From positions 19,678-83,677 of the forward strand of contig JAGHQL010000118.1 in assembly GCA_020080175.1 (NCBI GenBank): DNA of 64,000 nt, written 5' to 3'. The notes beneath the pieces are model-generated. The model did no database searches, was not told the origin of the DNA, and saw only the letters and a list, made by a program, of their open reading frames with translations. Shown here piece after piece: positions 1 to 64,000 of the stretch (positions are counted from its first letter, which is position 1; each line of letters starts with the position of its first letter). The DNA comes from Glutinoglossum americanum (taxonomy: Eukaryota; Ascomycota; Geoglossomycetes; Geoglossales; Geoglossaceae). The position numbers and the translations under genes are program-made.

Positions 1-1
1 C

Positions 2-322
2 ACCAACTCCGCCCCCAGCGGTCTCGTTCAAACCCTCTCGGGGGTTGGCCGCATCGTAGGCCCCTTCCTCAGCGGCGGCCTGTTCTCACTTGCCACGCGC
101 ATGAAGCTAAAGGGCGAGGCGCTGGCATGGTGCACATTCGGCGCCGTAGCTCTCGTGGGGTTCGCGATGACCTTTGGAATAAGGGGTGAGAAACTGGACG
201 CAGATGATTGGGGCGAGGGTAGGGATAGGGGGGAGGCAGAGGTTATCGAAGGAGATGAGGAGACACAGGAGGGGGGAAGGGCGTCAGAGGAAGGGCTGTC
301 GAGGAATGGCAAGCGGAGGTGA
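2..322 (+). CDS. MFS transporter, C-terminal fragment
   Basis: The window opens inside this gene; the open frame runs from base 2 to a stop at 322. The visible 106 residues end a major facilitator superfamily transporter. The Thr-Asn-Ser-Ala-Pro start and the VGRIVGPFLSGGLFSLAT stretch match the eleventh-helix region of fungal ZIFL/YCR023C-like transporters. A last hydrophobic helix (ALAWCTFGAVALVGFAMTFG) follows, then an acidic, Glu/Gly-rich cytoplasmic tail. The substrate cannot be told from this part. Family assignment rests on a short but typical segment; the 5' part lies outside the window. Confidence 0.7.
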   Translation, partial: TNSAPSGLVQTLSGVGRIVGPFLSGGLFSLATRMKLKGEALAWCTFGAVALVGFAMTFGIRGEKLDADDWGEGRDRGEAEVIEGDEETQEGGRASEEGLSRNGKRR

Positions 323-860
323 TGCGTGACGAGGGAGTCGGGGAGCGCTGGTAATTCGTTCATGTTTGTTTTTTCCCTTCTCTCCTCCTTGATGCTTAAT
401 GTCCGCGACGTATATGACGAGAACTATGGTATGGTATATGAGGATATAGACGGGCGTCAACCGGCGGAGTACACAGGAACGGTGGATTGATAGATAAATA
501 GACAAAGTGATTTTTTTTTTCACCACCTTGTGTAAAATTGATCACCGTATCGAAAGTTAATACGCTGAGATATATATACAGAGTTCGTCATAAATGGAGT
601 TTGGGGACCCCTACCACAGCGCTGAGAATCACTGTGGGGTGACGATTGGTGGATATCTACTACAATTAATAGCGAAACATGATATAACTTCCCAGCCTTC
701 TAGCGTGACCTAGCTATATGCTCTCCCGTGAGCTTATTGCTAAGAGATAGACCGAGGATGTATATATATACACATCGGATGTCAGCAGTCCGATCTTTTC
801 ATATGCGGCGACCGAAAGCTAACTCCCCCCCCCCCCCCTCTACCCTCTCCCTCTCCCATT
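323..860. other. Intergenic, no gene seen
   Basis: This stretch lies between two converging genes and should hold both 3' ends. It has T-rich runs near 508-520 and a C homopolymer near 826-838. Short open frames here have no coding character that I can recognise. Confidence 0.5.
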
Positions 861-2604
861 TCACGACGCCCTTCCCGGACAAGCTCTCAAGCACTGTAGC
901 AGATCCATCGCCGTCACGACCGCAACTCCTTGACCCTTATCGTCGATTCCAATACCCAGCACGACCTCGTCGTCCAAATACCCTGTGTTTTTCGACGCAG
1001 GGTTATCCAGCTTCCTACCCCACGCATACGCGATACCCACCGTATACGTGAAAGATGCCCAGTTCCCCCTATTCCCTTCTAGCGCTTCGTCGTCGTCCCA
1101 GTTTTCCTGAGGCGAAAATCCCGTTGCGGTCTCGTTGGACATGAGAAGTGGGTGTTGGGATACGCCGAGCATGCTGAATGGTGGGGCTGCGGACCATAAG
1201 ACGAAGTACCGCTCGTACCGCAAGGGGAGCTTGAGAGAATTGGGTAGTTTTCGGTGGACGGCGGCAAAGAAAACGGTGTTCTCTGTGTTGGGCACACAAC
1301 TCTTTTCTTTGCGTTCGCATAGTATAAGACGCAAGGAGTTTGTTGCTTGGTGCCAACGGCCGCCCGTCTCATTCGGGCTGTCTTCATCCTTCTCGAAGAG
1401 ACACGGTATTTCAAACGGATCAGTAAGGTTCGTAGTGGTTAGGCCACCCCCAAGAACTTTCGCCATGGTACGTCCGCCGCGAGGGGAGATTTCATAATGG
1501 ATGTACGAGTCACTGCCTGGGAAGAAGAGCATCCAGTTCTTTTCGAGAGGAGAGCGGTCTGAAGACGGATTGCGTGTGAGTTCTGTGAGGGTTGGGTATG
1601 ACATCAGGGGACCAAGGGATGGTGCGTTTGGGGTAGAGGCAAGGAGAGTGGAGAGGGGTGGATGCAGGGTACGGAGATCAATTATCCAGAGGCCAAAGCA
1701 AGCGTAGCGAGATCTAGGCCGGAAAATCGACAGTTAACATTGGGCATTGTGGGTGAGGAAGGCATTTCGACTAGGAGGCGGAGGATGTTGACTCGAATGC
1801 AGTCGGACGTGCTTACTGCGTATTGACCATCATCAAAGGCTCGCCCTTTCCGCTCCAGAAAACCCTCGGGTCGTGAAACCCTGGAATATCCACATACCCT
1901 CCAAGCTCGCCCTTGCAAGATTCCGCCGGAGTCGGTGGCACACTCAAAACCACCAGCTCAGTCTCACATCGCATGCCACCCGCTGCGCCCAGATACGACA
2001 CGTCATCCTTTGAGCATGCTTTCTCTCCTATCGGCCTCCCCTCGCTGGATCCCGTGTAACAGATGTTGGCTTCGCAGAGCACATTCTGTTGATGCAGCCC
2101 GTCCGTGACGATCCTGCTAACGAGGAGATACTGGTTCTGCGACCAGTACGGCAGTGAGACAATCGTCGGGTTCCAGAATATGCGAGTTTCGTCCTTCAAC
2201 GGATTTGGTGGGATCATGGAGATATTGCGTATGGCGTTAGGTAAGCGGATATGGTTCGTAATCCTATTTGGCCTTGTCGGGCACTTGAACAAAGCCTCAA
2301 GATAGGGGTTTAGAATTGGATGCGTCCATGCTGAAGATTTGGGATTGCTATTATCTTTTGAGGTGGTGCTGTAACTGTAATAGTATTCCCTAGGGGGTGA
2401 TATGTAATTGGAGGATATATTGAGGATAGGGAATGTATGGTGGTTGAGGTCGTGGATAGGAACATGTATGCCTTCTGGTGGTGGTATTGAGTGATGGGAC
2501 GAAGTCGTCGCGGGGAAATGGGCGCTGGACCTGTAGAACACAATAACTGCGAAAAGGATGAGCACCGGGAAGAGCAGACGTCTTAATGGAGGCAAGTAGA
2601 ACAT
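861..2604 (-). CDS. Type II membrane protein, fungal conserved, possible glycan-active enzyme
   Basis: Two exons, 1817-2604 and 861-1713, joined across a 103 bp intron (GTAAGC...CTAG), give 546 residues. The longer open frame begins with GTG at 2628, so I start at the first ATG (2604). The protein begins with a basic residue cluster and one hydrophobic helix (residues about 9-24), as in Golgi type II anchors, followed by a long lumenal part. The motif IPGFHDPRVFWSGKGEP followed by MMVNTQSRY recalls the substrate motif of beta-propeller glycosidase/phosphorylase and beta-mannosyltransferase families (GH130, GT91), but this is only a resemblance. Further conserved-looking blocks are GPLMSYPTLTELTRNP, EKNWMLFFP and GYLDDEVVLGIGIDD. 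I believe the family is widespread in filamentous fungi; its function is unknown to me. Confidence 0.7.
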
Positions 2605-4451
2605 ATTGTAGATAGACGGATTCCACACCGGAACCGGGATGTTTGACCAGCCGGAGGTGTAAAGGTACGAAGATGCACTGCGCTATAAGCAAGATACAGG
2701 CCACGACTAGCGGAAAGATTCAAGTCTCTTAATCCGAACTCAGAATGAATACATTTTCAAGTGCAGGAAGCGTGAAACGTCGAACTGGTGATGCTTTGGT
2801 TGCGCTATAGAATCAAATAAAACGCGCAAGAAGCTAACCCTTGGAGGAGTGGGGAGACTGCGTTTGCGGAGCCCCTAGCATACCGTAAAGCAAAAACTAA
2901 AATGGCAACACCCCAGGACCAAGCTCAGGATCAAACTTGGGCGCCCCCGGGCAGGCAACCGCAGACTTTCTATGAGATTGCGAACAGGGCTCCTTAATCA
3001 CCCGTCTTATCAGGAGGTTGGAGAGCACCCCTTATTCACCACCAAGTCGCCCCTTGGCTCCAAGAACCCTGCCCCAACATATACAAAGCGGCATAGTCCG
3101 TTTAGTACTCCGATATACATCTCCGTCGTCCCTTTTGTGCTTGAATAGAAGTGATTCTTGGTTTGTTGGCCGTGGTCACATGGATCGGGCAATTCTCTTC
3201 CTGGGTAGGAAATGGTCGGACAAGGGAGTACAGAAGTAACCATTTATAAGGTTCGCATCATCATGATTATATCTCTCGAAAGGTTAAGAAAACTCATAGA
3301 TTGAGAATGTAGATTCGATAAACCACATCGGAAAAGCTATATGGACGATCGTAAGGGCTATAGTAAGGCCTTAGCGACTTATTGTTATACGAAAAATCCA
3401 CAATACAGCTGGTATTCCAGTGCGAAAGGTATCAGTCAGTTAGCATTTTTGCCTAGGCACTAATGCACAGTCTGGCACGGTAATAGTCGCACGAGGTGCG
3501 ACTCTGCAAGCAAGGGAAGCGTCCGTAAAGGTGATTACACTATAGTCCAGATTGACAGTGTTAGTCTCCAAGATCGAAGCGCTCAAAACAGAAATGAGAA
3601 TGGTGCTTTATTGTAGCTGCGGCCCTCAGTGATCTTGGTGTAGATATGCTCATTTCCAGGAGGAAAATCACTTACTATCTAGTGCGTTGTGTTGTAATCA
3701 TTGGGTAAACGCGACGCAGGATTGATGAAATGACTAGAGAATGGCTTACCTTAGCCTAGAGCCGTATGGCATCCTCTGCAGGGTATCTAGTAAATAATCG
3801 GCAAACGAGTCTGTTCCTCGTCATGCTGGAAAGTATAGGGATACTGGATAGCTACCGGAAGTCAGCATCTAAGCTCTCCAAAATCAAGGAGAATAAATGC
3901 CAAAATTATGAAAAAAGATGAGGGTGAAACTGTTCAGAATATGTAAGATTGACTATCATCCTCCAACCCCGTATGGAAACTCTAGGCGTGAGCTTCACGG
4001 ACGAAGGAGATCAATCGCAAATTATATCATCATAAGGAACTCCAAAGTGCTCAGAGTTGATAGAGGAGTAGAAAAACTTACCATTGTCCTTGGTTGTAGT
4101 AGGTCAAGAAGAATGGACGAGAAGGAAATCGTTTCTCAAGCCGAATCGGCTAAAGGAAATTCAACATCACGTGAAAGGGCTCGGCAATATGAGGCTAGCC
4201 CTAGCTTCGTGTTTAAAGACAGTCCACACTAACGAATTCTCGATCGGGCTTAGCGCATCTTAGATCCGAACATTCACTCGAATGTTAGCCAGCAGCAACC
4301 ACCATCGTCAAAAAGTTCGACTTTATTACCACAGCGGCTTCCCGTAAGTATTCTCAAATTCTGATTTTTAGGCATTGCCTTATCCTTTCGATCCCACTCA
4401 AGAAACCTGGAAGCCTGTGTGTTAACAGCTGGAGTCTAGGTTATCATTACA
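2605..4451. other. Long intergenic region, one tiny open frame
   Basis: This is 1.85 kb without a recognisable gene. A 31-codon ATG frame at 2902-2997 (starts MATPQDQAQDQTW) has coding-like composition, but I cannot place it in a family. A 104-codon frame at 3918-4232 also has no recognisable features. No tRNA-like A/B boxes were seen. The right end should contain the L14 promoter. Confidence 0.4.
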
Positions 4452-5124
4452 ATGGGCGACGCCGACATCAAAGCCTCAGAGTGGAGACTGGTCGAACTCG
4501 GCCGTATTGTCCTCTTTTCCTCTGGTCCGTACAGCGGTAAACTTGCAGCCATTGTTGAGATAATCGATCATAAACGCGTGCGTTTATTTGTTCCGGAAAT
4601 GCCTCCTACTTTATGCTAATTGTGCCCTGTAGGTTCTTGTCGATGGCCCTTCAGTAGACGAAAAAGCTGTCGTCCCTCGGCATGCCACTCCCCTTTCCCA
4701 TATTGTCCTAACACCAATCGTCATTCCTAAGCTCCCCCGTGCAGCAAGAAACGGTGTCGTCAAGAGCGCATGGGAAAAGGCCGAGGTAGAGAAGAAGTGG
4801 GCCCAGAGCGCATGGGCAAAGAAGAGGGATCAGAGGGAGCGGAGACGAGCGCTGACTGACTTCGATCGCTTCAAGGTTATGAAGTTGAGGAAGCAGGTGG
4901 GTTCACATTCCAATTTGCTCTGGGTTTCTAGACATAGATTTAGGAACCCAGCACGATGCGTTTGGGCGGCCGGGGGACATTAGCAGCTTCTATGGCCACA
5001 GACCATATGCTTTCGTTATCTTGCTACTGTGATGTGCACAGCTAACACTGAGGTTGCTCGTGTTTAGACCCGTTTCGAAGTCCGGAAGTCTGTAGCGAAT
5101 ATCCGTGCCACAGCTAAAGCCTAA
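4452..5124 (+). CDS. RPL14: 60S ribosomal protein L14 (eL14)
   Basis: Exons 4452-4577, 4633-4896 and 5068-5124 encode 148 residues, the normal length for fungal eL14. The protein is part of the large ribosomal subunit. Diagnostic stretches are [20 protein letters not shown] (KOW-type N-terminus), KRVLVDGPS across the first intron, and [18 protein letters not shown] across the second. All introns are in phase 0 and GT-AG. Intron 2 is 171 bp, long for this gene neighbourhood; I looked for a snoRNA in it and found no convincing one. The gene runs in the same direction as NAC alpha and ATP synthase d downstream. Confidence 0.96.
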
Positions 5125-5700
5125 CTATTCTGTAAACATGTGGAGGGAGGTTTGATGGCGATTTGAGATTTCGGCTGGCCTGCTTCAAGCCCAGGGTATA
5201 GAAGCTTTATTACTCCAAAATTCCATCGGCGTCAACTCAAGCCTTTTATCCACAAAATGCAACACGTCGTAGCCAATGAAATCGTGCAGTAGATTCGAAA
5301 TGTAGCCCTTTGCACAAACTTTATTACGTAGTCCACTAAAGTGATGAAACGTCTCCAGACCTAACAATTGATTTTTTTTCATTGCCATAAATTTCAATCC
5401 TATTTATGAATTCAATTGCTCAAGGCGATATCCATGTGTCGGGAAATATTCGCTTAGTCACGTCTTAAGTCCAGTCACAATTCCTCAAATCCAAACCTTG
5501 TCGGCTAGCAACATCAGGTTAATTTTCTAGTACATCATCACTACCTCAAACTTCACATTTCTCTCTGGTAAATCTAGCTTCCCTTATTCACCATGTGCAA
5601 GATTGTGTACATGTTCAAGACCATGATTTATCGCTAGAGCTCTTGTTCGTGTTAGGCATCGTTAACTTTGTTCTCTCCGTCACACATAGGTTAACTCGCC
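5125..5700. promoter_or_regulatory. Upstream region of NAC alpha with a possible leader intron
   Basis: This is the spacer between L14 and NAC alpha. An upstream ATG at 5592 opens a 14-codon frame ending at 5636. The stretch from about GTGTAC (5604) to CACATAG (5689) could instead be a 5' leader intron, which would remove most of that upstream frame. Neither can be settled from sequence alone. Confidence 0.35.
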
Positions 5701-6533
<833 letters not shown>

Positions 6534-6865
6534 ACGCGTTTCTGGTCTCACGCCTTGGCGGCAGTCGCTTTTGTTGTGGGCCTCCTACACTATGGTTTAC
6601 TGGCATGAATAGCCTTGAGGGTTTGCCCTTGAGATTAAAAGCATCGTTTCTAAGCTAGAAACTCAAAAAGACTTTAATGTATATCTGAAGGCAGCAAAAG
6701 CTTTGTCACTTCTGCTTCTAAATCTTCAAGCCGTGTCGGAACCGTTCGAACTTTCCTGTGAGGTTTATCACGTGAACACTGCTAAACGTATCCACCCGAA
6801 CCTCCACCCTACTCAACATCCCCTCCGACCCCATCCATCATCTCTTAACCTACAATTATCGCACA
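6534..6865. other. Intergenic, NAC alpha 3' end and ATP7 promoter
   Basis: 332 bp between two genes in the same direction. A CACGTGA sequence (E-box-like) lies near 6769. Nothing else was recognised. Confidence 0.4.
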
Positions 6866-7623
6866 ATGGCAGTCGGAGTATGCTATCTCTATCCTAACAA
6901 CATGTCTAAGTCCTTTCGAACAACTTATGTTTGGTGCTGAGCTAATACTTATAAATTGGTAGCGGAGTGCCGCGCTCAAGATCGACTGGGTCAAGATCAC
7001 CACTTCCCTGGGCCTCAAGGGAAACACGGCCACAGCTCTCCAATCCTTCAAAAAACGCAATGAGGATGCCCGCCGAAAAGTCCAATTGCTCTCTGAGCAA
7101 CCCCAGGATGTCGATTTCTTGCAATACCGATCGACACTCAAAAACCAAGCTATCATAGACGAAATCGAGAAGGATTTCAAGGCCTTCAAGCCTGTGACTT
7201 ACGACGTTAAGCGGCAGATCAAGGCTATTGAGGCGTTTGAAGCACAGGCAGTTAAGAATGCCGAGGAGACGAAAGGAAAGGTTGACGCAGAGTTGAGTGA
7301 TTTGGACAAAACGTTGAGGAATATCGAAGAGGCTCGGCCGTTTGAGGATCTCACAGTGGTGCGTATCTACCGGGCTTATATTATGGCTTCTGCTTGTCCC
7401 AGGGGCTATTTCCTCAATCTTTGCTCATCACGTTATCGAATCGCAGGATGAAGTTGTTGCCGCTCGCCCAGACATCGAGGAACGCACCAAACAGCTGGTA
7501 TCGAAAGGCCGCTGGGCTGTTCCTGGATACAAGGTACGATATCAAAACGCTGAACAGGCCAACTCCCAGTCAAATAGCTCACAATCACAATAGGAAAAAT
7601 TCGGCGATCTCTCGGTTCTATAG
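6866..7623 (+). CDS. ATP7: Mitochondrial ATP synthase subunit d
   Basis: Four exons (6866-6877, 6963-7358, 7447-7533, 7594-7623) encode 174 residues, the usual size. Subunit d is part of the peripheral stalk of the F1Fo ATP synthase in the inner mitochondrial membrane. The N-terminus [16 protein letters not shown] is split by an intron after only four codons. Family marks include [41 protein letters not shown] and the C-terminal [16 protein letters not shown]. The last exon is only 30 bp. All junctions are GT-AG and keep the frame. Confidence 0.95.
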
Positions 7624-7946
7624 AACTTCGCGTTACACAACGCCAAACCCGCCCAACAAGGGTGTGTGTACTACCGTTCAAAGTCCCCACGTCTTCTTGG
7701 TTGGCAAAATTAGAAAAGAGATGCTGTTATTATTTGACTTTGTTTTTGTCACTTTCAAAATCCCTGTATCAAAAAAGACAAACTAAATGCAAAAATGTCC
7801 ATTTCATACCAATCGTGCTGGTGATGCCCTGTCAATAGCTTGCCTATCCTATGGATTTGAAGAGGGTGGGGTTGAGGCGCTGCACGGCCAGTCCTAGTGC
7901 ATGTCCGGCTTCTCGACATGCAACCGATTAACAATACAGGCACTGC

Positions 7947-8210
7947 CTAGCCGCCGAAGTTCTCACGGAGGAATTGATGCCAAAACTCATCCATGTCGGA
8001 GGATAGGTTCTTCGCCCCTGCACTACTTCCAGCTCCACTGGCGCCACTTCCACCTCTGCTTCTGCAGCCGCTTCCATCATGCCCTCCAACCCCGGGATTC
8101 TTAGTGGCATCACTGCTTCCATTACCTGCCTTACTGCCGTCAGCCGGGGCACTAGGAGTTGAACTCCCAGCCTTGTCGCTAGTCGCCCCTGGCGATGACA
8201 GCGATGACAT
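7947..8210 (-). CDS. Small Ser/Gly-rich hypothetical protein
   Basis: An ATG at 8210 opens an 87-codon frame to a stop at 7947. Most of it is low-complexity Ser/Gly/Ala, but it ends in a distinct amphipathic segment, DMDEFWHQFLRENFGG, which looks like a short conserved motif. The frame remains open upstream of the ATG to a GTG at 8222. I do not recognise a family. It could be the last exon of a longer gene, but no partner exon was found between 8223 and 9500. It lies downstream of ATP7 on the other strand. Confidence 0.35.
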   Translation of the reverse strand: MSSLSSPGATSDKAGSSTPSAPADGSKAGNGSSDATKNPGVGGHDGSGCRSRGGSGASGAGSSAGAKNLSSDMDEFWHQFLRENFGG

Positions 8211-9568
8211 GTTCTCGCTCACGATGACCCCCTTGTTGTGTTTATTGTGATGGTGCCTTGTGGCTTTATGGCCGGTCTTTATGATTTGTTTTGATCCTTT
8301 TCTTCGATGGTGGTTATGTATATACTAGAGAGGGTGATGCTACTTATACTTATCCCAGTCGTGGGATACCAGTTTGTATATGGCGTTGGTGTCGTGCAGA
8401 GTCTTTTTAGGTGGAGTCACTGTTGGGAGTAAGGTCAAACTGAGGGCTGGAAGATCGTTTCCGCTCTGTGGTCAGCTGGGAAACGGTTTGCATGATTGAA
8501 GGTTTTAGGGGGAGGTATGACGTCTTTTTGCCCAGCGTGAGGCTGGACGGCGGCTTCCATTGTTAGATCTTCTCAGCAGGCCGCAAATCCCATATCGCCA
8601 CGCCTTCCCAGAACGGCCACAGGCTACGCTGCTTCCGTACCCAAACTCCAGTGTATATGAATTGCGTGGTTCCTAGCGATTGCTTGTTCACTTATATTTA
8701 GAGATTATACCCATCTCCTCCCCCCCTTTTTTTAAGCCAACCAAAGTTAGCGGGTCTTTCCCAGAGAGCTGGCGCAAAACCGAGATAAGGCATCTCAGGA
8801 GGCCGCAATTGCAACTCGCTACCCCGTTATTCATGCATTGTTCACTCATCCCTTATCCTGCTGCTTGCGCCCTGTTTCTATTCTACGCTTCAGCCCTACA
8901 GTCTCTACTATCCCTCACCAGTTAAACCGTTTCAAAAGCACTTACCAGTTTGATGTCAGATTGAGGCTCGAGACCGGTAAGGGTGACACAGCTCACACCA
9001 AGTTACCGGGTTGAGGAGAGGGGCGGAAAGTTGGGTTATGTATCACCTAGCTAGCTGGCTAGCGTGTTAGCCGTTTGTTTGCGAAGGGGGTACAGCGTAA
9101 CTCATCGATGAACTGAGATCTCGTTTGAACCCTGAACTATATACCCGTGAAGCCATGACTTTTACTTGCTTGTTGATATAGGCGATGAGCGTAGGAGGGG
9201 TTGCTAGATGTGTAGTTTTTTTTTCGGATTCCCATTTGTACAAGATGCGCGTGGGGCATGACTTTAATAAGACTTCGACATAGCAAGGGACTGGGAATTA
9301 CGAGCCCTTTATGAGAGATACTACGCTACGCTACTTATTAATGCTACCTAGGGGACTCTAGGCGTAACCTAGGGCAATTAGTCTTTAGGTGAACATCGAG
9401 GCCCGAGACCCCCTCTTTTCCGTCGGCGGTGGACAGCGTGTTCGATCAAAGGAGGCCCCTAGAAATGAGAGATAATAATCTGTTTGGCTTATTATTCACG
9501 ATTGAAATTCCCATATAGAGACAAACGCCAGAAAACCACATGCCCGTCCCCAAAAAGGAGAGAACCCG
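8211..9568. other. Intergenic, no gene seen
   Basis: About 1.36 kb with pyrimidine-rich runs and small palindromic words: repeated CTAGCTAG/GCTAGC near 9047-9073 and a CTACG triplet repeat near 9322-9336. No open frame with recognisable content and no tRNA-like box. Confidence 0.45.
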
Positions 9569-11723
9569 TTAACTCATCAATAGCTTAACCGCCCATCCAA
9601 TATTCAAAGTCCTCAAATCGCTATAATGCTGTCCCGTACCCAAGAAAACAACAGGAATCCCCGTCGCGTGCACCATGCTGACTAGTGTGCCAATCATCTC
9701 GCCTACCGTGTCGCATTTGGAGATTATGAACCCGTCGAGATGTCTGCCTGCGCCAAAGGCAGCGTTGAAGTTCCGAGCTTGCTGCACGGAATCTGTCCCT
9801 ACAAGGGCTTCACCTACCATTAGGATCTTGTCAGGTTGGGCGAACTTGGCGAATTTCTCGAGGGACGACATGAGGCGTTGGTCGTTATGCCGACGGCCTG
9901 CAGTGTCTATGAGCACAACATCGAAGCTGGCTTGCGTCGCATATGAAACGGCGTCCTTTGCAGTATTTGCGGCGTCTTTGCCATAACCCTTTTCATACAG
10001 CTCGACAAATCCTCCTTCCCGCTCACCTAACTCTTTCAGGTTTCTAGCGTGCACACGCAGTTGCTCAACAGCACCACTTCTGAAGGTATCACAGGCGGCA
10101 ATAAGGACTCTGTATTTGTTCTGCAGAAGGAAAAAGGCGATTTTGGACAGGTTGGTGGACTTGCCCACACCGTTGACGCCCACGATAGAAATTACGTATG
10201 GGCGACGTGACTGCATAGACGCGAGAGAAGGTGAGGTGACAGATTGGATTTCTCGTAGGAGGTCGAGAGAGGATGTTGGAGTGAGTATTTTGCGGAGAGA
10301 TGATTCCATGGCTGCGCGGATTGTGGCATCGATGGCTGCAGAGATAAGGATGTCAGGTTTCATGAAAAACAATGTCTGGGACAGACATACTCTGAAAACT
10401 CCCGGTCTTAACTCCGACTAGACTCCTCTCCACGCCTTCACATAGCCGTATTGCAGCCTCTCGTGCCACATTCTTATTTAATAGATGTTCTTCCATGCCT
10501 CTCATAGGCTTCTCCAGATCCTCATGTGTCAGGAGTTTTCCTCCGACAACATTCCTAAACAACCCTGATATCACCCCAATACTCGATCCTACCACCCCAC
10601 CAGAAGTAGGCCCACTAGTCTTCTTCTTAGCATCAACTGACGATAATATTGAGTTCACTTCATCATCCAAATCTTTCAAGACAAATTCACCCCGGCCGGT
10701 CTTAGTCCCCCAATCTTCCTGTCTCACTTGCTCCATTGCACCGGGCCGCGCACCGTCGTCGGTCTCTTCATCGGTATTCGCGATGGTGGAATAGTCCAAC
10801 ACCTGGTCACCGTCGTCCTCGTCCGCGAGCCCATCAGCATCCCATCTTCGCATCTTCTTGCCTGTGGATTTATTGGCGCCTTTTGGCTTTCTCGATAAAG
10901 AATTTTCTTCGCCAGACGAGGCATGGTTAGGAGCGTTAGCGGCTTTCCTTGCACGACGAGACGTCCGTCCGCCAGGTGCCCCTTTAGGAGCAGAGATCAG
11001 ATGGTTAATGGCTGGAGAGGCAGGACGAGACGTCTGGGGCGTGGAGTTGGGCGTTTGGTCGGCAGATCGAGAGTCCTTTTCCGCAATTTTTGGTTGTGCT
11101 GGAATACTTGAAGTTAGCAAAGCAATAAATGAAGCTAAACCCCCTATACTTTGTACCTCTTAAAATTCCAGGGAGAGGCGGCGGCTCATCCAGCGAGAGC
11201 GCAGGGTTCGGTGGAACGGATTTTGCAACTGTAGCCACATATCTCTCAGGAAGTCCTCCAGATGCTGTCTCTAAATCCCTGACGATGGTATCAAAGTAGT
11301 CGCCAAAATGGCATTCGACAACGCTGGTATTCGGCTTCTTCAGTTGACTTCCATAAAGCTCCACAAACAGGTCCTTCACTTTATCCAAGAGTTCATCAAT
11401 CCAAGAAAGATGGAGCAGCGATTGATACACAGCCTGATCGATGTAATTCCGGTTAGTAATAGAGACCTATCCTAGTAAGGGAGAGGGTAACTACTCACTA
11501 TGAAAATTAAACCCAAGTCCTTCACAGATTTCCATTTCAGAGTGTATTGGTCCTTTTTATACTGCGGATTTCGTGCAGCCTCTCCACTCACCGTGGGAAT
11601 TATACGTTCCTCGATAAAGACGTCGGTGATAAGGCTATTGATAACATTGGAATTGACCGGCGCATACGCCTTGGACCAGAGCACAACACCCGAGGTGCTT
11701 AAAATCTCGAAACTGTCAAGCAT
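9569..11723 (-). CDS. SRP101: Signal recognition particle receptor subunit alpha
   Basis: Exons 11499-11723, 11157-11433, 10391-11098 and 9569-10335 encode 658 residues. The protein docks SRP-ribosome complexes at the ER membrane through GTPase pairing with SRP54. The N-terminal longin-like domain begins MLDSFEILSTSGVVLWSK and continues with AVYQSLLHLSWIDELLDKV. A charged, Ser/Pro-rich linker follows. The NG domain carries G1 GVNGVGKST, DTFRSGAVEQL, G3 DTAGRRHND and SKCD in place of TKxD, ending with GTGQHYSDLR. Introns are 55-65 bp; the first has a perfect TACTAAC branch site. Length and domain order fit fungal SRP101/docking protein. Confidence 0.96.
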
Positions 11724-11949
11724 GGTGATGTGCGGCTAGTCTGATAAAATGACAGCAATTGTTTTGGCTTTTGGCATCAAGTTGATATCGTGGCGATGAG
11801 GGCTTATGTAAGGTATCACGTTCCATCTGTAAAGCGGCGGGAGACACATTTCGTTATTGTTCTCGACCAACGCAGTAGTGCTAATCAATCTAACCTCTCT
11901 CAAGTGTCGACGTCCCCTCCCCTATTGCCCCTGCACTAAGCTTAATTCG

Positions 11950-13166
11950 ATGCACCGACCAGCATATGCCAATCCTCCTCCTGCACACTCCCCTCCTCTC
12001 CATCATCCTGTCCCACAGCATGTATCGACTGTCCCAATGATGCGCTCACCTCCTCCTCCAGCTCCTCAACAACAACAGCAGCAGCCTGCCTACAGCAACC
12101 CATACCAGCCGCAGGCGGGCCCTGGTGTTGGCGGAGCGCGGACACATATACATCCAGCCTATGGAGGTTTTCTGAATGATCAAACGGCACAGATGGGCTT
12201 CCAGGTTGGAAGGAGTGCAGTAATGGCTGGGCAGGAGTACGTGGAACAGAATGTGAGCTTTTCCATAAGGAGGTGGTGTTGGATTTATTTTCACATAGAA
12301 TATCTCTCCATTGACTTTCGAGCTACAACTATAGTTCAACCGTTATGTCAATGTCTCGGCACTCAAGCTCTACTGGAATGTCTCGAATACCTACGTCCTC
12401 CATAAGCTCTTTCTTGTTCTATTTCCATGGCGACACAGGCCGTGGTCAAGGCAGCAGAAAGTTGCTCCCGGAGGACAGGAGGGATATTTCCTTCCACCGC
12501 GAGAAGATATCAACAGCCCAGATATGTACATTCCAGGTGCGGTTCCCAGATCTTTGATTATGTTTGGAAGTGGCTTACGGTCTCTAAATAGGCATGGCTA
12601 TCGTCACATACATCCTTCTCTCAACTCTTCTTGCAGGTCTACGCGGAGCTTTCCATCCTGAACTCCTGGGTCTAACAGCTACAACGGCCCTTGCAATAGT
12701 AATATTTGAGATATTGGGTCTTAAACTCGGATGCTATTTACTCTCCATCAATAATGAGAGTCAGTTACTAGACCTCATGGCTTATTCTGGTTATAAGTTC
12801 GTGGGGATCATAGTCACCTTGGTGGTTGCCGAGCTTCTTAACGGCGGCAAGGGAACCGGCGGGTGGATTGGATGGACAGTGTTTGGGTATACCTTTGCGG
12901 CGAATGCATTCTTCTTGGTAAGTTATCATTTTATAGATCTTTCTGTGTGCTCTCATAAGGCTTACCATTTCTTTCCCTAGCTCCGGTCATTGAAATATGT
13001 CCTGCTTCCGGAAAATTCAGGGGATAATACACGAAGCGCAATGCATACAGTTGCTCGCTCGCAACGCAACCGAAGAACCCAGTTCCTGTTCATCTATTCC
13101 TATGTGGTGCAGTTTGTATTCATGTGGATTCTGAGTCGACAAGACTCTGAGGTTAAGAGTGGATAA
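11950..13166 (+). CDS. YIF1: YIF1 family ER-Golgi vesicle transport protein
   Basis: Exons 11950-12252, 12335-12536, 12592-12917 and 12981-13166 give 338 residues. Yif1 forms a complex with Yip1 and Rab GTPases in COPII vesicle fusion. The Pro/Gln-rich cytosolic N-terminus leads to FNRYVNVSALKLYWNVSNTY and PWRHRPWSRQ, then GQEGYFLPPREDINSPDMYI, all typical of the family. Four to five hydrophobic helices follow, including AIVTYILLSTLLAGL and FVGIIVTLVVAELL, with the last one near the C-terminus (FLFIYSYVVQFVFMWIL). An in-frame upstream ATG-like start exists, but MHRPAYANPP matches fungal homologues better. Confidence 0.94.
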
Positions 13167-13564
13167 TTTTCATTGGATGCGCATATGGAATTGTTGGTGT
13201 GTAGAGTAACCAATGAAAGGGGAGGTGGTCCGGCGATAACTTGAACGGGGAACGGTGATGACTTTGACGGATGACATCATATTGTATATATTAACTCTTT
13301 GTTGTAAATACCCCGGATGGAACATTTCAGCGACTGGCATTTCCAAATAGCATAATATTATTCTATCCGCTTTATATAAAAAATTCTTTGCATGGCCCAA
13401 AATACGCGGGCCCCGACTTTTGGTGTTTTTCATTCGACGTCGCAATTATGTCATGAGGCTCTTCGGGATCAATAGCAGGTTGCAACGTCAACAACCACAT
13501 CAAGTGATAACGAGAATGCCGAAATGCTTCGCTGAGCATGATCTCACCTATCTAAATACTGAAA
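13167..13564. other. Intergenic between YIF1 and the PhoD-like gene
   Basis: 398 bp in a tandem arrangement, so it holds the 3' end of YIF1 and the promoter of the next gene. No other feature was recognised. Confidence 0.4.
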
Positions 13565-15702
13565 ATGCCATCGCTACTAGATATAGTAACGGCAACCAGT
13601 TCGCTATTACTGCGCGCGCTTGCATATGTGCTCTTTCGATGGGTATGTTAGTTTGTTTTGGTTGTTGGTGCGTTGAGGTTGCAAGATGCTAACGTTGATA
13701 TAAAAACTTCCAGATTCCGGGTCATGTAAGTGCAATCCCAGGTGTTAAAATTACTGACCCAGAGAAAGATAGACCCTAACATCCTGAATTTACAGGATAT
13801 CCCACCACTGATATTTACTCTGTTCGCAATCTACCTACCTTCCTTCATCGCCAACTTTCTCTCTCAATCACCCTTCAAAATTCTGCTAGATGAGGTCGAC
13901 ATCACAATTACGGAGAAAGAGATATCCTCGCCATCCTCGCCGTCCTCACCATCCTCACCATCCTCACCAACCTCACCAATGTCACTAAGTCTTTCAGATG
14001 GCAACTTTTCACCCATCAACGAGGAAGTCGATATTGATATTATCGACATCGTCCTCATGGTACAGAGAGGAAAGAATGCCGTTAGGACACTCTTGACTGG
14101 GCTACCCAGCCCAACCTCCCCTTTGCTGAGCATCATCACCGCGGCCTTCAACCTGGGACTGGTTCTCATGGCCGTGGATCTTGTGTTTAGGGGTCCAGTG
14201 TGGTATCCAAGCCACGATCTTTCGTTTGCACGAGTGGGGTATGTGTCGGACAACAGCGCGAAGATATTGGTCAGGGAATGGAATACCTCAAAGCTGCCCA
14301 TCTACTTGTCTTACAGGGTTGCGGACTCGCCAGCACACGCGGACCTCGTACCATACCAAAGGTTCATTGGCCTAGACCCTTCGTGGCAGTCGGCTCGAGG
14401 AATCTATTTTTTGTCTAACGAAACAGATTACACTTCTGCAGCCGTCATTTCTGGTCTTGCTCCCGAGACACGCTACCAATATGCTACGTCCTCCGACCAC
14501 ACGGGCTTTTTCACCACCGCACCGTCGGCGGGAAGCCCAACCCGCCGGAACCGGGGAAAATTCACATTTCTCACGACGAGCTGCATCAAGCCACATTTTC
14601 CTTACAACGTCTTCTCCCATCCACTCACTATCCCTGGCCTCAAAAACCTGGCGAAAAGGATCCCAGAGCTAAAGGCCCAGTTTATACTTTTCCTTGGTGA
14701 TTTCATCTACATTGACGCACCATGGCGTCACGGCGACGATGTGGAGAGCTATCGAAGGGAATACAGGATGGTATACAGTTCTCCGGATTGGCCTTCTGTA
14801 TCTGAAAATCTCCCATGGATTCATGTCCTTGATGATCATGAGATTGCGAACGATTGGGATCGCAATACGACGGGTGTATATGAGGCTGCGGCGGATCCCT
14901 GGCAACACTATCATACCTCCGTGAACCCCCCCGAAGTCCGAAAAGGGGCATCGTACTTCTCGTTCATCCAAGGCCCAGCAAGCTTCTTCATGTTAGACAC
15001 ACGAAGGTACCGCTCGCCCGAACTAGAGGGCTCACCAAACTCCACGGAAAAGACTATGCTGGGCCCCGACCAGCTCGCCGACCTCCTAACTTGGCTTCGA
15101 AAAGACGAACCCCGCGGCGTAAAATGGAAAATCATCGCCTCCTCAATCCCATTCACCAAGAACTGGCGATTCGGGGGTCTAGACACATGGGGTGGTTATC
15201 TAGCGGAGAGACAGAAGATCTTGGAGGCTATGTGGGATGTTGGGCTTAGAGGAGGGGCTGGGGTCGTGGTGTTGAGCGGGGATAGACATGAGTTTGCTGC
15301 GACAGCGTTTCCACCACCTGCGGGGGGACGGTGGCCTGTTAGCGCGACGGTTCATGAGTTCTCGACCAGTCCGCTGAGTCAGTTCTATTTGCCGGTTCGG
15401 ACGTACAGACAGGAAGACGATGAAGATGTTCTGATTAAGTAAGCCCTCCCTAAATTTTTTTTCGAAATTTCATTTTTACACCCACATATCCTAACATCTC
15501 ATACAGATACATCCCAGACGGCGTATCAAAATTCTCTGCCATAGAAATCGAATCCCCGACCGTCGCCGAGCAAAGCGTACTGAGGCTTCGCCTCTTCATC
15601 GACGGAGACGAGGTCTGGAATTATGTCGTTACGACTCCGTCCTCTATCGTAGGGTTTGGTGGCGGGAGGAGGGGCAATGATAGGGACGCCGTCTGGGGGT
15701 AA
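13565..15702 (+). CDS. PhoD-like membrane phosphatase
   Basis: My model uses exons 13565-13642, 13714-13725, 13796-15438 and 15507-15702, giving 642 residues. PhoD-type enzymes are metal-dependent phosphodiesterases/phosphatases. The metal-site motifs are visible: LGDFIYID, WIHVLDDHEIANDWDRN and VVLSGDRHEFAAT. The N-terminus has hydrophobic helices (LLLRALAYVLFRW, PPLIFTLFAIYLPSFI and a third at about residues 140-160), so the enzyme is probably anchored in a membrane with the catalytic part outside or in a lumen. Residues coded by 13925-13979 form a Ser-Ser-Pro repeat. The second exon is only 12 bp (Ile-Pro-Gly-His); skipping it would also keep the frame. The last exon supplies the YIPDG strand and the C-terminal FGGGRRGNDRDAVWG common in fungal relatives. 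Confidence 0.88.
13925..13979 (+). repeat. In-frame 9 bp repeat coding Ser-Ser-Pro
   Basis: About six imperfect copies of a TCCTCACCA-type unit lie inside the PhoD-like gene. They change length in steps of three codons, so copy-number changes would keep the frame. Confidence 0.8.
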
Positions 15703-16791
15703 TTTCTACGTTCGTTCACTAGTTCTAAAGAGACAGGCTTTTTTTTCTTGGGTTAAGGAGTGAGTGGGTGCACGATAGGTAGAAGGGAGCCGGTTCTCCC
15801 TCTCGATCACTTTTTCCTTTCCCGGGGACTCCCCCTAAACATACCTCGATTCTTTTTCTTTTGTGACAAGGGTGGGTTTTGGGTCCGGTGTCGTGGAGCT
15901 CTCTCTCTCTCTCTTTCCCATATCCATAGAAAGTCTTTTTTACAACACCAACAAATACTCAAATCCAGTTATCCAATCGATCAATCAAATCCATTCGATC
16001 GAACTAGCCCAAAAAAAAAAAAGAAAAAAAGAAAACCTTGAGGTAGGGCTTTTTCCCGGATAGGGTGGGAATAGCTCCTATTCGCTAGTACTTACCTACC
16101 CGCCTATTGAACGGCAAGGGTATCACAGGGGGGTAACTCTTGAGGGCCACCGACCACACCGCTATCAAGACTTCTAGGCACCGCCGTTGTATTACGGTGC
16201 AATATGCTTGGGGCTTGGGTGGGGGTCAAGGCCTGGAAGAGAGACGCTGCCCGCAATCAAAGAGTAACTATCCCGAAGCTTATTATTATTCTCCCCCCCC
16301 CCCCCTCTTTTTTTTTCTTGAATTAAAAATATTTGGTTCTTTTTATGATACTTCTAGACTAAGGTACGTGGCAAGTTGCGATGCATACCGGAAGGAGGAA
16401 GAAAAAAATAGACTACCTCCCTACCATGCTAAAAGAGAGAGGAGTGGAGTGCAAAGGATTAGAAACGATTGAATCCGCCAGCCATCAAGCCTCAAATCCG
16501 ACCTCCATGCAACCTTGTCTTTTTCTCTGATGAAGCCGAAAGAAAATCATGAAGCCTTCTGAAGGGAAAAAAAAAAAATAGGTCCTGAGCAGTAGCTTGA
16601 ACTTTTGGTGTTTGAGGGGAAGAAAGTGGGAAAAAGGAAAAATGTGGATCGCACGGCTTGAATGTTTTTCTTTGTTTGGAGAGGAGAATCAGAGACAAAA
16701 AATGAATAATATCAGTGATGCTGTCCGGTCCCGCGGGTGATTCTGCCGTTTCCTCTAGAACAACCGCTTAACTAGGTGAGATTTGCAGATA
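15703..16791. other. Intergenic with homopolymer and CT/GA tracts
   Basis: About 1.1 kb between converging genes. It holds a CT repeat near 15898-15913, A-rich tracts near 16009-16035 and 16566-16579, and a C run followed by a T run near 16292-16317. No gene was recognised. Confidence 0.5.
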
Positions 16792-18474
16792 TCAACTTCC
16801 CCGCCTCAGCGCCTCCTCATCCTCTCGATCACTCACTTCCCTCAATTCCTTCCTCATCTTCCCAGCTTCACGGAGGATGGCATCCATATTGATTCTCGGC
16901 AGTCTTGTTAGGAGCGTCCTAATTTCAGAGAGTTCCAGCTCCTCTAGGGCGTCCTTGCAAGCCCGGAGCAGGGCAAGGCAGACAAAAGGATGCCAGTCCG
17001 CAGGCGTATATGCTTCCACTGCACCGCTGTTGACATTGCCAGGTAAGACTAGCCGCGGGGGAGCCTCGTCCTCACCATCCCCGTCAGAGGAGTCGATGTG
17101 CACGTCTTCATCATCCGAGCCTGCCGGTGTGGGGAGCAATGGCCGACGGGGGGTAGGACGATATCCAAGGTAAAAGTCCCAGAGCCGGGCTTTATCATCC
17201 TTGGAGAGCTCGCGGGAACACCACCATTGGATCCAGTTGTGCACCCATTCTTCGCCGAATCCGTTAGCTTCTTCCTCATCAAAATAGGCAGCCAGCTCCG
17301 GCAAAAGTTTGCGGAAGATGGTGAGGAAATGGGAGATCCGGCGTGTCAAGACACCATCTAGGAGCTGCATATTTCCAGTCCTTGTGGGAACCTGGGGAGA
17401 AGACCAGAGTATTACAGCCATCATTTGCTCAAATGCTTTAGCAAGACCAGCTGACTGATTCTCCTGGTCATTGGAGACGCTAGGAGGAACGAAAACCCAA
17501 TCAGAAAGTGTCAGGCACACATAAACCATTCCAGGAGAGTATTTCGCGGATCCGCGGCTCTCCAGATATGCTACGACGGCATCTTCGACGGCCGAGTCCA
17601 GCGCCGCTTGATCCAGTGCTTCCTGGTCTGGAGGAGATACCATCGACTCTGTTGTGGGAACAGATCCAGGGCTCTCAATCCCAGGGGAGCGAGACCGAGG
17701 CGGCGACGGATGGCGTGTATTTGGAATGCCCTTCCGTCGCCGATGGTATCGAGACAACTCCGCACGGATTCTCTTGGTCGGGATTTCAGGAGTCGAGCCT
17801 GACTGCCGGAGAGGGGCTGCATTTCCGGCCGCCTCTGCCCTGACAAGTGGGTGAGTCTCCAGTAGCATTGGCCACACGGATTGCCGAAGGCTGGCCGGAA
17901 TACCGCTTGTACGAGCAATCTCAGCTAATGTGCTAGCTGCATTTTTGTTCCCGTTGGTGAATGACCTCACGGCCTCAGTGATTTTATTTCTTAGAGAAGC
18001 TTCTTTCTCCGCAGCTGAAAGTATAAGGGTGGTGTCGGTGCCATTTGAACGTGGAAATGGTCTGCGAATTATGGTCGTTTTCCGCGACTTCCCCTGCTCA
18101 TCCTTTTCTTTTGCTGGCTCTGCGTTGTTTAGCACACATGTGCCTGAGGAATCAGTGAATAATGAAGAGTGATGACTGGGGTCTCCGCTAGACTCTTTTT
18201 GCGATTTGATGCCATTGATGAGGGAATTCAGAACCTGAGCGGACGCGTCCGGGGAAGTGGATGGGCTGTGAATGCAGCAGGTTGGCGCTCCGTTGTGCGT
18301 ATGGGTGTGCCGTTTTTGGCGGCGTTCCTTGTCCGTTGGCTTGGGCGATGCTCCCGGGCCTTGTTCCCCATAGTTCGTATTTGGGTTGTTTGATGTGGAG
18401 GTATTAGTATTGTGTAGGCATTGTCCTTGAACAGTGGTTGCAGCATGCTCCTCTGGAGCTTCGTTGTAAGACAT
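16792..18474 (-). CDS. TBC domain (RabGAP-like) protein
   Basis: A single open frame of 560 residues from the ATG at 18474; the frame extends upstream but starts there with TTG. TBC proteins usually stimulate GTP hydrolysis by Rab GTPases. The N-terminal 170 residues are low-complexity. The TBC part starts at SGIPASLRQSVWPMLLETHP and ends with WHPFVCLALLRACKDALEEL and RTLLTRLPRINMDAILREA. The arginine-finger motif reads IRAELSR (Glu in place of Asp), and the usual YxQGM glutamine-finger site reads YSPGM, so the second catalytic residue is missing. This resembles the fission yeast C1952.17c group. An acidic insertion (SDDEDVHIDSSDGDGEDE) lies before the last helices. Confidence 0.82.
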   Translation of the reverse strand: MSYNEAPEEHAATTVQGQCLHNTNTSTSNNPNTNYGEQGPGASPKPTDKERRQKRHTHTHNGAPTCCIHSPSTSPDASAQVLNSLINGIKSQKESSGDPSHHSSLFTDSSGTCVLNNAEPAKEKDEQGKSRKTTIIRRPFPRSNGTDTTLILSAAEKEASLRNKITEAVRSFTNGNKNAASTLAEIARTSGIPASLRQSVWPMLLETHPLVRAEAAGNAAPLRQSGSTPEIPTKRIRAELSRYHRRRKGIPNTRHPSPPRSRSPGIESPGSVPTTESMVSPPDQEALDQAALDSAVEDAVVAYLESRGSAKYSPGMVYVCLTLSDWVFVPPSVSNDQENQSAGLAKAFEQMMAVILWSSPQVPTRTGNMQLLDGVLTRRISHFLTIFRKLLPELAAYFDEEEANGFGEEWVHNWIQWWCSRELSKDDKARLWDFYLGYRPTPRRPLLPTPAGSDDEDVHIDSSDGDGEDEAPPRLVLPGNVNSGAVEAYTPADWHPFVCLALLRACKDALEELELSEIRTLLTRLPRINMDAILREAGKMRKELREVSDREDEEALRRGS

Positions 18475-20360
18475 TATTTCCAAGCCCTGAAAAAGATATG
18501 AAGAAAAGGCCTCCCAAAGGACCTCGAGATCTGTCTGTCTTGAAGACTCGTTGAAGATTATAAGCTCGAGGAAGCCGAAGAAGTATAGTCTAAACAATTA
18601 ATTATCAAGGAAAGAGGACGTCCGAAGGAGCGCGAATCGCCCGAGGTCGTCGATCCAGTCGATGATGTGTAACGAGTAAAACGGAAGAACTATTTAACAA
18701 AGCTAAGCTGGCGGAGAGCGCTGTCTTGGACTAGCGGAAAGAGGTTGGACCAGAGAGGTAAATAAAGGGTGGAGGAAGGATGAGGAGGTCGCGAAGGGGA
18801 TAATTCCCAGCGGGAAACTCTAAAGGTAATTCATGGTGAAGGTTGCCGGTAGGCTAGGAGTTGTTTGGTTGAGTGAACCGTCGATGAAGGAGGAGCCTCA
18901 GGACTGACGGGTTGAATTCAACCACGAAGAATGTGCGTTTTTGCGCTCTCGTGGGCGATATTAAGAGGACGAGAGCAGGCGGCAAGGCGAGTTGGGAGCG
19001 AGCGAGCCGCGGTGAAAGCGAGCAAGTCACTGCAGGCGCCTGGAGTGAAAGTCGATCGCCGTAGAGGTTCGTGTAAAGTGAGGCGAGGGAAGCTGGAGGC
19101 TGGAGGCTGGAGCGGTCTTGAGCTAGAAAAGATGCCACACGATGCTGCGAACAGCAAGCGCCGAACGCTAGGTAATTGCGCGGGTCCGCGACAACTGGAC
19201 GAGGCACGGTTTGCGGCGGTGTGCAAGCCAGATGCGGATGATGTGGCCCGTAGGATGAGCGACCACTGGGTCAACTGGGCCAACTGGGCCAACTGGGCCA
19301 ACTGGGTCAACTGAGTCAGCTGGATTATCGATGGAAGGAATCCTCCCGATCCCGCTCTAATTGCAAGTTGCGTCTGAGAACAGGTTGTGGGCTGAAGGGT
19401 CTGTACCGTTGCACCGTAGCACCGTTGCGCTGTTGCACCGTGGCGCCGTCGTTGCACGGGCTTCTGGCCTTAAAAAGCAGACCCGGTCACTCTTCAGAGT
19501 CGCTTATTTTTTTGTCGTGGGATGGGCAGTGTGGGTGGGACAAGGGTCCAGAAGTAAGCAGAAATAAGAGGTGATTACTTCGTACTTGCCCCCACAGCAC
19601 AGGCAGCCGAAATCCCCGAAAATCCGCAAAATCCCCCAAACCGAAGGTTGTCGCGTGACCGTGTCAACTCTAATTTCACCGCCTGCGTTAAAGGGGGAAG
19701 AGGCGGGGGCTCGAGATTCGATCTAGGGCGTCCTAGGACAAGTTGCTTCCTAGCAGCAAGTGAATAGGAGAGTTTGGATCAATAGAACGAGTAGGAGCGA
19801 GCAAGTGAGTAAGTGGTATGAATCAGGTTCCGTGGGGTGATGACACGAAAGCTCAGCTAAAGAGTCGCCCCACCGCTGATATCATCTCTCCTCGCGGATG
19901 TCTTTGGGTGCTTGACCCTAGGGTCGGTAGTACACCCCATTTTTGACGATCCGCCGAGCCCGCACCCCGTCAGGGACAATGCTGGACCGGTCTGCAGCTG
20001 GAGTTCATCCGATGCTGGAGTGGAGAAGATCATGGTGATGTCTTTGATGACCTACCCCGCAACCAAAACCCCCGTTTATCGATTAGCTTTTGCACGTGAC
20101 AGCACGGTTCTCGGAACGCTCGAGCACACGCTCAGAGGTGAAAAGTAGGTATAAAAGCCGAAGCGTCTAGCCGGTTGCTATCGCTATTCGGTGATGCCTC
20201 ATTTCTTTTTTTTTCTTCTTTAATTTTTTGCTATTACGGTACCATGCAGTTCAACTTTTTTTTGGGTTGGACCATGCGTCAACTTCCGGAATCAAACTAC
20301 AGAGCCGGCATCAACTCCCTGAGCTTCTCTAATCTGAACGTAACAGTTGTCCGCCCTATC
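18475..20360. other. Long intergenic region with short repeats
   Basis: About 1.9 kb. It should contain the promoter of the TBC gene and the 3' end of NAC beta. Open frames on both strands here are Arg/Ser-rich and unrecognised. An imperfect repeat of GTTGCACCGT-like words lies near 19405-19458. A TATAAAAG sequence at about 20151 points rightward, but no gene in that direction was found. Confidence 0.4.
19263..19320. repeat. 9 bp tandem repeat
   Basis: About five copies of the unit CAACTGGGC/T lie in tandem, with one or two changes at the edges. They are outside any gene I could recognise. Confidence 0.85.
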
Positions 20361-21278
20361 CTACTCGACTTTACTCTCAAAGTTCTCCCCAGCTACCAAT
20401 TCGGGAATGTCGTCATCGTCGTCGTCCTTCTTCTCGCCCTCTTCGCCCTCCTTCTTCTGCATCGACTGGTAGCTCTCTGCAAGTTTGCGGAGAGAAGCTA
20501 GTGAGTCTGGTCCAAGCTGGTTCAAGATACCCGGAACAAGCTCCGTGAGTTCTTTGTCCTCACCGTTACCGTAGATTGCAAAGGTATTTGCTGGTACGGA
20601 GGCGTGGACTAGGGCAGGTGAGGTCAGTCTAGAAGCTACTTAAACCATCTCCTGAGTTGAGCCGTGAAAACGCTACCACTACGCAGTCGTAGTATTTTTT
20701 TTCCCCAGTACTCCTCTGCGGGACTTTGTAGCTTTCAAGCCCCCTTCCGCACTGTTGCTCTTCAATAAGGAACAGGAAATAGACCAACCTTTAGGAGCAG
20801 CAAAATGAATGACATTTCCATCCTCCTTGAACATATTAACCTCCTCAATCGCTTGGATGGGCTGGACATTAAGCTTCTTGAGCGCAGTCTGTAGCTTCTT
20901 GTCATCTGTTCCTGCGCTTTTATGGACCTTCTTCATCTTCCGTCGTGGAGTTCCCTTTCCTCTAATGCGTGATCGCTAGTGGTTAGCGGGATGCTCGGGG
21001 GTGGAACCTTGAAAGACTTAAGATGAATTTGGAAGGTGGATTCGGAGCGGTAGCCATGCCCCACTCCATCCACAAGGAGCTCTCGGGAAGTGGGGTTGCC
21101 AGGAAGTGAAGGCAGGAAGGAAGATATTTACCCTAGGTAAATGCAAGATGTTAGCACAGTGAGAAAACCGTGGGACCAGGGATGAGCCTTTGTAATGAAC
21201 TCCCTCATGTTATTGCACCAATGATCACTTACCGATCCGCACAGACTGCTGCATCTTCGCCAACTTTGCTGTATCCAT
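20361..21278 (-). CDS. EGD1: Nascent polypeptide-associated complex subunit beta
   Basis: My model joins 21233-21278, the single base 21132, 20789-20961 and 20361-20608, giving 155 residues, the normal length. NAC beta binds the ribosome and partners NAC alpha, which is also in this window. Marks are [60 protein letters not shown] and [20 protein letters not shown], followed by an acidic tail. The universal Arg-Ile-Gly-Gly-Lys-Gly motif is restored only if one G is spliced in between two introns (100 and 170 bp), each with a GCTAAC branch site. The alternative, one long intron ending two bases further on, keeps the frame but drops one of the two glycines. Intron 3 is 180 bp. Confidence 0.93.
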
Positions 21279-22019
21279 GATTGCGGCCCGTAGAAAAAAT
21301 GTCGATAAGGAGATGAGAATTGAGCTGTGACGCTGTATCTCTTATGATGTATCGTCAGTCCTCACGCAAAGACCTCTGGACCACCAGGTTCCCAAAACAT
21401 GCGGTTTGGTGAATCTTCTTTGGGTATCTCTGACTTACCGGGTTCGAAGGGAGATCGGATGGACAAGGTCTGAGATGAAGGCGTCCGTCAAAGAATCTAC
21501 AGATTGGTTTTGTTCTGCCCAACCAGAAACATCTTGTGGTTGTCTTCGCTTGTGTCATGTGATCAATTCTTGGCACAAAATAAAAACAGTCTCATACAAG
21601 CTCAAAATATGCTCGAGCTTTGGAAGCTCTGCCCACATCCGCATGGATAATTTTCAAGACACAAATTAGACAAATCATATCGGGTTAACTTAATTTCAGC
21701 TGATCATGGGGTTTATGTGTCACCTAATAAATATTGCCATGGAGATCAACTTTGGTGGAAAGATGGATCAAAATCCACTCTTGGCACTCTGCTGATATTC
21801 AATTTCCTTACATTCAGCTAGAAGGGATGTAGTTTCTAGACTTGTTTCGAAGTTACCCAGGAGTTGGCAAAACTCTCGAGACGTAGAATTGCCCACATGA
21901 AGAGTGGATAAGAATAAGAGAAAGGGGTTTGAAATGGGTTCTATCGACTTTTAAACCTGTGGTAGGTACCATCTCGAACGAGCCATGTTTCTTCCTGGAC
22001 AACGCATTACAGCCTAGGT
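21279..22019. other. Intergenic between two leftward genes
   Basis: 741 bp holding the promoter of NAC beta and the 3' end of the WASP homologue. No gene was recognised; open frames are short and lack family features. Confidence 0.4.
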
Positions 22020-24233
22020 CTACTTCTTGGGCTTGGGCTTGGGCGGTTCATCCCAATCATCATCGTCATCTTCATCGTCTATGGTTCATGTACGTTAGGC
22101 ACTAAACTTCTTCAACATCGGGCATAGATAATATCACTTACCACTTTGACTGACTCTAGTTTTCCGTTTATTTAATGCGGCTTGAAGTGCTCCAGCTAAA
22201 CCTGTATCGCCTCCAGTGGGTGCAGGAGATGCGCCTCCCTCACTGTGATTTGCGACATTGCCTGGAACAATGGCCGCGCTCCTATCCCTTTTTAGGTTGG
22301 GGTCAACCTTCCTTAACCTCCCACCACCAACGCCGCCACTGGCTCTAATTCCCGCTAGCATATTTTCCACTCCGGCTGCGGGTTTCGGTAGTGGTGGAGC
22401 GGCTGATGAGCTTGATATCTCAGATTGATATCCGGAATCGCGAGCTGGCGGTGGTGGAGGTGGAGGTGGAGGTGGAGGTGGAGGTGGAGGTGCACCCGCT
22501 GAAGGGAGAGGAGGTGGTGGAGGCGGCGGAGGTGGTGGTGCGCCTCCCGGATGGGAAGGGGGGGGCGGCGGCGGCGCGGGCGGTTGGGGGCCGGCGGCGG
22601 GGAAGAGCGGGGACCTAGGGGCGTTTCCTGTGGGTGGTGGGGGCGGGTGAGTAACATTTATAGGGATAAGCGGAGACCTAGAGGCCCTTCCAGTAGGCAA
22701 AGGCGGTGGTGGCGGAGGCGAAGCACCAGTAGGGGGAGGCGGTATCGGACGCACAACTGTGGGAATTAGAGGGGCAGGGCGATCTTGAGCTGGAGGCGGA
22801 GGCGGTGGTGGAGCGGAAGGCCCTGAATCCGACGAATTGAAAAGCGTCTTTGGCGGGAGGGGAGGTGGGGGTGCAGCGCTTGGTGGTACCGAGTAGACAG
22901 TGTCCCGAGATGGTGGTGGAGGAGGAACAGAACCCCGGCTTGGGGCTATAGAAGTTGGCGGGAAGCTGAATTTAGATTTCGAGTTTGATGAATCATCTAG
23001 CGGCGTCTTGGGCGGTCTTGGGGGTGGAGGTGGGCCCGGGTTGGAGAGCTGCTGTTGTCGCAAAGGTGAAGATCGGGGCGGATCAGCCTGTGAGTACTTT
23101 CCAGCGTCTGCAATAGCAGGAGGAGCTCTGAACTTCGGCGGGGGAGGACCTCGAGGTGGCGAAGGTTCTCGCGGGGGCGAGGGAGCATTTTGAGTTTGTA
23201 CATGTGATCTCCGGGCTTGAGGTGGTGGTGGTGGTGCGCCTCTTCTCGGTGCGGTAGTACTACCGGTGTTTTGTGGGCTGAGTGAGGTTCTTCCACTACC
23301 TGGAGGACCGCTTGGTGGTGGCGGTGGTGGTCCCCTCCCCTTGCGATCCTGCCCTTCTGCGACACTAGTGTCATTGATCCCATTGCTGCCAGCTTCAGGT
23401 GGATTTTCCATATAGCGTTTGATGAAGTCTGCTTGCTGTTCGAGTACATCTTCCGTGATGCCCATCTCTCTTAACTGATTCAAAAGATTTTGATATTCGG
23501 GATCGTTCTGGCTATTATTCGAATGTTTGGCCTCACCATAAGGCTCTTGTGGTACTACGGTTGAAGACCTGCGTTCCTCTGGAGGTTCGGGTGCTGGAGC
23601 AGATCGATAAGGGTGCAATAAATTCCCAATGCTGAAGTGGTGCTTTCCGTGATGACTCGTGTGGACCCCTTGGGTTCCGTTGACGGGCACATCAATAGAA
23701 TTACTGAACGGTGCCGCCTTTGTCCCTTTGCTGGCGTTTTTCTCCCGATCGTCTACTTTCTTCTTAAACTTTTTCGCATCCCTGTCATCCATGAAGGAGA
23801 AGCCAGCCAGGCATTTCTCGAGCTCGAAAGTATGAAAGAACGTCCTGTCGCTATTGTATTTGAAAGAGTCATATATCTCTTGGTCCCAGATAACTCCCCT
23901 GTTCGAAGGCTACCACTTGTATTAGCCCTCGTCCCATATCTGAATACTAAAATATGCCATTTTCTAGCGAGTCTGGCTGGATAACCATCAGGCTCGTATA
24001 CTCCACGGCGGAGGCTAGAGACCTACCGAAATATCGACCATCTTCAGCCAAAATGTGTGGCCTACCGTGTCTTCCGCCAAAACAACAGCTCCTTGGAGTC
24101 CAGTGTAGGTCCATCGGCGTGGATCCGGATAAGCGATATAAAGCCTTGCAATTGCTGTATAGAAAACCTTGTTAGTTGATGAAGGCACGGCGCGCACAAC
24201 AGTTTCGTTGTCCTCATCCGACATGTTCGTCAT
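22020..24233 (-). CDS. LAS17: WASP family actin nucleation-promoting factor
   Basis: Exons 24027-24233, 22142-23909 and 22020-22078 encode 677 residues. Las17/WASP activates the Arp2/3 complex at endocytic actin patches. The WH1 domain covers about residues 1-125 (RRWTYTGLQGAVVLAED, FWLKMVDISPSNRGVIWDQE, FFHTFELEKCLAGFSF). A very long proline-rich region follows, written as GGTGGA-type repeats on the plus strand near 22448-22600. WH2-like actin-binding motifs appear at ENMLAGIRASGG with LRKVDPN and at LAGALQAALNKRK. The last, tiny exon supplies the acidic tail DEDDDDDWDEPP that binds Arp2/3. No CRIB/GBD motif was seen, as in other fungal members. It is divergent from XPF. Confidence 0.95.
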
Positions 24234-24631
24234 GGCTGGAAGTGTTAAAAGTAGTCTTCTGCAATGGGCGACTGTTGGGGTTGATGAGAACTAGACAATG
24301 GAAGCCTAGAATATGTCCTCGAGGAGGCTAAATAGGCGCACTAGTCTATGATTTCGAAGCGAGCGGAGCAGAAAGCGGGACGGAAATTCTCTTCAGAACG
24401 ACCAAGGTCTTTGCTGGACATTATTATGTGTTGAAAGGTTTATGAGTATGTAGGTCAGTGCCGTCGTCAACCGCTGGCGAATACGGACTGAGCAAAGAAC
24501 GGCGTTGGGGAGATTGAACGTCTTAGAGTACCTAATCCATCACGTGCACAGGCGAAGTACCCAACCAACGCGCGTCTTACTGTTCCAGCTTAAGCTGCTG
24601 GGTGCTTCGGGTCGAAGGATGAGGATTTCCA
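24234..24631. promoter_or_regulatory. Shared promoter region of LAS17 and RAD1 homologues
   Basis: A 398 bp spacer between divergent genes. A CACGTG core lies near 24542. No TATA box is evident. Confidence 0.4.
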
Positions 24632-27600
24632 ATGTCAGCAGATAGCAATGAACGGCTGCCGGTGAAGTTGTCACTACCACTTGTAAGCCAGTTGCACGAA
24701 ATCTTACGAGTATTCACTCATTAAATGGTCATAGGCCTACCAGCAAGATCTCTTCCATGAACTGCGCTCAGAAGACGAACTCGTTGTTCTCGCTCGGGGG
24801 TTGGGGCTTTTGCGGATAGTGACAAATCTGCTGCACTCGTATGACGCAGCCGGGGGTAATCTAATTGTGGTTGTGGGCGCAACTGACCGGGAAAATGGGT
24901 GGATCGGTGAAGGTGTGTTCATTAGAGAGCGGAAATACGAATGTTGGTGGTACGGAATTTGCTGATGATAATTAGCATTGGCGGAGAACGCTGCGATTAG
25001 TGCCTCGCCCCTAGCCAGGGGATTGAGTGTTGTGAATACCGATGTTATGACTGTGGGGACGAGGTTTGTTCCCCGACTTCAGTGCTTTTGGAACATCGGT
25101 CGGGTTCTGACCCGTTTTTAGAGAAAAGATGTACGCCCGCGGCGGAATATTTAGCGTCACGTCACGAATATTGGTCGTAGACTTGTTGACAAGTATGGAT
25201 GTGTTGGCCCCAACGCCCAGAAGCCATGCTCATATGTGTTCCAGGCCTACTCGACCCCGAGATGCTCACAGGTGTTGTCGTGCTGCACGCAGAGAGGTAG
25301 GTTGCAATACGCTTTACCAGCAGTCGCGATGCTGGCTACTGATGGCACCCCAGAGTTGTTGCGACCTCGCTTGAAGCATTTATCCTTCGAATATACAGAG
25401 AGCGCAATAAAATTGGCTTTCTCAAGGCATTTTCGGATAATCCCGAGCCATTCACCACAGGGTTCTCACCACTAGCTACGATGATGCGGAACCTGTTTCT
25501 CCGAAAGCCATCGCTTTGGCCGCGATTCCATCTTACAGTTGCCCAGTCTCTGGAGGGTCAGAGGAAAGCGGAAGTAATTGAACTCGAGATCCCAATGACA
25601 GACGCTATGCGAGACATTCAAAACGCTGTTCTAGAGTGTGTTGAGGTTAGCATGAAGGAACTGAAAAGGGCGAATACGGGACTTGAAATGGATGACTGGA
25701 ATATGGATAGCGCGTTGCATAAGAGTTTTGATGTAATTGTGAGAAGACAGCTGGATCCTGTATGGCACCGAGTAAGTTGGAAGACAAAACAAATTGTCAA
25801 TGACCTCACTATTCTCCGCGGGATATTGCAGTACGTGTTTGCCCTCTAAGATCTTAGGGCTAAAGCTGAGATCTACACAATAGATCGGTACTCAGCTTTG
25901 ATGCGGTGTCGCTTCGTCGATATTTAGAGACTATTCTTGCCACAAACGCCCCACCTCCAGGATCGAATCGACAGAATCAATCCCCATGGCTTTTTTTAGA
26001 CGCTGCCCACACTATTTTCGACACAGCAAAAAGGCGTGTGTATACAGGAACTGGTGATGGAAAGGGGGTGCAGCACGGCTTACCTGATGGACTCCGGCCG
26101 GCTCTGGAGGAACAACCCAAGTGGGCGCATTTGGCGGAGGTCTTAGAGGAAATTGAACGAGATATTTATTTTAATCCACCCATATATGATGGCTCGAACG
26201 GGACTACCCTGGTCATGTGTGGCGATGAGTCGACATGCCGGCAACTCAGGGAGTATTTACAGACCATGCATGTATACCCTGATGACCAAAATGAGGGTAA
26301 TGACGAACGGGAAAGCACGCTAGACACGAAGCCATCTGCTACATACATGATGCGACGGAAACTTCGCAATTACCTAAGATGGAAGAAAGACTTTGCAAAA
26401 GTGAGTGCATCGCTATTTGCAGAAAATCAAAAGGCCTTAAATAGTTCTACCGACCCCCGATGGGGAAATGAGAGCTATCGTGGAAAAGCACCACCGAACA
26501 AACGCCGACGGGTAAGGGGTGGCTCGGCGACCGTGTCAGGGCCTTCCAGAACTGCGAATGGCAGCATCCAGATAACCGAAGATCAGGCCTCCCATGTTGC
26601 GGAACTCCTTGCTGAGGTGCAGCCCACAGAGGCAGAAACGAAGCAAAAGCATGAAATCGCCATGGATCCTCTGGAGGACATGGAGGATTACTATGAGTTA
26701 TTCGAAGTAAACGACTTGGTGATTGTGCACCCGTACGACGGCGATATGGACGAGTATATCCTCGAAGAATTGAAGCCGAGATATATCATTATGTACGAAC
26801 CAGATGCTGCGTTCCCTCGTCGGGTGGAAGTGTACCGCAGCTCCCATAGCGATAGGAATGTGAGGGTGTATTTCATGTTCTACGCGGGTTCGGTGGAGGA
26901 GCAGAGATACCTCAGTGCCGTGAGAAAGGAGAAAGACGCTTTCACTAAGCTAATTAAAGAGAAAGGGGTCTGTTTTTCCTCCTCCCCACTTGGCAGACGG
27001 TAGATTTCGTGGTGTATCCGCTAACCGCAGATTTAGGCAATGTCTGTGACCCTTACGCTAGATGGCAAAGGTGTCGAAGACCCTCAAGAAAAGTTCCTTC
27101 GTACTGTCAACACGAGGATAGCAGGGGGGGGCCGCCTTGCCGCAACAGCTGAACCTCCCCGCATCGTGGTTGACATTCGGGAGTTCCGGAGCTCGTTGCC
27201 ATCGCTCCTCCATGGACGCAACGTGGTGGTAGTGCCATGTATGCTCACGGTGGGAGATTACATCCTCAGTCCTAATATCTGCGTGGAGCGGAAATCCGTG
27301 AAGGATCTGATTTCGTCTCTCAAGGACGGGCGATTGTATCACCAGGCTGAGACGATGCAACTACATTACAAGAATCCGATGTTGTTGATTGAGTTTGATC
27401 AGAACAAGAGCTTCACGCTTGAGGTGTGTTCCGCTACCCAAATTGTCATTTCCCTGAACTACCGCTCGGAACTAACAATGGACCCCCTCTCCCTATCCAG
27501 CCCTTCGCAGACATGTCTGGCAACACCACCAGCCCCCCAGACCTACAATCTAAACTCGTCCTCCTAACCCTCGCCTTCCCCCGCCTCAAGATCATCTGGT

Positions 27601-27914
27601 CGTCTAGCCCCTACCAAACAGCTGAGATCTTTGAAGAATTGAAAAAGAACCAGCACGAACCGGATCCTGTCAAAGCTGCTTCTGTGGGGTTGGAGGAGGG
27701 CGAGGACCCAACGGGTCAGACCTTCAACCAGACGCCTTTAGAGATGCTGAGGAAGATTCCGGGGGTGAGCGAAGGGGCCGCGAGGCGGTTGGTGTTGGAG
27801 GTGGGGAGTTTGGTGGAGTTGAGTAACTTGGAGGTTGAGGAGGTTAATGCGTTGATTGGGGGAGAGGCCGGGAGGCAGGTTTGGAGGTTTTTTAATAGGA
27901 GCGTTTTTGATTGA
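24632..27914 (+). CDS. RAD1: DNA repair endonuclease XPF/Rad1
   Basis: Nine exons: 24632-24682, 24735-24912, 24976-25063, 25122-25192, 25245-25296, 25354-25830, 25884-26967, 27037-27423 and 27501-27914, total 933 residues. With its ERCC1/Rad10 partner the enzyme cuts 5' of lesions in nucleotide excision repair and removes flaps in recombination. The N-terminal inactive helicase-like part shows LPLAYQQDLFHELRSEDELV, EKMYARGGIFSVTSRILVVD and LTGVVVLHAERVVATSLEAF. The ERCC4 nuclease site is intact: TVGDYILSPNICVERKSVKD around residues 739-757. Tandem HhH helices follow (MLRKIPGVSEGAARRLVL). The five introns at the 5' end are clustered and short (52-63 bp). The intron at 26968 uses a weaker GTCTGT donor. 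Confidence 0.95.
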
Positions 27915-28331
27915 TTTTTTGTAAGTGACGGAGACTGTTGCTGGGTGGCATTTAGTGGTTTGTCAGGGGTAAGGATAGTTGATATGATACCCCTTTGCCA
28001 CCGCATATGAGGGGGGGAATGGTTTTCTGTTCATAGAGACAGCGGGTTAGGTACATTTGGAGGTCTCTCTCCGAAAGGCAGTCTCTAATGTCATCGCTAA
28101 CATCCCCATTCATGCCCTAACAAGAAACTATCAATAAAACGCCGGGCCCAAATGTGGTGAAGCCATGTCTGTCCGTCTGTCCACCACCCCTGCCTTCCCT
28201 AGTCTGCCACGTCGATTGTCATTCCGAGACATGAGTCAATTTTTTTTAACACCCCGTCGTTGCATCGTCGCATAAGAAGTCTCGTACAGTGAAAAGGAGA
28301 TTTGGTAGATATAGGGACCAGGATAGATATC
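27915..28331. other. Intergenic between converging genes
   Basis: 417 bp holding the 3' ends of RAD1 and the eIF1A gene. No other feature was seen. Confidence 0.45.
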
Positions 28332-29060
28332 CTAGATCTCGTCGACGTCGATTTCCTTCTCGTTGCCACTGTCATCGCGATCCTCGTCGAACTCAAAGTT
28401 ACAGTCATCGCCAGCCTCGTGGCCGTAGCTGTGCCAAATCAGTATGCCAGGTCCGCTGAAAAAGTGAAAAAACAATCACGTACGTGTCAGTCTCGTTAAT
28501 CTTTGCGCTTTCAGGCAGCTCTCCGTAGGCCTTCAAACTCCTGGCTTCATCTGCTGAGTACTTGAGGATGACATCGCCCTTCTCGTCCTGGTAGTCACGA
28601 AGGGAGAGCAAGATGATGTCGCCTTGGTTGATCCAGACTTTCTTGCGGAGTTTACCGCGGATGTGGGCGAGGCGTTTTTCGCCGTCGAAGCAGAGGGCCT
28701 CGAGGCGGCCGTTGCCGAGCATTTTTACGACTTGGGCGTACTCTGAGAGGAAGCGTTTGTTAGTTATATATTAACATAGCCGTGGGACGGGCTCGCGGAC
28801 TCGGTGTCGCGACAATATTTTAGATTTCAAGACTCACCTTGGCCTTCTTCTTTGAAGGTCAACTCCCGTTTCTCATTGTCGTTCTCATTCTTCCCTCTGC
28901 GCCGATTCTTACCGCCCTATCGTAGAATAGAAGTGTCAGCACAGGGATTTGTGCGGAGATCCGGTCTGAGGTTTGCGCCGCTCAGGGCTAAGGAATAGAA
29001 ATGTTCTGGGACAGCGAGACGGGAGTGAAAGTGACGAACCTTTCCCTTATTCTTTGGCAT
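28332..29060 (-). CDS. TIF11: Translation initiation factor eIF1A
   Basis: Exons 29040-29060, 28838-28916, 28484-28742 and 28332-28428 encode 151 residues. eIF1A sits in the A site of the 40S subunit and supports scanning and start selection. The basic N-terminal tail is [16 protein letters not shown]. The OB fold follows: [40 protein letters not shown] and [20 protein letters not shown]. The acidic C-terminal tail ends DVDEI. For the last intron I chose the acceptor GGCACAG, giving NETDTYGHEAG, because TYG matches the family; an earlier AG would insert eight extra residues in frame. The first exon has seven codons. Confidence 0.95.
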
Positions 29061-29436
29061 AATTTAGTGGCCCTGCTGTTGGATATTACTTGGTGTTCTC
29101 TTGTTGTGGTGACAAGTTGTTGTCGCTGCAGGAAGTGGCAGTCGGGGTGGGGCTTTTTGCCGCTGTGATCACCAATGGGTTTATGTGGAGGGGTGAAGGG
29201 GTGAAGGCGCCGCTTATTAAGACTGCATGATAGGGCGGCATCCATTCTTTGCTTAGGGCTTAGGGCTTGTGCATTCATTTCCCCAACTACTACTACTTTC
29301 GCTATCATAACCTTCATCACTTCAACCACCACCGCCACCACCACCACCACCACCACTTCTACCACTACCACCCCCCTTTATACAGGAATCCCCTTGATGG
29401 CCTTGACACCGGTTGCTCCATTGACATTATTTTATT
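29061..29436. promoter_or_regulatory. Divergent promoter with a CCA repeat
   Basis: 376 bp between the eIF1A gene and a rightward orphan gene. A CCA/CCR trinucleotide repeat lies at about 29325-29373. No TATA box stands out. Confidence 0.4.
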
Positions 29437-29940
29437 ATGGTCAACGCCAACACCTTCCTTAGCAAACTACGCAGAACCTGGACCCCAGTTCACGGCATAA
29501 CTAGCGCCATCCTTCAAATTTCTCGAGACCAACTCATCCTTAAAAACCACCTCAAACTCAAGCAATTCAATGCACACCCGGATGCACTGAATTATCGCGT
29601 TGTTACGACTCCCAAAACTGTATCCAAGTATAAGACCGTTAGATCATGGGTCACTAGGCGGGTGAATAATGCGTTCACTGAGGCACTTCGGGATAAGGGC
29701 TTTGATAAACTTGGGAGACGCGTCGATGGACCAGAGAATGCAGGCCACAGCAGTGCTGGACAACTTGAGAGCTTGACCGGCACGGTTATTGTTCAGCTAA
29801 ATGCAAACGCGGTGACCATTAAGTTTGGTGCGTTGAAGAAAGAGATGGATCTGGCAGTAGATGCTGTTGCTAAATTCTGCTCCAAGAATAAAGACGGCAG
29901 AGGGAATTGGAAGAGAAGACCGAGTTTAGAACCTCGATAA
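29437..29940 (+). CDS. Basic hypothetical protein of 167 residues
   Basis: A single ATG-initiated open frame without introns. The N-terminal 45 residues (MVNANTFLSKLRRTWTPVHG) are rich in Arg/Lys, Ser and hydrophobics with few acids, consistent with a mitochondrial presequence, though this is not certain. The middle has RRVNNAFTEALRDKGFDKLG and the C-terminal half has ESLTGTVIVQLNANAVTIKF, which look like folded strands and helices rather than random sequence. I do not recognise the family. It is followed 157 bp later by the Chs5 gene in the same direction. Confidence 0.55.
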   Translation: MVNANTFLSKLRRTWTPVHGITSAILQISRDQLILKNHLKLKQFNAHPDALNYRVVTTPKTVSKYKTVRSWVTRRVNNAFTEALRDKGFDKLGRRVDGPENAGHSSAGQLESLTGTVIVQLNANAVTIKFGALKKEMDLAVDAVAKFCSKNKDGRGNWKRRPSLEPR

Positions 29941-30096
29941 ATACTCTTAAAATCTCTATGAAGGGCAATTCGCGTTCATCAGTAGGATAAAAGCGGCACT
30001 TCGCTTGCCGAGACAAATCTTCAATCCGTTCGATCCTCGACTCTACTAGGACAAGGGCGACAGAAACAACATTCAAATTAATCAATATTTTTCACG

Positions 30097-31370
30097 ATGC
30101 TGATATCTCTCACGGTTGGAAAGGTCGACGCTGGCGTAGCCGTGCTCTTGACACAAGACAAGAGGCTTGTAGGTCGCCAGCAATGCTCATGGTCATCGTT
30201 GCAACCTGCTATTAGCATGTGCTGACAAGTAATCACTATTAGATCGAATTCCCCTCCATTCTTCTTCCTCCAAACATCTCTTCGGGTTCCATCGTTGATA
30301 TCACCGTTGCTCGTAATCTGTCCTCTGAAGCCGCTTCACAATCCGCCTTCCAATCTCTACAAAACGAAATCTTCACTACGTTTGGCCAGCGATCTCCCTC
30401 GCCGCCTATCCTTCGGTGTCGTAATGCCACTCAGACCTCTGTGGTGCTGGAGTGGGATCCCATCCAGCTTGCGACAGCTGAATTGCGTAGCCTGAGCCTC
30501 TACCGTAATGGAAGCAAGGCGGGAAGCATTCCCCGACCGACTGAGGTTCAGTCGACGAAGATAAGCGGCTTAGCAGTCGATACGGAATACGTCTTCCACC
30601 TCGTGTTACGAACGTCAGCCGGGACGTACGCAAGTGAGAAGCTGGCAGTTAGAACGCACAAGATGACCGATCTCTCTGGCATTACTATCACCCCAGGAGT
30701 CCTTCCAGCGCAGCTTCGTGATAGCTTAGAGACAGCAGTTGAGCGGATTGGCGCAAAGCTAATCGACACCGTCCGGATCGACACGACACATTTCGTTTGT
30801 ATTGAAGGCCGGGGTCAGATGTGGGAGAAGGCAGTAGAAATGAATATCCCAGTTGTTAGACCAGAGTGGGTTGAAGGCTGTGAGCGCGAGGGGAGAATAG
30901 TCGGCGTCAGAGGCTATTATTTGAACGCGGATCCTAGGCTGAGGCAAGTGGGGCAGGGCGTGGGAATCCAGAACCAAAGCCAGGAAGGAGGACGGCAGTC
31001 TACTCAGTCTCGGAATTCCCGCGTGCTACAACAACCTTCACCTCAACAGCAGACATCACCGCCAGTTCCAACCGAATCTCACGGTGAAGAATCTCCCGTA
31101 GACGGGCCATCACACGGAAGCCCTACGCCGGCCCAGCCAAACGGCACAACTAACAGCTCTCCCGCCAGCCCACCGCCCCCTCCACCCCCCAAGGACGGTC
31201 GCCCTACTGAGCCAAAGCGAGCAGGTGAGGAAGAACATAAAGTGCGCAGGGAAGATGGAGACCGCCTCCGGAAACCGACTGGAAGAGCTTCTAGTAGTGA
31301 TTCTATGGAGGAGGGTGGTGGTGGCCATACCCCTGGTGATGGAGCTAGTTTCAGCGAAGTTGCGCTCTAG
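30097..31370 (+). CDS. CHS5: Chs5-type exomer scaffold (FN3-BRCT)
   Basis: Exons 30097-30168 and 30243-31370 encode 399 residues. Chs5 is the core of the exomer coat that exports chitin synthase III from the trans-Golgi to the surface. The N-terminus MLISLTVGKVDAGVAVLLTQ with DKRLIEFPSILLPPNISSGS is the Chs5 dimerisation segment. An FN3 domain (ILRCRNATQTSVVLEWDPI...VFHLVLRTSAGTYASEKL) and a BRCT domain (GITITPGVLPAQLRDSLETA...VVRPEWVEGCEREGRIVGV) follow, in the known order. The C-terminal third is Pro/Ser/Gln-rich and ends with a Lys/Arg/Glu stretch. The window also encodes Skt5/Chs4, the activator of the same chitin synthase. Confidence 0.94.
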
Positions 31371-32448
31371 TATTTTCCTTTGGCTTCTATATCCCTACCC
31401 AGAGCGTGTGCAGCAGCTCGTCTAGCTAGTTTTTCCCGTCTCGTCTATCCGTCCGTTCATCTCTTCTACCCTCCCTCATATCTTAAACAAGACTAAGGCT
31501 AACCCCGCATACCTCTATCTATATTTTTTCAGACCAACAACAAATCCCATCACGGTTCCTGGCCTGGCATGGCGTGTTGCATGGAGGGCTGTTTTTATCA
31601 CTTCCTAATTCAGTTACCGATTTATCCTCCCACCGACTGTCCTACCCGTTGGCTGTATTTCTAGATCTTAGAAAAAAAAGAGAAAAAGATTGGGTTTCGT
31701 GACATGCCGTGCATGCATGGGGTGATTGCCTATGTGATATCCTGATATGTGATTGGTTTCCGTCGCTGCATACGCGTTCTATGGAGGTAGGTCAGTAACT
31801 AGTCTAATCTGAAGGTGGGTAGGATAGTAAATGCCTCGTCGACTAGTGCATATAGGGTTTACGGCGATATTCATATACGGGTGTTCAACCATAATCTTAA
31901 CGGTCCCCAGCCATATTCACGTGAGAAAAGGGCCTCTATTCAACACCATCAATGATAGGTACTTCAATTACCCCAATAGTAAAAAAACTCCCCAAGTCAT
32001 CGTATCAATGCTTTGAAAGAAATGCAATCCCCCTCGCCACGCACGTTCAAGATTTGACTAAACCCCCAGAAAAAAATTTTGAAAGCGGGGAATCTAGACG
32101 TATAAGGTTCAGGAATGAAGACCGGAATTGGCGTTTGGGGTGGGTGAGCTTTTATGGGAATCTAGGAAGCAAAACCATCTGCTGAGAGAAAAACGAAAAT
32201 CCTGTCCGTGATGCACCTGCTTCGAGCATAGATCTGGTATCTTGCTGCGAGTATCTTCCCAGTAACTAATCTCCTCTCCCAGCTAAATGGCCTCTTTGCT
32301 ATATTGTTTCCCTAGTAAACCCACCTCCTAACTAAACCAACACCAGCAAAACAAATCTCCCAGACGCCAAGTTCTCCTACTCTCTGTCATCAACTATCAG
32401 CTTTCACTTCTCAGTAAAGAGATTTTCGCACATACATACGTGTGATAG
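31371..32448. other. Intergenic between converging genes
   Basis: About 1.1 kb holding the 3' ends of CHS5 and the methyltransferase gene. It contains T-rich and A-rich runs and scattered stop codons in all frames; nothing was recognised. Confidence 0.45.
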
Positions 32449-35393
32449 CTATTCGACACCATCCACCTTTTTCAAATGTTTGATGATCTCATCGTAGAAT
32501 GCTTTGACCGCACAAGGCGGGACTGCATTCCCAATCTGCCTCTTGACTGCGTTCCCTGCGAACTTGTGCTCCAACGGGAATCCCTGAAGGCACGCAAATT
32601 CACGGAGTGTAAAGTCTCTCTTGCCAGAGGGGTGATAGTTCCCCACGCCGCCGCTGCAAGTGATGGTGTACTTAAGGGGTGTGTCCCCGTCCCATGGTGG
32701 GAAGGCACGGGGAATAGCGGAGTTATGATTAGAGAAATTGTCTGGGATGCTGTTCAGCACCTGGTTTACTGTCACGGCAGTCTCCGGGGTATGAGTAGGT
32801 TTCGGGTAAGGAGGTAGGCTCTCCCCGGGACTATCTTCCGTCAGTCCTTAAGGAATTTCGCGCCGAGGGAGTAACAAGAAGCTTACCAGGAAGCTAGAAG
32901 GATCAGCCGTTTCCTAGCCTGGGGTAACCCATAGTCGGCCATACTCAGCAATTTCCACCGGACACTGAACCCTAGGTCCACGATCATGTGGATCATTGCT
33001 GAGAACCACAGATCTCTACGTTCCAACAGACCCGACGTCTGCTCCAAGGTGACAACTCTGGGTTTGGCCTTCTTGATTATGGCCGCGATTCCAAGGAATG
33101 ACGCTTCATTGGATTCGTCGTCCTTTCCAGCGACGGTATGCGCCGCCGAAAAGGGCTGGCAAGGAGGGGAAAGATGAAGGATATCAACTTTATGGTCTTC
33201 ATCTTGAAGCTGGGTAAACAAGTCCGCACTTGAGTGATAGGCATGTGCTCCGAAAAAGTTAGATTGATAAGAAGCGATAGGGTTCACACCGAAATCAAAA
33301 CCCCATTCTACTCGCAGACCGGCCATTTTTGCGCCTCGTGAGGTGCCACCAGCCCCACAAAACGCATCTCCAAAAGTGTATCGTTGGGTCTGGTTCTGAC
33401 GACATGTGAAAGGCGATCTGGCCCCTGATGGGCTGCTGGGGCGAGAGGTCGCAGGAGTCGCAAGATTATTTTTCGAGAGTTTCGCTGAACCATGAGCAGC
33501 AGGGTATAGCATACCCGCTTCGGTGGCCTTCCATGTTTGGTTTTCAGATTCACGAAATGCAGGTGTCCTGGACGGATCAAGCTTCGTATGGTTAGGGGCG
33601 AACGGGTCAGGGCTCTGGAATGCTGTTGGAGCTTTGAATAAACGACGCCTTGTAGGGATCGACCGCGTGTCTGATATTAGAAGTTCAGCCGGAAGCTCAA
33701 CAACGTCATCGTCCTCACGAAGGGTCCTCTTTCGCCTTCGCGACAACATGCTCACTGGTGTAGACGGCGGGGTAATCGGAGCATGGGTATGTTTTAGGGC
33801 CGAGATTACCGTAGCAGGGGTAAAGGAACAGTTGACTTCAGTTTCCAGGGTCCCCAACTTCGATCTATTGACCACATGGACCCCGTAAAGTTCTGGAGAC
33901 ACTGACCTCATCGCACAGTGACGTTTTGTTGGCTGACCTGCCGAAGATTCGCTCTGTATACGCTTGGAAATGGAGTTCGGCGAAGGGATTTCCTCCACAT
34001 CGTCTTCGCTTTCGGGGATGGAAACTGTCTCCACACTCACTTTTGCTTGAGTGTTGTTGGAGATCTGGTGGAGGACTTCTACCTTCGCCAATACACCAGC
34101 CCGACGCTGCCGTTTCTGCACAGTTGGGGAGACCGAGTCCAAGCTAATAGGCGATGAGGCCCTTGTCCCAGAGCCCAACCGCGAGGAAGAAGCCACCAGA
34201 CCCCCAGGGCTTGCCGCACTCCCTGGTGTGAGCATAGGGATGTTTCCAATAGACCACTTGTCTTGACTTTGATTCATGTCCACCCCCGTGAGCCTCCTCT
34301 CCGCTCGGTCAAAGGCAAGTTCCCCGTCCAGGAAACCCTTGCGTGACCCACCCCTCATCGTAACTCCTCGCCAGGCATAACGCGACTCTTCGTCACTCCT
34401 ACAGGAGTTTGGATCAGCCTCACTAGAATTCAGCCACACGGCAGCTTTTTCGCTCCAAGCGCCAGGCATCCTAAACTTGTCACGCTTGTAAAAGACGACG
34501 TATTTCTGCCGGCAAACAAGAACAGCCTCATGATAGACCCGGTCCCCGGGAAGGCGGACATCGTTGCTGACTCGAAAGCTACGCTCAGGAAACTGCAAGT
34601 TCGTCAAAATCAGCTTTCTCACCTTCTTGTACTCGCTCAAAGACACATCTTCTAACCCCTGACGACAAGTTTCCACTCCATCACCAGTCCGGAACTGTTG
34701 ATTATCGATTAACTTATCATCTTCAGCCAAATCGATAACCAAGCACAGCTCATTAGCATTTTTCTTCAGAATTCCGTTCATATCCGACACGCGCCTAAAC
34801 CTCCAACCTCTCAAGAATACTTCTGTTGTCTCCTTGTCTTTATGGATAGACTTGATTCGAATGAAATCGCCATCCTCAAGTTCGATAGACTTATTTGGTT
34901 TTAGTTTGACCGACCCTTCGATCCATTCCGAGAGCGTCTCCATTAGACGATTGTTTAGAGGCGGCAGCATGGTGTTGTCGTGATTGGCGCTGATGGTGGT
35001 CAAAGGCTGTGAAGGAATGGTCTTGCTGTCTTCTTTAGAGAGATCGATGCCGCGTTGAGGAAATGATATGTCCTTGCGATCGCCGGCAGATCCGACGGGT
35101 GTCGTTTTTTTGAGAGACGAAGTTGTTGATTGTGCAGGAAAGATCGAAAAGGAAGAATCTTGAGGCCCCGGAGGGCTACAGTGGATTGGAAGGCCCTTAG
35201 ATGGCGATTTCGGAATAGAAGTAGGAGGGTTCAACTGCACGGGGCAGAGCACACTGTGGGGTGCTATCAGAGTGGATATGTTAACAATCAGCTGCTTATC
35301 CCAGAGTAACTTAGTTAAGAGCCAGGAAAAACTATACATGCAAAAGGGAAATGCCACAATGCAACTAGAGGAAGTGTTATATCTGACGGGCAT
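32449..35393 (-). CDS. RID: RID/Masc1-type DNA (cytosine-5) methyltransferase
   Basis: Exons 32887-35393 and 32449-32830 give up to 962 residues. RID in Neurospora is needed for repeat-induced point mutation, and Masc1 in Ascobolus for premeiotic methylation. The catalytic core has motif I GDAFCGAGGTSRGAKMAGL, motif IV LSPPCQPFSAAH with the nucleophilic Cys, motif VI as TLEQTSGLLERRD (Glu-Gln-Thr instead of Glu-Asn-Val, the hallmark of this clade), motif VIII QARKRLILLAS, motif IX REFACLQGFP and motif X QIGNAVPP. A BAH-like region with GDRVYHEAVLVCRQKYVVFY lies upstream. Identity is solid; the 5' end is not. The N-terminal 40 codons read poorly and may hide an intron, and a plausible earlier exon (ATG at 35925, donor GTGAGT at 35849) exists. 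Confidence 0.9.
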
Positions 35394-37958
35394 TGCGAAG
35401 AGGACGCGGTTGTGAGGAGAGAGGCATCAGTAAAGTAGGGATAGTTGGGCTCCTTTACCAGGTTACCTATCTAAGGGGTGAGTAAGAAACTGGAAGGGCT
35501 TCAAAATGTATGAACAACTTCGAAATCGCAAATAGAACGGTAGCAAATACCGAGACTCGGGGTCCTCTGGAGATGTAGATGTAGGCGTTGGCAGGTTGCG
35601 GAGGACTAAGGTAGTAGTAGTCGTGGTATGTAGAATAAGAGTACGGATACAGAAGACAGAAGAGGACAGGATGCGGGGTGGATTCACAAGGCCACGAGTA
35701 GGATGCAGCGAACACAAAGAGCAGGGGCGAGAAAACGTAGGGAAGTCAACTCTGGCACATAAAATGGCCGATAGCGTGCATTATAGGAATATATTGGAAA
35801 GGGTATATAGAAACACCGCAAGTTCGCGAAGACTTCACTTTGGACTCACTTGGTCTTGACACCATGTTGTCGTCATCTTCAATAACTATGCCATCGCCTT
35901 CTCGAGAGCCAGCTGGGATATCCATGGCGCTGATAGTTGATTTTGGAGGTTCTTGGACAAATCTCTCCTCCACCAGATCGAGCAATATGACCGCCAGGAG
36001 AGTGTATTTCCAATGATAGGGTTTAGTTTCGCAAAACCGGCAGCTTGTCGAGAATCGTACGATACCGCGAATCTTCAGAGAAAAAAGCAGGAGGCTACAG
36101 CCACTTGTAATCACGAGTGCTTTGAGGTTTGACCGAAGAAACAATCGGGTACGAATGGCTACGGCTTCAAACCTCCGTCAATGGAGAAGCACTTCGAGAT
36201 AGGTGATGCGATGCTCGAAACCCCCGCTCCAGCCCGCGAGAGCCAATGGATTCCCAGGAGTAATAACCCTCTCCGTGCTAAGCTCCCCAGGAGTCGGTAC
36301 AGGATTGGGTGTCAGTTTTCAGGCTACTAGAACCAGTCTATTCAAGTTTGGTGATCTCTGGGCAATACAAAACCTGGATAAGCACACAAATATATGATAC
36401 CTGGCGCGGAGGGCTAGAAAAATGAGAGCAGCTTAAAAGCTCTGAATTCTTCGATTTCGTTTCCAATCCCAAAAAAATGTAGATATGCAGCGGAATCTCC
36501 ATCCCCAATATACAGGTCTCTAGCAAACAATCCAGGTAAATCATTCGTCGTTATGGATGTAGCTCTCCCGAAGGCCTCCGTCTTCCCGAAAGGGACTAGC
36601 AATGCTCAGTCACCAAAGCCAAACTACAGATACTCAAACCACAGTAGATGGATACCCCCAGCCGCTATCAAAGCGATTGTAGCCCTATATAAAGGAATAC
36701 TATTAAAAGCGGCGTGGCCACAGGGTATCTGCTCTCATCGCCTGCGGGCTGATGGTGAGTTTTCTGTGAAGTCGCCGACGTGCAGAACGGGAAGGACTGA
36801 AAGGATGGAGGCAGCTGCAGTATCAAGTGATATCAAAACAACATCGCAGCGAAACGAAACGCAGCTAATCGGCGGTATGAACTATGCAGTTGCATGTGTT
36901 ATGAACAATTTTCATGTTGATAGATGTAAGATCCAGGTGGACATCAGGGGATACCGGCCCATTAGCTAATGAGAAAGCCAGGCGACCTAGATTTGACCAG
37001 ATTTAATCAGATGAGATTGAGGGAGATTGATATGCGTCCTGTTGGTCGTGACTTACACCACCGCAAACTAATGCATATTTCCCTAGAGCTATCGCGAAAG
37101 CCCCACAGAGAGTATATTATCCGACATGTTGCCTAGTGGGAAGCACCGTGAAGAGGTCACCCCCGGCCATGGAACGATGTCGTTACCGACCAGCACACTG
37201 CGACCATGCCCGTAGTTCACCGGCAAGGTGATGGAGAACATGTCCCAATTCCCAGATATTGGAATCGTCGCCTAAGCAGTCAGCCGGCAATACCCGTCTA
37301 ACGTCTTGGCACCCCATCAAAACTTTCCGGGCCAAAAATTTTTTTTGGGAGTTTCAGACTTCCCGGAGGCTCTTATCGCCCACCAAACACAACGAAAACA
37401 TTCCCATTTTCCTACTACTAAACAGCGTGCCGAGTGTGCCGGCTATTGCGCACCATATTCGGCACAGAGGCAGTTAGCATGCTCTTATAAACTCACATTG
37501 CCACAGCTAGTGTGTTTAGACAAGAGAATAAATTCCACTTTCGGGCATTTTCTCTATACCTCCAACGCTTATCCTCTTGTGGGAATAGCGATTGATAACT
37601 GCAGACACACTGGAAGACCTTGACGGCTGCTAGCCAACATGCAACAAACAATGTCTCGATAAACCTCACAGCGCCAGAACCCCATTGCTATCTTATCCGG
37701 CGTGCGAACAACTTAGATTTCCGGTTATCTAGGACCTCCCTAAGTGAGTATTACCAATTTTTTCTGACCTCCATCCACTACATTTCCATGATGAACTCCT
37801 TTTTTTTTTAGATGTTAGACTTCCGAGAACTACTTTGCGGAAATAATCTAGTTCTGAAAACCTCCATATCATAGTCTTGCTCTAATATTCCCAATGATGG
37901 TAGATATTCGATACTAACGGTTCAAGTTCCATAAGTTCCCGTCTACACAACTCCTACA
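35394..37958. other. Long spacer, possible leader exon of the methyltransferase gene
   Basis: About 2.6 kb without a confirmed gene. On the minus strand 35849-35925 could be a coding leader exon (acidic: EGDGIVIEDDDNM) ending in a strong GTGAGT donor. The rest, including ATG frames at 36553-36969 and 37306-37623, shows no family features. Its right end should hold the ADE4 promoter. Confidence 0.35.
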
Positions 37959-39856
37959 ATGTGTGGCATTCTTGCTCTCATCCTTGCAGATCCCTCTGCG
38001 TCTGCCGCGGTCGAGCTTCACGAAGCACTCTATCTTCTACAACATCGTGGTCAAGATGCCTGTGGTATCGCGACATGCGCCTCAGGTGGTCGCATTTACC
38101 AGTGCAAGGGCAATGGCATGGCCGCGAAGGTCTTCCATGACGGATCACGGGTGGCTTATCTCCCCGGATTCATGGGTCTAGGCCACCTTCGATACCCAAC
38201 TGCTGGGAGTAGCGCCTGTGCAGAAGCACAGCCTTTCTATGTCAATAGTCCGTATGGTATCTGCTTTGCGCACAACGGGAACCTTATAAACGCTCAGGAA
38301 CTGAAGGGTTTTCTGGATTACGAGGCACATAGACATATCAACACCGACAGCGATAGCGAGCTCATGCTTAATGTATTCGCTGCTGAGCTGAATGAGACGA
38401 AGAAGGCACGTGTAAATGAAGAGGATCTATTCGCTAGTCTGGAGAGAACGTATAGGAGGTGTGTTGGCGGTTGGGCGTGTGCTGCCATGCTTGCTGGTAC
38501 CGTCCTGTTCCTTGTCTAATAAAAGCAACTTGGCTAAACAGCGCAGGCTTTGGACTCATTGGCTTCCGCGATCCGTACGGTATCCGACCGCTTGTTCTTG
38601 GTTCGCGTCCTTCACTTGATGGCTGCGGCACGGACTACATGATGGCTTCGGAGTCTGTTGCGCTGGATCAGCTAGACTTTAGGGACTTTGTCGATATTCA
38701 ACCCGGTCAAGCCGTGATCATCAAGAAAGGCTCCCCGCCTATCTTTCGGCAAGTGCATGCGCAACTAGCGTACTCTCCGGACATCTTTGAATATGTCTAC
38801 TTTGCCCGGCCGGATACAGTCATGGATGGAATTAGCGTGCATAGAAGCCGCCAGAACATGGGTTATAAGCTCGCGGATACCATACTTACTACGCTAGGTG
38901 AAGAGGAAGTCAAGAGCATTGATGTGGTGATTCCAATTCCGGAAACATCAAACACATCAGCATTATCCGTCGCCCAACGACTTAATATCCCTTATTGCCA
39001 AGGTTTCGTCAAGAACCGCTACATCTTCCGAACCTTCATCATGCCAGGACAGAAATTGAGACAAAAAACCGTTCGTCGGAAATTAAACGCGATGAAGACA
39101 GAATTTGAGGGGAGGAATGTGCTTTTGGTCGACGACAGTATTGTGCGGGGAACTACAAGTAGAGAAATTGTCAACATGGCCCGAGATGCGGGCGCAAGAA
39201 AGGTTATTTTCGCTAGTTGTGCTCCCCCAATCACGTATGGCTCCCCACAGACCCCTTTACACACGGCTATTCGGCCTAACAAAACTAGGCACGCACACAT
39301 ATACGGAATTGACCTCGCGTCCCCGCGCGAGCTCGTTGCACACGACCGTGACCGTTTCCAAATAGCTGCTCACATCGGAGCTGATTCTGTAATCTACCAA
39401 ACTCTTTCAGATCTAAAACTTGCATGTGCCGAGCTTTCTCCTCGAGATCCCGCAACTCAAGAATTCGAGGTTGGGGTATTCTGTGGGAAGTACGTAACTC
39501 CAGTTGACTCGGGTTATTTCGAGAGACTAGAGCGGATCCGAGGGGAGAGCAAAAAGCTGAGAATTCGGGAGAGTGCGAGGGAGGCAGTGATGAATGGGAG
39601 CGCGGGTGAGAGAGAGGTAAGGATGGCGGCGAAGGGGGTGGAAGTAGATGAGTACGGGACAGTAATCCCTATTGAAGATGATAGGCAAGGGGCAGTAACC
39701 CCAATCAATGGTCTACGTACGAAGGGGTGCCGGGGACTCCGAAGTGGCGGGTCGGTTCATGAGGATACAGAGGAGACAGTCAGGGAGCGGATGGATATCA
39801 GCCTCCACAATTTTGGCGACTATCCTGAGAGAGGGTATGGTTCCCTCCAAACCTAG
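37959..39856 (+). CDS. ADE4: Amidophosphoribosyltransferase (purine synthesis)
   Basis: Exons 37959-38496 and 38547-39856 encode 615 residues. The enzyme makes 5-phosphoribosylamine from PRPP and glutamine, the first committed step of purine synthesis. The N-terminal glutaminase starts MCGILALI, so Cys2 becomes the nucleophile after Met removal; [16 protein letters not shown] and [11 protein letters not shown] are further marks. The phosphoribosyltransferase domain carries [18 protein letters not shown] across the 50 bp intron and the PRPP loop [19 protein letters not shown]. The C-terminal extension of about 100 residues beyond the yeast enzyme is charged and probably disordered, as in other filamentous fungi. 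Confidence 0.96.
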
Positions 39857-40261
39857 GATATACCGATATACTATATCCTAGTGCTTGAAGGTCAAGTTGG
39901 CAGTGGCCCCATTCTTTGATTGGGATTTTCTTGTGTATACATACATATTACGTACAGGGTGCCCAATATAGATTTCCTGACATTCAAAGCAATCGAAGCA
40001 ATGTCCGCACATCGAAATAATGAATATATTCTTTCCGCAGTGCCCCTTGCGGCTCATTGTGCAGCCCCTGTATGCGATCTCTTGGAGTACATCGTCTGAG
40101 GTAAGCGAGCTCCCAACAAACGACGAACCCCAGAGCACTGTGCATGGCCCACAACTCGCCTACCTATCTATATACGGAGCTTAACGTGTTCCGCGCGGAT
40201 ATGCTCCCTTGTGAGATGCGAGACTTTTACACCGAGAGATCCACTCTATAGAGTACAAGGA
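39857..40261. other. Intergenic between ADE4 and the glycosylase gene
   Basis: 405 bp in a tandem arrangement. The open frame of the next gene extends left to a GTG at 40211, but no ATG occurs before 40262. Confidence 0.4.
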
Positions 40262-41704
40262 ATGGACCGCCCAGTCGCACGCTTCACGCGGGCCTCTGCT
40301 GCAAGAGAAGCCGCTTTCCTTAGGTCTTCTATTGCAAAACAGCTTTCCACCCCGCCACCGAGTATATCACCTCTACAGAAAGATCATAAAGCCTCAGTGA
40401 GGCGTATCGACTCAAGACAGAAGGCCAAAACCAATGGGGGGACTTCTACTGCTAGAACAGCTAGAAAACGGAAGAAGCTAGAGCCTTTCAAGAATGATAA
40501 TGTCAACGAATTGCCACATAATCTGGGAACGCTCGCACCAATCGATGAAGTTACCGAGTCTATTTCTACTACGCTATCTTCAGGAAGGAAACGCAAATAT
40601 ACACTAGATTCCAAACAAGAAATTAAGACCGATTCCGTGGGCGTGGCATTAACTGTTAAGCAAGACAAAATCCCTGCAGATTTTGTTACACCACCACCGG
40701 AGGTGCTCGACTTAAAGTCGAGAAGAACCAAGGCCAACCCCTATGGTCTCAGCCCTGGAGAGACTCCCTACCCAGACCATTTCCATCCAACTCCCGAAGA
40801 ATGTCGTGAGGTTGCTCGACTACTCTCCGAAGTTCATGGCGAAGTCAAAGCACCAGCAATGATTCCCGCACCTTCACCCACAGTCAGTGGATGTGGTGAA
40901 GTTCCCTCTATCCTTGACGCCCTTATCCGGACGCTTTTGAGTGCTGCTACCACCGGGACGAACTCTTCCCGAGCATTTAAAGGCCTGGTAGATAAATTTG
41001 GCCTATTGGAAGAGGGGATAGGGAAAGGAAGTGTCGATTGGGATAACGTTAGGAGGGCGGATGTTGCAGATGTTTTCGAAGCTATAAAGTGTGGTGGATT
41101 GGCCGCGGTCAAGAGCAAGCGTATAAAGGAGATTCTCGAATTGGTGTACCAAGAGAATATCGCTCGCCGAAATGCTCTCAAGGCAGAAAAACTCGATGAT
41201 CGATCCTTAGCACCAGGATGGGCCGAGGACGAAACTGGGGATAAAAAGGATATGGAAGTTGCTCGTGCAGACCAGCACGTGCTTTCCATTGACCATTTAC
41301 ATGCACTCTCATCAGATGATGCCTTGAACGAGCTCATCAAATATCCCGGCATCGGTCCAAAAACCGCCTCCTGCGTCCTCTTGTTTTGCATGCAGCGCCC
41401 GAGTTTCGCGGTTGATACCCATGTATTCAGGCTCTGCAAGTGGCTGGGTTGGGTCCCAGAGAAGGCAAACCGAAACTCCACATACAGTCACTGTGAGGTG
41501 CGAGTCCCTAACGAACTGAAATACGAACTACATCAACTCTTCATCAAGCATGGGAAAACATGCCCTAGGTGTAGGGCAGCGACTGGGGAGGGAGGGGAAG
41601 GTTGGGAACTAGGGTGCCCAATCGACCATTTGGTGAAGAGGACGGGTAAGAGGAAAGGGGGTCCAGCCATGGGCAAAGGGACTAGGGAGGGGGAAGAATG
41701 GTGA
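40262..41704 (+). CDS. HhH-GPD DNA glycosylase, endonuclease III-like
   Basis: A single exon of 480 residues from the ATG at 40262. The first 170 residues are basic and low-complexity, with Lys/Arg clusters suited to nuclear import. The HhH-GPD fold follows: ILDALIRTLLSAATTGTNSS (the LLSAQTxD region), then the hairpin and catalytic lysine in ELIKYPGIGPKTASCVLLF and the catalytic aspartate in SFAVDTHVFRLCKWLGWVP. These residues fit a bifunctional glycosylase/AP lyase. Only three cysteines are visible in the usual iron-sulfur region (KTCPRCRA and GCPID), so the 4Fe-4S cluster is doubtful. The set resembles the plant At3g47830 group more than Ntg1/2. Substrate unknown. Confidence 0.85.
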   Translation: MDRPVARFTRASAAREAAFLRSSIAKQLSTPPPSISPLQKDHKASVRRIDSRQKAKTNGGTSTARTARKRKKLEPFKNDNVNELPHNLGTLAPIDEVTESISTTLSSGRKRKYTLDSKQEIKTDSVGVALTVKQDKIPADFVTPPPEVLDLKSRRTKANPYGLSPGETPYPDHFHPTPEECREVARLLSEVHGEVKAPAMIPAPSPTVSGCGEVPSILDALIRTLLSAATTGTNSSRAFKGLVDKFGLLEEGIGKGSVDWDNVRRADVADVFEAIKCGGLAAVKSKRIKEILELVYQENIARRNALKAEKLDDRSLAPGWAEDETGDKKDMEVARADQHVLSIDHLHALSSDDALNELIKYPGIGPKTASCVLLFCMQRPSFAVDTHVFRLCKWLGWVPEKANRNSTYSHCEVRVPNELKYELHQLFIKHGKTCPRCRAATGEGGEGWELGCPIDHLVKRTGKRKGGPAMGKGTREGEEW

Positions 41705-42199
41705 GGGAATCCACAGTAAATAGGTGTGGGAATAGGGAAGTTGGTAGTGCTGAAAAACTCAATAGCTAGAACATGCTTCGAGATAAATTCTGGCCGGATG
41801 CTCTAGGCTATTTGCGAAGCTTAGACAATTCCAGTCCTTTATTATTTTCTTCTTTTCTATCTTTTTCTTCCTGTATTAATAGACGACTAGAATATACAAT
41901 GCCTGACCTCTTTCCGAGAAGCGTTTGTTATACACGAATCCATATCAAGCTCTGGTTTCTTGCATACGAATAGTTATGTCTCGTTTATTTAACTAGATCA
42001 CCTCTAACAGGGTATGTAATCATTTATCCTTATTACCATGAAAAGACCTCCTTTCGCACCCCGAACTTCTGATGCTCATATGGCTAACCTGGTACGAGGG
42101 GGTCCATCAGTAACAAATACCCCCATGGCTTCCAGCAAACTGCCAGCAATCAAACACAAAGTCTGCAGGGTCGGTTACAGGGAAGCACTATGCCCGTCA
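41705..42199. other. Intergenic, no clear gene
   Basis: About 495 bp. It may contain further 3' exons of the leftward membrane-protein gene that follows, but none could be fixed. Confidence 0.35.
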
Positions 42200-42866
42200 T
42201 TCATACCAGCGTGTCAGTCTGCCAAGTAAAAGTTCCTGCTCGCTCAGTAAAGCAGACGTATATGTCTCTATAGGATCCAGCAGCTAGAACGAAGGTGGTC
42301 ATATAGAAGGAGAAGAGGAAGGTTAAAGGTGAAAGAGGGTAACATACAGGATTTCCGGAGCTGGAGAATGAAGAACAGACATATGCTGTAGCATCTGTGT
42401 TAACTGATTTTGAGGCGGTTAAGCATTGACAGGTATATTTTCCTGGACTAGCTGTGGCATTATAGGTCGGTGAACAACCAGGTCGCGCTGTGGCCATGAT
42501 CGTTATGGTTTGGGTATAATTGCTGTAATTGCTGTTCTCATGTGCATTAGATGCTGTACAATTTTGTGCAGGGGACATGCCTTTGAGAAGCGACTAATCC
42601 ACTCTTGTCACATTGTTTTGCAGCCATACAACCTCCAACCCCGCCCCCAACACCAGCGATAATCAAAATTATAATCACAGCAATTAGCCCACAAGTGGTC
42701 CTCCGGAGACACATATCATCTTCTCTGCTGCATTCCCCCGGTACCGATATAGATGGCGAGTTTCGGGACGGTGCTCGGCCACCTCTCCACCTTGCGGAAC
42801 TGCTTGTAGACCTCCAACAGAATGTGGAACGAACCCGGGTGCGGAGTAAGGTGCATGAGAGGCCAT
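42200..42866 (-). pseudogene. Single-pass membrane protein gene, frame unresolved
   Basis: The pieces fit a fungal surface-protein type. An ATG at 42866 starts a Pro/Gly/Gln-rich tail (MASHAPYSAPGFVPHSVGGL). A membrane helix follows in another frame: CGLIAVIIILIIAGVGGGVG, coded at about 42630-42693. An outer part with several Asn-x-Ser/Thr sites and cysteines follows (NCTASN, NYTQT, CQCLTASK). A 49 bp intron (GTATGG...CAAAG, 42561-42609) would join helix and outer part in frame. The tail and helix are out of frame around TGTGTC near 42709-42714, and no normal-length intron explains it well. So the gene is either broken by a small indel or has an unusual intron. The 3' end near 42200 is approximate. 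Confidence 0.4.
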
Positions 42867-43363
42867 TAGAACCACGCTCTTAGGAGTCCGGTAGATAATA
42901 GGAATGAAAAAGGTCTATTGTGTACATACATGTAATCCTATTTATTTCCGCCGGCCCTCGAATAGGATTCTCGTGTGCTGCACGATGCAAAAATTAGCCG
43001 CACCCCATGAAAATTATAACGTACTCGGACTAGGTATTAGTCTTTACATCGATTACCCCTATCTGATAAAGTTGCCTCTGCGACAATGTTTCAAAACGCA
43101 CGCAGAAGCTTCCGCAACGGCCTAATTTCCATTTACAATATAGGATTTATATGATCACATGCGGAGTACATGAGCACAGAAAGCCCTAGAGAATTAAATG
43201 TGCATTAAAAAATCTTAACACATCGGGTCTAGCCTGGTTCTCCCAGGACATTTTTCCCAAGGACATTTCTCCCAAGACCATTCGCTTATTTTGGTGTAGT
43301 TCTTTCGATCCGAATATTGTATCCGACGACCTGCTTCACTTCGAAGCTCAGGGCCATCGAACG
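42867..43363. other. Divergent spacer, nothing recognised
   Basis: 497 bp between the membrane-protein gene and MSC7. It has short direct words CCAGGACATTT/CAAGGACATTT near 43245-43275. No gene was seen. Confidence 0.4.
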
Positions 43364-45468
43364 ATGTGGGACATGAGCCTTGTCGAGAAGCTCACGCAGT
43401 GCAACTTACCAACGGATCAATATCCTGAGGTTTTAATTGCGTTCGTTCTGCTTCTCGCGCTTGCTGGAACGTTTTGGCTCTGGACACGTGAGGATGAAAG
43501 CGCGGTGCCTTATACCGTAGATGTCCCTCATCAATGCCTCTCTGGTTGGGATGGAGAGCTCCTGAAGGAGCCCTCCCTAAAGGTACGCGCGTTGTTGCTC
43601 TTGTTGTATCCCAATGGAAGGCTTTTGACACTCGATCTAGGCACCCGGCACAACACTCATTCAATGCTATTGCCCTGCAAACGGCAAGCTTCTGGGGACA
43701 GTCAACCCTGCAAGTACCACTGCTATTGATAGGGCAATCGCAAAGGCACAAGAAGCCCAGGTTGAATGGGCAAAGACAGGTTTTGCTCAACGGCGACGGG
43801 TGTTGCAGTCACTACTAAGGTGCGTGAGGACCAACTTCACGGCCCCTGCGCGAACAGAGTCAATAACTCATATCTTCAAAAATTAGGCACATCCTCGAGA
43901 ATCAGACTAGTATATCAACAGCTGCTTGTCTGGATTCCGGTAAAACTCGAATTGATTCTTCGTTTGGTGAAATATTGGTTACAGTAGAGAAACTCAAATG
44001 GACAATCCTGCATGGAGAGAAAGCACTTAGGAGTGAGCGACGGCCAACAAATCTTCTGATGTGCTACAAGGCCAATGAAGTCAGGTGGGAGCCATTGGGC
44101 GTTGTAGCGGCCTGTGTCAGTTGGAAGTAGGTCATCGTCTAACTACTTCCTGAGTAATACACTAACTAGGGTTAATAGCTATCCGGTGAGCTATACTTTT
44201 TCCCGCAGCCCTACGTGTTGGTCGTTATTCATCATTGCACTAGTTTCACAACCTTATGGGTCCAATAATATCTGCCATCTTCGCTGGCAATGGTATTGTT
44301 ATTAAGGGGTCTGAGAATACAGCCTGGTCCACAACGTATTTCACGAATATTATACGTTTGGCTCTTCAGGCATGCGGCCATTCTCCTGCTCTTGTCCAAC
44401 CGATCATTTGCTGGCCTTCTGTCGCACCGCATCTGACATCTCACCCGGGAATCAGCCATATCACATTTATTGGGTCTAGGAGCGTAGCTTACGCAGTCGC
44501 AACATCTGCAGCAAAGAGCTTAACACCAGTCTGCGTTGAGCTGGGTGGAAAGGATGCGGCGGTTGTACTAGATGATGTCACAGACATAAAGAAGGTTGCC
44601 AGCATCCTCCTTCGTGGCGTTTTCCAGAGTGCGGGCCAGAACTGCATTGGAATCGAGCGCATCGTCGCCTGCCAAGGCATCTACCACCAACTGGTAAAAA
44701 TACTGGAGCCCCGAGTTAAGTCGCTTCGGCTGGGAAGCGCCCTCGATGAAGGCGGAGACGATGTAGACGTGGGCGCTATGATCTCAAGCAACAGTTTTGA
44801 TAGGCTAGAGCAGCTCATCGTCGATGCCACGAATAGAGGCGCCCGGTGCCTCGTCGGTGGGAATCGCTACACCCATCCCCGTTACCCTCAGGGCCACTAC
44901 TTTACACCAACGTTGCTAGTGGATGTGACTCCCGATATGGCCATCGCTCAAGAAGAGACTTTCGCGCCCATCTGCTTGGTGATGAAGGCGAGAGACGTTG
45001 ATGACGCGATCCGCATTGCAAACTCAACAAGATATGGACTCGGGGCTAGCGTCTTTGGTCGCTCTCAGAGAGACCTGGAGAGGGTAGTCAAGTCTTCCAA
45101 GACGGGTATGGTAAGCGTGAATGATTTTGCTGTCTATTATGCCGTCCAGCTGCCCTTTGGCGGCGTCAAAGGCTCCGGTAAGTCTTACCTCCAGTCCTAG
45201 TAGGTTAAACGGCTTCTGATGAGTATGCACGCCAGGCTATGGACGTTTTGCCGGTGAAGAAGGTCTCCGCTCGCTTTGCAGCACGAAAGCGGTCTGCCGT
45301 GATCGGTTCCCCAGACTTATCAACACGGCAATCCCCAAACCGCTTGACTATCCTATCGCCAGCGCTAAAAAGGGGTGGGAAATGTGTGTTGGTATCGTGG
45401 AACTAGGGTATGGTGAGACACTGAAGAGACGTGTGGCGGGGCTGTGGAGGCTAGCACGCAACGCGTGA
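43364..45468 (+). CDS. MSC7: Msc7-type membrane-anchored aldehyde dehydrogenase
   Basis: Six exons: 43364-43582, 43641-43819, 43887-44126, 44179-44185, 44244-45177 and 45236-45468, total 603 residues. Aldehyde dehydrogenases oxidise aldehydes with NAD(P)+. Unlike cytosolic members this one has an N-terminal membrane helix (about residues 21-40, VLIAFVLLLALAGTFWLW), as in yeast Msc7. Catalytic marks are ELGGKDAAVVLDD (the general base Glu), SAGQNCIGIERI (the catalytic Cys), and QEETFAPICLV. The fourth exon is only 7 bp; it completes SWNYPFHNLMGP, a conserved motif. A second in-frame ATG lies three codons after the first. The C-terminal 75 residues hold the GYGRFAGEEGLRSLC motif. Confidence 0.94.
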
Positions 45469-45792
45469 GTCTATATGTGATATTGTTATTCATAATTGAC
45501 TCCCTGGTTTTTCTTTAGACTGTATGTATATCTCAGTGCTTCTATTTATCCACTCTGCTGTTTCTGCCTATACCACACCAAATGCGCATGCAAAAGATTG
45601 AAGAGAAGGCTTCTAGACAGCGGTATCTTTTTCGCTGATCTTATTTTATAAAGACTGGAGAAGTGAAAGAAAGCGTTTTGCTTAGAAAATAATATACCTC
45701 TCAAATCCTCACCCTCTGACACGGACGCCACAAACCCCTGAAAGATATCGACATCGAACCTCCCCCCCTCCTGTTCTTACGAACCCCTTAAA
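45469..45792. other. Intergenic between converging genes
   Basis: 324 bp holding the 3' ends of MSC7 and the small hydrophobic gene. Nothing else was seen. Confidence 0.4.
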
Positions 45793-46036
45793 TTACCGCA
45801 CTCTCCCCCTCCTCCCCCCCCTCCCACACGTCAAACAAGAAATGATAATATCGATCAGCGAGACCACTCCCGATATGATGGCGTGTATGATAGAGCCGAT
45901 TACGTTTACGATTCCCATTAAGCAGGAGCCTATGGCTTGGAGGACGCCGCGAATCTGTGTTGGTGGGTTTGTTAGTGAGTGTGGGGCCCGATTGGGTGAT
46001 TGGGAGGGGTGTTACGCAGGATACGACAGCACCCAT
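45793..46036 (-). CDS. Small hydrophobic fungal protein, 60 residues
   Basis: Exons 46016-46036 and 45793-45954, joined over a 61 bp intron, give 60 residues. The sequence starts MGAVVSC and continues IRGVLQAIGSCLMGIVNVIG, then a hydrophobic helix with SLIDIIISCLTCG, and ends in an Arg/Gly-rich tail. The pattern MGAxVSC...IISCLTCGR with the intron after the seventh codon recurs in many filamentous ascomycete genomes as an uncharacterised small protein. Gly2 could be myristoylated and the nearby Cys palmitoylated, which I infer from MGxxxS/C alone. Its role is unknown. It is easy to miss because the first exon has only seven codons. Confidence 0.75.
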
Positions 46037-46764
46037 TTTTAATGTGGGTTTTCTCTGCGGGTGATTGGAAGGTTGAAAGGCTGATTTGGGACGGAAGTGA
46101 GGTTTGTCTCCTCTTTAGTCTCTTTTTATATATAAAAGGACGGCCTCAGTTCGTTTCGTCGCTTCGACAATAGTTCGTTATATTGCTGTCCTATTTTAGT
46201 CGAAAACGAAAGATGGCAGCGGCGAGATGCCCCTTATAAGGATCGGGGGCGATGACACGTAAGGAGAAGAGACTGCTAATGTTGACCTCATAGCTTTTTC
46301 ACGAATAAACAGGGCATTTTTGTATGATCGACCAAGTTCGGGATTTTCTAGATAAACTATGACGCAGGCGGCTCTTTGCCGATCCCCTGGACAAGTTTTT
46401 TTTTTACTCGGCGAATAAATTCTCCGATCGGATGCACCAGCCAACTAGGCCCCGACCAGCCCATTCAGAGAGCAGAATAAAAGATATCAAGATCGAATTA
46501 GCTCTTAGGTTTGGGGGTACATGCCATACCTCTACATGGTACATAAACCAACAATCTAAGAAATTTCCCACCTCGAACTCTCCTGTGAACCGCCTTTGAA
46601 AACTCCCCCGAATCAAGCCAAGAGGTAGGATATCCAGAGATACAAGTCGTTCGAAAATAGAGAGGTGGGTCGAGGTGGGGGTTTCGGGAAGAGGGAAAGA
46701 AGGAGAACCGTGAGAATGAGAGAATGAGATGGTATAAGAGATTAATTGTATCCTGGATATAACC
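46037..46764. promoter_or_regulatory. Spacer with a TATA-like element
   Basis: 728 bp between two leftward genes. TATATATAAAAGG at 46129-46141 reads as a TATA box to the right, with no gene found in that direction. The segment should hold the promoter of the small hydrophobic gene and the 3' end of IVY1. Confidence 0.3.
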
Positions 46765-48153
46765 CTATTCCGTAACATGGTCAGTCAAACCATCAGTTGC
46801 GCCCCAAACCCTCTCTCCCTCTACCCCCCCCTGAGGCGGATCCGTTCCACTCCTCCCCCTTTCGCTTCTCCCCCCTTCCTGCGGCATCTCTTCTCTATCC
46901 TCTTCCTCCCCAGAATCCTGCTCTTCCCATGGACTACGAGCCTCGCCAACACCAGCATTATCACCACCTCTGGCTTCCTCGGTTTCTCCCTCCCTACGAC
47001 GGTTACTGGGAGAGGGTGAGAAAGGCCTTAGCCCCCTCGACGAATTGATAGCATCATCGATCCCCCTCCCAGAAAAGATGCTTCTCTCATCATCCTCTCC
47101 TTCGTAGTCTGATAGTGCTCCAGTAAGGCTCTGGTACCTGTCTCCTGATGTAAATGCTCCAGCGCTACCGTATCGGCTGTGTCCAGTTGCGGCAGTTTGG
47201 TCGACAGGGCTAACAGGCAAGATACTCTTCGTAGGAAGTATGCTAAAGAATTTTCTCGATCCGTTCACCTCCCCAGCGCCATTTATTTCCGCCTCGGAAG
47301 AGAATGGATCGCCGGAGCGCTCCAGGAGCTCGTCAAGTCCACCGCCCGACCATCCTTTCCTTGCTAGATTCTCATAGATCTCGACTTCCGCGCGAACTAG
47401 CATGGACGAGGAATCTAGGATTTTGTTTGATGTCTCTTGGCCTGCAAACAGCAAGTTACGGGAATGCGTCGAATGTAAAGCCGTTAATCCGTCCAGCATT
47501 AAGGTTAACTGAACTAAATGACCCCGAAACCGCCCGATATCCCTCTTCCGCTCCTTCTGTAGCTTAGCACCCTCCTTCTCCATACGCCGTATCTCCCGCG
47601 TCCGGGTCTTAACCTCCTTCTGGTATCCGACATCCTCTTCTTCAATCTTCCTTTTCCATCCATCAAGTTCATGCAGTAATGGGACTTCGAAAGAGCGATA
47701 GACCGTCTCACTTAGGATCAGCTGATGGTTAGCAACGAGATGGTGCACACCACCCGAAGTCATCAAAGAGTCCGCGGTGCACGGGCCAGATGTGGTGTAT
47801 GAGTTGGATATGGAGGAAGGGTTAAAAAGAGGTGGAGAACGGGCTTCCTTTAACCGGGCGCATGATTCCAGAGCAGTACCAAAAGCTGATGCGGCGTTTG
47901 AAAGGGCTGAGAGTGCCAACCGATATGCTTTTGCCGTCGAAAGTAGATCCGTGTATGCCTCTTGAGATTTTTGGAGATCAGCTTTAGTGAGAACAGCAAA
48001 TGTTTGGCTTGGGGGTGGAGGAGGAAGAGGTAAGTTGAGAGTTGAGATTGGATTAGCGGTGGAGGCGCATGAATGAGTTGGTGACGGTGGGACGGGGGGA
48101 AGCTCCCCGGCTAATAACGATGTTGTTTCTGGGTTAGCAGATGACGAGGCCAT
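46765..48153 (-). CDS. IVY1: Ivy1-like vacuolar phospholipid-binding protein
   Basis: A single exon of 462 residues, close to yeast Ivy1 (453). Ivy1 is an inverse-BAR-like protein on the vacuole that binds phospholipids, Ypt7 and the HOPS subunit Vps33. The N-terminal 45 residues are Pro/Ser-rich. A long helical part follows: DLQKSQEAYTDLLSTAKAYR, GGVHHLVANHQLILSETVYR, and a strongly charged coiled coil around residues 165-205 (EVKTRTREIRRMEKEGAKLQ). After about residue 270 the chain is low-complexity and very acidic. The helical core is what identifies it; the long acidic tail is poorly conserved. Confidence 0.75.
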   Translation of the reverse strand: MASSSANPETTSLLAGELPPVPPSPTHSCASTANPISTLNLPLPPPPPSQTFAVLTKADLQKSQEAYTDLLSTAKAYRLALSALSNAASAFGTALESCARLKEARSPPLFNPSSISNSYTTSGPCTADSLMTSGGVHHLVANHQLILSETVYRSFEVPLLHELDGWKRKIEEEDVGYQKEVKTRTREIRRMEKEGAKLQKERKRDIGRFRGHLVQLTLMLDGLTALHSTHSRNLLFAGQETSNKILDSSSMLVRAEVEIYENLARKGWSGGGLDELLERSGDPFSSEAEINGAGEVNGSRKFFSILPTKSILPVSPVDQTAATGHSRYGSAGAFTSGDRYQSLTGALSDYEGEDDERSIFSGRGIDDAINSSRGLRPFSPSPSNRRREGETEEARGGDNAGVGEARSPWEEQDSGEEEDREEMPQEGGRSERGRSGTDPPQGGVEGERVWGATDGLTDHVTE

Positions 48154-48497
48154 CGTCGCCAGAGTCGTCGAGCCGAGTATTGTTGTCAGGCTGTTGACTC
48201 GGGTCCTCCCTCTAGGTGCAGCACTATGTCCCGAGAACCGGTGAAGAAAGGATGTTGCGTAGTCTTGGTGTTGATCAACGAGCTATAACTTAGGCTTAAG
48301 CAAATAAATTCTCCTACAAGTGTAAGGTTGTAGGCGATATTTAGGCGATGCCATTATCCCCTGAGCCTCGCCCGTGCACCATCCCCCACACCCGCCTTAC
48401 TTTGTTTACTCTATAGTGGGGGTTAGTTCTTGGCATGAGGCTACTCACCCAAAAACAAGAACAAACATCATTCTATATCCTCTAAAGAAGAGCCACA
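48154..48497. promoter_or_regulatory. Divergent promoter of IVY1 and the thioesterase gene
   Basis: 344 bp between divergent genes. No TATA box or other clear motif was seen. Confidence 0.4.
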
Positions 48498-49581
48498 ATG
48501 TCTACTCCAGGGGCCATCGTGATTCCTGCGGTTACCAAGCATACAGCTACCGTCATCTTAGCGCACGGTTTGGGTGATACGTAAGCTTTGTTCTCCATTA
48601 ATGAGTTCCTGCATGTATACATCTTGTGCCATAGCTAACAGAGTACAGTGGTGCCGGATGGTGAACTTCTCTTTGCAAACAGGACCTCAACCACCTGCGG
48701 CCAGTTGACGGGCATATAGGGCCGGTATTGCGCGGAACTTCCGCCGTCGTTCGAAACTTGATGAAGTTGCTTTTATATTCCCGAATGCCCCCACTATTCC
48801 TATCACCATCGTACGTCCCATCCAAAGCAACAGAATCCGACAAGGTGCTGACGGCTAATAGAATGGAGGGATGAGGATGCCTGGCTGGTATGTTCTGCCT
48901 CCTCTTCTTCCTTGCAGCTTCTGATGTGTCTCTCGGCTAGGTTTGATATCAGAAGGCTTAAAAATGCTGTCAGTACCACGACAGACTCATCCTGGTAACC
49001 GCAATGCTGACTCCATCCATGAAGACATCCGTTGAAGACCTCAGTCGGGAAGAGGATGAGGAAGGAATACTTCGCTGCCGCGATTACTTTCATTCCCTCA
49101 TCCGAGATGAGACGACTAACAAAGGCATTCCGTCGGAACGTATCGTCATAGGTGGCTTTTCGCAAGGTGGAGCGATTACTCTCCTTTCTGGCGTGTCCTG
49201 TCCCACCAAACTTGGTGGCATCTTTGGACTGTCAAGCTACCTACCCCTACGGGACAAACTGAAAGATATGATACCGAGCGACAATCCGAATAGTAACACG
49301 AAAATATTTATGGCGCATGGAATGGAAGACCCCTTAGTTAGGTATGACTGGGGCATCAAAACCGGAGAGAAGTTAACAGAATTGGGTTATACAGTGGATT
49401 TTCGCGGTTATGCGTATGCTCCAATTTCTCGGTAATATTATGGTTTCGGTTCAGTCATACACTAACATGTAGATGCAGTGGCCTAGATCATTCTGCGGAT
49501 GTTAGAGAGTTGGACCACTTTGAAAATTATCTTGCGGAGGTATTGCCGCCAACTAAGGATGACCAGCTCTCAGAACTGTGA
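48498..49581 (+). CDS. Acyl-protein thioesterase 1
   Basis: Seven exons: 48498-48580, 48649-48660, 48720-48810, 48862-48887, 48941-48968, 49025-49413 and 49479-49581, total 243 residues. The enzyme removes palmitate from proteins such as Ras and G-alpha and is a serine hydrolase of the carboxylesterase/phospholipase family. The conserved order is LAHGLGDTGAGW, F-I-F-P-N-A-P-T-I-P-I-T, NGGMRMPGWFDI, then GGFSQGGAITLLSG with the catalytic Ser, the catalytic Asp in EDPLVRYDWG, and the catalytic His in GLDHSADV. Exons of 12, 26 and 28 bp are unusually small but are required by the motifs. The intron at 48969 uses a weaker GTCAGT donor. Yeast counterpart: YLR118C. Confidence 0.93.
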
Positions 49582-49927
49582 TACACATGGCCACCCAGCT
49601 TGCCTTACTTCCAAGCTTCCAAGTTTAAGGGGATATTAGCTAGACAGGGCAACATTATGAAATACTGGCTCTTCACAAGAGGTGGTGGGGCTACGTAGAC
49701 TGATCGTAGTTTGTTGATTAGATTACAAGGCTCTAACGGCACCCTAGGTCCTCAGTATCCGTGCAAGTGTTTTGTGAAACCACCAAATATCTATGCAATT
49801 TTGCTAAAAGAGATGGACTGAGCTGCAACCGACGCCGAATGTATTTGATCACCTAGACCACTACGCAGCCAACACCATCAACCACCGCCCCCTGAGAGTA
49901 TTCCGGCCCACGAGTCGCCCATAGATT
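49582..49927. other. Intergenic between converging genes
   Basis: 346 bp holding the 3' ends of the thioesterase and pyruvate carrier genes. No other feature was seen. Confidence 0.45.
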
Positions 49928-50574
49928 CTACTTTGTTGCATTCTGCACCATGGCCGTAGACTTATCCACAATTTCCTTCGTTTGACCAACAGTCTTGTCC
50001 TTAACGCCCTCCGGTTCCTCCACCACAGTAGATCCCTTGATGCTTCGCCGGTACATGAAAATTCGGCTAACTTGCACTGTGCCGACGCACCCAAGAAAGA
50101 AATTTACTGCCGCCAACCTATGGCAGGTGCCGTGACGTTAGTGGATGAAGGCCCACGACTGATCAGCTAGGGGAGGCGTACAGGTAGTTCTTTGGTTTTA
50201 TGATCAAGCACCAACGGGTCCAGATAGCGCCGGTGCATGTAAGCGCGATGTTTTGTGTAAGAGAAAGCTTTTCGGCGGGACGATAAAAGTCACCGATTCC
50301 AGCAATAACAAGTGCCCACTATTTCCAGAGACATTAACCCCTACTCCTGCCCTTAAATATGCATTGCTAGAGGGTATCGATTTACCTTCATAACCGGAGC
50401 CCTGGGAGGCAATTTTAGCAATAGAGCAATCACTAAACTGATGGCGGCCTACCAGAAATGGACGGTTTTTAAGCCAATGGGACTGTTCCATAACCGCAGG
50501 AGTGCGGACTGCTTTGGAGTCGCAGTCGCATCCACTGTTTGAAACCTTCGCCCTATAGGTCTTCCAAAGGGCAT
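49928..50574 (-). CDS. MPC2: Mitochondrial pyruvate carrier, MPC2 type
   Basis: Exons 50453-50574, 50386-50401, 50182-50318 and 49928-50117 encode 154 residues. MPC proteins form a heterodimer that imports pyruvate across the inner mitochondrial membrane. The N-terminus MPFGRPIGRRFQT is basic. The diagnostic blocks are WNSPIGLKTVHFWAPVMKWA, RPAEKLSLTQNIALTCTGAI, WTRWCLIIKPKNYLLAAVNF and FLGCVGTVQVSRIFMYRRS, covering three membrane helices. The second exon is 16 bp and carries most of WAPVMK. The short open frame at the 3' end begins with TTG, so it is an exon and not a separate gene. It is divergent from a complex I gene 284 bp away. Confidence 0.93.
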
Positions 50575-50858
50575 TCTAGCTGCCCTCGAGACCTTGAAGA
50601 GACGAAATGCTGGTCGCATGATGGATTGAATATCGAGGTGGCGATTAACCCAGTCTCGAGTGAGTCCAAAATCAAAGGAAATATGCTATTGAAGACAATA
50701 ATAGTATTTATTGAATGGTCAATGGTAAAAGAAGAAAACGTTGAGGTTCCAGGTGAACTGTTGGCTCCACAATGGAAAACCTTAGTCATCTCATCACATC
50801 ACACCCGAACCGCACCTCTCCCGAAGCGTCACCCAATTACTCACCCAATACCATCAAA
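50575..50858. promoter_or_regulatory. Shared promoter of two mitochondrial genes
   Basis: 284 bp between divergent MPC2 and NDUFA2 homologues. The right part has CATCACATCACACCC near 50790-50805. No TATA box was seen. Confidence 0.45.
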
Positions 50859-51317
50859 ATGTCTGCCAAATATGCATTCACCAAAAGCCTCAAGGAAGTG
50901 CGTTTTCTCTTCTGCCAGACTTCCGACCACAGTGCTGGTACACGGTAATTTTCGTCTTTCAATTGGTCCCAGCTCATACGTTGGCCATTGAGACTTACAA
51001 ACGACCAGGACGTTCCTCTCGAGAGCATATCCTACCATGAAGAAGAACAACCCGCAGACACCGATCATGATCCGAGAGGCTTCTGGCACGGAACCGAGGG
51101 TGTTTGCGAGATACGGTATAGCCCCCAAGCCCGAATCAAGCATTTCTGCCACTAATGTATTTATGTGCTGCAGAGTTTGGCAGAGAAGAGCATGAGTCCT
51201 TAGCTGGTCAGTCAAACCAATTCCTCATTCCCTGTTTTACCTTGGCTGACGCTATTTGTAGGCCTGAGCGACAAGGAAGTCGAGGACAAGGTCACAGGGC
51301 TCGTCAAGAGGAGTTGA
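50859..51317 (+). CDS. NADH:ubiquinone oxidoreductase subunit NDUFA2/B8
   Basis: Exons 50859-50944, 51009-51115, 51174-51206 and 51262-51317 encode 93 residues, the family length (Neurospora 10.5 kDa subunit). It is an accessory subunit of the peripheral arm of respiratory complex I with a thioredoxin-like fold. Marks are MSAKYAFTKSLKEVRFLFCQ, QTSDHSAGTRTFLSRAYPTM, PIMIREASGTEPRVFARYEF and GREEHESLAGLSDKEVED. All four exons are short and every junction keeps the frame. Saccharomyces lacks complex I, which supports a non-Saccharomycete host. Confidence 0.95.
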
Positions 51318-51482
51318 GATCCTTCGAAATACCCGCACAACATCACTAGATTCCAGAAACACCATTAAGCCCGAAGTGCATTTACACTAGTTCATGTCTC
51401 ATACGATGTACCAATGCTACCATTAATATACTTTACCTGAGCAATTTATCAAAATCAGTCCCTGCCGTGAAATGGCAGGCAT

Positions 51483-52490
51483 TCAGCTAGATGGGACATT
51501 GCCGAACCGGTACTGTGCCCAACTCAAACCACCTTCCACCAAGGTAAAGATTCTTGTTCCGACATCGTTGCCAGCAGCCCCTGCTCCAACGTGTATGGGC
51601 AATAAGTGTTCGAATGACGGGTGCGCCTCCCTCGCATCCTCCCTCTTCAACAGACCAGCCAGCTTTCCCTGTCGCTCCGCCGGGGGAGCTATGGCAGCGC
51701 TATGGAGTGCTTCATCAAAACTAATAGCATATGGCATGGGTTCCGACCTGCTGAGGCTGAACCGGGAATCGCGCAGGTTGTGGACGGCCATGCCCGAGAC
51801 GACGATTTGGATGTTCTCGGATCGAAGCTTTGATAATGCTTGCCCGAGGCGATAATGTTGGTCAGGGTCGTCAGAGTTAAAGAGGGAAAGCTGAACTATA
51901 GGTACGTTGAGAGGGTTCTCGTTGGGTTCAAAGGCTTCAAGTTCAGATCTAATCAGACCCCATACTTTAAATCTCATGTTGACTACTCACCACACTTAAA
52001 GCTTGCCCAGACTCCGTGGTCGAGACCGCGTTCCACTCCTTCCACTTCAATTCCAGCCCCTCTCAGAAGTGAGATGGTTTTTTCCGCCACTTCCCTACTC
52101 CCAACATTCGGGTACCTCTCCTTGTAGTAGTGGCTGGGGAATCCATAGAAACTTTCAAGCACCACATCCGTTAACCCTAATTCCAGGCTTTGGCTCAATT
52201 GGATTTCATACTCATAGATTAGTTCAGCCATCCCTGAAGTGTTGATCTGTACTTTGTTCTTTCTAGCCTGCCAATGTGCAGAGACGACGACGACGGCCTT
52301 TGGCCTGACCTTTGCGGTTATTTCCTTGCCGATCTGCTGGAGTTTTTTGTACGCCGGATGATCTACATCATACATGATGTTCGGCTTATATGTTCATTCA
52401 TGCGTCAGCCGAATCCCCGAATATCCAGGAGACGACACTTAATCTGCCACTTACGCCACCATGGCTCAGAAAGTAAACTGGCGTATTCAT
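51483..52490 (-). CDS. DODA-type extradiol ring-cleavage dioxygenase
   Basis: Exons 52455-52490, 51991-52384 and 51483-51934 give 293 residues. The LigB/DODA family cleaves catechol-type rings such as DOPA using a metal ion. Likely metal ligands are His in TPVYFLSHGGPNIM, His in VVSAHWQARK and His in VSGMAVHNLRD; DHGVWASFK and FPSHYYKERYPN are further family marks. For the second intron I used the acceptor CTTGAAG, giving SFKCAFEPNENPLNVPIVQL, which matches the family; an AG 14 bp earlier would break the frame. The first exon is only 12 codons. Natural substrate unknown. Confidence 0.9.
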
Positions 52491-52864
52491 AGGAAAGTCC
52501 ATTCTAGCGACCTTATTTGCGAGAAATTTCCCAAGCACAAAATCTAGTCGCCGTTATAGTAACAACTATGATAAGCGTTTTTATGCTTGATTTTGCCTCA
52601 AAAATTTACAATATGGGCGAAATCTTCGATTCACTGCTTCTGTTTATAATCGAACCGACGGTTATGGTTCTTACTAATCCCGGGCGATTTCCGCCTGCGG
52701 AAGAGTTTCCGCTTTCCCCTTTCGCCTTGCCCTAATCATTGAGCTTACCAAGACTCTCGGACCCCAATGCCCACATCCACGTCCGCATCTGCACAGAGAC
52801 TCTCCAGTGGACACCATTAATTAAGAGGGGGGAAATGAGATGTTTACCCATAAATCATAACTCA
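52491..52864. other. Spacer between two leftward genes
   Basis: 374 bp holding the dioxygenase promoter and the 3' end of SKT5. No other feature was seen. Confidence 0.4.
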
Positions 52865-55800
52865 TCACATCACTACACAGTCACCCTCATTTTGTTTAGT
52901 CATATTAGAACGGGAGTGCCGCTCCCTTGATTTCTGTACCTTTGAACCGCCACTCTTGAGCTCTTCTAGGCGTTCACGAGCCTTCGGGAAGTTTTGTGCT
53001 GCCTATTGTTAGAAAAGGGTATTGTCTTCAATATGTGCAAGCATAAACACCTACCAGCAGCCCGCCAATACCATCTCTTAGCGTCCTCCAAACTTGCAGG
53101 CGTTCCAATCCCCACCTCCGTAAAATAACCTAGGGCATACTCTGCCTTGGCTAAGCCCGCCTGAGCGGCCTTTCGAGCCCAGAGGTAGGCTTCTGTATCG
53201 CTCTGTTGCAGGATCCCCTCTGAGCCTGTCAGATACCAGCCACTCAAGGCTAGTTCGCTCTGATGCTCTCCTTGTACAGCAGCGCGACTATACCATATAA
53301 TGCTTTGCCTATGGTCAATCGGATATCCCAGGCTTCCGTATTCAAATGCACACCCAATGCGGAATTGCGAGAATTTATATCCAAGCTCGGCAGCTTGAGT
53401 GAATAGCTGGCTTGCGTAGTTTTCATCCCTTATGATAGAGTCGTTGCTTCCAGCATTTTCATAGAGGAGACCCTTCAAATGAACCATGAGCTTACACCAC
53501 AAAGTCAAAGAGTTGATTCACACCTACCAGTTCGTGAAGAGCATGGGGGTTTTCTTCATCTGCTCTCTCAACCGCCCGCTTCAGCCAGACAATGGCCTCT
53601 CGTGGATTTTTTGGCTGACCAAGGAGGCCCTTAAGTAGGATTATTCCCATTTTATACATAGCTGGTGTGTCTCCCAGGGTAGCAGCTCTTTTATACCATT
53701 GAATTGCCTTGAGTGGGTCCTTTTTCGTACCGCCGCCGTCTTCATGCCCCATCTCACAGCAGACAGCTGTTCTATAAGCTGAAGACGCATGCCCAAGCTT
53801 CGCAGCGGACTGATATAGATTGAAAGCTTCTTTCTGGTCTGGCTCAAGACCTAATAGGCCCCTCCCGTAGCAATCTGCGAGGTAAAACATAGCTTCGGCA
53901 TAGTTTGCATTTACGAGCTTCTTTATGAGCCTATGGGCGTCGAAGATAAACTTTTCACGGGCTCTATTCCTGCTTTTAGGGTCTGCTCCTCCCCCATCAT
54001 CAACCAAAACTGCAGCCGCTTCAACCCACTTCTTTGCCAGGAGTAGTTGTGCGGCTTGGTCTGAAGGATTAGCGTCAACGAATCGCTTCAGGCGTTCCAA
54101 TTCATCGTAAGTAATAGGAACGGAATTCCTGCGCTCTCCCAAGTTGTCCGCCTGAGCGGCCGAGTTCGGCGGTGGGTCTTGATTAGCCAGCACCCCGGTG
54201 TTGTTATACTGCCTGATAGGTGGAGGAGGGCTGGCTTGACGAAGAACAGAGCCTGGCATAAGTCCCGGCCGTATCGGCGTCGGGTGCTGTGGAAGAGCAT
54301 CAGGGTTCCCAAATCTGGCCGAAGACGAGGGTTGTCGGGCAGGCGGGGCACCAACATTTGACATGTTTTCGTTAGGTGATCGGTGTGAAGCAGAAGGGCC
54401 GATCGGCGGCATTCCAGCACCAGGGTTTGTTCGCTGTCTTAGAGGCAATTGCTGCCGAGAACCGGGAGGCATCTGCGGTCTAGGGCCTGGCCGCATTTGC
54501 GGCATAGATCCGGGGGGGGGTTGCTGGCGATATTCAGGGAGCGCCCGATTTCCAGGGCCTGGAGGGTAATGCTGCTGGGGACCCGGAGGACGTTGCTGAT
54601 AGTATTGGCCATTATTCCACGTCTGCGATCGAACAGGGCCTTGCCCTTCGGCAAATCGGGGACCCCCTCGACCCCTAGGTTGGCTATAACCATTGGAAGG
54701 CATATTCGGGGGTCCATATCCGTTTCCTTGATACTGCGGCTCGGCTGGGTTTGCGTATTGCTGAGGGACCGCTGGTGTGGCCGGCACATCGCCGGCCACT
54801 TCAAACACATTGCCTCCAACGTTAGCATTCACCGTACGCTGGTCTGCATGGACCCTCCTAAAGTCCGGCTGTGATCTACTTCGCTGCACTTGAGCAGTGT
54901 AGTCGCGCGCCTGCTGTGGTTCAATTGGCCGTGCGGCGTTCTGACGAAGGCTGTTTGAATGCACAGGGTGAGGGGCCGGGAGGGCTTGCCCAAGACCTGG
55001 TAGGTGATTTTCGATGGACATTCCTCGTTTGTGGTTAGATGATTGCGAAGGCTGGGCATCAAAATTAGGCATATCTTCTTCGATAGGTTGTTGGGTCGCA
55101 CTGGAGGGTTGCAAAGGTTGAACGTCCAACTCTTCTCTACCAGACTGTCCATGCACATGGCTATTGTGTTGCACATCATGATTGTCGCTCTCGCTATCGA
55201 AGTAGGCATCTAAAACATCACCAAAGCTTTCCTCCCTCTTGTGGTCATGGTAGGTCTCACTTCCTGCAGTCTGTGGCCGGTCGGTTGGGTATTGTTTTTC
55301 TACAGTAGGCGCTGCAGCTCCCTGGGGCAAAAACCCTCTGCCCTCAGGGCCATGGTATCCAGCGGTAGGACCCGGCTCTTGCCATGACGTTTGTTCAACG
55401 TATTGATGGCCTGAATCCTGGTGTTTCGCCACATTATGGTGCCCGCCACCAAAGCCATGCTCATGGTAGCCCTGCCCACCTTGTGCGTTGTAATTCGCGT
55501 CGCCAGTTATTGTTGCATGCGTAGGAGAATTCTCCGAACCTTGGTTCTGTCCAGGAGAATCAAGATTTCTCTGACCATTTTGATGTTGTCCTCTACTTCT
55601 CGTCGAACGTTGGCTACCCTTACTACCTGCAGTTCGCGGCCTTCCATCATGCGGTACGTTGTCAATACTATTCGGAACGCCCCCGTTGGTAGTTACATCA
55701 TTCGCCGTCGGCTCATCGATTGATCCAGGATTCTGCGCTTTGCCCTTGGTTGTGGTAAATGAAGGAAACGGACCATCCCAGCCAGCCGTCTTAGTTGGCA

Positions 55801-56284
55801 CACGCCGCGTATCTTGTACCCTTGGCTCATCTACGAGCGAAAGAATCAGCATCAATTAGAAGGCAGATGGGTTGATGAGAAGATTCGGCGCCATACCTGG
55901 TACATATGAAGACGCGGCGGGAGATTGATAATCCCCCAGAACCGCCTGCCCAATTCCATGACCATTTCCTTGCTCAGAGCCATAATCTCCACCATAGACA
56001 TCGCCTACTGGCTGCCCCGTCTTAGAGTCTTGGGGCTTATATTGTACCCCACCCCGATAGAATCCGTCATTGGGATAGACACGATGATAGGCGCCGGGTG
56101 ACCGCGGCGGATGTCCAGAGGAACTATTCAGACCCCCATAAGAAGTTCCAAACCGGCCTTCATCGTGGGCATAAGCCCCGTTCGCATAGTCGTTGTACGA
56201 GCCGTCTTGAGAGCTGTGTTGGTACGGGTCCTGATGTTGGTGAGGCGGATATTGCTGAGTATGGGAGTTCTGATTATAGGCCAT
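52865..56284 (-). CDS. SKT5: Skt5/Chs4-like chitin synthase III activator, Sel1 repeats
   Basis: Exons 55897-56284, 53528-55830, 53055-53472 and 52865-52998 encode 1080 residues. Skt5/Chs4 activates chitin synthase III and tethers it at the bud neck or septum. The first 650 residues are Gln/Pro/Gly/His-rich and probably disordered. The Sel1-repeat domain starts near YDELERLKRFVDANPSDQAA and contains repeats such as AEAMFYLADCYGRGLLGLEP, ALHELGLLYENAG and AEYALGYFTEVGIGTP. It ends with YWRAAAQNFPKARERLEELK. The chain ends in Cys-Val-Val-Met, a CaaX box suited to farnesylation, as in yeast Chs4. The last intron acceptor (ATAGGCAG) was chosen because the nearer AG breaks the frame. Confidence 0.94.
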
Positions 56285-57405
56285 GTTCCTTCTGGATATT
56301 TATTTTCAACTGCGATAAGCGATGTGAGGCGTGGCGCAAGTGTTTGAGCAGCCCTCGTAGACGTGATTAGCATAAAATAGTATCCTCTTGATTTCTACAG
56401 TCCAAGCTCCAGATGAATGAGGGGTTGCTATGGTGAACCATGGGCCGAAGTCCCATACAGGACTTAATGAAGCCTCAGTTGCAAGTTTTTGAGTTGAAGA
56501 AGCGCGTCCACAGAATGAAATCCGACGAAATCTTCTCGCCCAGAGCGAAACTGAAAAGGCGCACGCCAAACTAGGGCGCGGGGTTAACAGCCTTCTTGTC
56601 TGAGACAGCTAGCAATCCAGCAGGAATAGTTCGTAAATCAAAGTAGTCGCCAGGAGAAGTTGCAGTGACTGCAGGTACAAGAAAGCCCAAAGGAGTTTGC
56701 GATCACGAATACGAAAGGGAGCGGTTGGAACAAACTTTGGCCCTGGCTTCACACAACGAGCAAAGCGGGAGCCGAGTAAAATAAAAATGGCAAACCTCAG
56801 CCAAAATAAAACCAGAGAAGGAAGGACAGGAGCATAGAAGCAGAATAAAGCCGACTAAAAGAAGAACTGGAGTTTCGAGAGTCTGAAGTCTGGAGTTCCG
56901 GAGAGGTTCCGCTTCAGCTGTGGAAATATCCGAGAAATTCTGATACATTCAATAGTTTTCTGTCAGACCCACCAGACAATGCGAAAAAGGATTGGGCAGG
57001 CTGCCCATGCATGCATGGGCTACAGCAGGTCCCAAAAACTTGTGCAGCTATTTCCCCTGTGCAATGACCGCACACACACCCCGTTTTTCATGCTATGAAG
57101 CCCTTGCGAAACGGCGAGTGCCACAGCCGATTCGCTATACATAAATAAACGTGCCAGCATTCCACATCCAATGACGGCGAGCTGAGGGCATCAAAGAAGT
57201 CGCCCGAAAACGAATGACAGCAAAAACGAGAAAGGAGCTCCTACCGTTTTGCTGCCCTTCCTCTTGATCTGAGACATTCATCTCGTTCATCTTTGAGCTC
57301 CACATTTGAGAGTCTCAATATAGTTTAGTCTGTGGCAGTGCCAACACCCCATCTTAACATTCGTTTATTTCGCCCAAGGCAATTATTGTCATCCACGCGT
57401 GCCAA
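56285..57405. promoter_or_regulatory. Long divergent promoter of SKT5 and CBP4
   Basis: 1.12 kb between divergent genes, long for this window, and likely to include extended leaders. A palindromic GCATGCATGC-like word lies near 57007-57018. Upstream minus-strand frames (for example 56703-56948) have no family features. Confidence 0.4.
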
Positions 57406-57948
57406 ATGCCAAACCCTGGGACCTACGCAAAGATGATCGCAGCGTATGTAAACGCATCCAATCGACATTCTCATTCATGGCTGCAGACTAATCTCCCCTG
57501 AAAAGTGGCGCACTTCTGTGCATTGGGGGTCCAGCGTTGGTCTATTACGTCTCTCCAACGGAAGAAGAACTCTTCAAGGTGCGATATCGTTTTATGAACG
57601 TTTACCGAGCTTGGCCGACCTTCTCACGTTGAACTCGTAGAGATATAATCCCGACCTTCAGAAACGGTCCCTACAAGACAGAGAGAAACGGCAAGAGGAC
57701 TTTGACAACTTTGTCACCAAGCTGAAGGAATATTCAAAGTCAAACAAGCCAAGTAGAGCTCCCACCGAGCGTGCTATCATCTCGATTAGTACAGCTAACG
57801 ATCTTCCTATTCTATAGTATGGGATGTTGCGGCTGAGGATGATAGAAAAAACCGTGCAAAACAGGCCCTGAAGCAGCAGCGAACTGCTGAGGAGTTACAA
57901 AGACAACGAGATGCTCTAAAGGAAGAACAAAATTCCTCCACCCAGTGA
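57406..57948 (+). CDS. CBP4: Cbp4, cytochrome bc1 complex assembly factor
   Basis: Exons 57406-57443, 57506-57578, 57641-57752 and 57818-57948 encode 117 residues. Cbp4 binds newly made cytochrome b and helps assemble respiratory complex III in the inner mitochondrial membrane. The N-terminus [20 protein letters not shown] leads into one membrane helix ([11 protein letters not shown]). The hallmark [19 protein letters not shown] follows, then [16 protein letters not shown] and IWDVAAEDD. The C-terminal third is a charged coiled coil. The acceptor of the first intron (CCTGAAAAG) is atypical, but it follows a GACTAAT branch site and restores the motif. Confidence 0.92.
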
Positions 57949-58579
57949 TAACGCGCTCATGTCCTCCCTATGCGCAACTACTTGTACATACATACACTCT
58001 GTCGGGATAAGGGAATTGATGTCCATAGTAACAGCGGACCTCACTCTACAAATTCAATTCAGGATGGCCATGAGAACTTGAATAACTCCAGAAATTATTA
58101 TAAAATTCTCTTCAACCAAGCCTCGCGGGCGATCCCAGTACCCCAGCAGGATAGACCGCCCTCAGAGCCCGAGATATGACCTATGTTCAGGGATTCAAAC
58201 TTCCAAGGGTGGCATCGGGCAAAGCATCAATGATTGCCAAACATCTTGTACCGCTCGACCTCGCTATCAGCTGCACCACTCAGTCCGAAACAAGTTCAAG
58301 CTACCGTTCTCGGCATTTAACGTATCAAACCTTGTGGTCGAGAGATATTGTTTGGCAAATTTTTTTACAATTCCTCCTAAAGAACGAAGATGTCGCCCCA
58401 TATTCAGGGTTTGTAGAAAGGTCCAATACACGCCATTCGGCACACAATAGCCTGCAAATAACGAGACCGTACCCTTTTACCAGCCCCACTAACAAGGGTT
58501 ATACTTTACTTAATCCCAAATCACTGCGTGGAAAACCGCAAGATGCCAGAACCCATGGCTGTCGATGGGGATTAGCTGT
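57949..58579. other. Intergenic between converging genes
   Basis: 631 bp with the 3' ends of CBP4 and malate synthase. A 210-codon plus-strand frame crosses 58176-58808, but it is antisense to the last exons of malate synthase and has no family features. Confidence 0.45.
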
Positions 58580-60486
58580 TCACAATTTGGCTGCTGTACT
58601 CCCCACTGTAGTTATTTCGTTGTACAGAAGCCTGAAAGAAGTATTAGCGCTTCCGATACCCTTCGCCCAAAAATTACGGATCTTACGTAGTCAGGAAGTC
58701 GGCATAATCTTCACCGGTAACTTGACCAGCGAAGTACTGTGCGGCAAGGTGATACTTGCTACCCTTAGGTGCTCTTGCAGTGAGCGCATCTGCTTGCTCA
58801 CGAAGTAACTTCAGGCAATACGCTCTGTCCACCTTCTTCCCTTCGGCTGTCGTCACCCCATGGCGAGACCACTGCCAAAGCTGACTACGACTCACTTCGG
58901 CCGTGGCGGCATCCTCCTAATTTTCAAATTAGATCACCGGTATTTTAGAGGGCCATTCGCCTGTCACGCACCATCAGGTAGTTAATCGGTATACACCCAA
59001 CCCCCCTTAACCAGCCTTCCATATAACCGAGGCCGATATCTAGGTTCTTCCGGATCCCTGCCTCAGTAATCTTGCCCGGTACATTCATGTTCAGTAGGTC
59101 ATTCCCGGTAATTCTAACATCTTCCCTCCGCACAAACAATTGATTGGGCGTCGGCATGTGTTTATTGAACACTTCGGAGGCAATAGATGCCAATGCAGGG
59201 TGAGCTACCCATGTTCCATCATGGCCAGCTTTTACTTCACGGAGCTTATCCGCGTAAACGCTTTGCATCGCGATTTCATTCGCTTTTGGGTCGTCCTTGA
59301 TTGGGATTTGGGCAGCCATTCCCCCCTAAAAGTCGATTAAATTTCAATTCCTGTCATTATTCTTTGCGAAGCACAAGAGCATACCATAGCGTGAACCCCT
59401 CTTTTATGGCAAGTCTTGATCAACAACTTGACATATGCATCCATGAATGGGACGGTCATTGTCACAGCCGATCTGTCCGGAAGTACAAAGTTCGAGTTCT
59501 GGCGAAATTTCTTTATCACGCTGAAGATGTAATCCCACCGTCCGCAGTTCAGGCCTGAGCTATGGTCACGGAGCTCGTAGATGATCTAAGAGACCACCCA
59601 ATCAGTTAAATAAACTAGCTTAAGAGGTGACCCCGGATTTACCTCGTCCATTTCAAAGGCAGCCAGTATGGTCTCAATTAGAACGGTACCTCTAATAGTG
59701 CCCCTCGGGATCGCTATGTAGTCCTGGGAGAGGTTGAAAACGTCATTCCAAAGTCGCGCCTCCAGATGGGACTCCATCTTCGGCAAATAGAAATACGGAC
59801 CGGATCCTCGCTTCATGAGTTCTTTTGCGTTGTGGAAGAAGTAGAGTCCAAAGTCAAATAGACTTCCGGAAATTGGCTCCCCGTCAATTGTGAAATGTTT
59901 TTCCTCCAGATGCCAGCCTCGAGGACGTACAATCAAGGTTGGTAAGGTTCGGTCAGTACGCAGCTTGTATTCCTTTTGACCCTGCTTAAAGTCAACTTGT
60001 CGGCGGATGGCATCGTAAAGATTCAGCTGTCCATTGACCATGTTCGCCCATGTTGGTGCGCTCGAATCTGGTCACATGGAAAGTTAGCCAAGCGCGACAG
60101 CAGCTCGGAGATGTTAGAAACGTGCCCTCAAAGTCGGCCATGTATGTCCAAACGTCCGAATTCAGGGCATTAACAACCATTTTCCGGTCTGTTGGTCCAG
60201 TAATCTCAACTCGCCTGTCGACCAGGCCAGGAGCGGGCGGCGCACCCTTCCACGTATCATTCTCGCGAATGTGCTTGGTCTCCTGGAGGAAATCGGGAAG
60301 GTTACCCTTATCTAGCTCGGCTTGCCTGATCACTCGACGTTGGAGAAGTGCCTTGCGAGTAGGATTGAATGATCGATGAAGAAGAGCCAGAAAAGCAATT
60401 GCTTCCCTGTTAAGGAGCTTGCTAGCCGCACCATCGAGAGGCCCAAGGATGCTCACATCCTTAACAATGCTGTCAATAGTTGTCAT
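58580..60486 (-). CDS. MLS1: Malate synthase, peroxisomal
   Basis: Exons 60126-60486, 59643-60067, 59385-59585, 58972-59325, 58687-58916 and 58580-58631 encode 540 residues, the usual length. The enzyme condenses glyoxylate with acetyl-CoA in the glyoxylate cycle, needed for growth on fatty acids or acetate. The family signature is present as [16 protein letters not shown]; others are [40 protein letters not shown] and [15 protein letters not shown]. The last 52 bp exon supplies the ending Ala-Ala-Lys-Leu, a type 1 peroxisomal signal. The first intron seems to start with GC rather than GT (AGG/GCACGT at 60125); only this joins DFE to DSSAPTW in frame. Confidence 0.95.
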
Positions 60487-61496
60487 TCTGATAAAGATGA
60501 AAACCGCAGCGACAAGAGGTCAAATATTATATATCTGCTTCACGAACGAGACAGCCACTGGTCTTCTCTGAGGGGAGCAAAGGGAGTGAAGAAACGCGGC
60601 GGGGAAGCTGGGTGTTCGGGTATGCCCTATATACATTAGATAGGATAGACTACGGCAAAAAGAAGTCGGACCATGGGTCGGTAACACCTCGACGCTTCGG
60701 GCGGAGGGAAACAGTTGGCTTGTGAAGGCGGGGAATTGCCACCAACAGCAACGCCTGGGTGACAAACACGTAAATAGGGCATATTTTTGGCACTAGTACT
60801 TCTCCAGATATACGCGTTCCACCTCACCCAAGAACAATCAAATTTATCCCGTCTGAGTCTCGCTCTTGTCTCAGATGCTGTTGTCAGGAATGAGTGATGT
60901 CGGTAATCCAGAGCTTGCCTCCGGACCTCGGCTTAAGCCCGACCGACTACGACCGACTTTGCCCGAGATCACACAACAAAATGCCTGACGTCAAACAACA
61001 CCCATCTTTCGGTGCCATACCGTCGCTAGTTGGACGTCTGGGTCTGATATCTCTTTCATCATAGCTTTTACTAGAGCCAACAAGATTCAATATTCATGGC
61101 TCGCTGATCAGAACTGCCGCAGGTTGGGAAATGATTACGCTTCCAGAGTTACCGTGACGATTAACAGCTGCCATTAACTTAGGAGCGGAGTCCCTAGAGA
61201 TCGGATAGTAAGCATATCGTATGGTGGGAGTTGAGCGTATCGGCGGCACAGGTCGTTCGGTAACCGAACAGTAGTAGCTCGATCATTGGTCCGTTCTCTA
61301 CAGCCCTATACTTTATCGTACTCGCTTAAGACGGCTAATAAATTTCACTTTTACGCTCCGACGTCGTATGAAGTACTTGAGGCTGATTGCTTCAGAATAA
61401 AAAGATAAAATAAATTCTTTAATAATATGTTCAGAGTATTTATAAAATTTGATCAATAAGAATTCTTTTTGGACTTCTATTAATTTATATATATAG
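60487..61496. other. Gene-free region upstream of malate synthase
   Basis: About 1 kb with the malate synthase promoter at its left. Its right end (61395-61496) becomes strongly A/T-rich, marking the edge of the repeat block. No gene was recognised. Confidence 0.45.
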
Positions 61497-61680
61497 TGTA
61501 AGGGATGCGGCTAGTGTTACCTATACCACTTCCACTTGCTTCGCTGAATTGGTACTAGTACAGCACCTTCGTTCTGAGGGCTTTCAGGTATAACATCATG
61601 TATCGCGGACTTCGCACCCCTTTTGAAGGGAGTTACTGACCTCATTAGGAGGACAGCAATTAGTTCTATTACATATTGAA
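61497..61680 (+). repeat. Left arm, outer part, of an inverted repeat
   Basis: This 184 bp segment matches the reverse complement of about 62975-63162 over its full length. By eye the differences are C/T and A/G changes only. The solo LTR interrupts the arm directly after it, and the arm resumes at 62144. Confidence 0.85.
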
Positions 61681-62143
61681 TGTGACGGCTGCTTATATAA
61701 GCTGGGCCACGAAGGTTGGGTACCGCGGGCATCAAGGCTAAGCTAGCCCTAAGAGGCTGGTCACGACGAAATAAGGGGGGGCCAGCTGTGTGGCCCCATG
61801 CTTCTATGTGGAGTTCCTATGATACCTGTGCAGTTTCTTCACCACCAGCCGTGCTTCTATGTAGAGTTCCTATGATGCTGTGCAGTTTTTTCACTGCTAG
61901 CCATGCTCCTATGTGGAGTTCCTATAATGCTCATGTAGTTCTTTCGTCAGCTGTGCTCCCATGTGGAGTTCCTATAATGACGTTATTGGTGGGGCCTTGC
62001 AGGCCCTCCTCGTATGTCACTGGCTTAATGTATTATGTATAAGGTGAACTCTCCCTATGCTCCACCAGCCTTCCTCAGGGCTAGCCCTCCTTCTCAGCTT
62101 GTTTGATAGCCCACTAAGCTCTTACCCGGTAGCTATCGTAACA
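61681..62143 (+). mobile_element. Solo LTR of a retrotransposon, 463 bp
   Basis: The element begins TGTGACGG and ends CGTAACA, so it has TG...CA ends with short inverted terminal repeats. It is flanked by the 5 bp words TTGAA (61676-61680) and TTAAA (62144-62148), a target duplication with one G/A change. It splits an inverted-repeat arm whose other copy is uninterrupted, which proves insertion. No internal region or second LTR adjoins it. Its last 90 bp match the reverse complement of 63911-64000. Confidence 0.85.
61795..61985. repeat. Minisatellite inside the LTR, unit about 52 bp
   Basis: About three and a half diverged copies share the core ATGTGGAGTTCCTATGATG and a T-rich spacer with GTGCAGTTTCTTCAC. 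Copies differ mainly by transitions and small length changes. Confidence 0.75.
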
Positions 62144-62296
62144 TTAAATGGCAACAGATTCTAGCTCTCTATATAGCTGTACCACAAAGACGTAACACCA
62201 TATAGCTCAATCATTTAGTTGTAGTGGTCATACTGACTGCATAGACGCTGGTACACTGCTACTGCGACCCATCAGACTTATGTTAAGGTCTAACAT
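62144..62296 (+). repeat. Left arm, inner part, of the inverted repeat
   Basis: This matches the reverse complement of about 62824-62979. I counted about 20 differences over 150 bp, all transitions, many of the CpA to TpA type. It continues the arm broken by the LTR. Confidence 0.85.
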
Positions 62297-62478
62297 ATAG
62301 TTATTATAATCAGATATTCAAAAATAATAATAAACTAAAAATAAATTAAAAATATATAAAAAAAATTTTTTTAAGTATAAAATTTATATATTTTTTATAT
62401 TAAAAAATTACTTTATAAACTTATATTAAAAATTAAAAAATACTTAATAATTTTTAAAAAAACTAGTAAGTTAATTAT
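62297..62478. repeat. Nearly pure A/T tract
   Basis: About 180 bp almost free of G and C, with long A and T runs. The abrupt change from the flanking sequence is unlike any other part of the window. Confidence 0.85.
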
Positions 62479-62540
62479 AAGAAATGCAGCTAGTATTGTC
62501 TATACTGCTTCTACTTACTTTGCTGGATTGGTACCAGCAT
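62479..62540 (+). repeat. Third copy of the inverted-repeat end
   Basis: About 60 bp repeat the first 60 bp of the left arm (61499-61560) in the same direction, again with mostly C/T and G/A differences. The next 115 bp diverge from the arm and match another repeat near 63789. Confidence 0.8.
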
Positions 62541-62655
62541 AGTTGTAAAAACTCTCGATACCAAGGCGACACAAAGGCACTCTGACGTTGAGGAATCTAG
62601 AGAGTTCGATAACAGTGTGATATTGCACCCCGCAATGATGACGATGGCTGGCCGA
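62541..62655 (+). repeat. Direct repeat, copy 1
   Basis: This segment resembles 63789-63905, sharing AAGGCGACA, AAGGCACTCTGACGT and AGTGTGA.AT.GCAC. The reverse strand of both copies can be read as a similar short peptide (VRVPLCRLG and VRVPSCRLD), perhaps a relic of a transposon protein. Confidence 0.65.
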
Positions 62656-62823
62656 CTGGTCTGTGTTTAAGTAAAGTCTAGATGTATGAGAACTAATGGA
62701 TAGACTTGATGGTTGATAGTTCAGGGTAACTTGATGTCGGCCTAGTTTAGAATATAGAGTAGATGAAATAGACTTGATTTTAGTAAGCAAGAGATGTAAA
62801 AGAACTGATCGCTGACCTCCAGC

Positions 62824-63162
62824 GTGTTAGACCTTAGTATAGGTCTGATGGGTCGTAGTGGCAGTGTGCTAGCGTCTATGCAGTCGGTATGACCACTATG
62901 GCTAAATGATCGAGCTATACAGTATTACGCCTTTGTGGTACAGCTATATAGAGAGCTAGAATTTATTACCATTCAATATATAATAGAACTAATTGCTGTC
63001 TTCCTAATGAGGCCAGCAACCCCCTTTAAAAGGGGTGTGGGGTTCGCGATACATGACGTCACATCTGAAAGTCCTCAGAACGAAAGCGCTGTACTAGCAT
63101 CAATCCAGTGAGGCAAGTGAAAGCAGTATAGGTAACGCTAGCCGCATCTCTTATAATGCCTC
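62824..63162 (-). repeat. Right arm of the inverted repeat, uninterrupted
   Basis: This 339 bp copy is continuous where the left arm is split by the LTR, and it shows the empty target site (ATTGAATGG on its own strand). It ends in CTAGCCGCATCTCTTATA, the reverse of the arm start. Confidence 0.85.
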
Positions 63163-63675
63163 CCCCCTTCGAGGCCTGGTCCTCTAGGTCTCAAGTCCTT
63201 TGACCACTGAGTACAATCTGGCTGACTGCTGGACATATAAAGGAGAAATCGAACATCACTCAATATTATTGACTGTCCTACCGCTTGATCTCTATTGTAA
63301 TAATAGCATGAGCCGTCGCAACGCCGGTGCACACCACCCAATACATTCAGCCTCTAGTAGATCCAATTGTGAAGGTGAGAACAAAGGCGTTTCAGAATCG
63401 AATCAGGAGAAACTGTCAATTTGCTTGGCCTAGTCACTATACCAATGTCATAACGACAAACAGGCATCCCAAATGCTGAGGATTAAAGCTAGGACTTGCT
63501 TCTGACTTGCTAGTGTGCCTTCCACATACACATATTCGCTTCTGCTGCATTTTTTCTTTCTTCCTCCTTCAACATCTACACCTGCAGTTGGCCTCACCGC
63601 CAATAACTCCTCTTTTGCTGCCGCTTGCGTTTCTGCCCTCGCTGGGCCCTTTGCTTCCTTTCTACTCCTGTCGCG
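63163..63675. other. Repeat-region spacer
   Basis: About 510 bp. Short frames on both strands lack recognisable features. Composition is near normal, unlike the A/T tract to the left. Confidence 0.4.
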
Positions 63676-63807
63676 ATGCCTCGCGTGAGTCGCTCTAGAC
63701 CTGGGAGCGGCACCAAGCCAACCTTCTCCCACACTAATCGTTGTTGCCTTTGCTGTGCCAAACGATACGCCGTAGATCCAACTGTCATTTGTTGTAAGAA
63801 CCCTTAA
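63676..63807 (+). CDS. Short Cys-rich open frame, likely transposon or gene relic
   Basis: A 43-codon ATG frame begins MPRVSRSRPGSGTKP and has a cluster CCLCC followed later by ICC. The Cys spacing hints at a metal-binding knuckle, but no full motif is present. It ends where the direct repeat begins, so it was probably cut by that repeat. I do not recognise it. Confidence 0.25.
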   Translation: MPRVSRSRPGSGTKPTFSHTNRCCLCCAKRYAVDPTVICCKNP

Positions 63808-63905
63808 TGTCAAGGCGACATGAAGGCACTCTGACGTCAAGGGTTCTCAGGAGGTTCAGTAATAGTGTGACATCGCACCTCACAGCAACAACAATGGTTA
63901 GCCAT
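63789..63905 (+). repeat. Direct repeat, copy 2
   Basis: It matches 62541-62655 in the same direction and is followed at once by the partial LTR. Confidence 0.65.
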
Positions 63906-63910
63906 CTGGC

Positions 63911-64000
63911 TGTTACGGTGGCCACTAGGTAAGGGCCCGGTGGGCCACCAAACAAGCTGAGAAGGAGGGCTAGCCCTGAGGAAGGCTGGCGGAGCATAGG
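63911..64000 (-). mobile_element. Second LTR copy, reversed, cut by the window end
   Basis: The plus strand begins TGTTACGG, the reverse of the LTR 3' end. The 90 bp match the last 90 bp of the solo LTR (62054-62143) in reverse, with transitions only by eye. It continues outside the window, so it may be another solo LTR or the edge of a full element. Confidence 0.8.

What the first reader, a model, noticed from the sequence alone, without database searches (positions are those of the whole stretch)
20962..21232. One-base exon in the NAC beta gene
Seen: the first exon ends ...CGG ATC G before GTAAGT. About 100 bp on there is GTGCTAAC...TTTACCTAG, a full acceptor, then a single G (21132), then GTAAAT opening a second intron with its own CGCTAAC branch site and TTAG acceptor. 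Joining G + G + AGGA rebuilds Arg-Ile-Gly-Gly-Lys-Gly, which is near universal in NAC beta. Known: a 1-nt exon has been reported in Arabidopsis APC11; such exons are extremely rare. Inference: the splicing machinery defines a one-base exon here, or the two introns are removed stepwise as in recursive splicing.
Basis: partly seen in the sequence, partly recalled or inferred. Interest (0 to 1): 0.88.

Follow-up and report, generated by a model that had tools for sequence, protein, structure and literature searches.

The report
Ancient one-base exon in fungi
In this fungus the gene for the protein-synthesis helper NAC-beta appears to contain an exon one DNA letter long, and indirect evidence suggests that many filamentous fungi share it and that automatic gene annotation often gets it wrong.

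Summary
On the minus strand, NAC-beta exon 1 (21278-21233) is followed by a 100-nt intron, a single G (21132), a 170-nt intron and exon 3 (20961-20789). Each intron has its own donor, CTAAC branch site and acceptor. Only the G restores Arg-Ile-Gly-Gly-Lys-Gly. Skipping it at TAG gives a 24-residue dead end; skipping with the next AG gives one glycine.
No RNA of this species or DNA from relatives was reachable, so I used proteins. In a search not selected for this junction, 48 of 48 homologues without an organism name have both glycines. Only 18 of 72 named genome annotations do, although all 72 are intact at the next junction. Eight unspliced ORFs, apparently from other fungi, run through the gap from a phase-1 donor. 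Seven can encode branch site + YAG|G|GTRNGT (0.13 expected from shuffles), the eighth with a relaxed donor.
The one-base exon is therefore very probably real and probably old in Pezizomycotina. One-base exons are already known (plant APC11 and VPS55, Fusarium CYP621A), so this is a new member of a known kind, notable for its apparent breadth, its housekeeping gene and the annotation failure. It is not a [D1,2] stwintron or a zero-length recursive site.

The parts
21233..21278 (-). NAC-beta exon 1 (46 nt, ends CGG ATC G, phase 1)
   Evidence: ATG start; encodes [15 protein letters not shown] + G; homologues
21133..21232 (-). intron 1, 100 nt, GTAAGT donor, GTGCTAAC branch site, ACCTAG acceptor
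   Evidence: direct reading
21132..21132 (-). one-base exon G (second base of the first Gly codon of RIGGKG)
   Evidence: only two-intron solution restoring RIGGKG; homologue comparison
20962..21131 (-). intron 2, 170 nt, GTAAAT donor, CGCTAAC branch site, CATTAG acceptor
   Evidence: direct reading
20960..20961 (-). AG that would be the alternative acceptor (TTAGAG|G), giving RIGKG with one glycine
   Evidence: enumeration; 0 of 111 ORFs without organism name have RIGKG
20789..20961 (-). exon 3 (begins AG GAA with phase 2; [11 protein letters not shown]... to ...IHFAAPK)
   Evidence: NAC domain PF01849 in the spliced protein
20609..20788 (-). intron 3 (180 nt, GTTGGT...CCCTAG), control junction
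   Evidence: this junction intact in 72 of 72 named and 48 of 48 other homologues
20361..20608 (-). exon 4 to stop codon

Best explanation
The base at 21132 is a genuine, constitutive one-nucleotide exon of the only NAC-beta gene found in this genome. Two ordinary U2-type introns sit one nucleotide apart, in phase 1 and phase 2 of the same glycine codon. They are recognised one at a time by intron definition, because both cannot be assembled at once across a single base, and are removed in two steps. The product is [11 protein letters not shown], the N-terminal segment with the basic RRK ribosome-binding motif (motif role recalled). Shown: the sequence anatomy, the frame requirement, the rarity of the motif, the two-glycine consensus, and protein-level traces compatible with the same arrangement in other fungi. 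Inferred: inclusion in the mRNA of this species, stepwise order, and presence of both introns early in Pezizomycotina with later loss of one or the other in some lineages.
For: Anatomy and enumeration. Shuffles and genome scan.

First homologue search (best 120 of 4638 listed). ORFs without organism name: 48 of 48 have both glycines (47 RIGGKG, 1 RVGGKG); all 48 also have intron 3 removed, as expected of transcripts. Named annotations: 18 of 72 (Fisher p = 8e-19). Control junction over intron 3: intact in 48 of 48 and 72 of 72.

Named errors have the form expected when a phase-1 donor meets a phase-2 acceptor. 28 of 132 named proteins are RIG-X-GKG with X = I12, T7, D3, H2, E2, K1, N1. I read this as use of the second GT of a GTNNGT donor; the window itself offers that artefact (RIGKGKG, donor 21228).

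40 of 40 ORFs without organism name that lack exon 1 have R or S before GKG, as an AGN codon of a phase-2 acceptor would give (38 of the 111 plus 2 of 5 set apart as 'mixed').

Ten ORFs run unspliced from exon 1 through the gap, exon 3 and into intron 3. Eight have a donor compatible with phase-1 G|GTNNG. Seven of those can encode CTRAC...YAG|G|GTRNGT, P = 7e-13 from peptide shuffles. The eighth, P0171, fits with donor GTRNG. The two with phase-2 donors, P0132 and P0212, have no such site. Over exon lengths 0-13, length 1 gives 7 of 8, every other length 0-3 of 8.

P0182 matches P0116, which reads RIGGKG, at 72 of 73 residues of exons 1+3.
Against: No RNA read from this species, and no nucleotide sequence of any relative, could be obtained (searches found nothing). 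Decoding uses back-translation, so it shows compatibility, not sequence; at length 1 the base could also be A in 4 of the 8 ORFs (C or T in none). Two of the eight, P0141 and P0182, do not fit a GTRNGT donor at exon 1. That ORFs without organism name are mostly transcripts is inferred; 6 of the 62 with two glycines over all searches (P0124, P0128, P0148, P0176, P0191, P0223) run on into intron 3 and must be genes lacking the gap or partly spliced RNA. The eight ORFs are not all independent: P0136 and P0137 inserts are related. Donor 2 (GTAAAT) lacks the +5 G. Exon lengths 7, 8 and 10 give 3 of 8 each, more than shuffles predict. The motif is not enriched genome-wide.
Confidence: 0.92

Rival explanations
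1. One 273-nt intron, donor GTAAGT (21232) to the second AG of TTAGAG (20961-20960). The protein has one glycine ([10 protein letters not shown], 154 aa) and there is no one-base exon.
For: In frame and open; 8 of 132 named annotations of other fungi show RIGKG.
Against: 0 of 111 ORFs without organism name read RIGKG, even though one search used the RIGKG form as query (best 120 of 434 listed). It must skip the nearer TAG acceptor in favour of GAG two bases on. Ophidiomyces has both RIGKG and RIGIGKG annotations (P0122, P0138), as expected of annotation guesses. BTF3 chains in the PDB aligned over the N-terminus show RIGGKG.
Confidence: 0.05
2. Stwintron: one intron lies inside the donor or acceptor of the other, and the G belongs to an intron.
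For: Stwintrons are known in Pezizomycotina and also need two splicing steps (PMC5639578, Background read).
Against: In a [D1,2] stwintron the internal acceptor AG is followed by the rest of the donor starting with T; here AG is followed by GGTAAAT, and removing intron 1 leaves a complete GT donor preceded by an exonic G. RIGGKG needs the G in the mRNA.
Confidence: 0.01
3. The gene is a decayed or mis-assembled copy, or is not spliced as read, and the G exon is a chance match.
For: No transcript for this species; only one copy found, so no paralogue to check.
Against: All other exons are intact and the protein is 93% identical to Pleopsidium flavum NAC-beta; shuffles; signs of the same phase mismatch in many other fungi.
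Confidence: 0.02

Closest known systems
One-nucleotide exon of Arabidopsis APC11 (Guo and Liu 2015, PMC4674806, parts 1 and 2 of 3 of the text read)
   Same: Constitutive single base between two introns, missed by annotation, needed for frame; authors favour intron definition with the introns removed one after another
   Different: Base is A, plant gene, tested with reporter constructs, in a 422-nt intronic stretch
Conserved 1-nt microexons of plant APC11 and VPS55 (Yu and Li 2022, PMC8831610, passages read)
   Same: Deeply conserved one-base exons, absent from reference annotations, with loss of flanking introns in some lineages
   Different: Land plants; supported by RNA-seq and RT-PCR
One-nucleotide exon of CYP621A in Fusarium (Nelson and Syed 2026, PMC12940212, parts 1 and 2 of 3 of the text read)
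   Same: Fungal nuclear gene, AGGGT exon with its splice sites, central base of a conserved Gly codon, phase-one to phase-two mismatch
   Different: Fusarium orthologues of a rarely expressed P450, with 18 SRA reads; here a housekeeping gene, apparently across several classes, no reads
Stwintrons of Pezizomycotina ([D1,2], [D2,3]; PMC5639578, Background read)
   Same: Two adjacent introns, consecutive splicing, same fungal subphylum
   Different: No exonic base between the introns; the internal intron breaks a splice signal
Recursive splice sites / zero-length exons (recalled; PMC5126111 seen in search listing only)
   Same: Stepwise removal through an acceptor next to a donor
   Different: Acceptor and donor abut with no base kept in the mRNA; large introns

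Membership tests
Nuclear one-nucleotide exon | Complete intron (donor, branch site, acceptor) on each side of one base | tested here: met
   GTAAGT/CTAAC/CTAG and GTAAAT/CTAAC/TTAG around 21132 (sequence signals, not RNA)
Nuclear one-nucleotide exon | The base is required for the reading frame and the conserved protein | tested here: met
   enumeration; two glycines in 48 of 48 homologues without organism name
Nuclear one-nucleotide exon | The base is present in mature mRNA | not testable with these tools
   no RNA of this species; only indirect support from homologues
Nuclear one-nucleotide exon | Same arrangement in related genomes | tested here: inconclusive
[D1,2] stwintron | Internal intron lies between first and second base of the external donor | tested here: not met
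   after acceptor AG (21134-21133) comes GGTAAAT, not TAAAT
Recursive splice site (zero-length exon) | AG directly joined to GT with no retained base | tested here: not met
   one G between AG and GTAAAT, needed for RIGGKG
NAC beta (EGD1/BTF3) | NAC domain and conserved N-terminus RIGGKG-RRK | tested here: met
   PF01849 at 83 bits; BTF3 chains in PDB, best E 2.7e-47
Introner / repeated intron | Other copies of the intron sequence in the genome | tested here: not met
   the 271 nt has no other match in G000 at E up to 10 (that search skips very common words)

The most novel reading that the evidence does not exclude
The one-base exon dates from the ancestor of Pezizomycotina and has been kept because compulsory two-step splicing through it is a control point. 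When splicing is slow or disturbed the G is skipped and the message becomes a 24-residue frame-shifted dead end, so NAC-beta supply would report on splicing or growth state. The evidence neither tests nor excludes the control role.
Probability: 0.07. Interest if true: 0.88.

Novelty: new member of a known kind. Interest (0 to 1): 0.74.

Why it matters
It puts the smallest possible exon into a universal, presumably highly expressed gene. If the comparative reading is right, the exon persists over much of a fungal subphylum, a fungal counterpart of the plant APC11 and VPS55 cases. It may offer a natural series (both introns, first only, second only) for studying how a spliceosome handles two introns one base apart and how introns appear to move by one nucleotide. 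Practically, 54 of 72 named NAC-beta entries in one search list differ from the two-glycine form at or next to this junction and are probably wrong, in the part of the protein that contacts the ribosome (contact recalled).

Tried and rejected

Looking for copies of the intron pair as introners: only the site itself.

Looking for other one-base exons with the same motif in this genome: 9 sites including this one. ORFs near all 9 were listed. By eye none of the other 8 looked convincing; L012, for example, looks like the start of an ordinary exon. I did not test them rigorously.

Rfam at 20000-22000: nothing at the gathering threshold.

A stwintron reading was considered and rejected on the sequence. 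[quoted passage not shown] The paper is not held; a held paper by the same group cites it for a putative multidrug efflux pump gene. Of the paper itself I saw reference-list entries only.

Not-in-print check: the lists showed no paper on a one-base exon in a NAC-beta gene. Some lists were cut (5 of 184,716; 10 of 88; 15 of 60; 15 of 604). The library lacks most subscription journals.

Limits of the counts. Two searches used a RIGKG query and a read-through query, so the 248-protein totals over-represent deviant forms; the 120 are the fairer set. Only the best 120 of 4638, 434 and 1311 hits were listed. My regular expressions put one partial ORF (P0208) among the long inserts; I left it out of the 10 read-through ORFs. 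Five records without a name but with 'ncbi' among their sources were kept apart as 'mixed'. Of the 8 phase-1 ORFs, P0137 and P0141 suggested the decoding (note); the other six were decoded afterwards, 5 of 6 under the strict motif (P = 4e-9). The shuffle numbers rest on 100 shuffles each, though its printed heading says 300.

Full report
What is there. The window lies in a 25.8-Mb genome of 317 contigs. The closest named NAC-beta is that of Pleopsidium flavum, 93% identical, a fungus of Lecanoromycetes, Acarosporales; the species of the window itself is not known to me. The gene is on the minus strand: exon 1 21278-21233, intron 1 21232-21133, G 21132, intron 2 21131-20962, exon 3 20961-20789, intron 3 20788-20609, exon 4 20608-20361. 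The spliced product is 155 aa with one NAC domain. The genome search found two NAC-domain places, this gene and what reads as NAC-alpha, so I know of only one NAC-beta copy.

Is it more than chance? Exon 1 stops in phase 1 and exon 3 begins in phase 2, so one base (mod 3) is missing. Enumeration of single introns of at least 40 nt gives 13 frames that keep RRKMKK, none with RIGGKG. Of four open two-intron solutions only the one-base exon gives RIGGKG. Ignoring the G gives 24 residues and a stop; moving to the next AG gives one glycine. CTRAC-N(4-30)-YAG-G-GTRNNT appears in 6 of 10,000 dinucleotide shuffles and the near-exact form in 0; looser forms appear in 24, 152 and 503. Genome-wide the two exact patterns occur 5 times (control 2) and 4 times (control 10), so there is no sign of a general class of such sites here.

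Relatives, first line of evidence. The first homologue search was not selected for the junction. All 48 have both glycines (47 RIGGKG, 1 RVGGKG), and all 48 have intron 3 removed, so I take them to be mainly transcripts. Of the 72 named genome annotations only 18 have both glycines (Fisher p = 8e-19). At the neighbouring junction over intron 3 all 48 and all 72 are intact. In this list, then, gene finders fail at one junction and not at the next. The deviants include Lecanoromycetes (Pleopsidium flavum), Dothideomycetes (Pyrenophora teres), Leotiomycetes (Drepanopeziza brunnea) and Orbiliomycetes (Orbilia brochopaga), and Eurotiomycetes (Aspergillus niger) and Pezizomycetes (Tirmania nivea); classes.

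Over all three searches there are 248 proteins. Without organism name, 111: 62 with two glycines, 10 complete read-throughs, 39 ORFs without exon 1, none RIGKG. Named, 132: 22 RIGGKG, 36 short insert, 56 long insert, 8 RIGKG, 6 without GKGT, 4 other. Mixed, 5. The second and third searches favour deviants by design. Six of the 62 run on into intron 3, so they are genes lacking the gap or partly spliced RNA.

Second line: the errors can be read. 28 named proteins have exactly one extra residue, RIG-X-GKG, with X = I12, T7, D3, H2, E2, K1, N1. My reading is that a gene finder moves the donor from G|GTNNGT to the second GT, which adds four bases and turns phase 1 into phase 2. X is then the two bases NN plus the first base of exon 3: AT, AC, GA, CA or AA, as in GTATGT, GTACGT, GTGAGT, GTCAGT and GTAAGT. 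The window offers the same artefact, RIGKGKG. On the other side, 40 of 40 ORFs that lack exon 1 have R or S before GKG (R 32, S 8), as the AGN codon of a phase-2 acceptor AG|N GGN would give.

Third line: unspliced ORFs. Ten ORFs without organism name start at the NAC-beta ATG, run through the whole gap into exon 3 and on past PK|G into intron 3 (10 of 10), so they are contiguous DNA or unspliced RNA. Eight have a donor compatible with G|GTNNG in phase 1; six of these also fit GTRNGT, P0141 and P0182 do not. In seven of the eight the peptide can encode CTRAC, 2-30 bases, YAG|G|GTRNGT, exactly once each, with introns of 53-91 and 56-146 nt; shuffled peptides predict 0.13 such ORFs, P = 7e-13. 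The eighth, P0171, fits with donor GTRNG. The two with a phase-2 donor, P0132 and P0212, have no such site. Over exon lengths 0 to 13 the count is 7 of 8 for length 1 and 0 to 3 for the others, with 3 at lengths 7, 8 and 10. At length 1 the base may be G in 7, A in 4, C or T in none. P0136 and P0137 have related inserts; P0141 and P0194 weakly so. P0182 matches P0116, which reads RIGGKG, at 72 of 73 residues of exons 1+3.

Evolution (inference, weak). Of 42 proteins with a longer insert after RIG, 24 fit a phase-1 donor only, 9 a phase-2 donor only and 9 neither. Four look like the phase-1 intron alone (phase-1 donor, xYAG|GN GGN): P0052 Flavoplaca, P0069 Variospora, P0147 Loekoesia and P0177 Rhizina. 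Three look like the phase-2 intron alone at both ends (P0132, P0190, P0212), and six more have that donor only (Venturia P0154, P0167, Penicillium P0183, P0221 and P0224, P0205). The simplest history is two introns one nucleotide apart in an early ancestor with occasional loss of either. Against it: other lichens that I recall as belonging with Flavoplaca (P0061, P0072, P0120, P0188, P0220) look like phase-2 acceptors, and a single intron should not confuse a gene finder. Independent gains are not excluded.

How it works. One base cannot hold two splice complexes at once, so the introns are most likely removed one after the other by intron definition, as argued for APC11 (PMC4674806, parts 1 and 2 read) and reported for stwintrons of these fungi (PMC5639578, Background). 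Which goes first is unknown. Donor 1 is the stronger (GTAAGT); removing intron 1 first would place C at -3 of donor 2, a slightly better U1 match (my count, not a calculation).

Compared with what is known. One-base exons exist: APC11 in Arabidopsis, APC11 and VPS55 conserved in diverse land plants (PMC8831610, passages), and CYP621A in Fusarium with 18 reads (PMC12940212, parts 1 and 2 of 3), described there as the first in a fungal gene. Mitochondrial ones are also reported (PMC12308204 and PMC5436844, passages). This is a further member. Its new aspects are the housekeeping gene, the apparent breadth over a subphylum and the scale of annotation error. It fails the defining feature of [D1,2] stwintrons and of zero-length recursive sites.

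Weak points. No RNA of this species; no DNA of any relative; decoding shows compatibility rather than sequence; the nature of the ORFs without organism name is inferred.

Noticed in passing
window 5701-6533 (+): What reads as the NAC-alpha gene lies about 15 kb from NAC-beta on the same contig (NAC domain match at 5866-5952), so both partners of the NAC dimer are linked here.
   Followed up: partly
window 22134-23909 (-): The neighbouring ORF is a proline-rich protein with part of a WH1 domain (Las17/WASP type by recall) and several long poly-proline runs.
   Followed up: partly
window 20976-20977 (-): A CTAG lies a few bases after the intron-2 branch site and before the TTAG used; it appears too close to the branch site to serve as acceptor.
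   Followed up: no
P0122 and P0138: Two records of Ophidiomyces ophidiicola carry two different readings of the same junction (RIGKG and RIGIGKG).
   Followed up: no
P0170, P0156, P0086, P0112: Some lichen annotations lose GKG altogether (RIGTPRRK), perhaps by using the AG inside the AAG GGN codons.
   Followed up: no
L005, L006, L007: Other places in the genome with branch site, acceptor, one base and GTAAGT in a row; they looked like chance on a quick view of nearby ORFs.
   Followed up: partly
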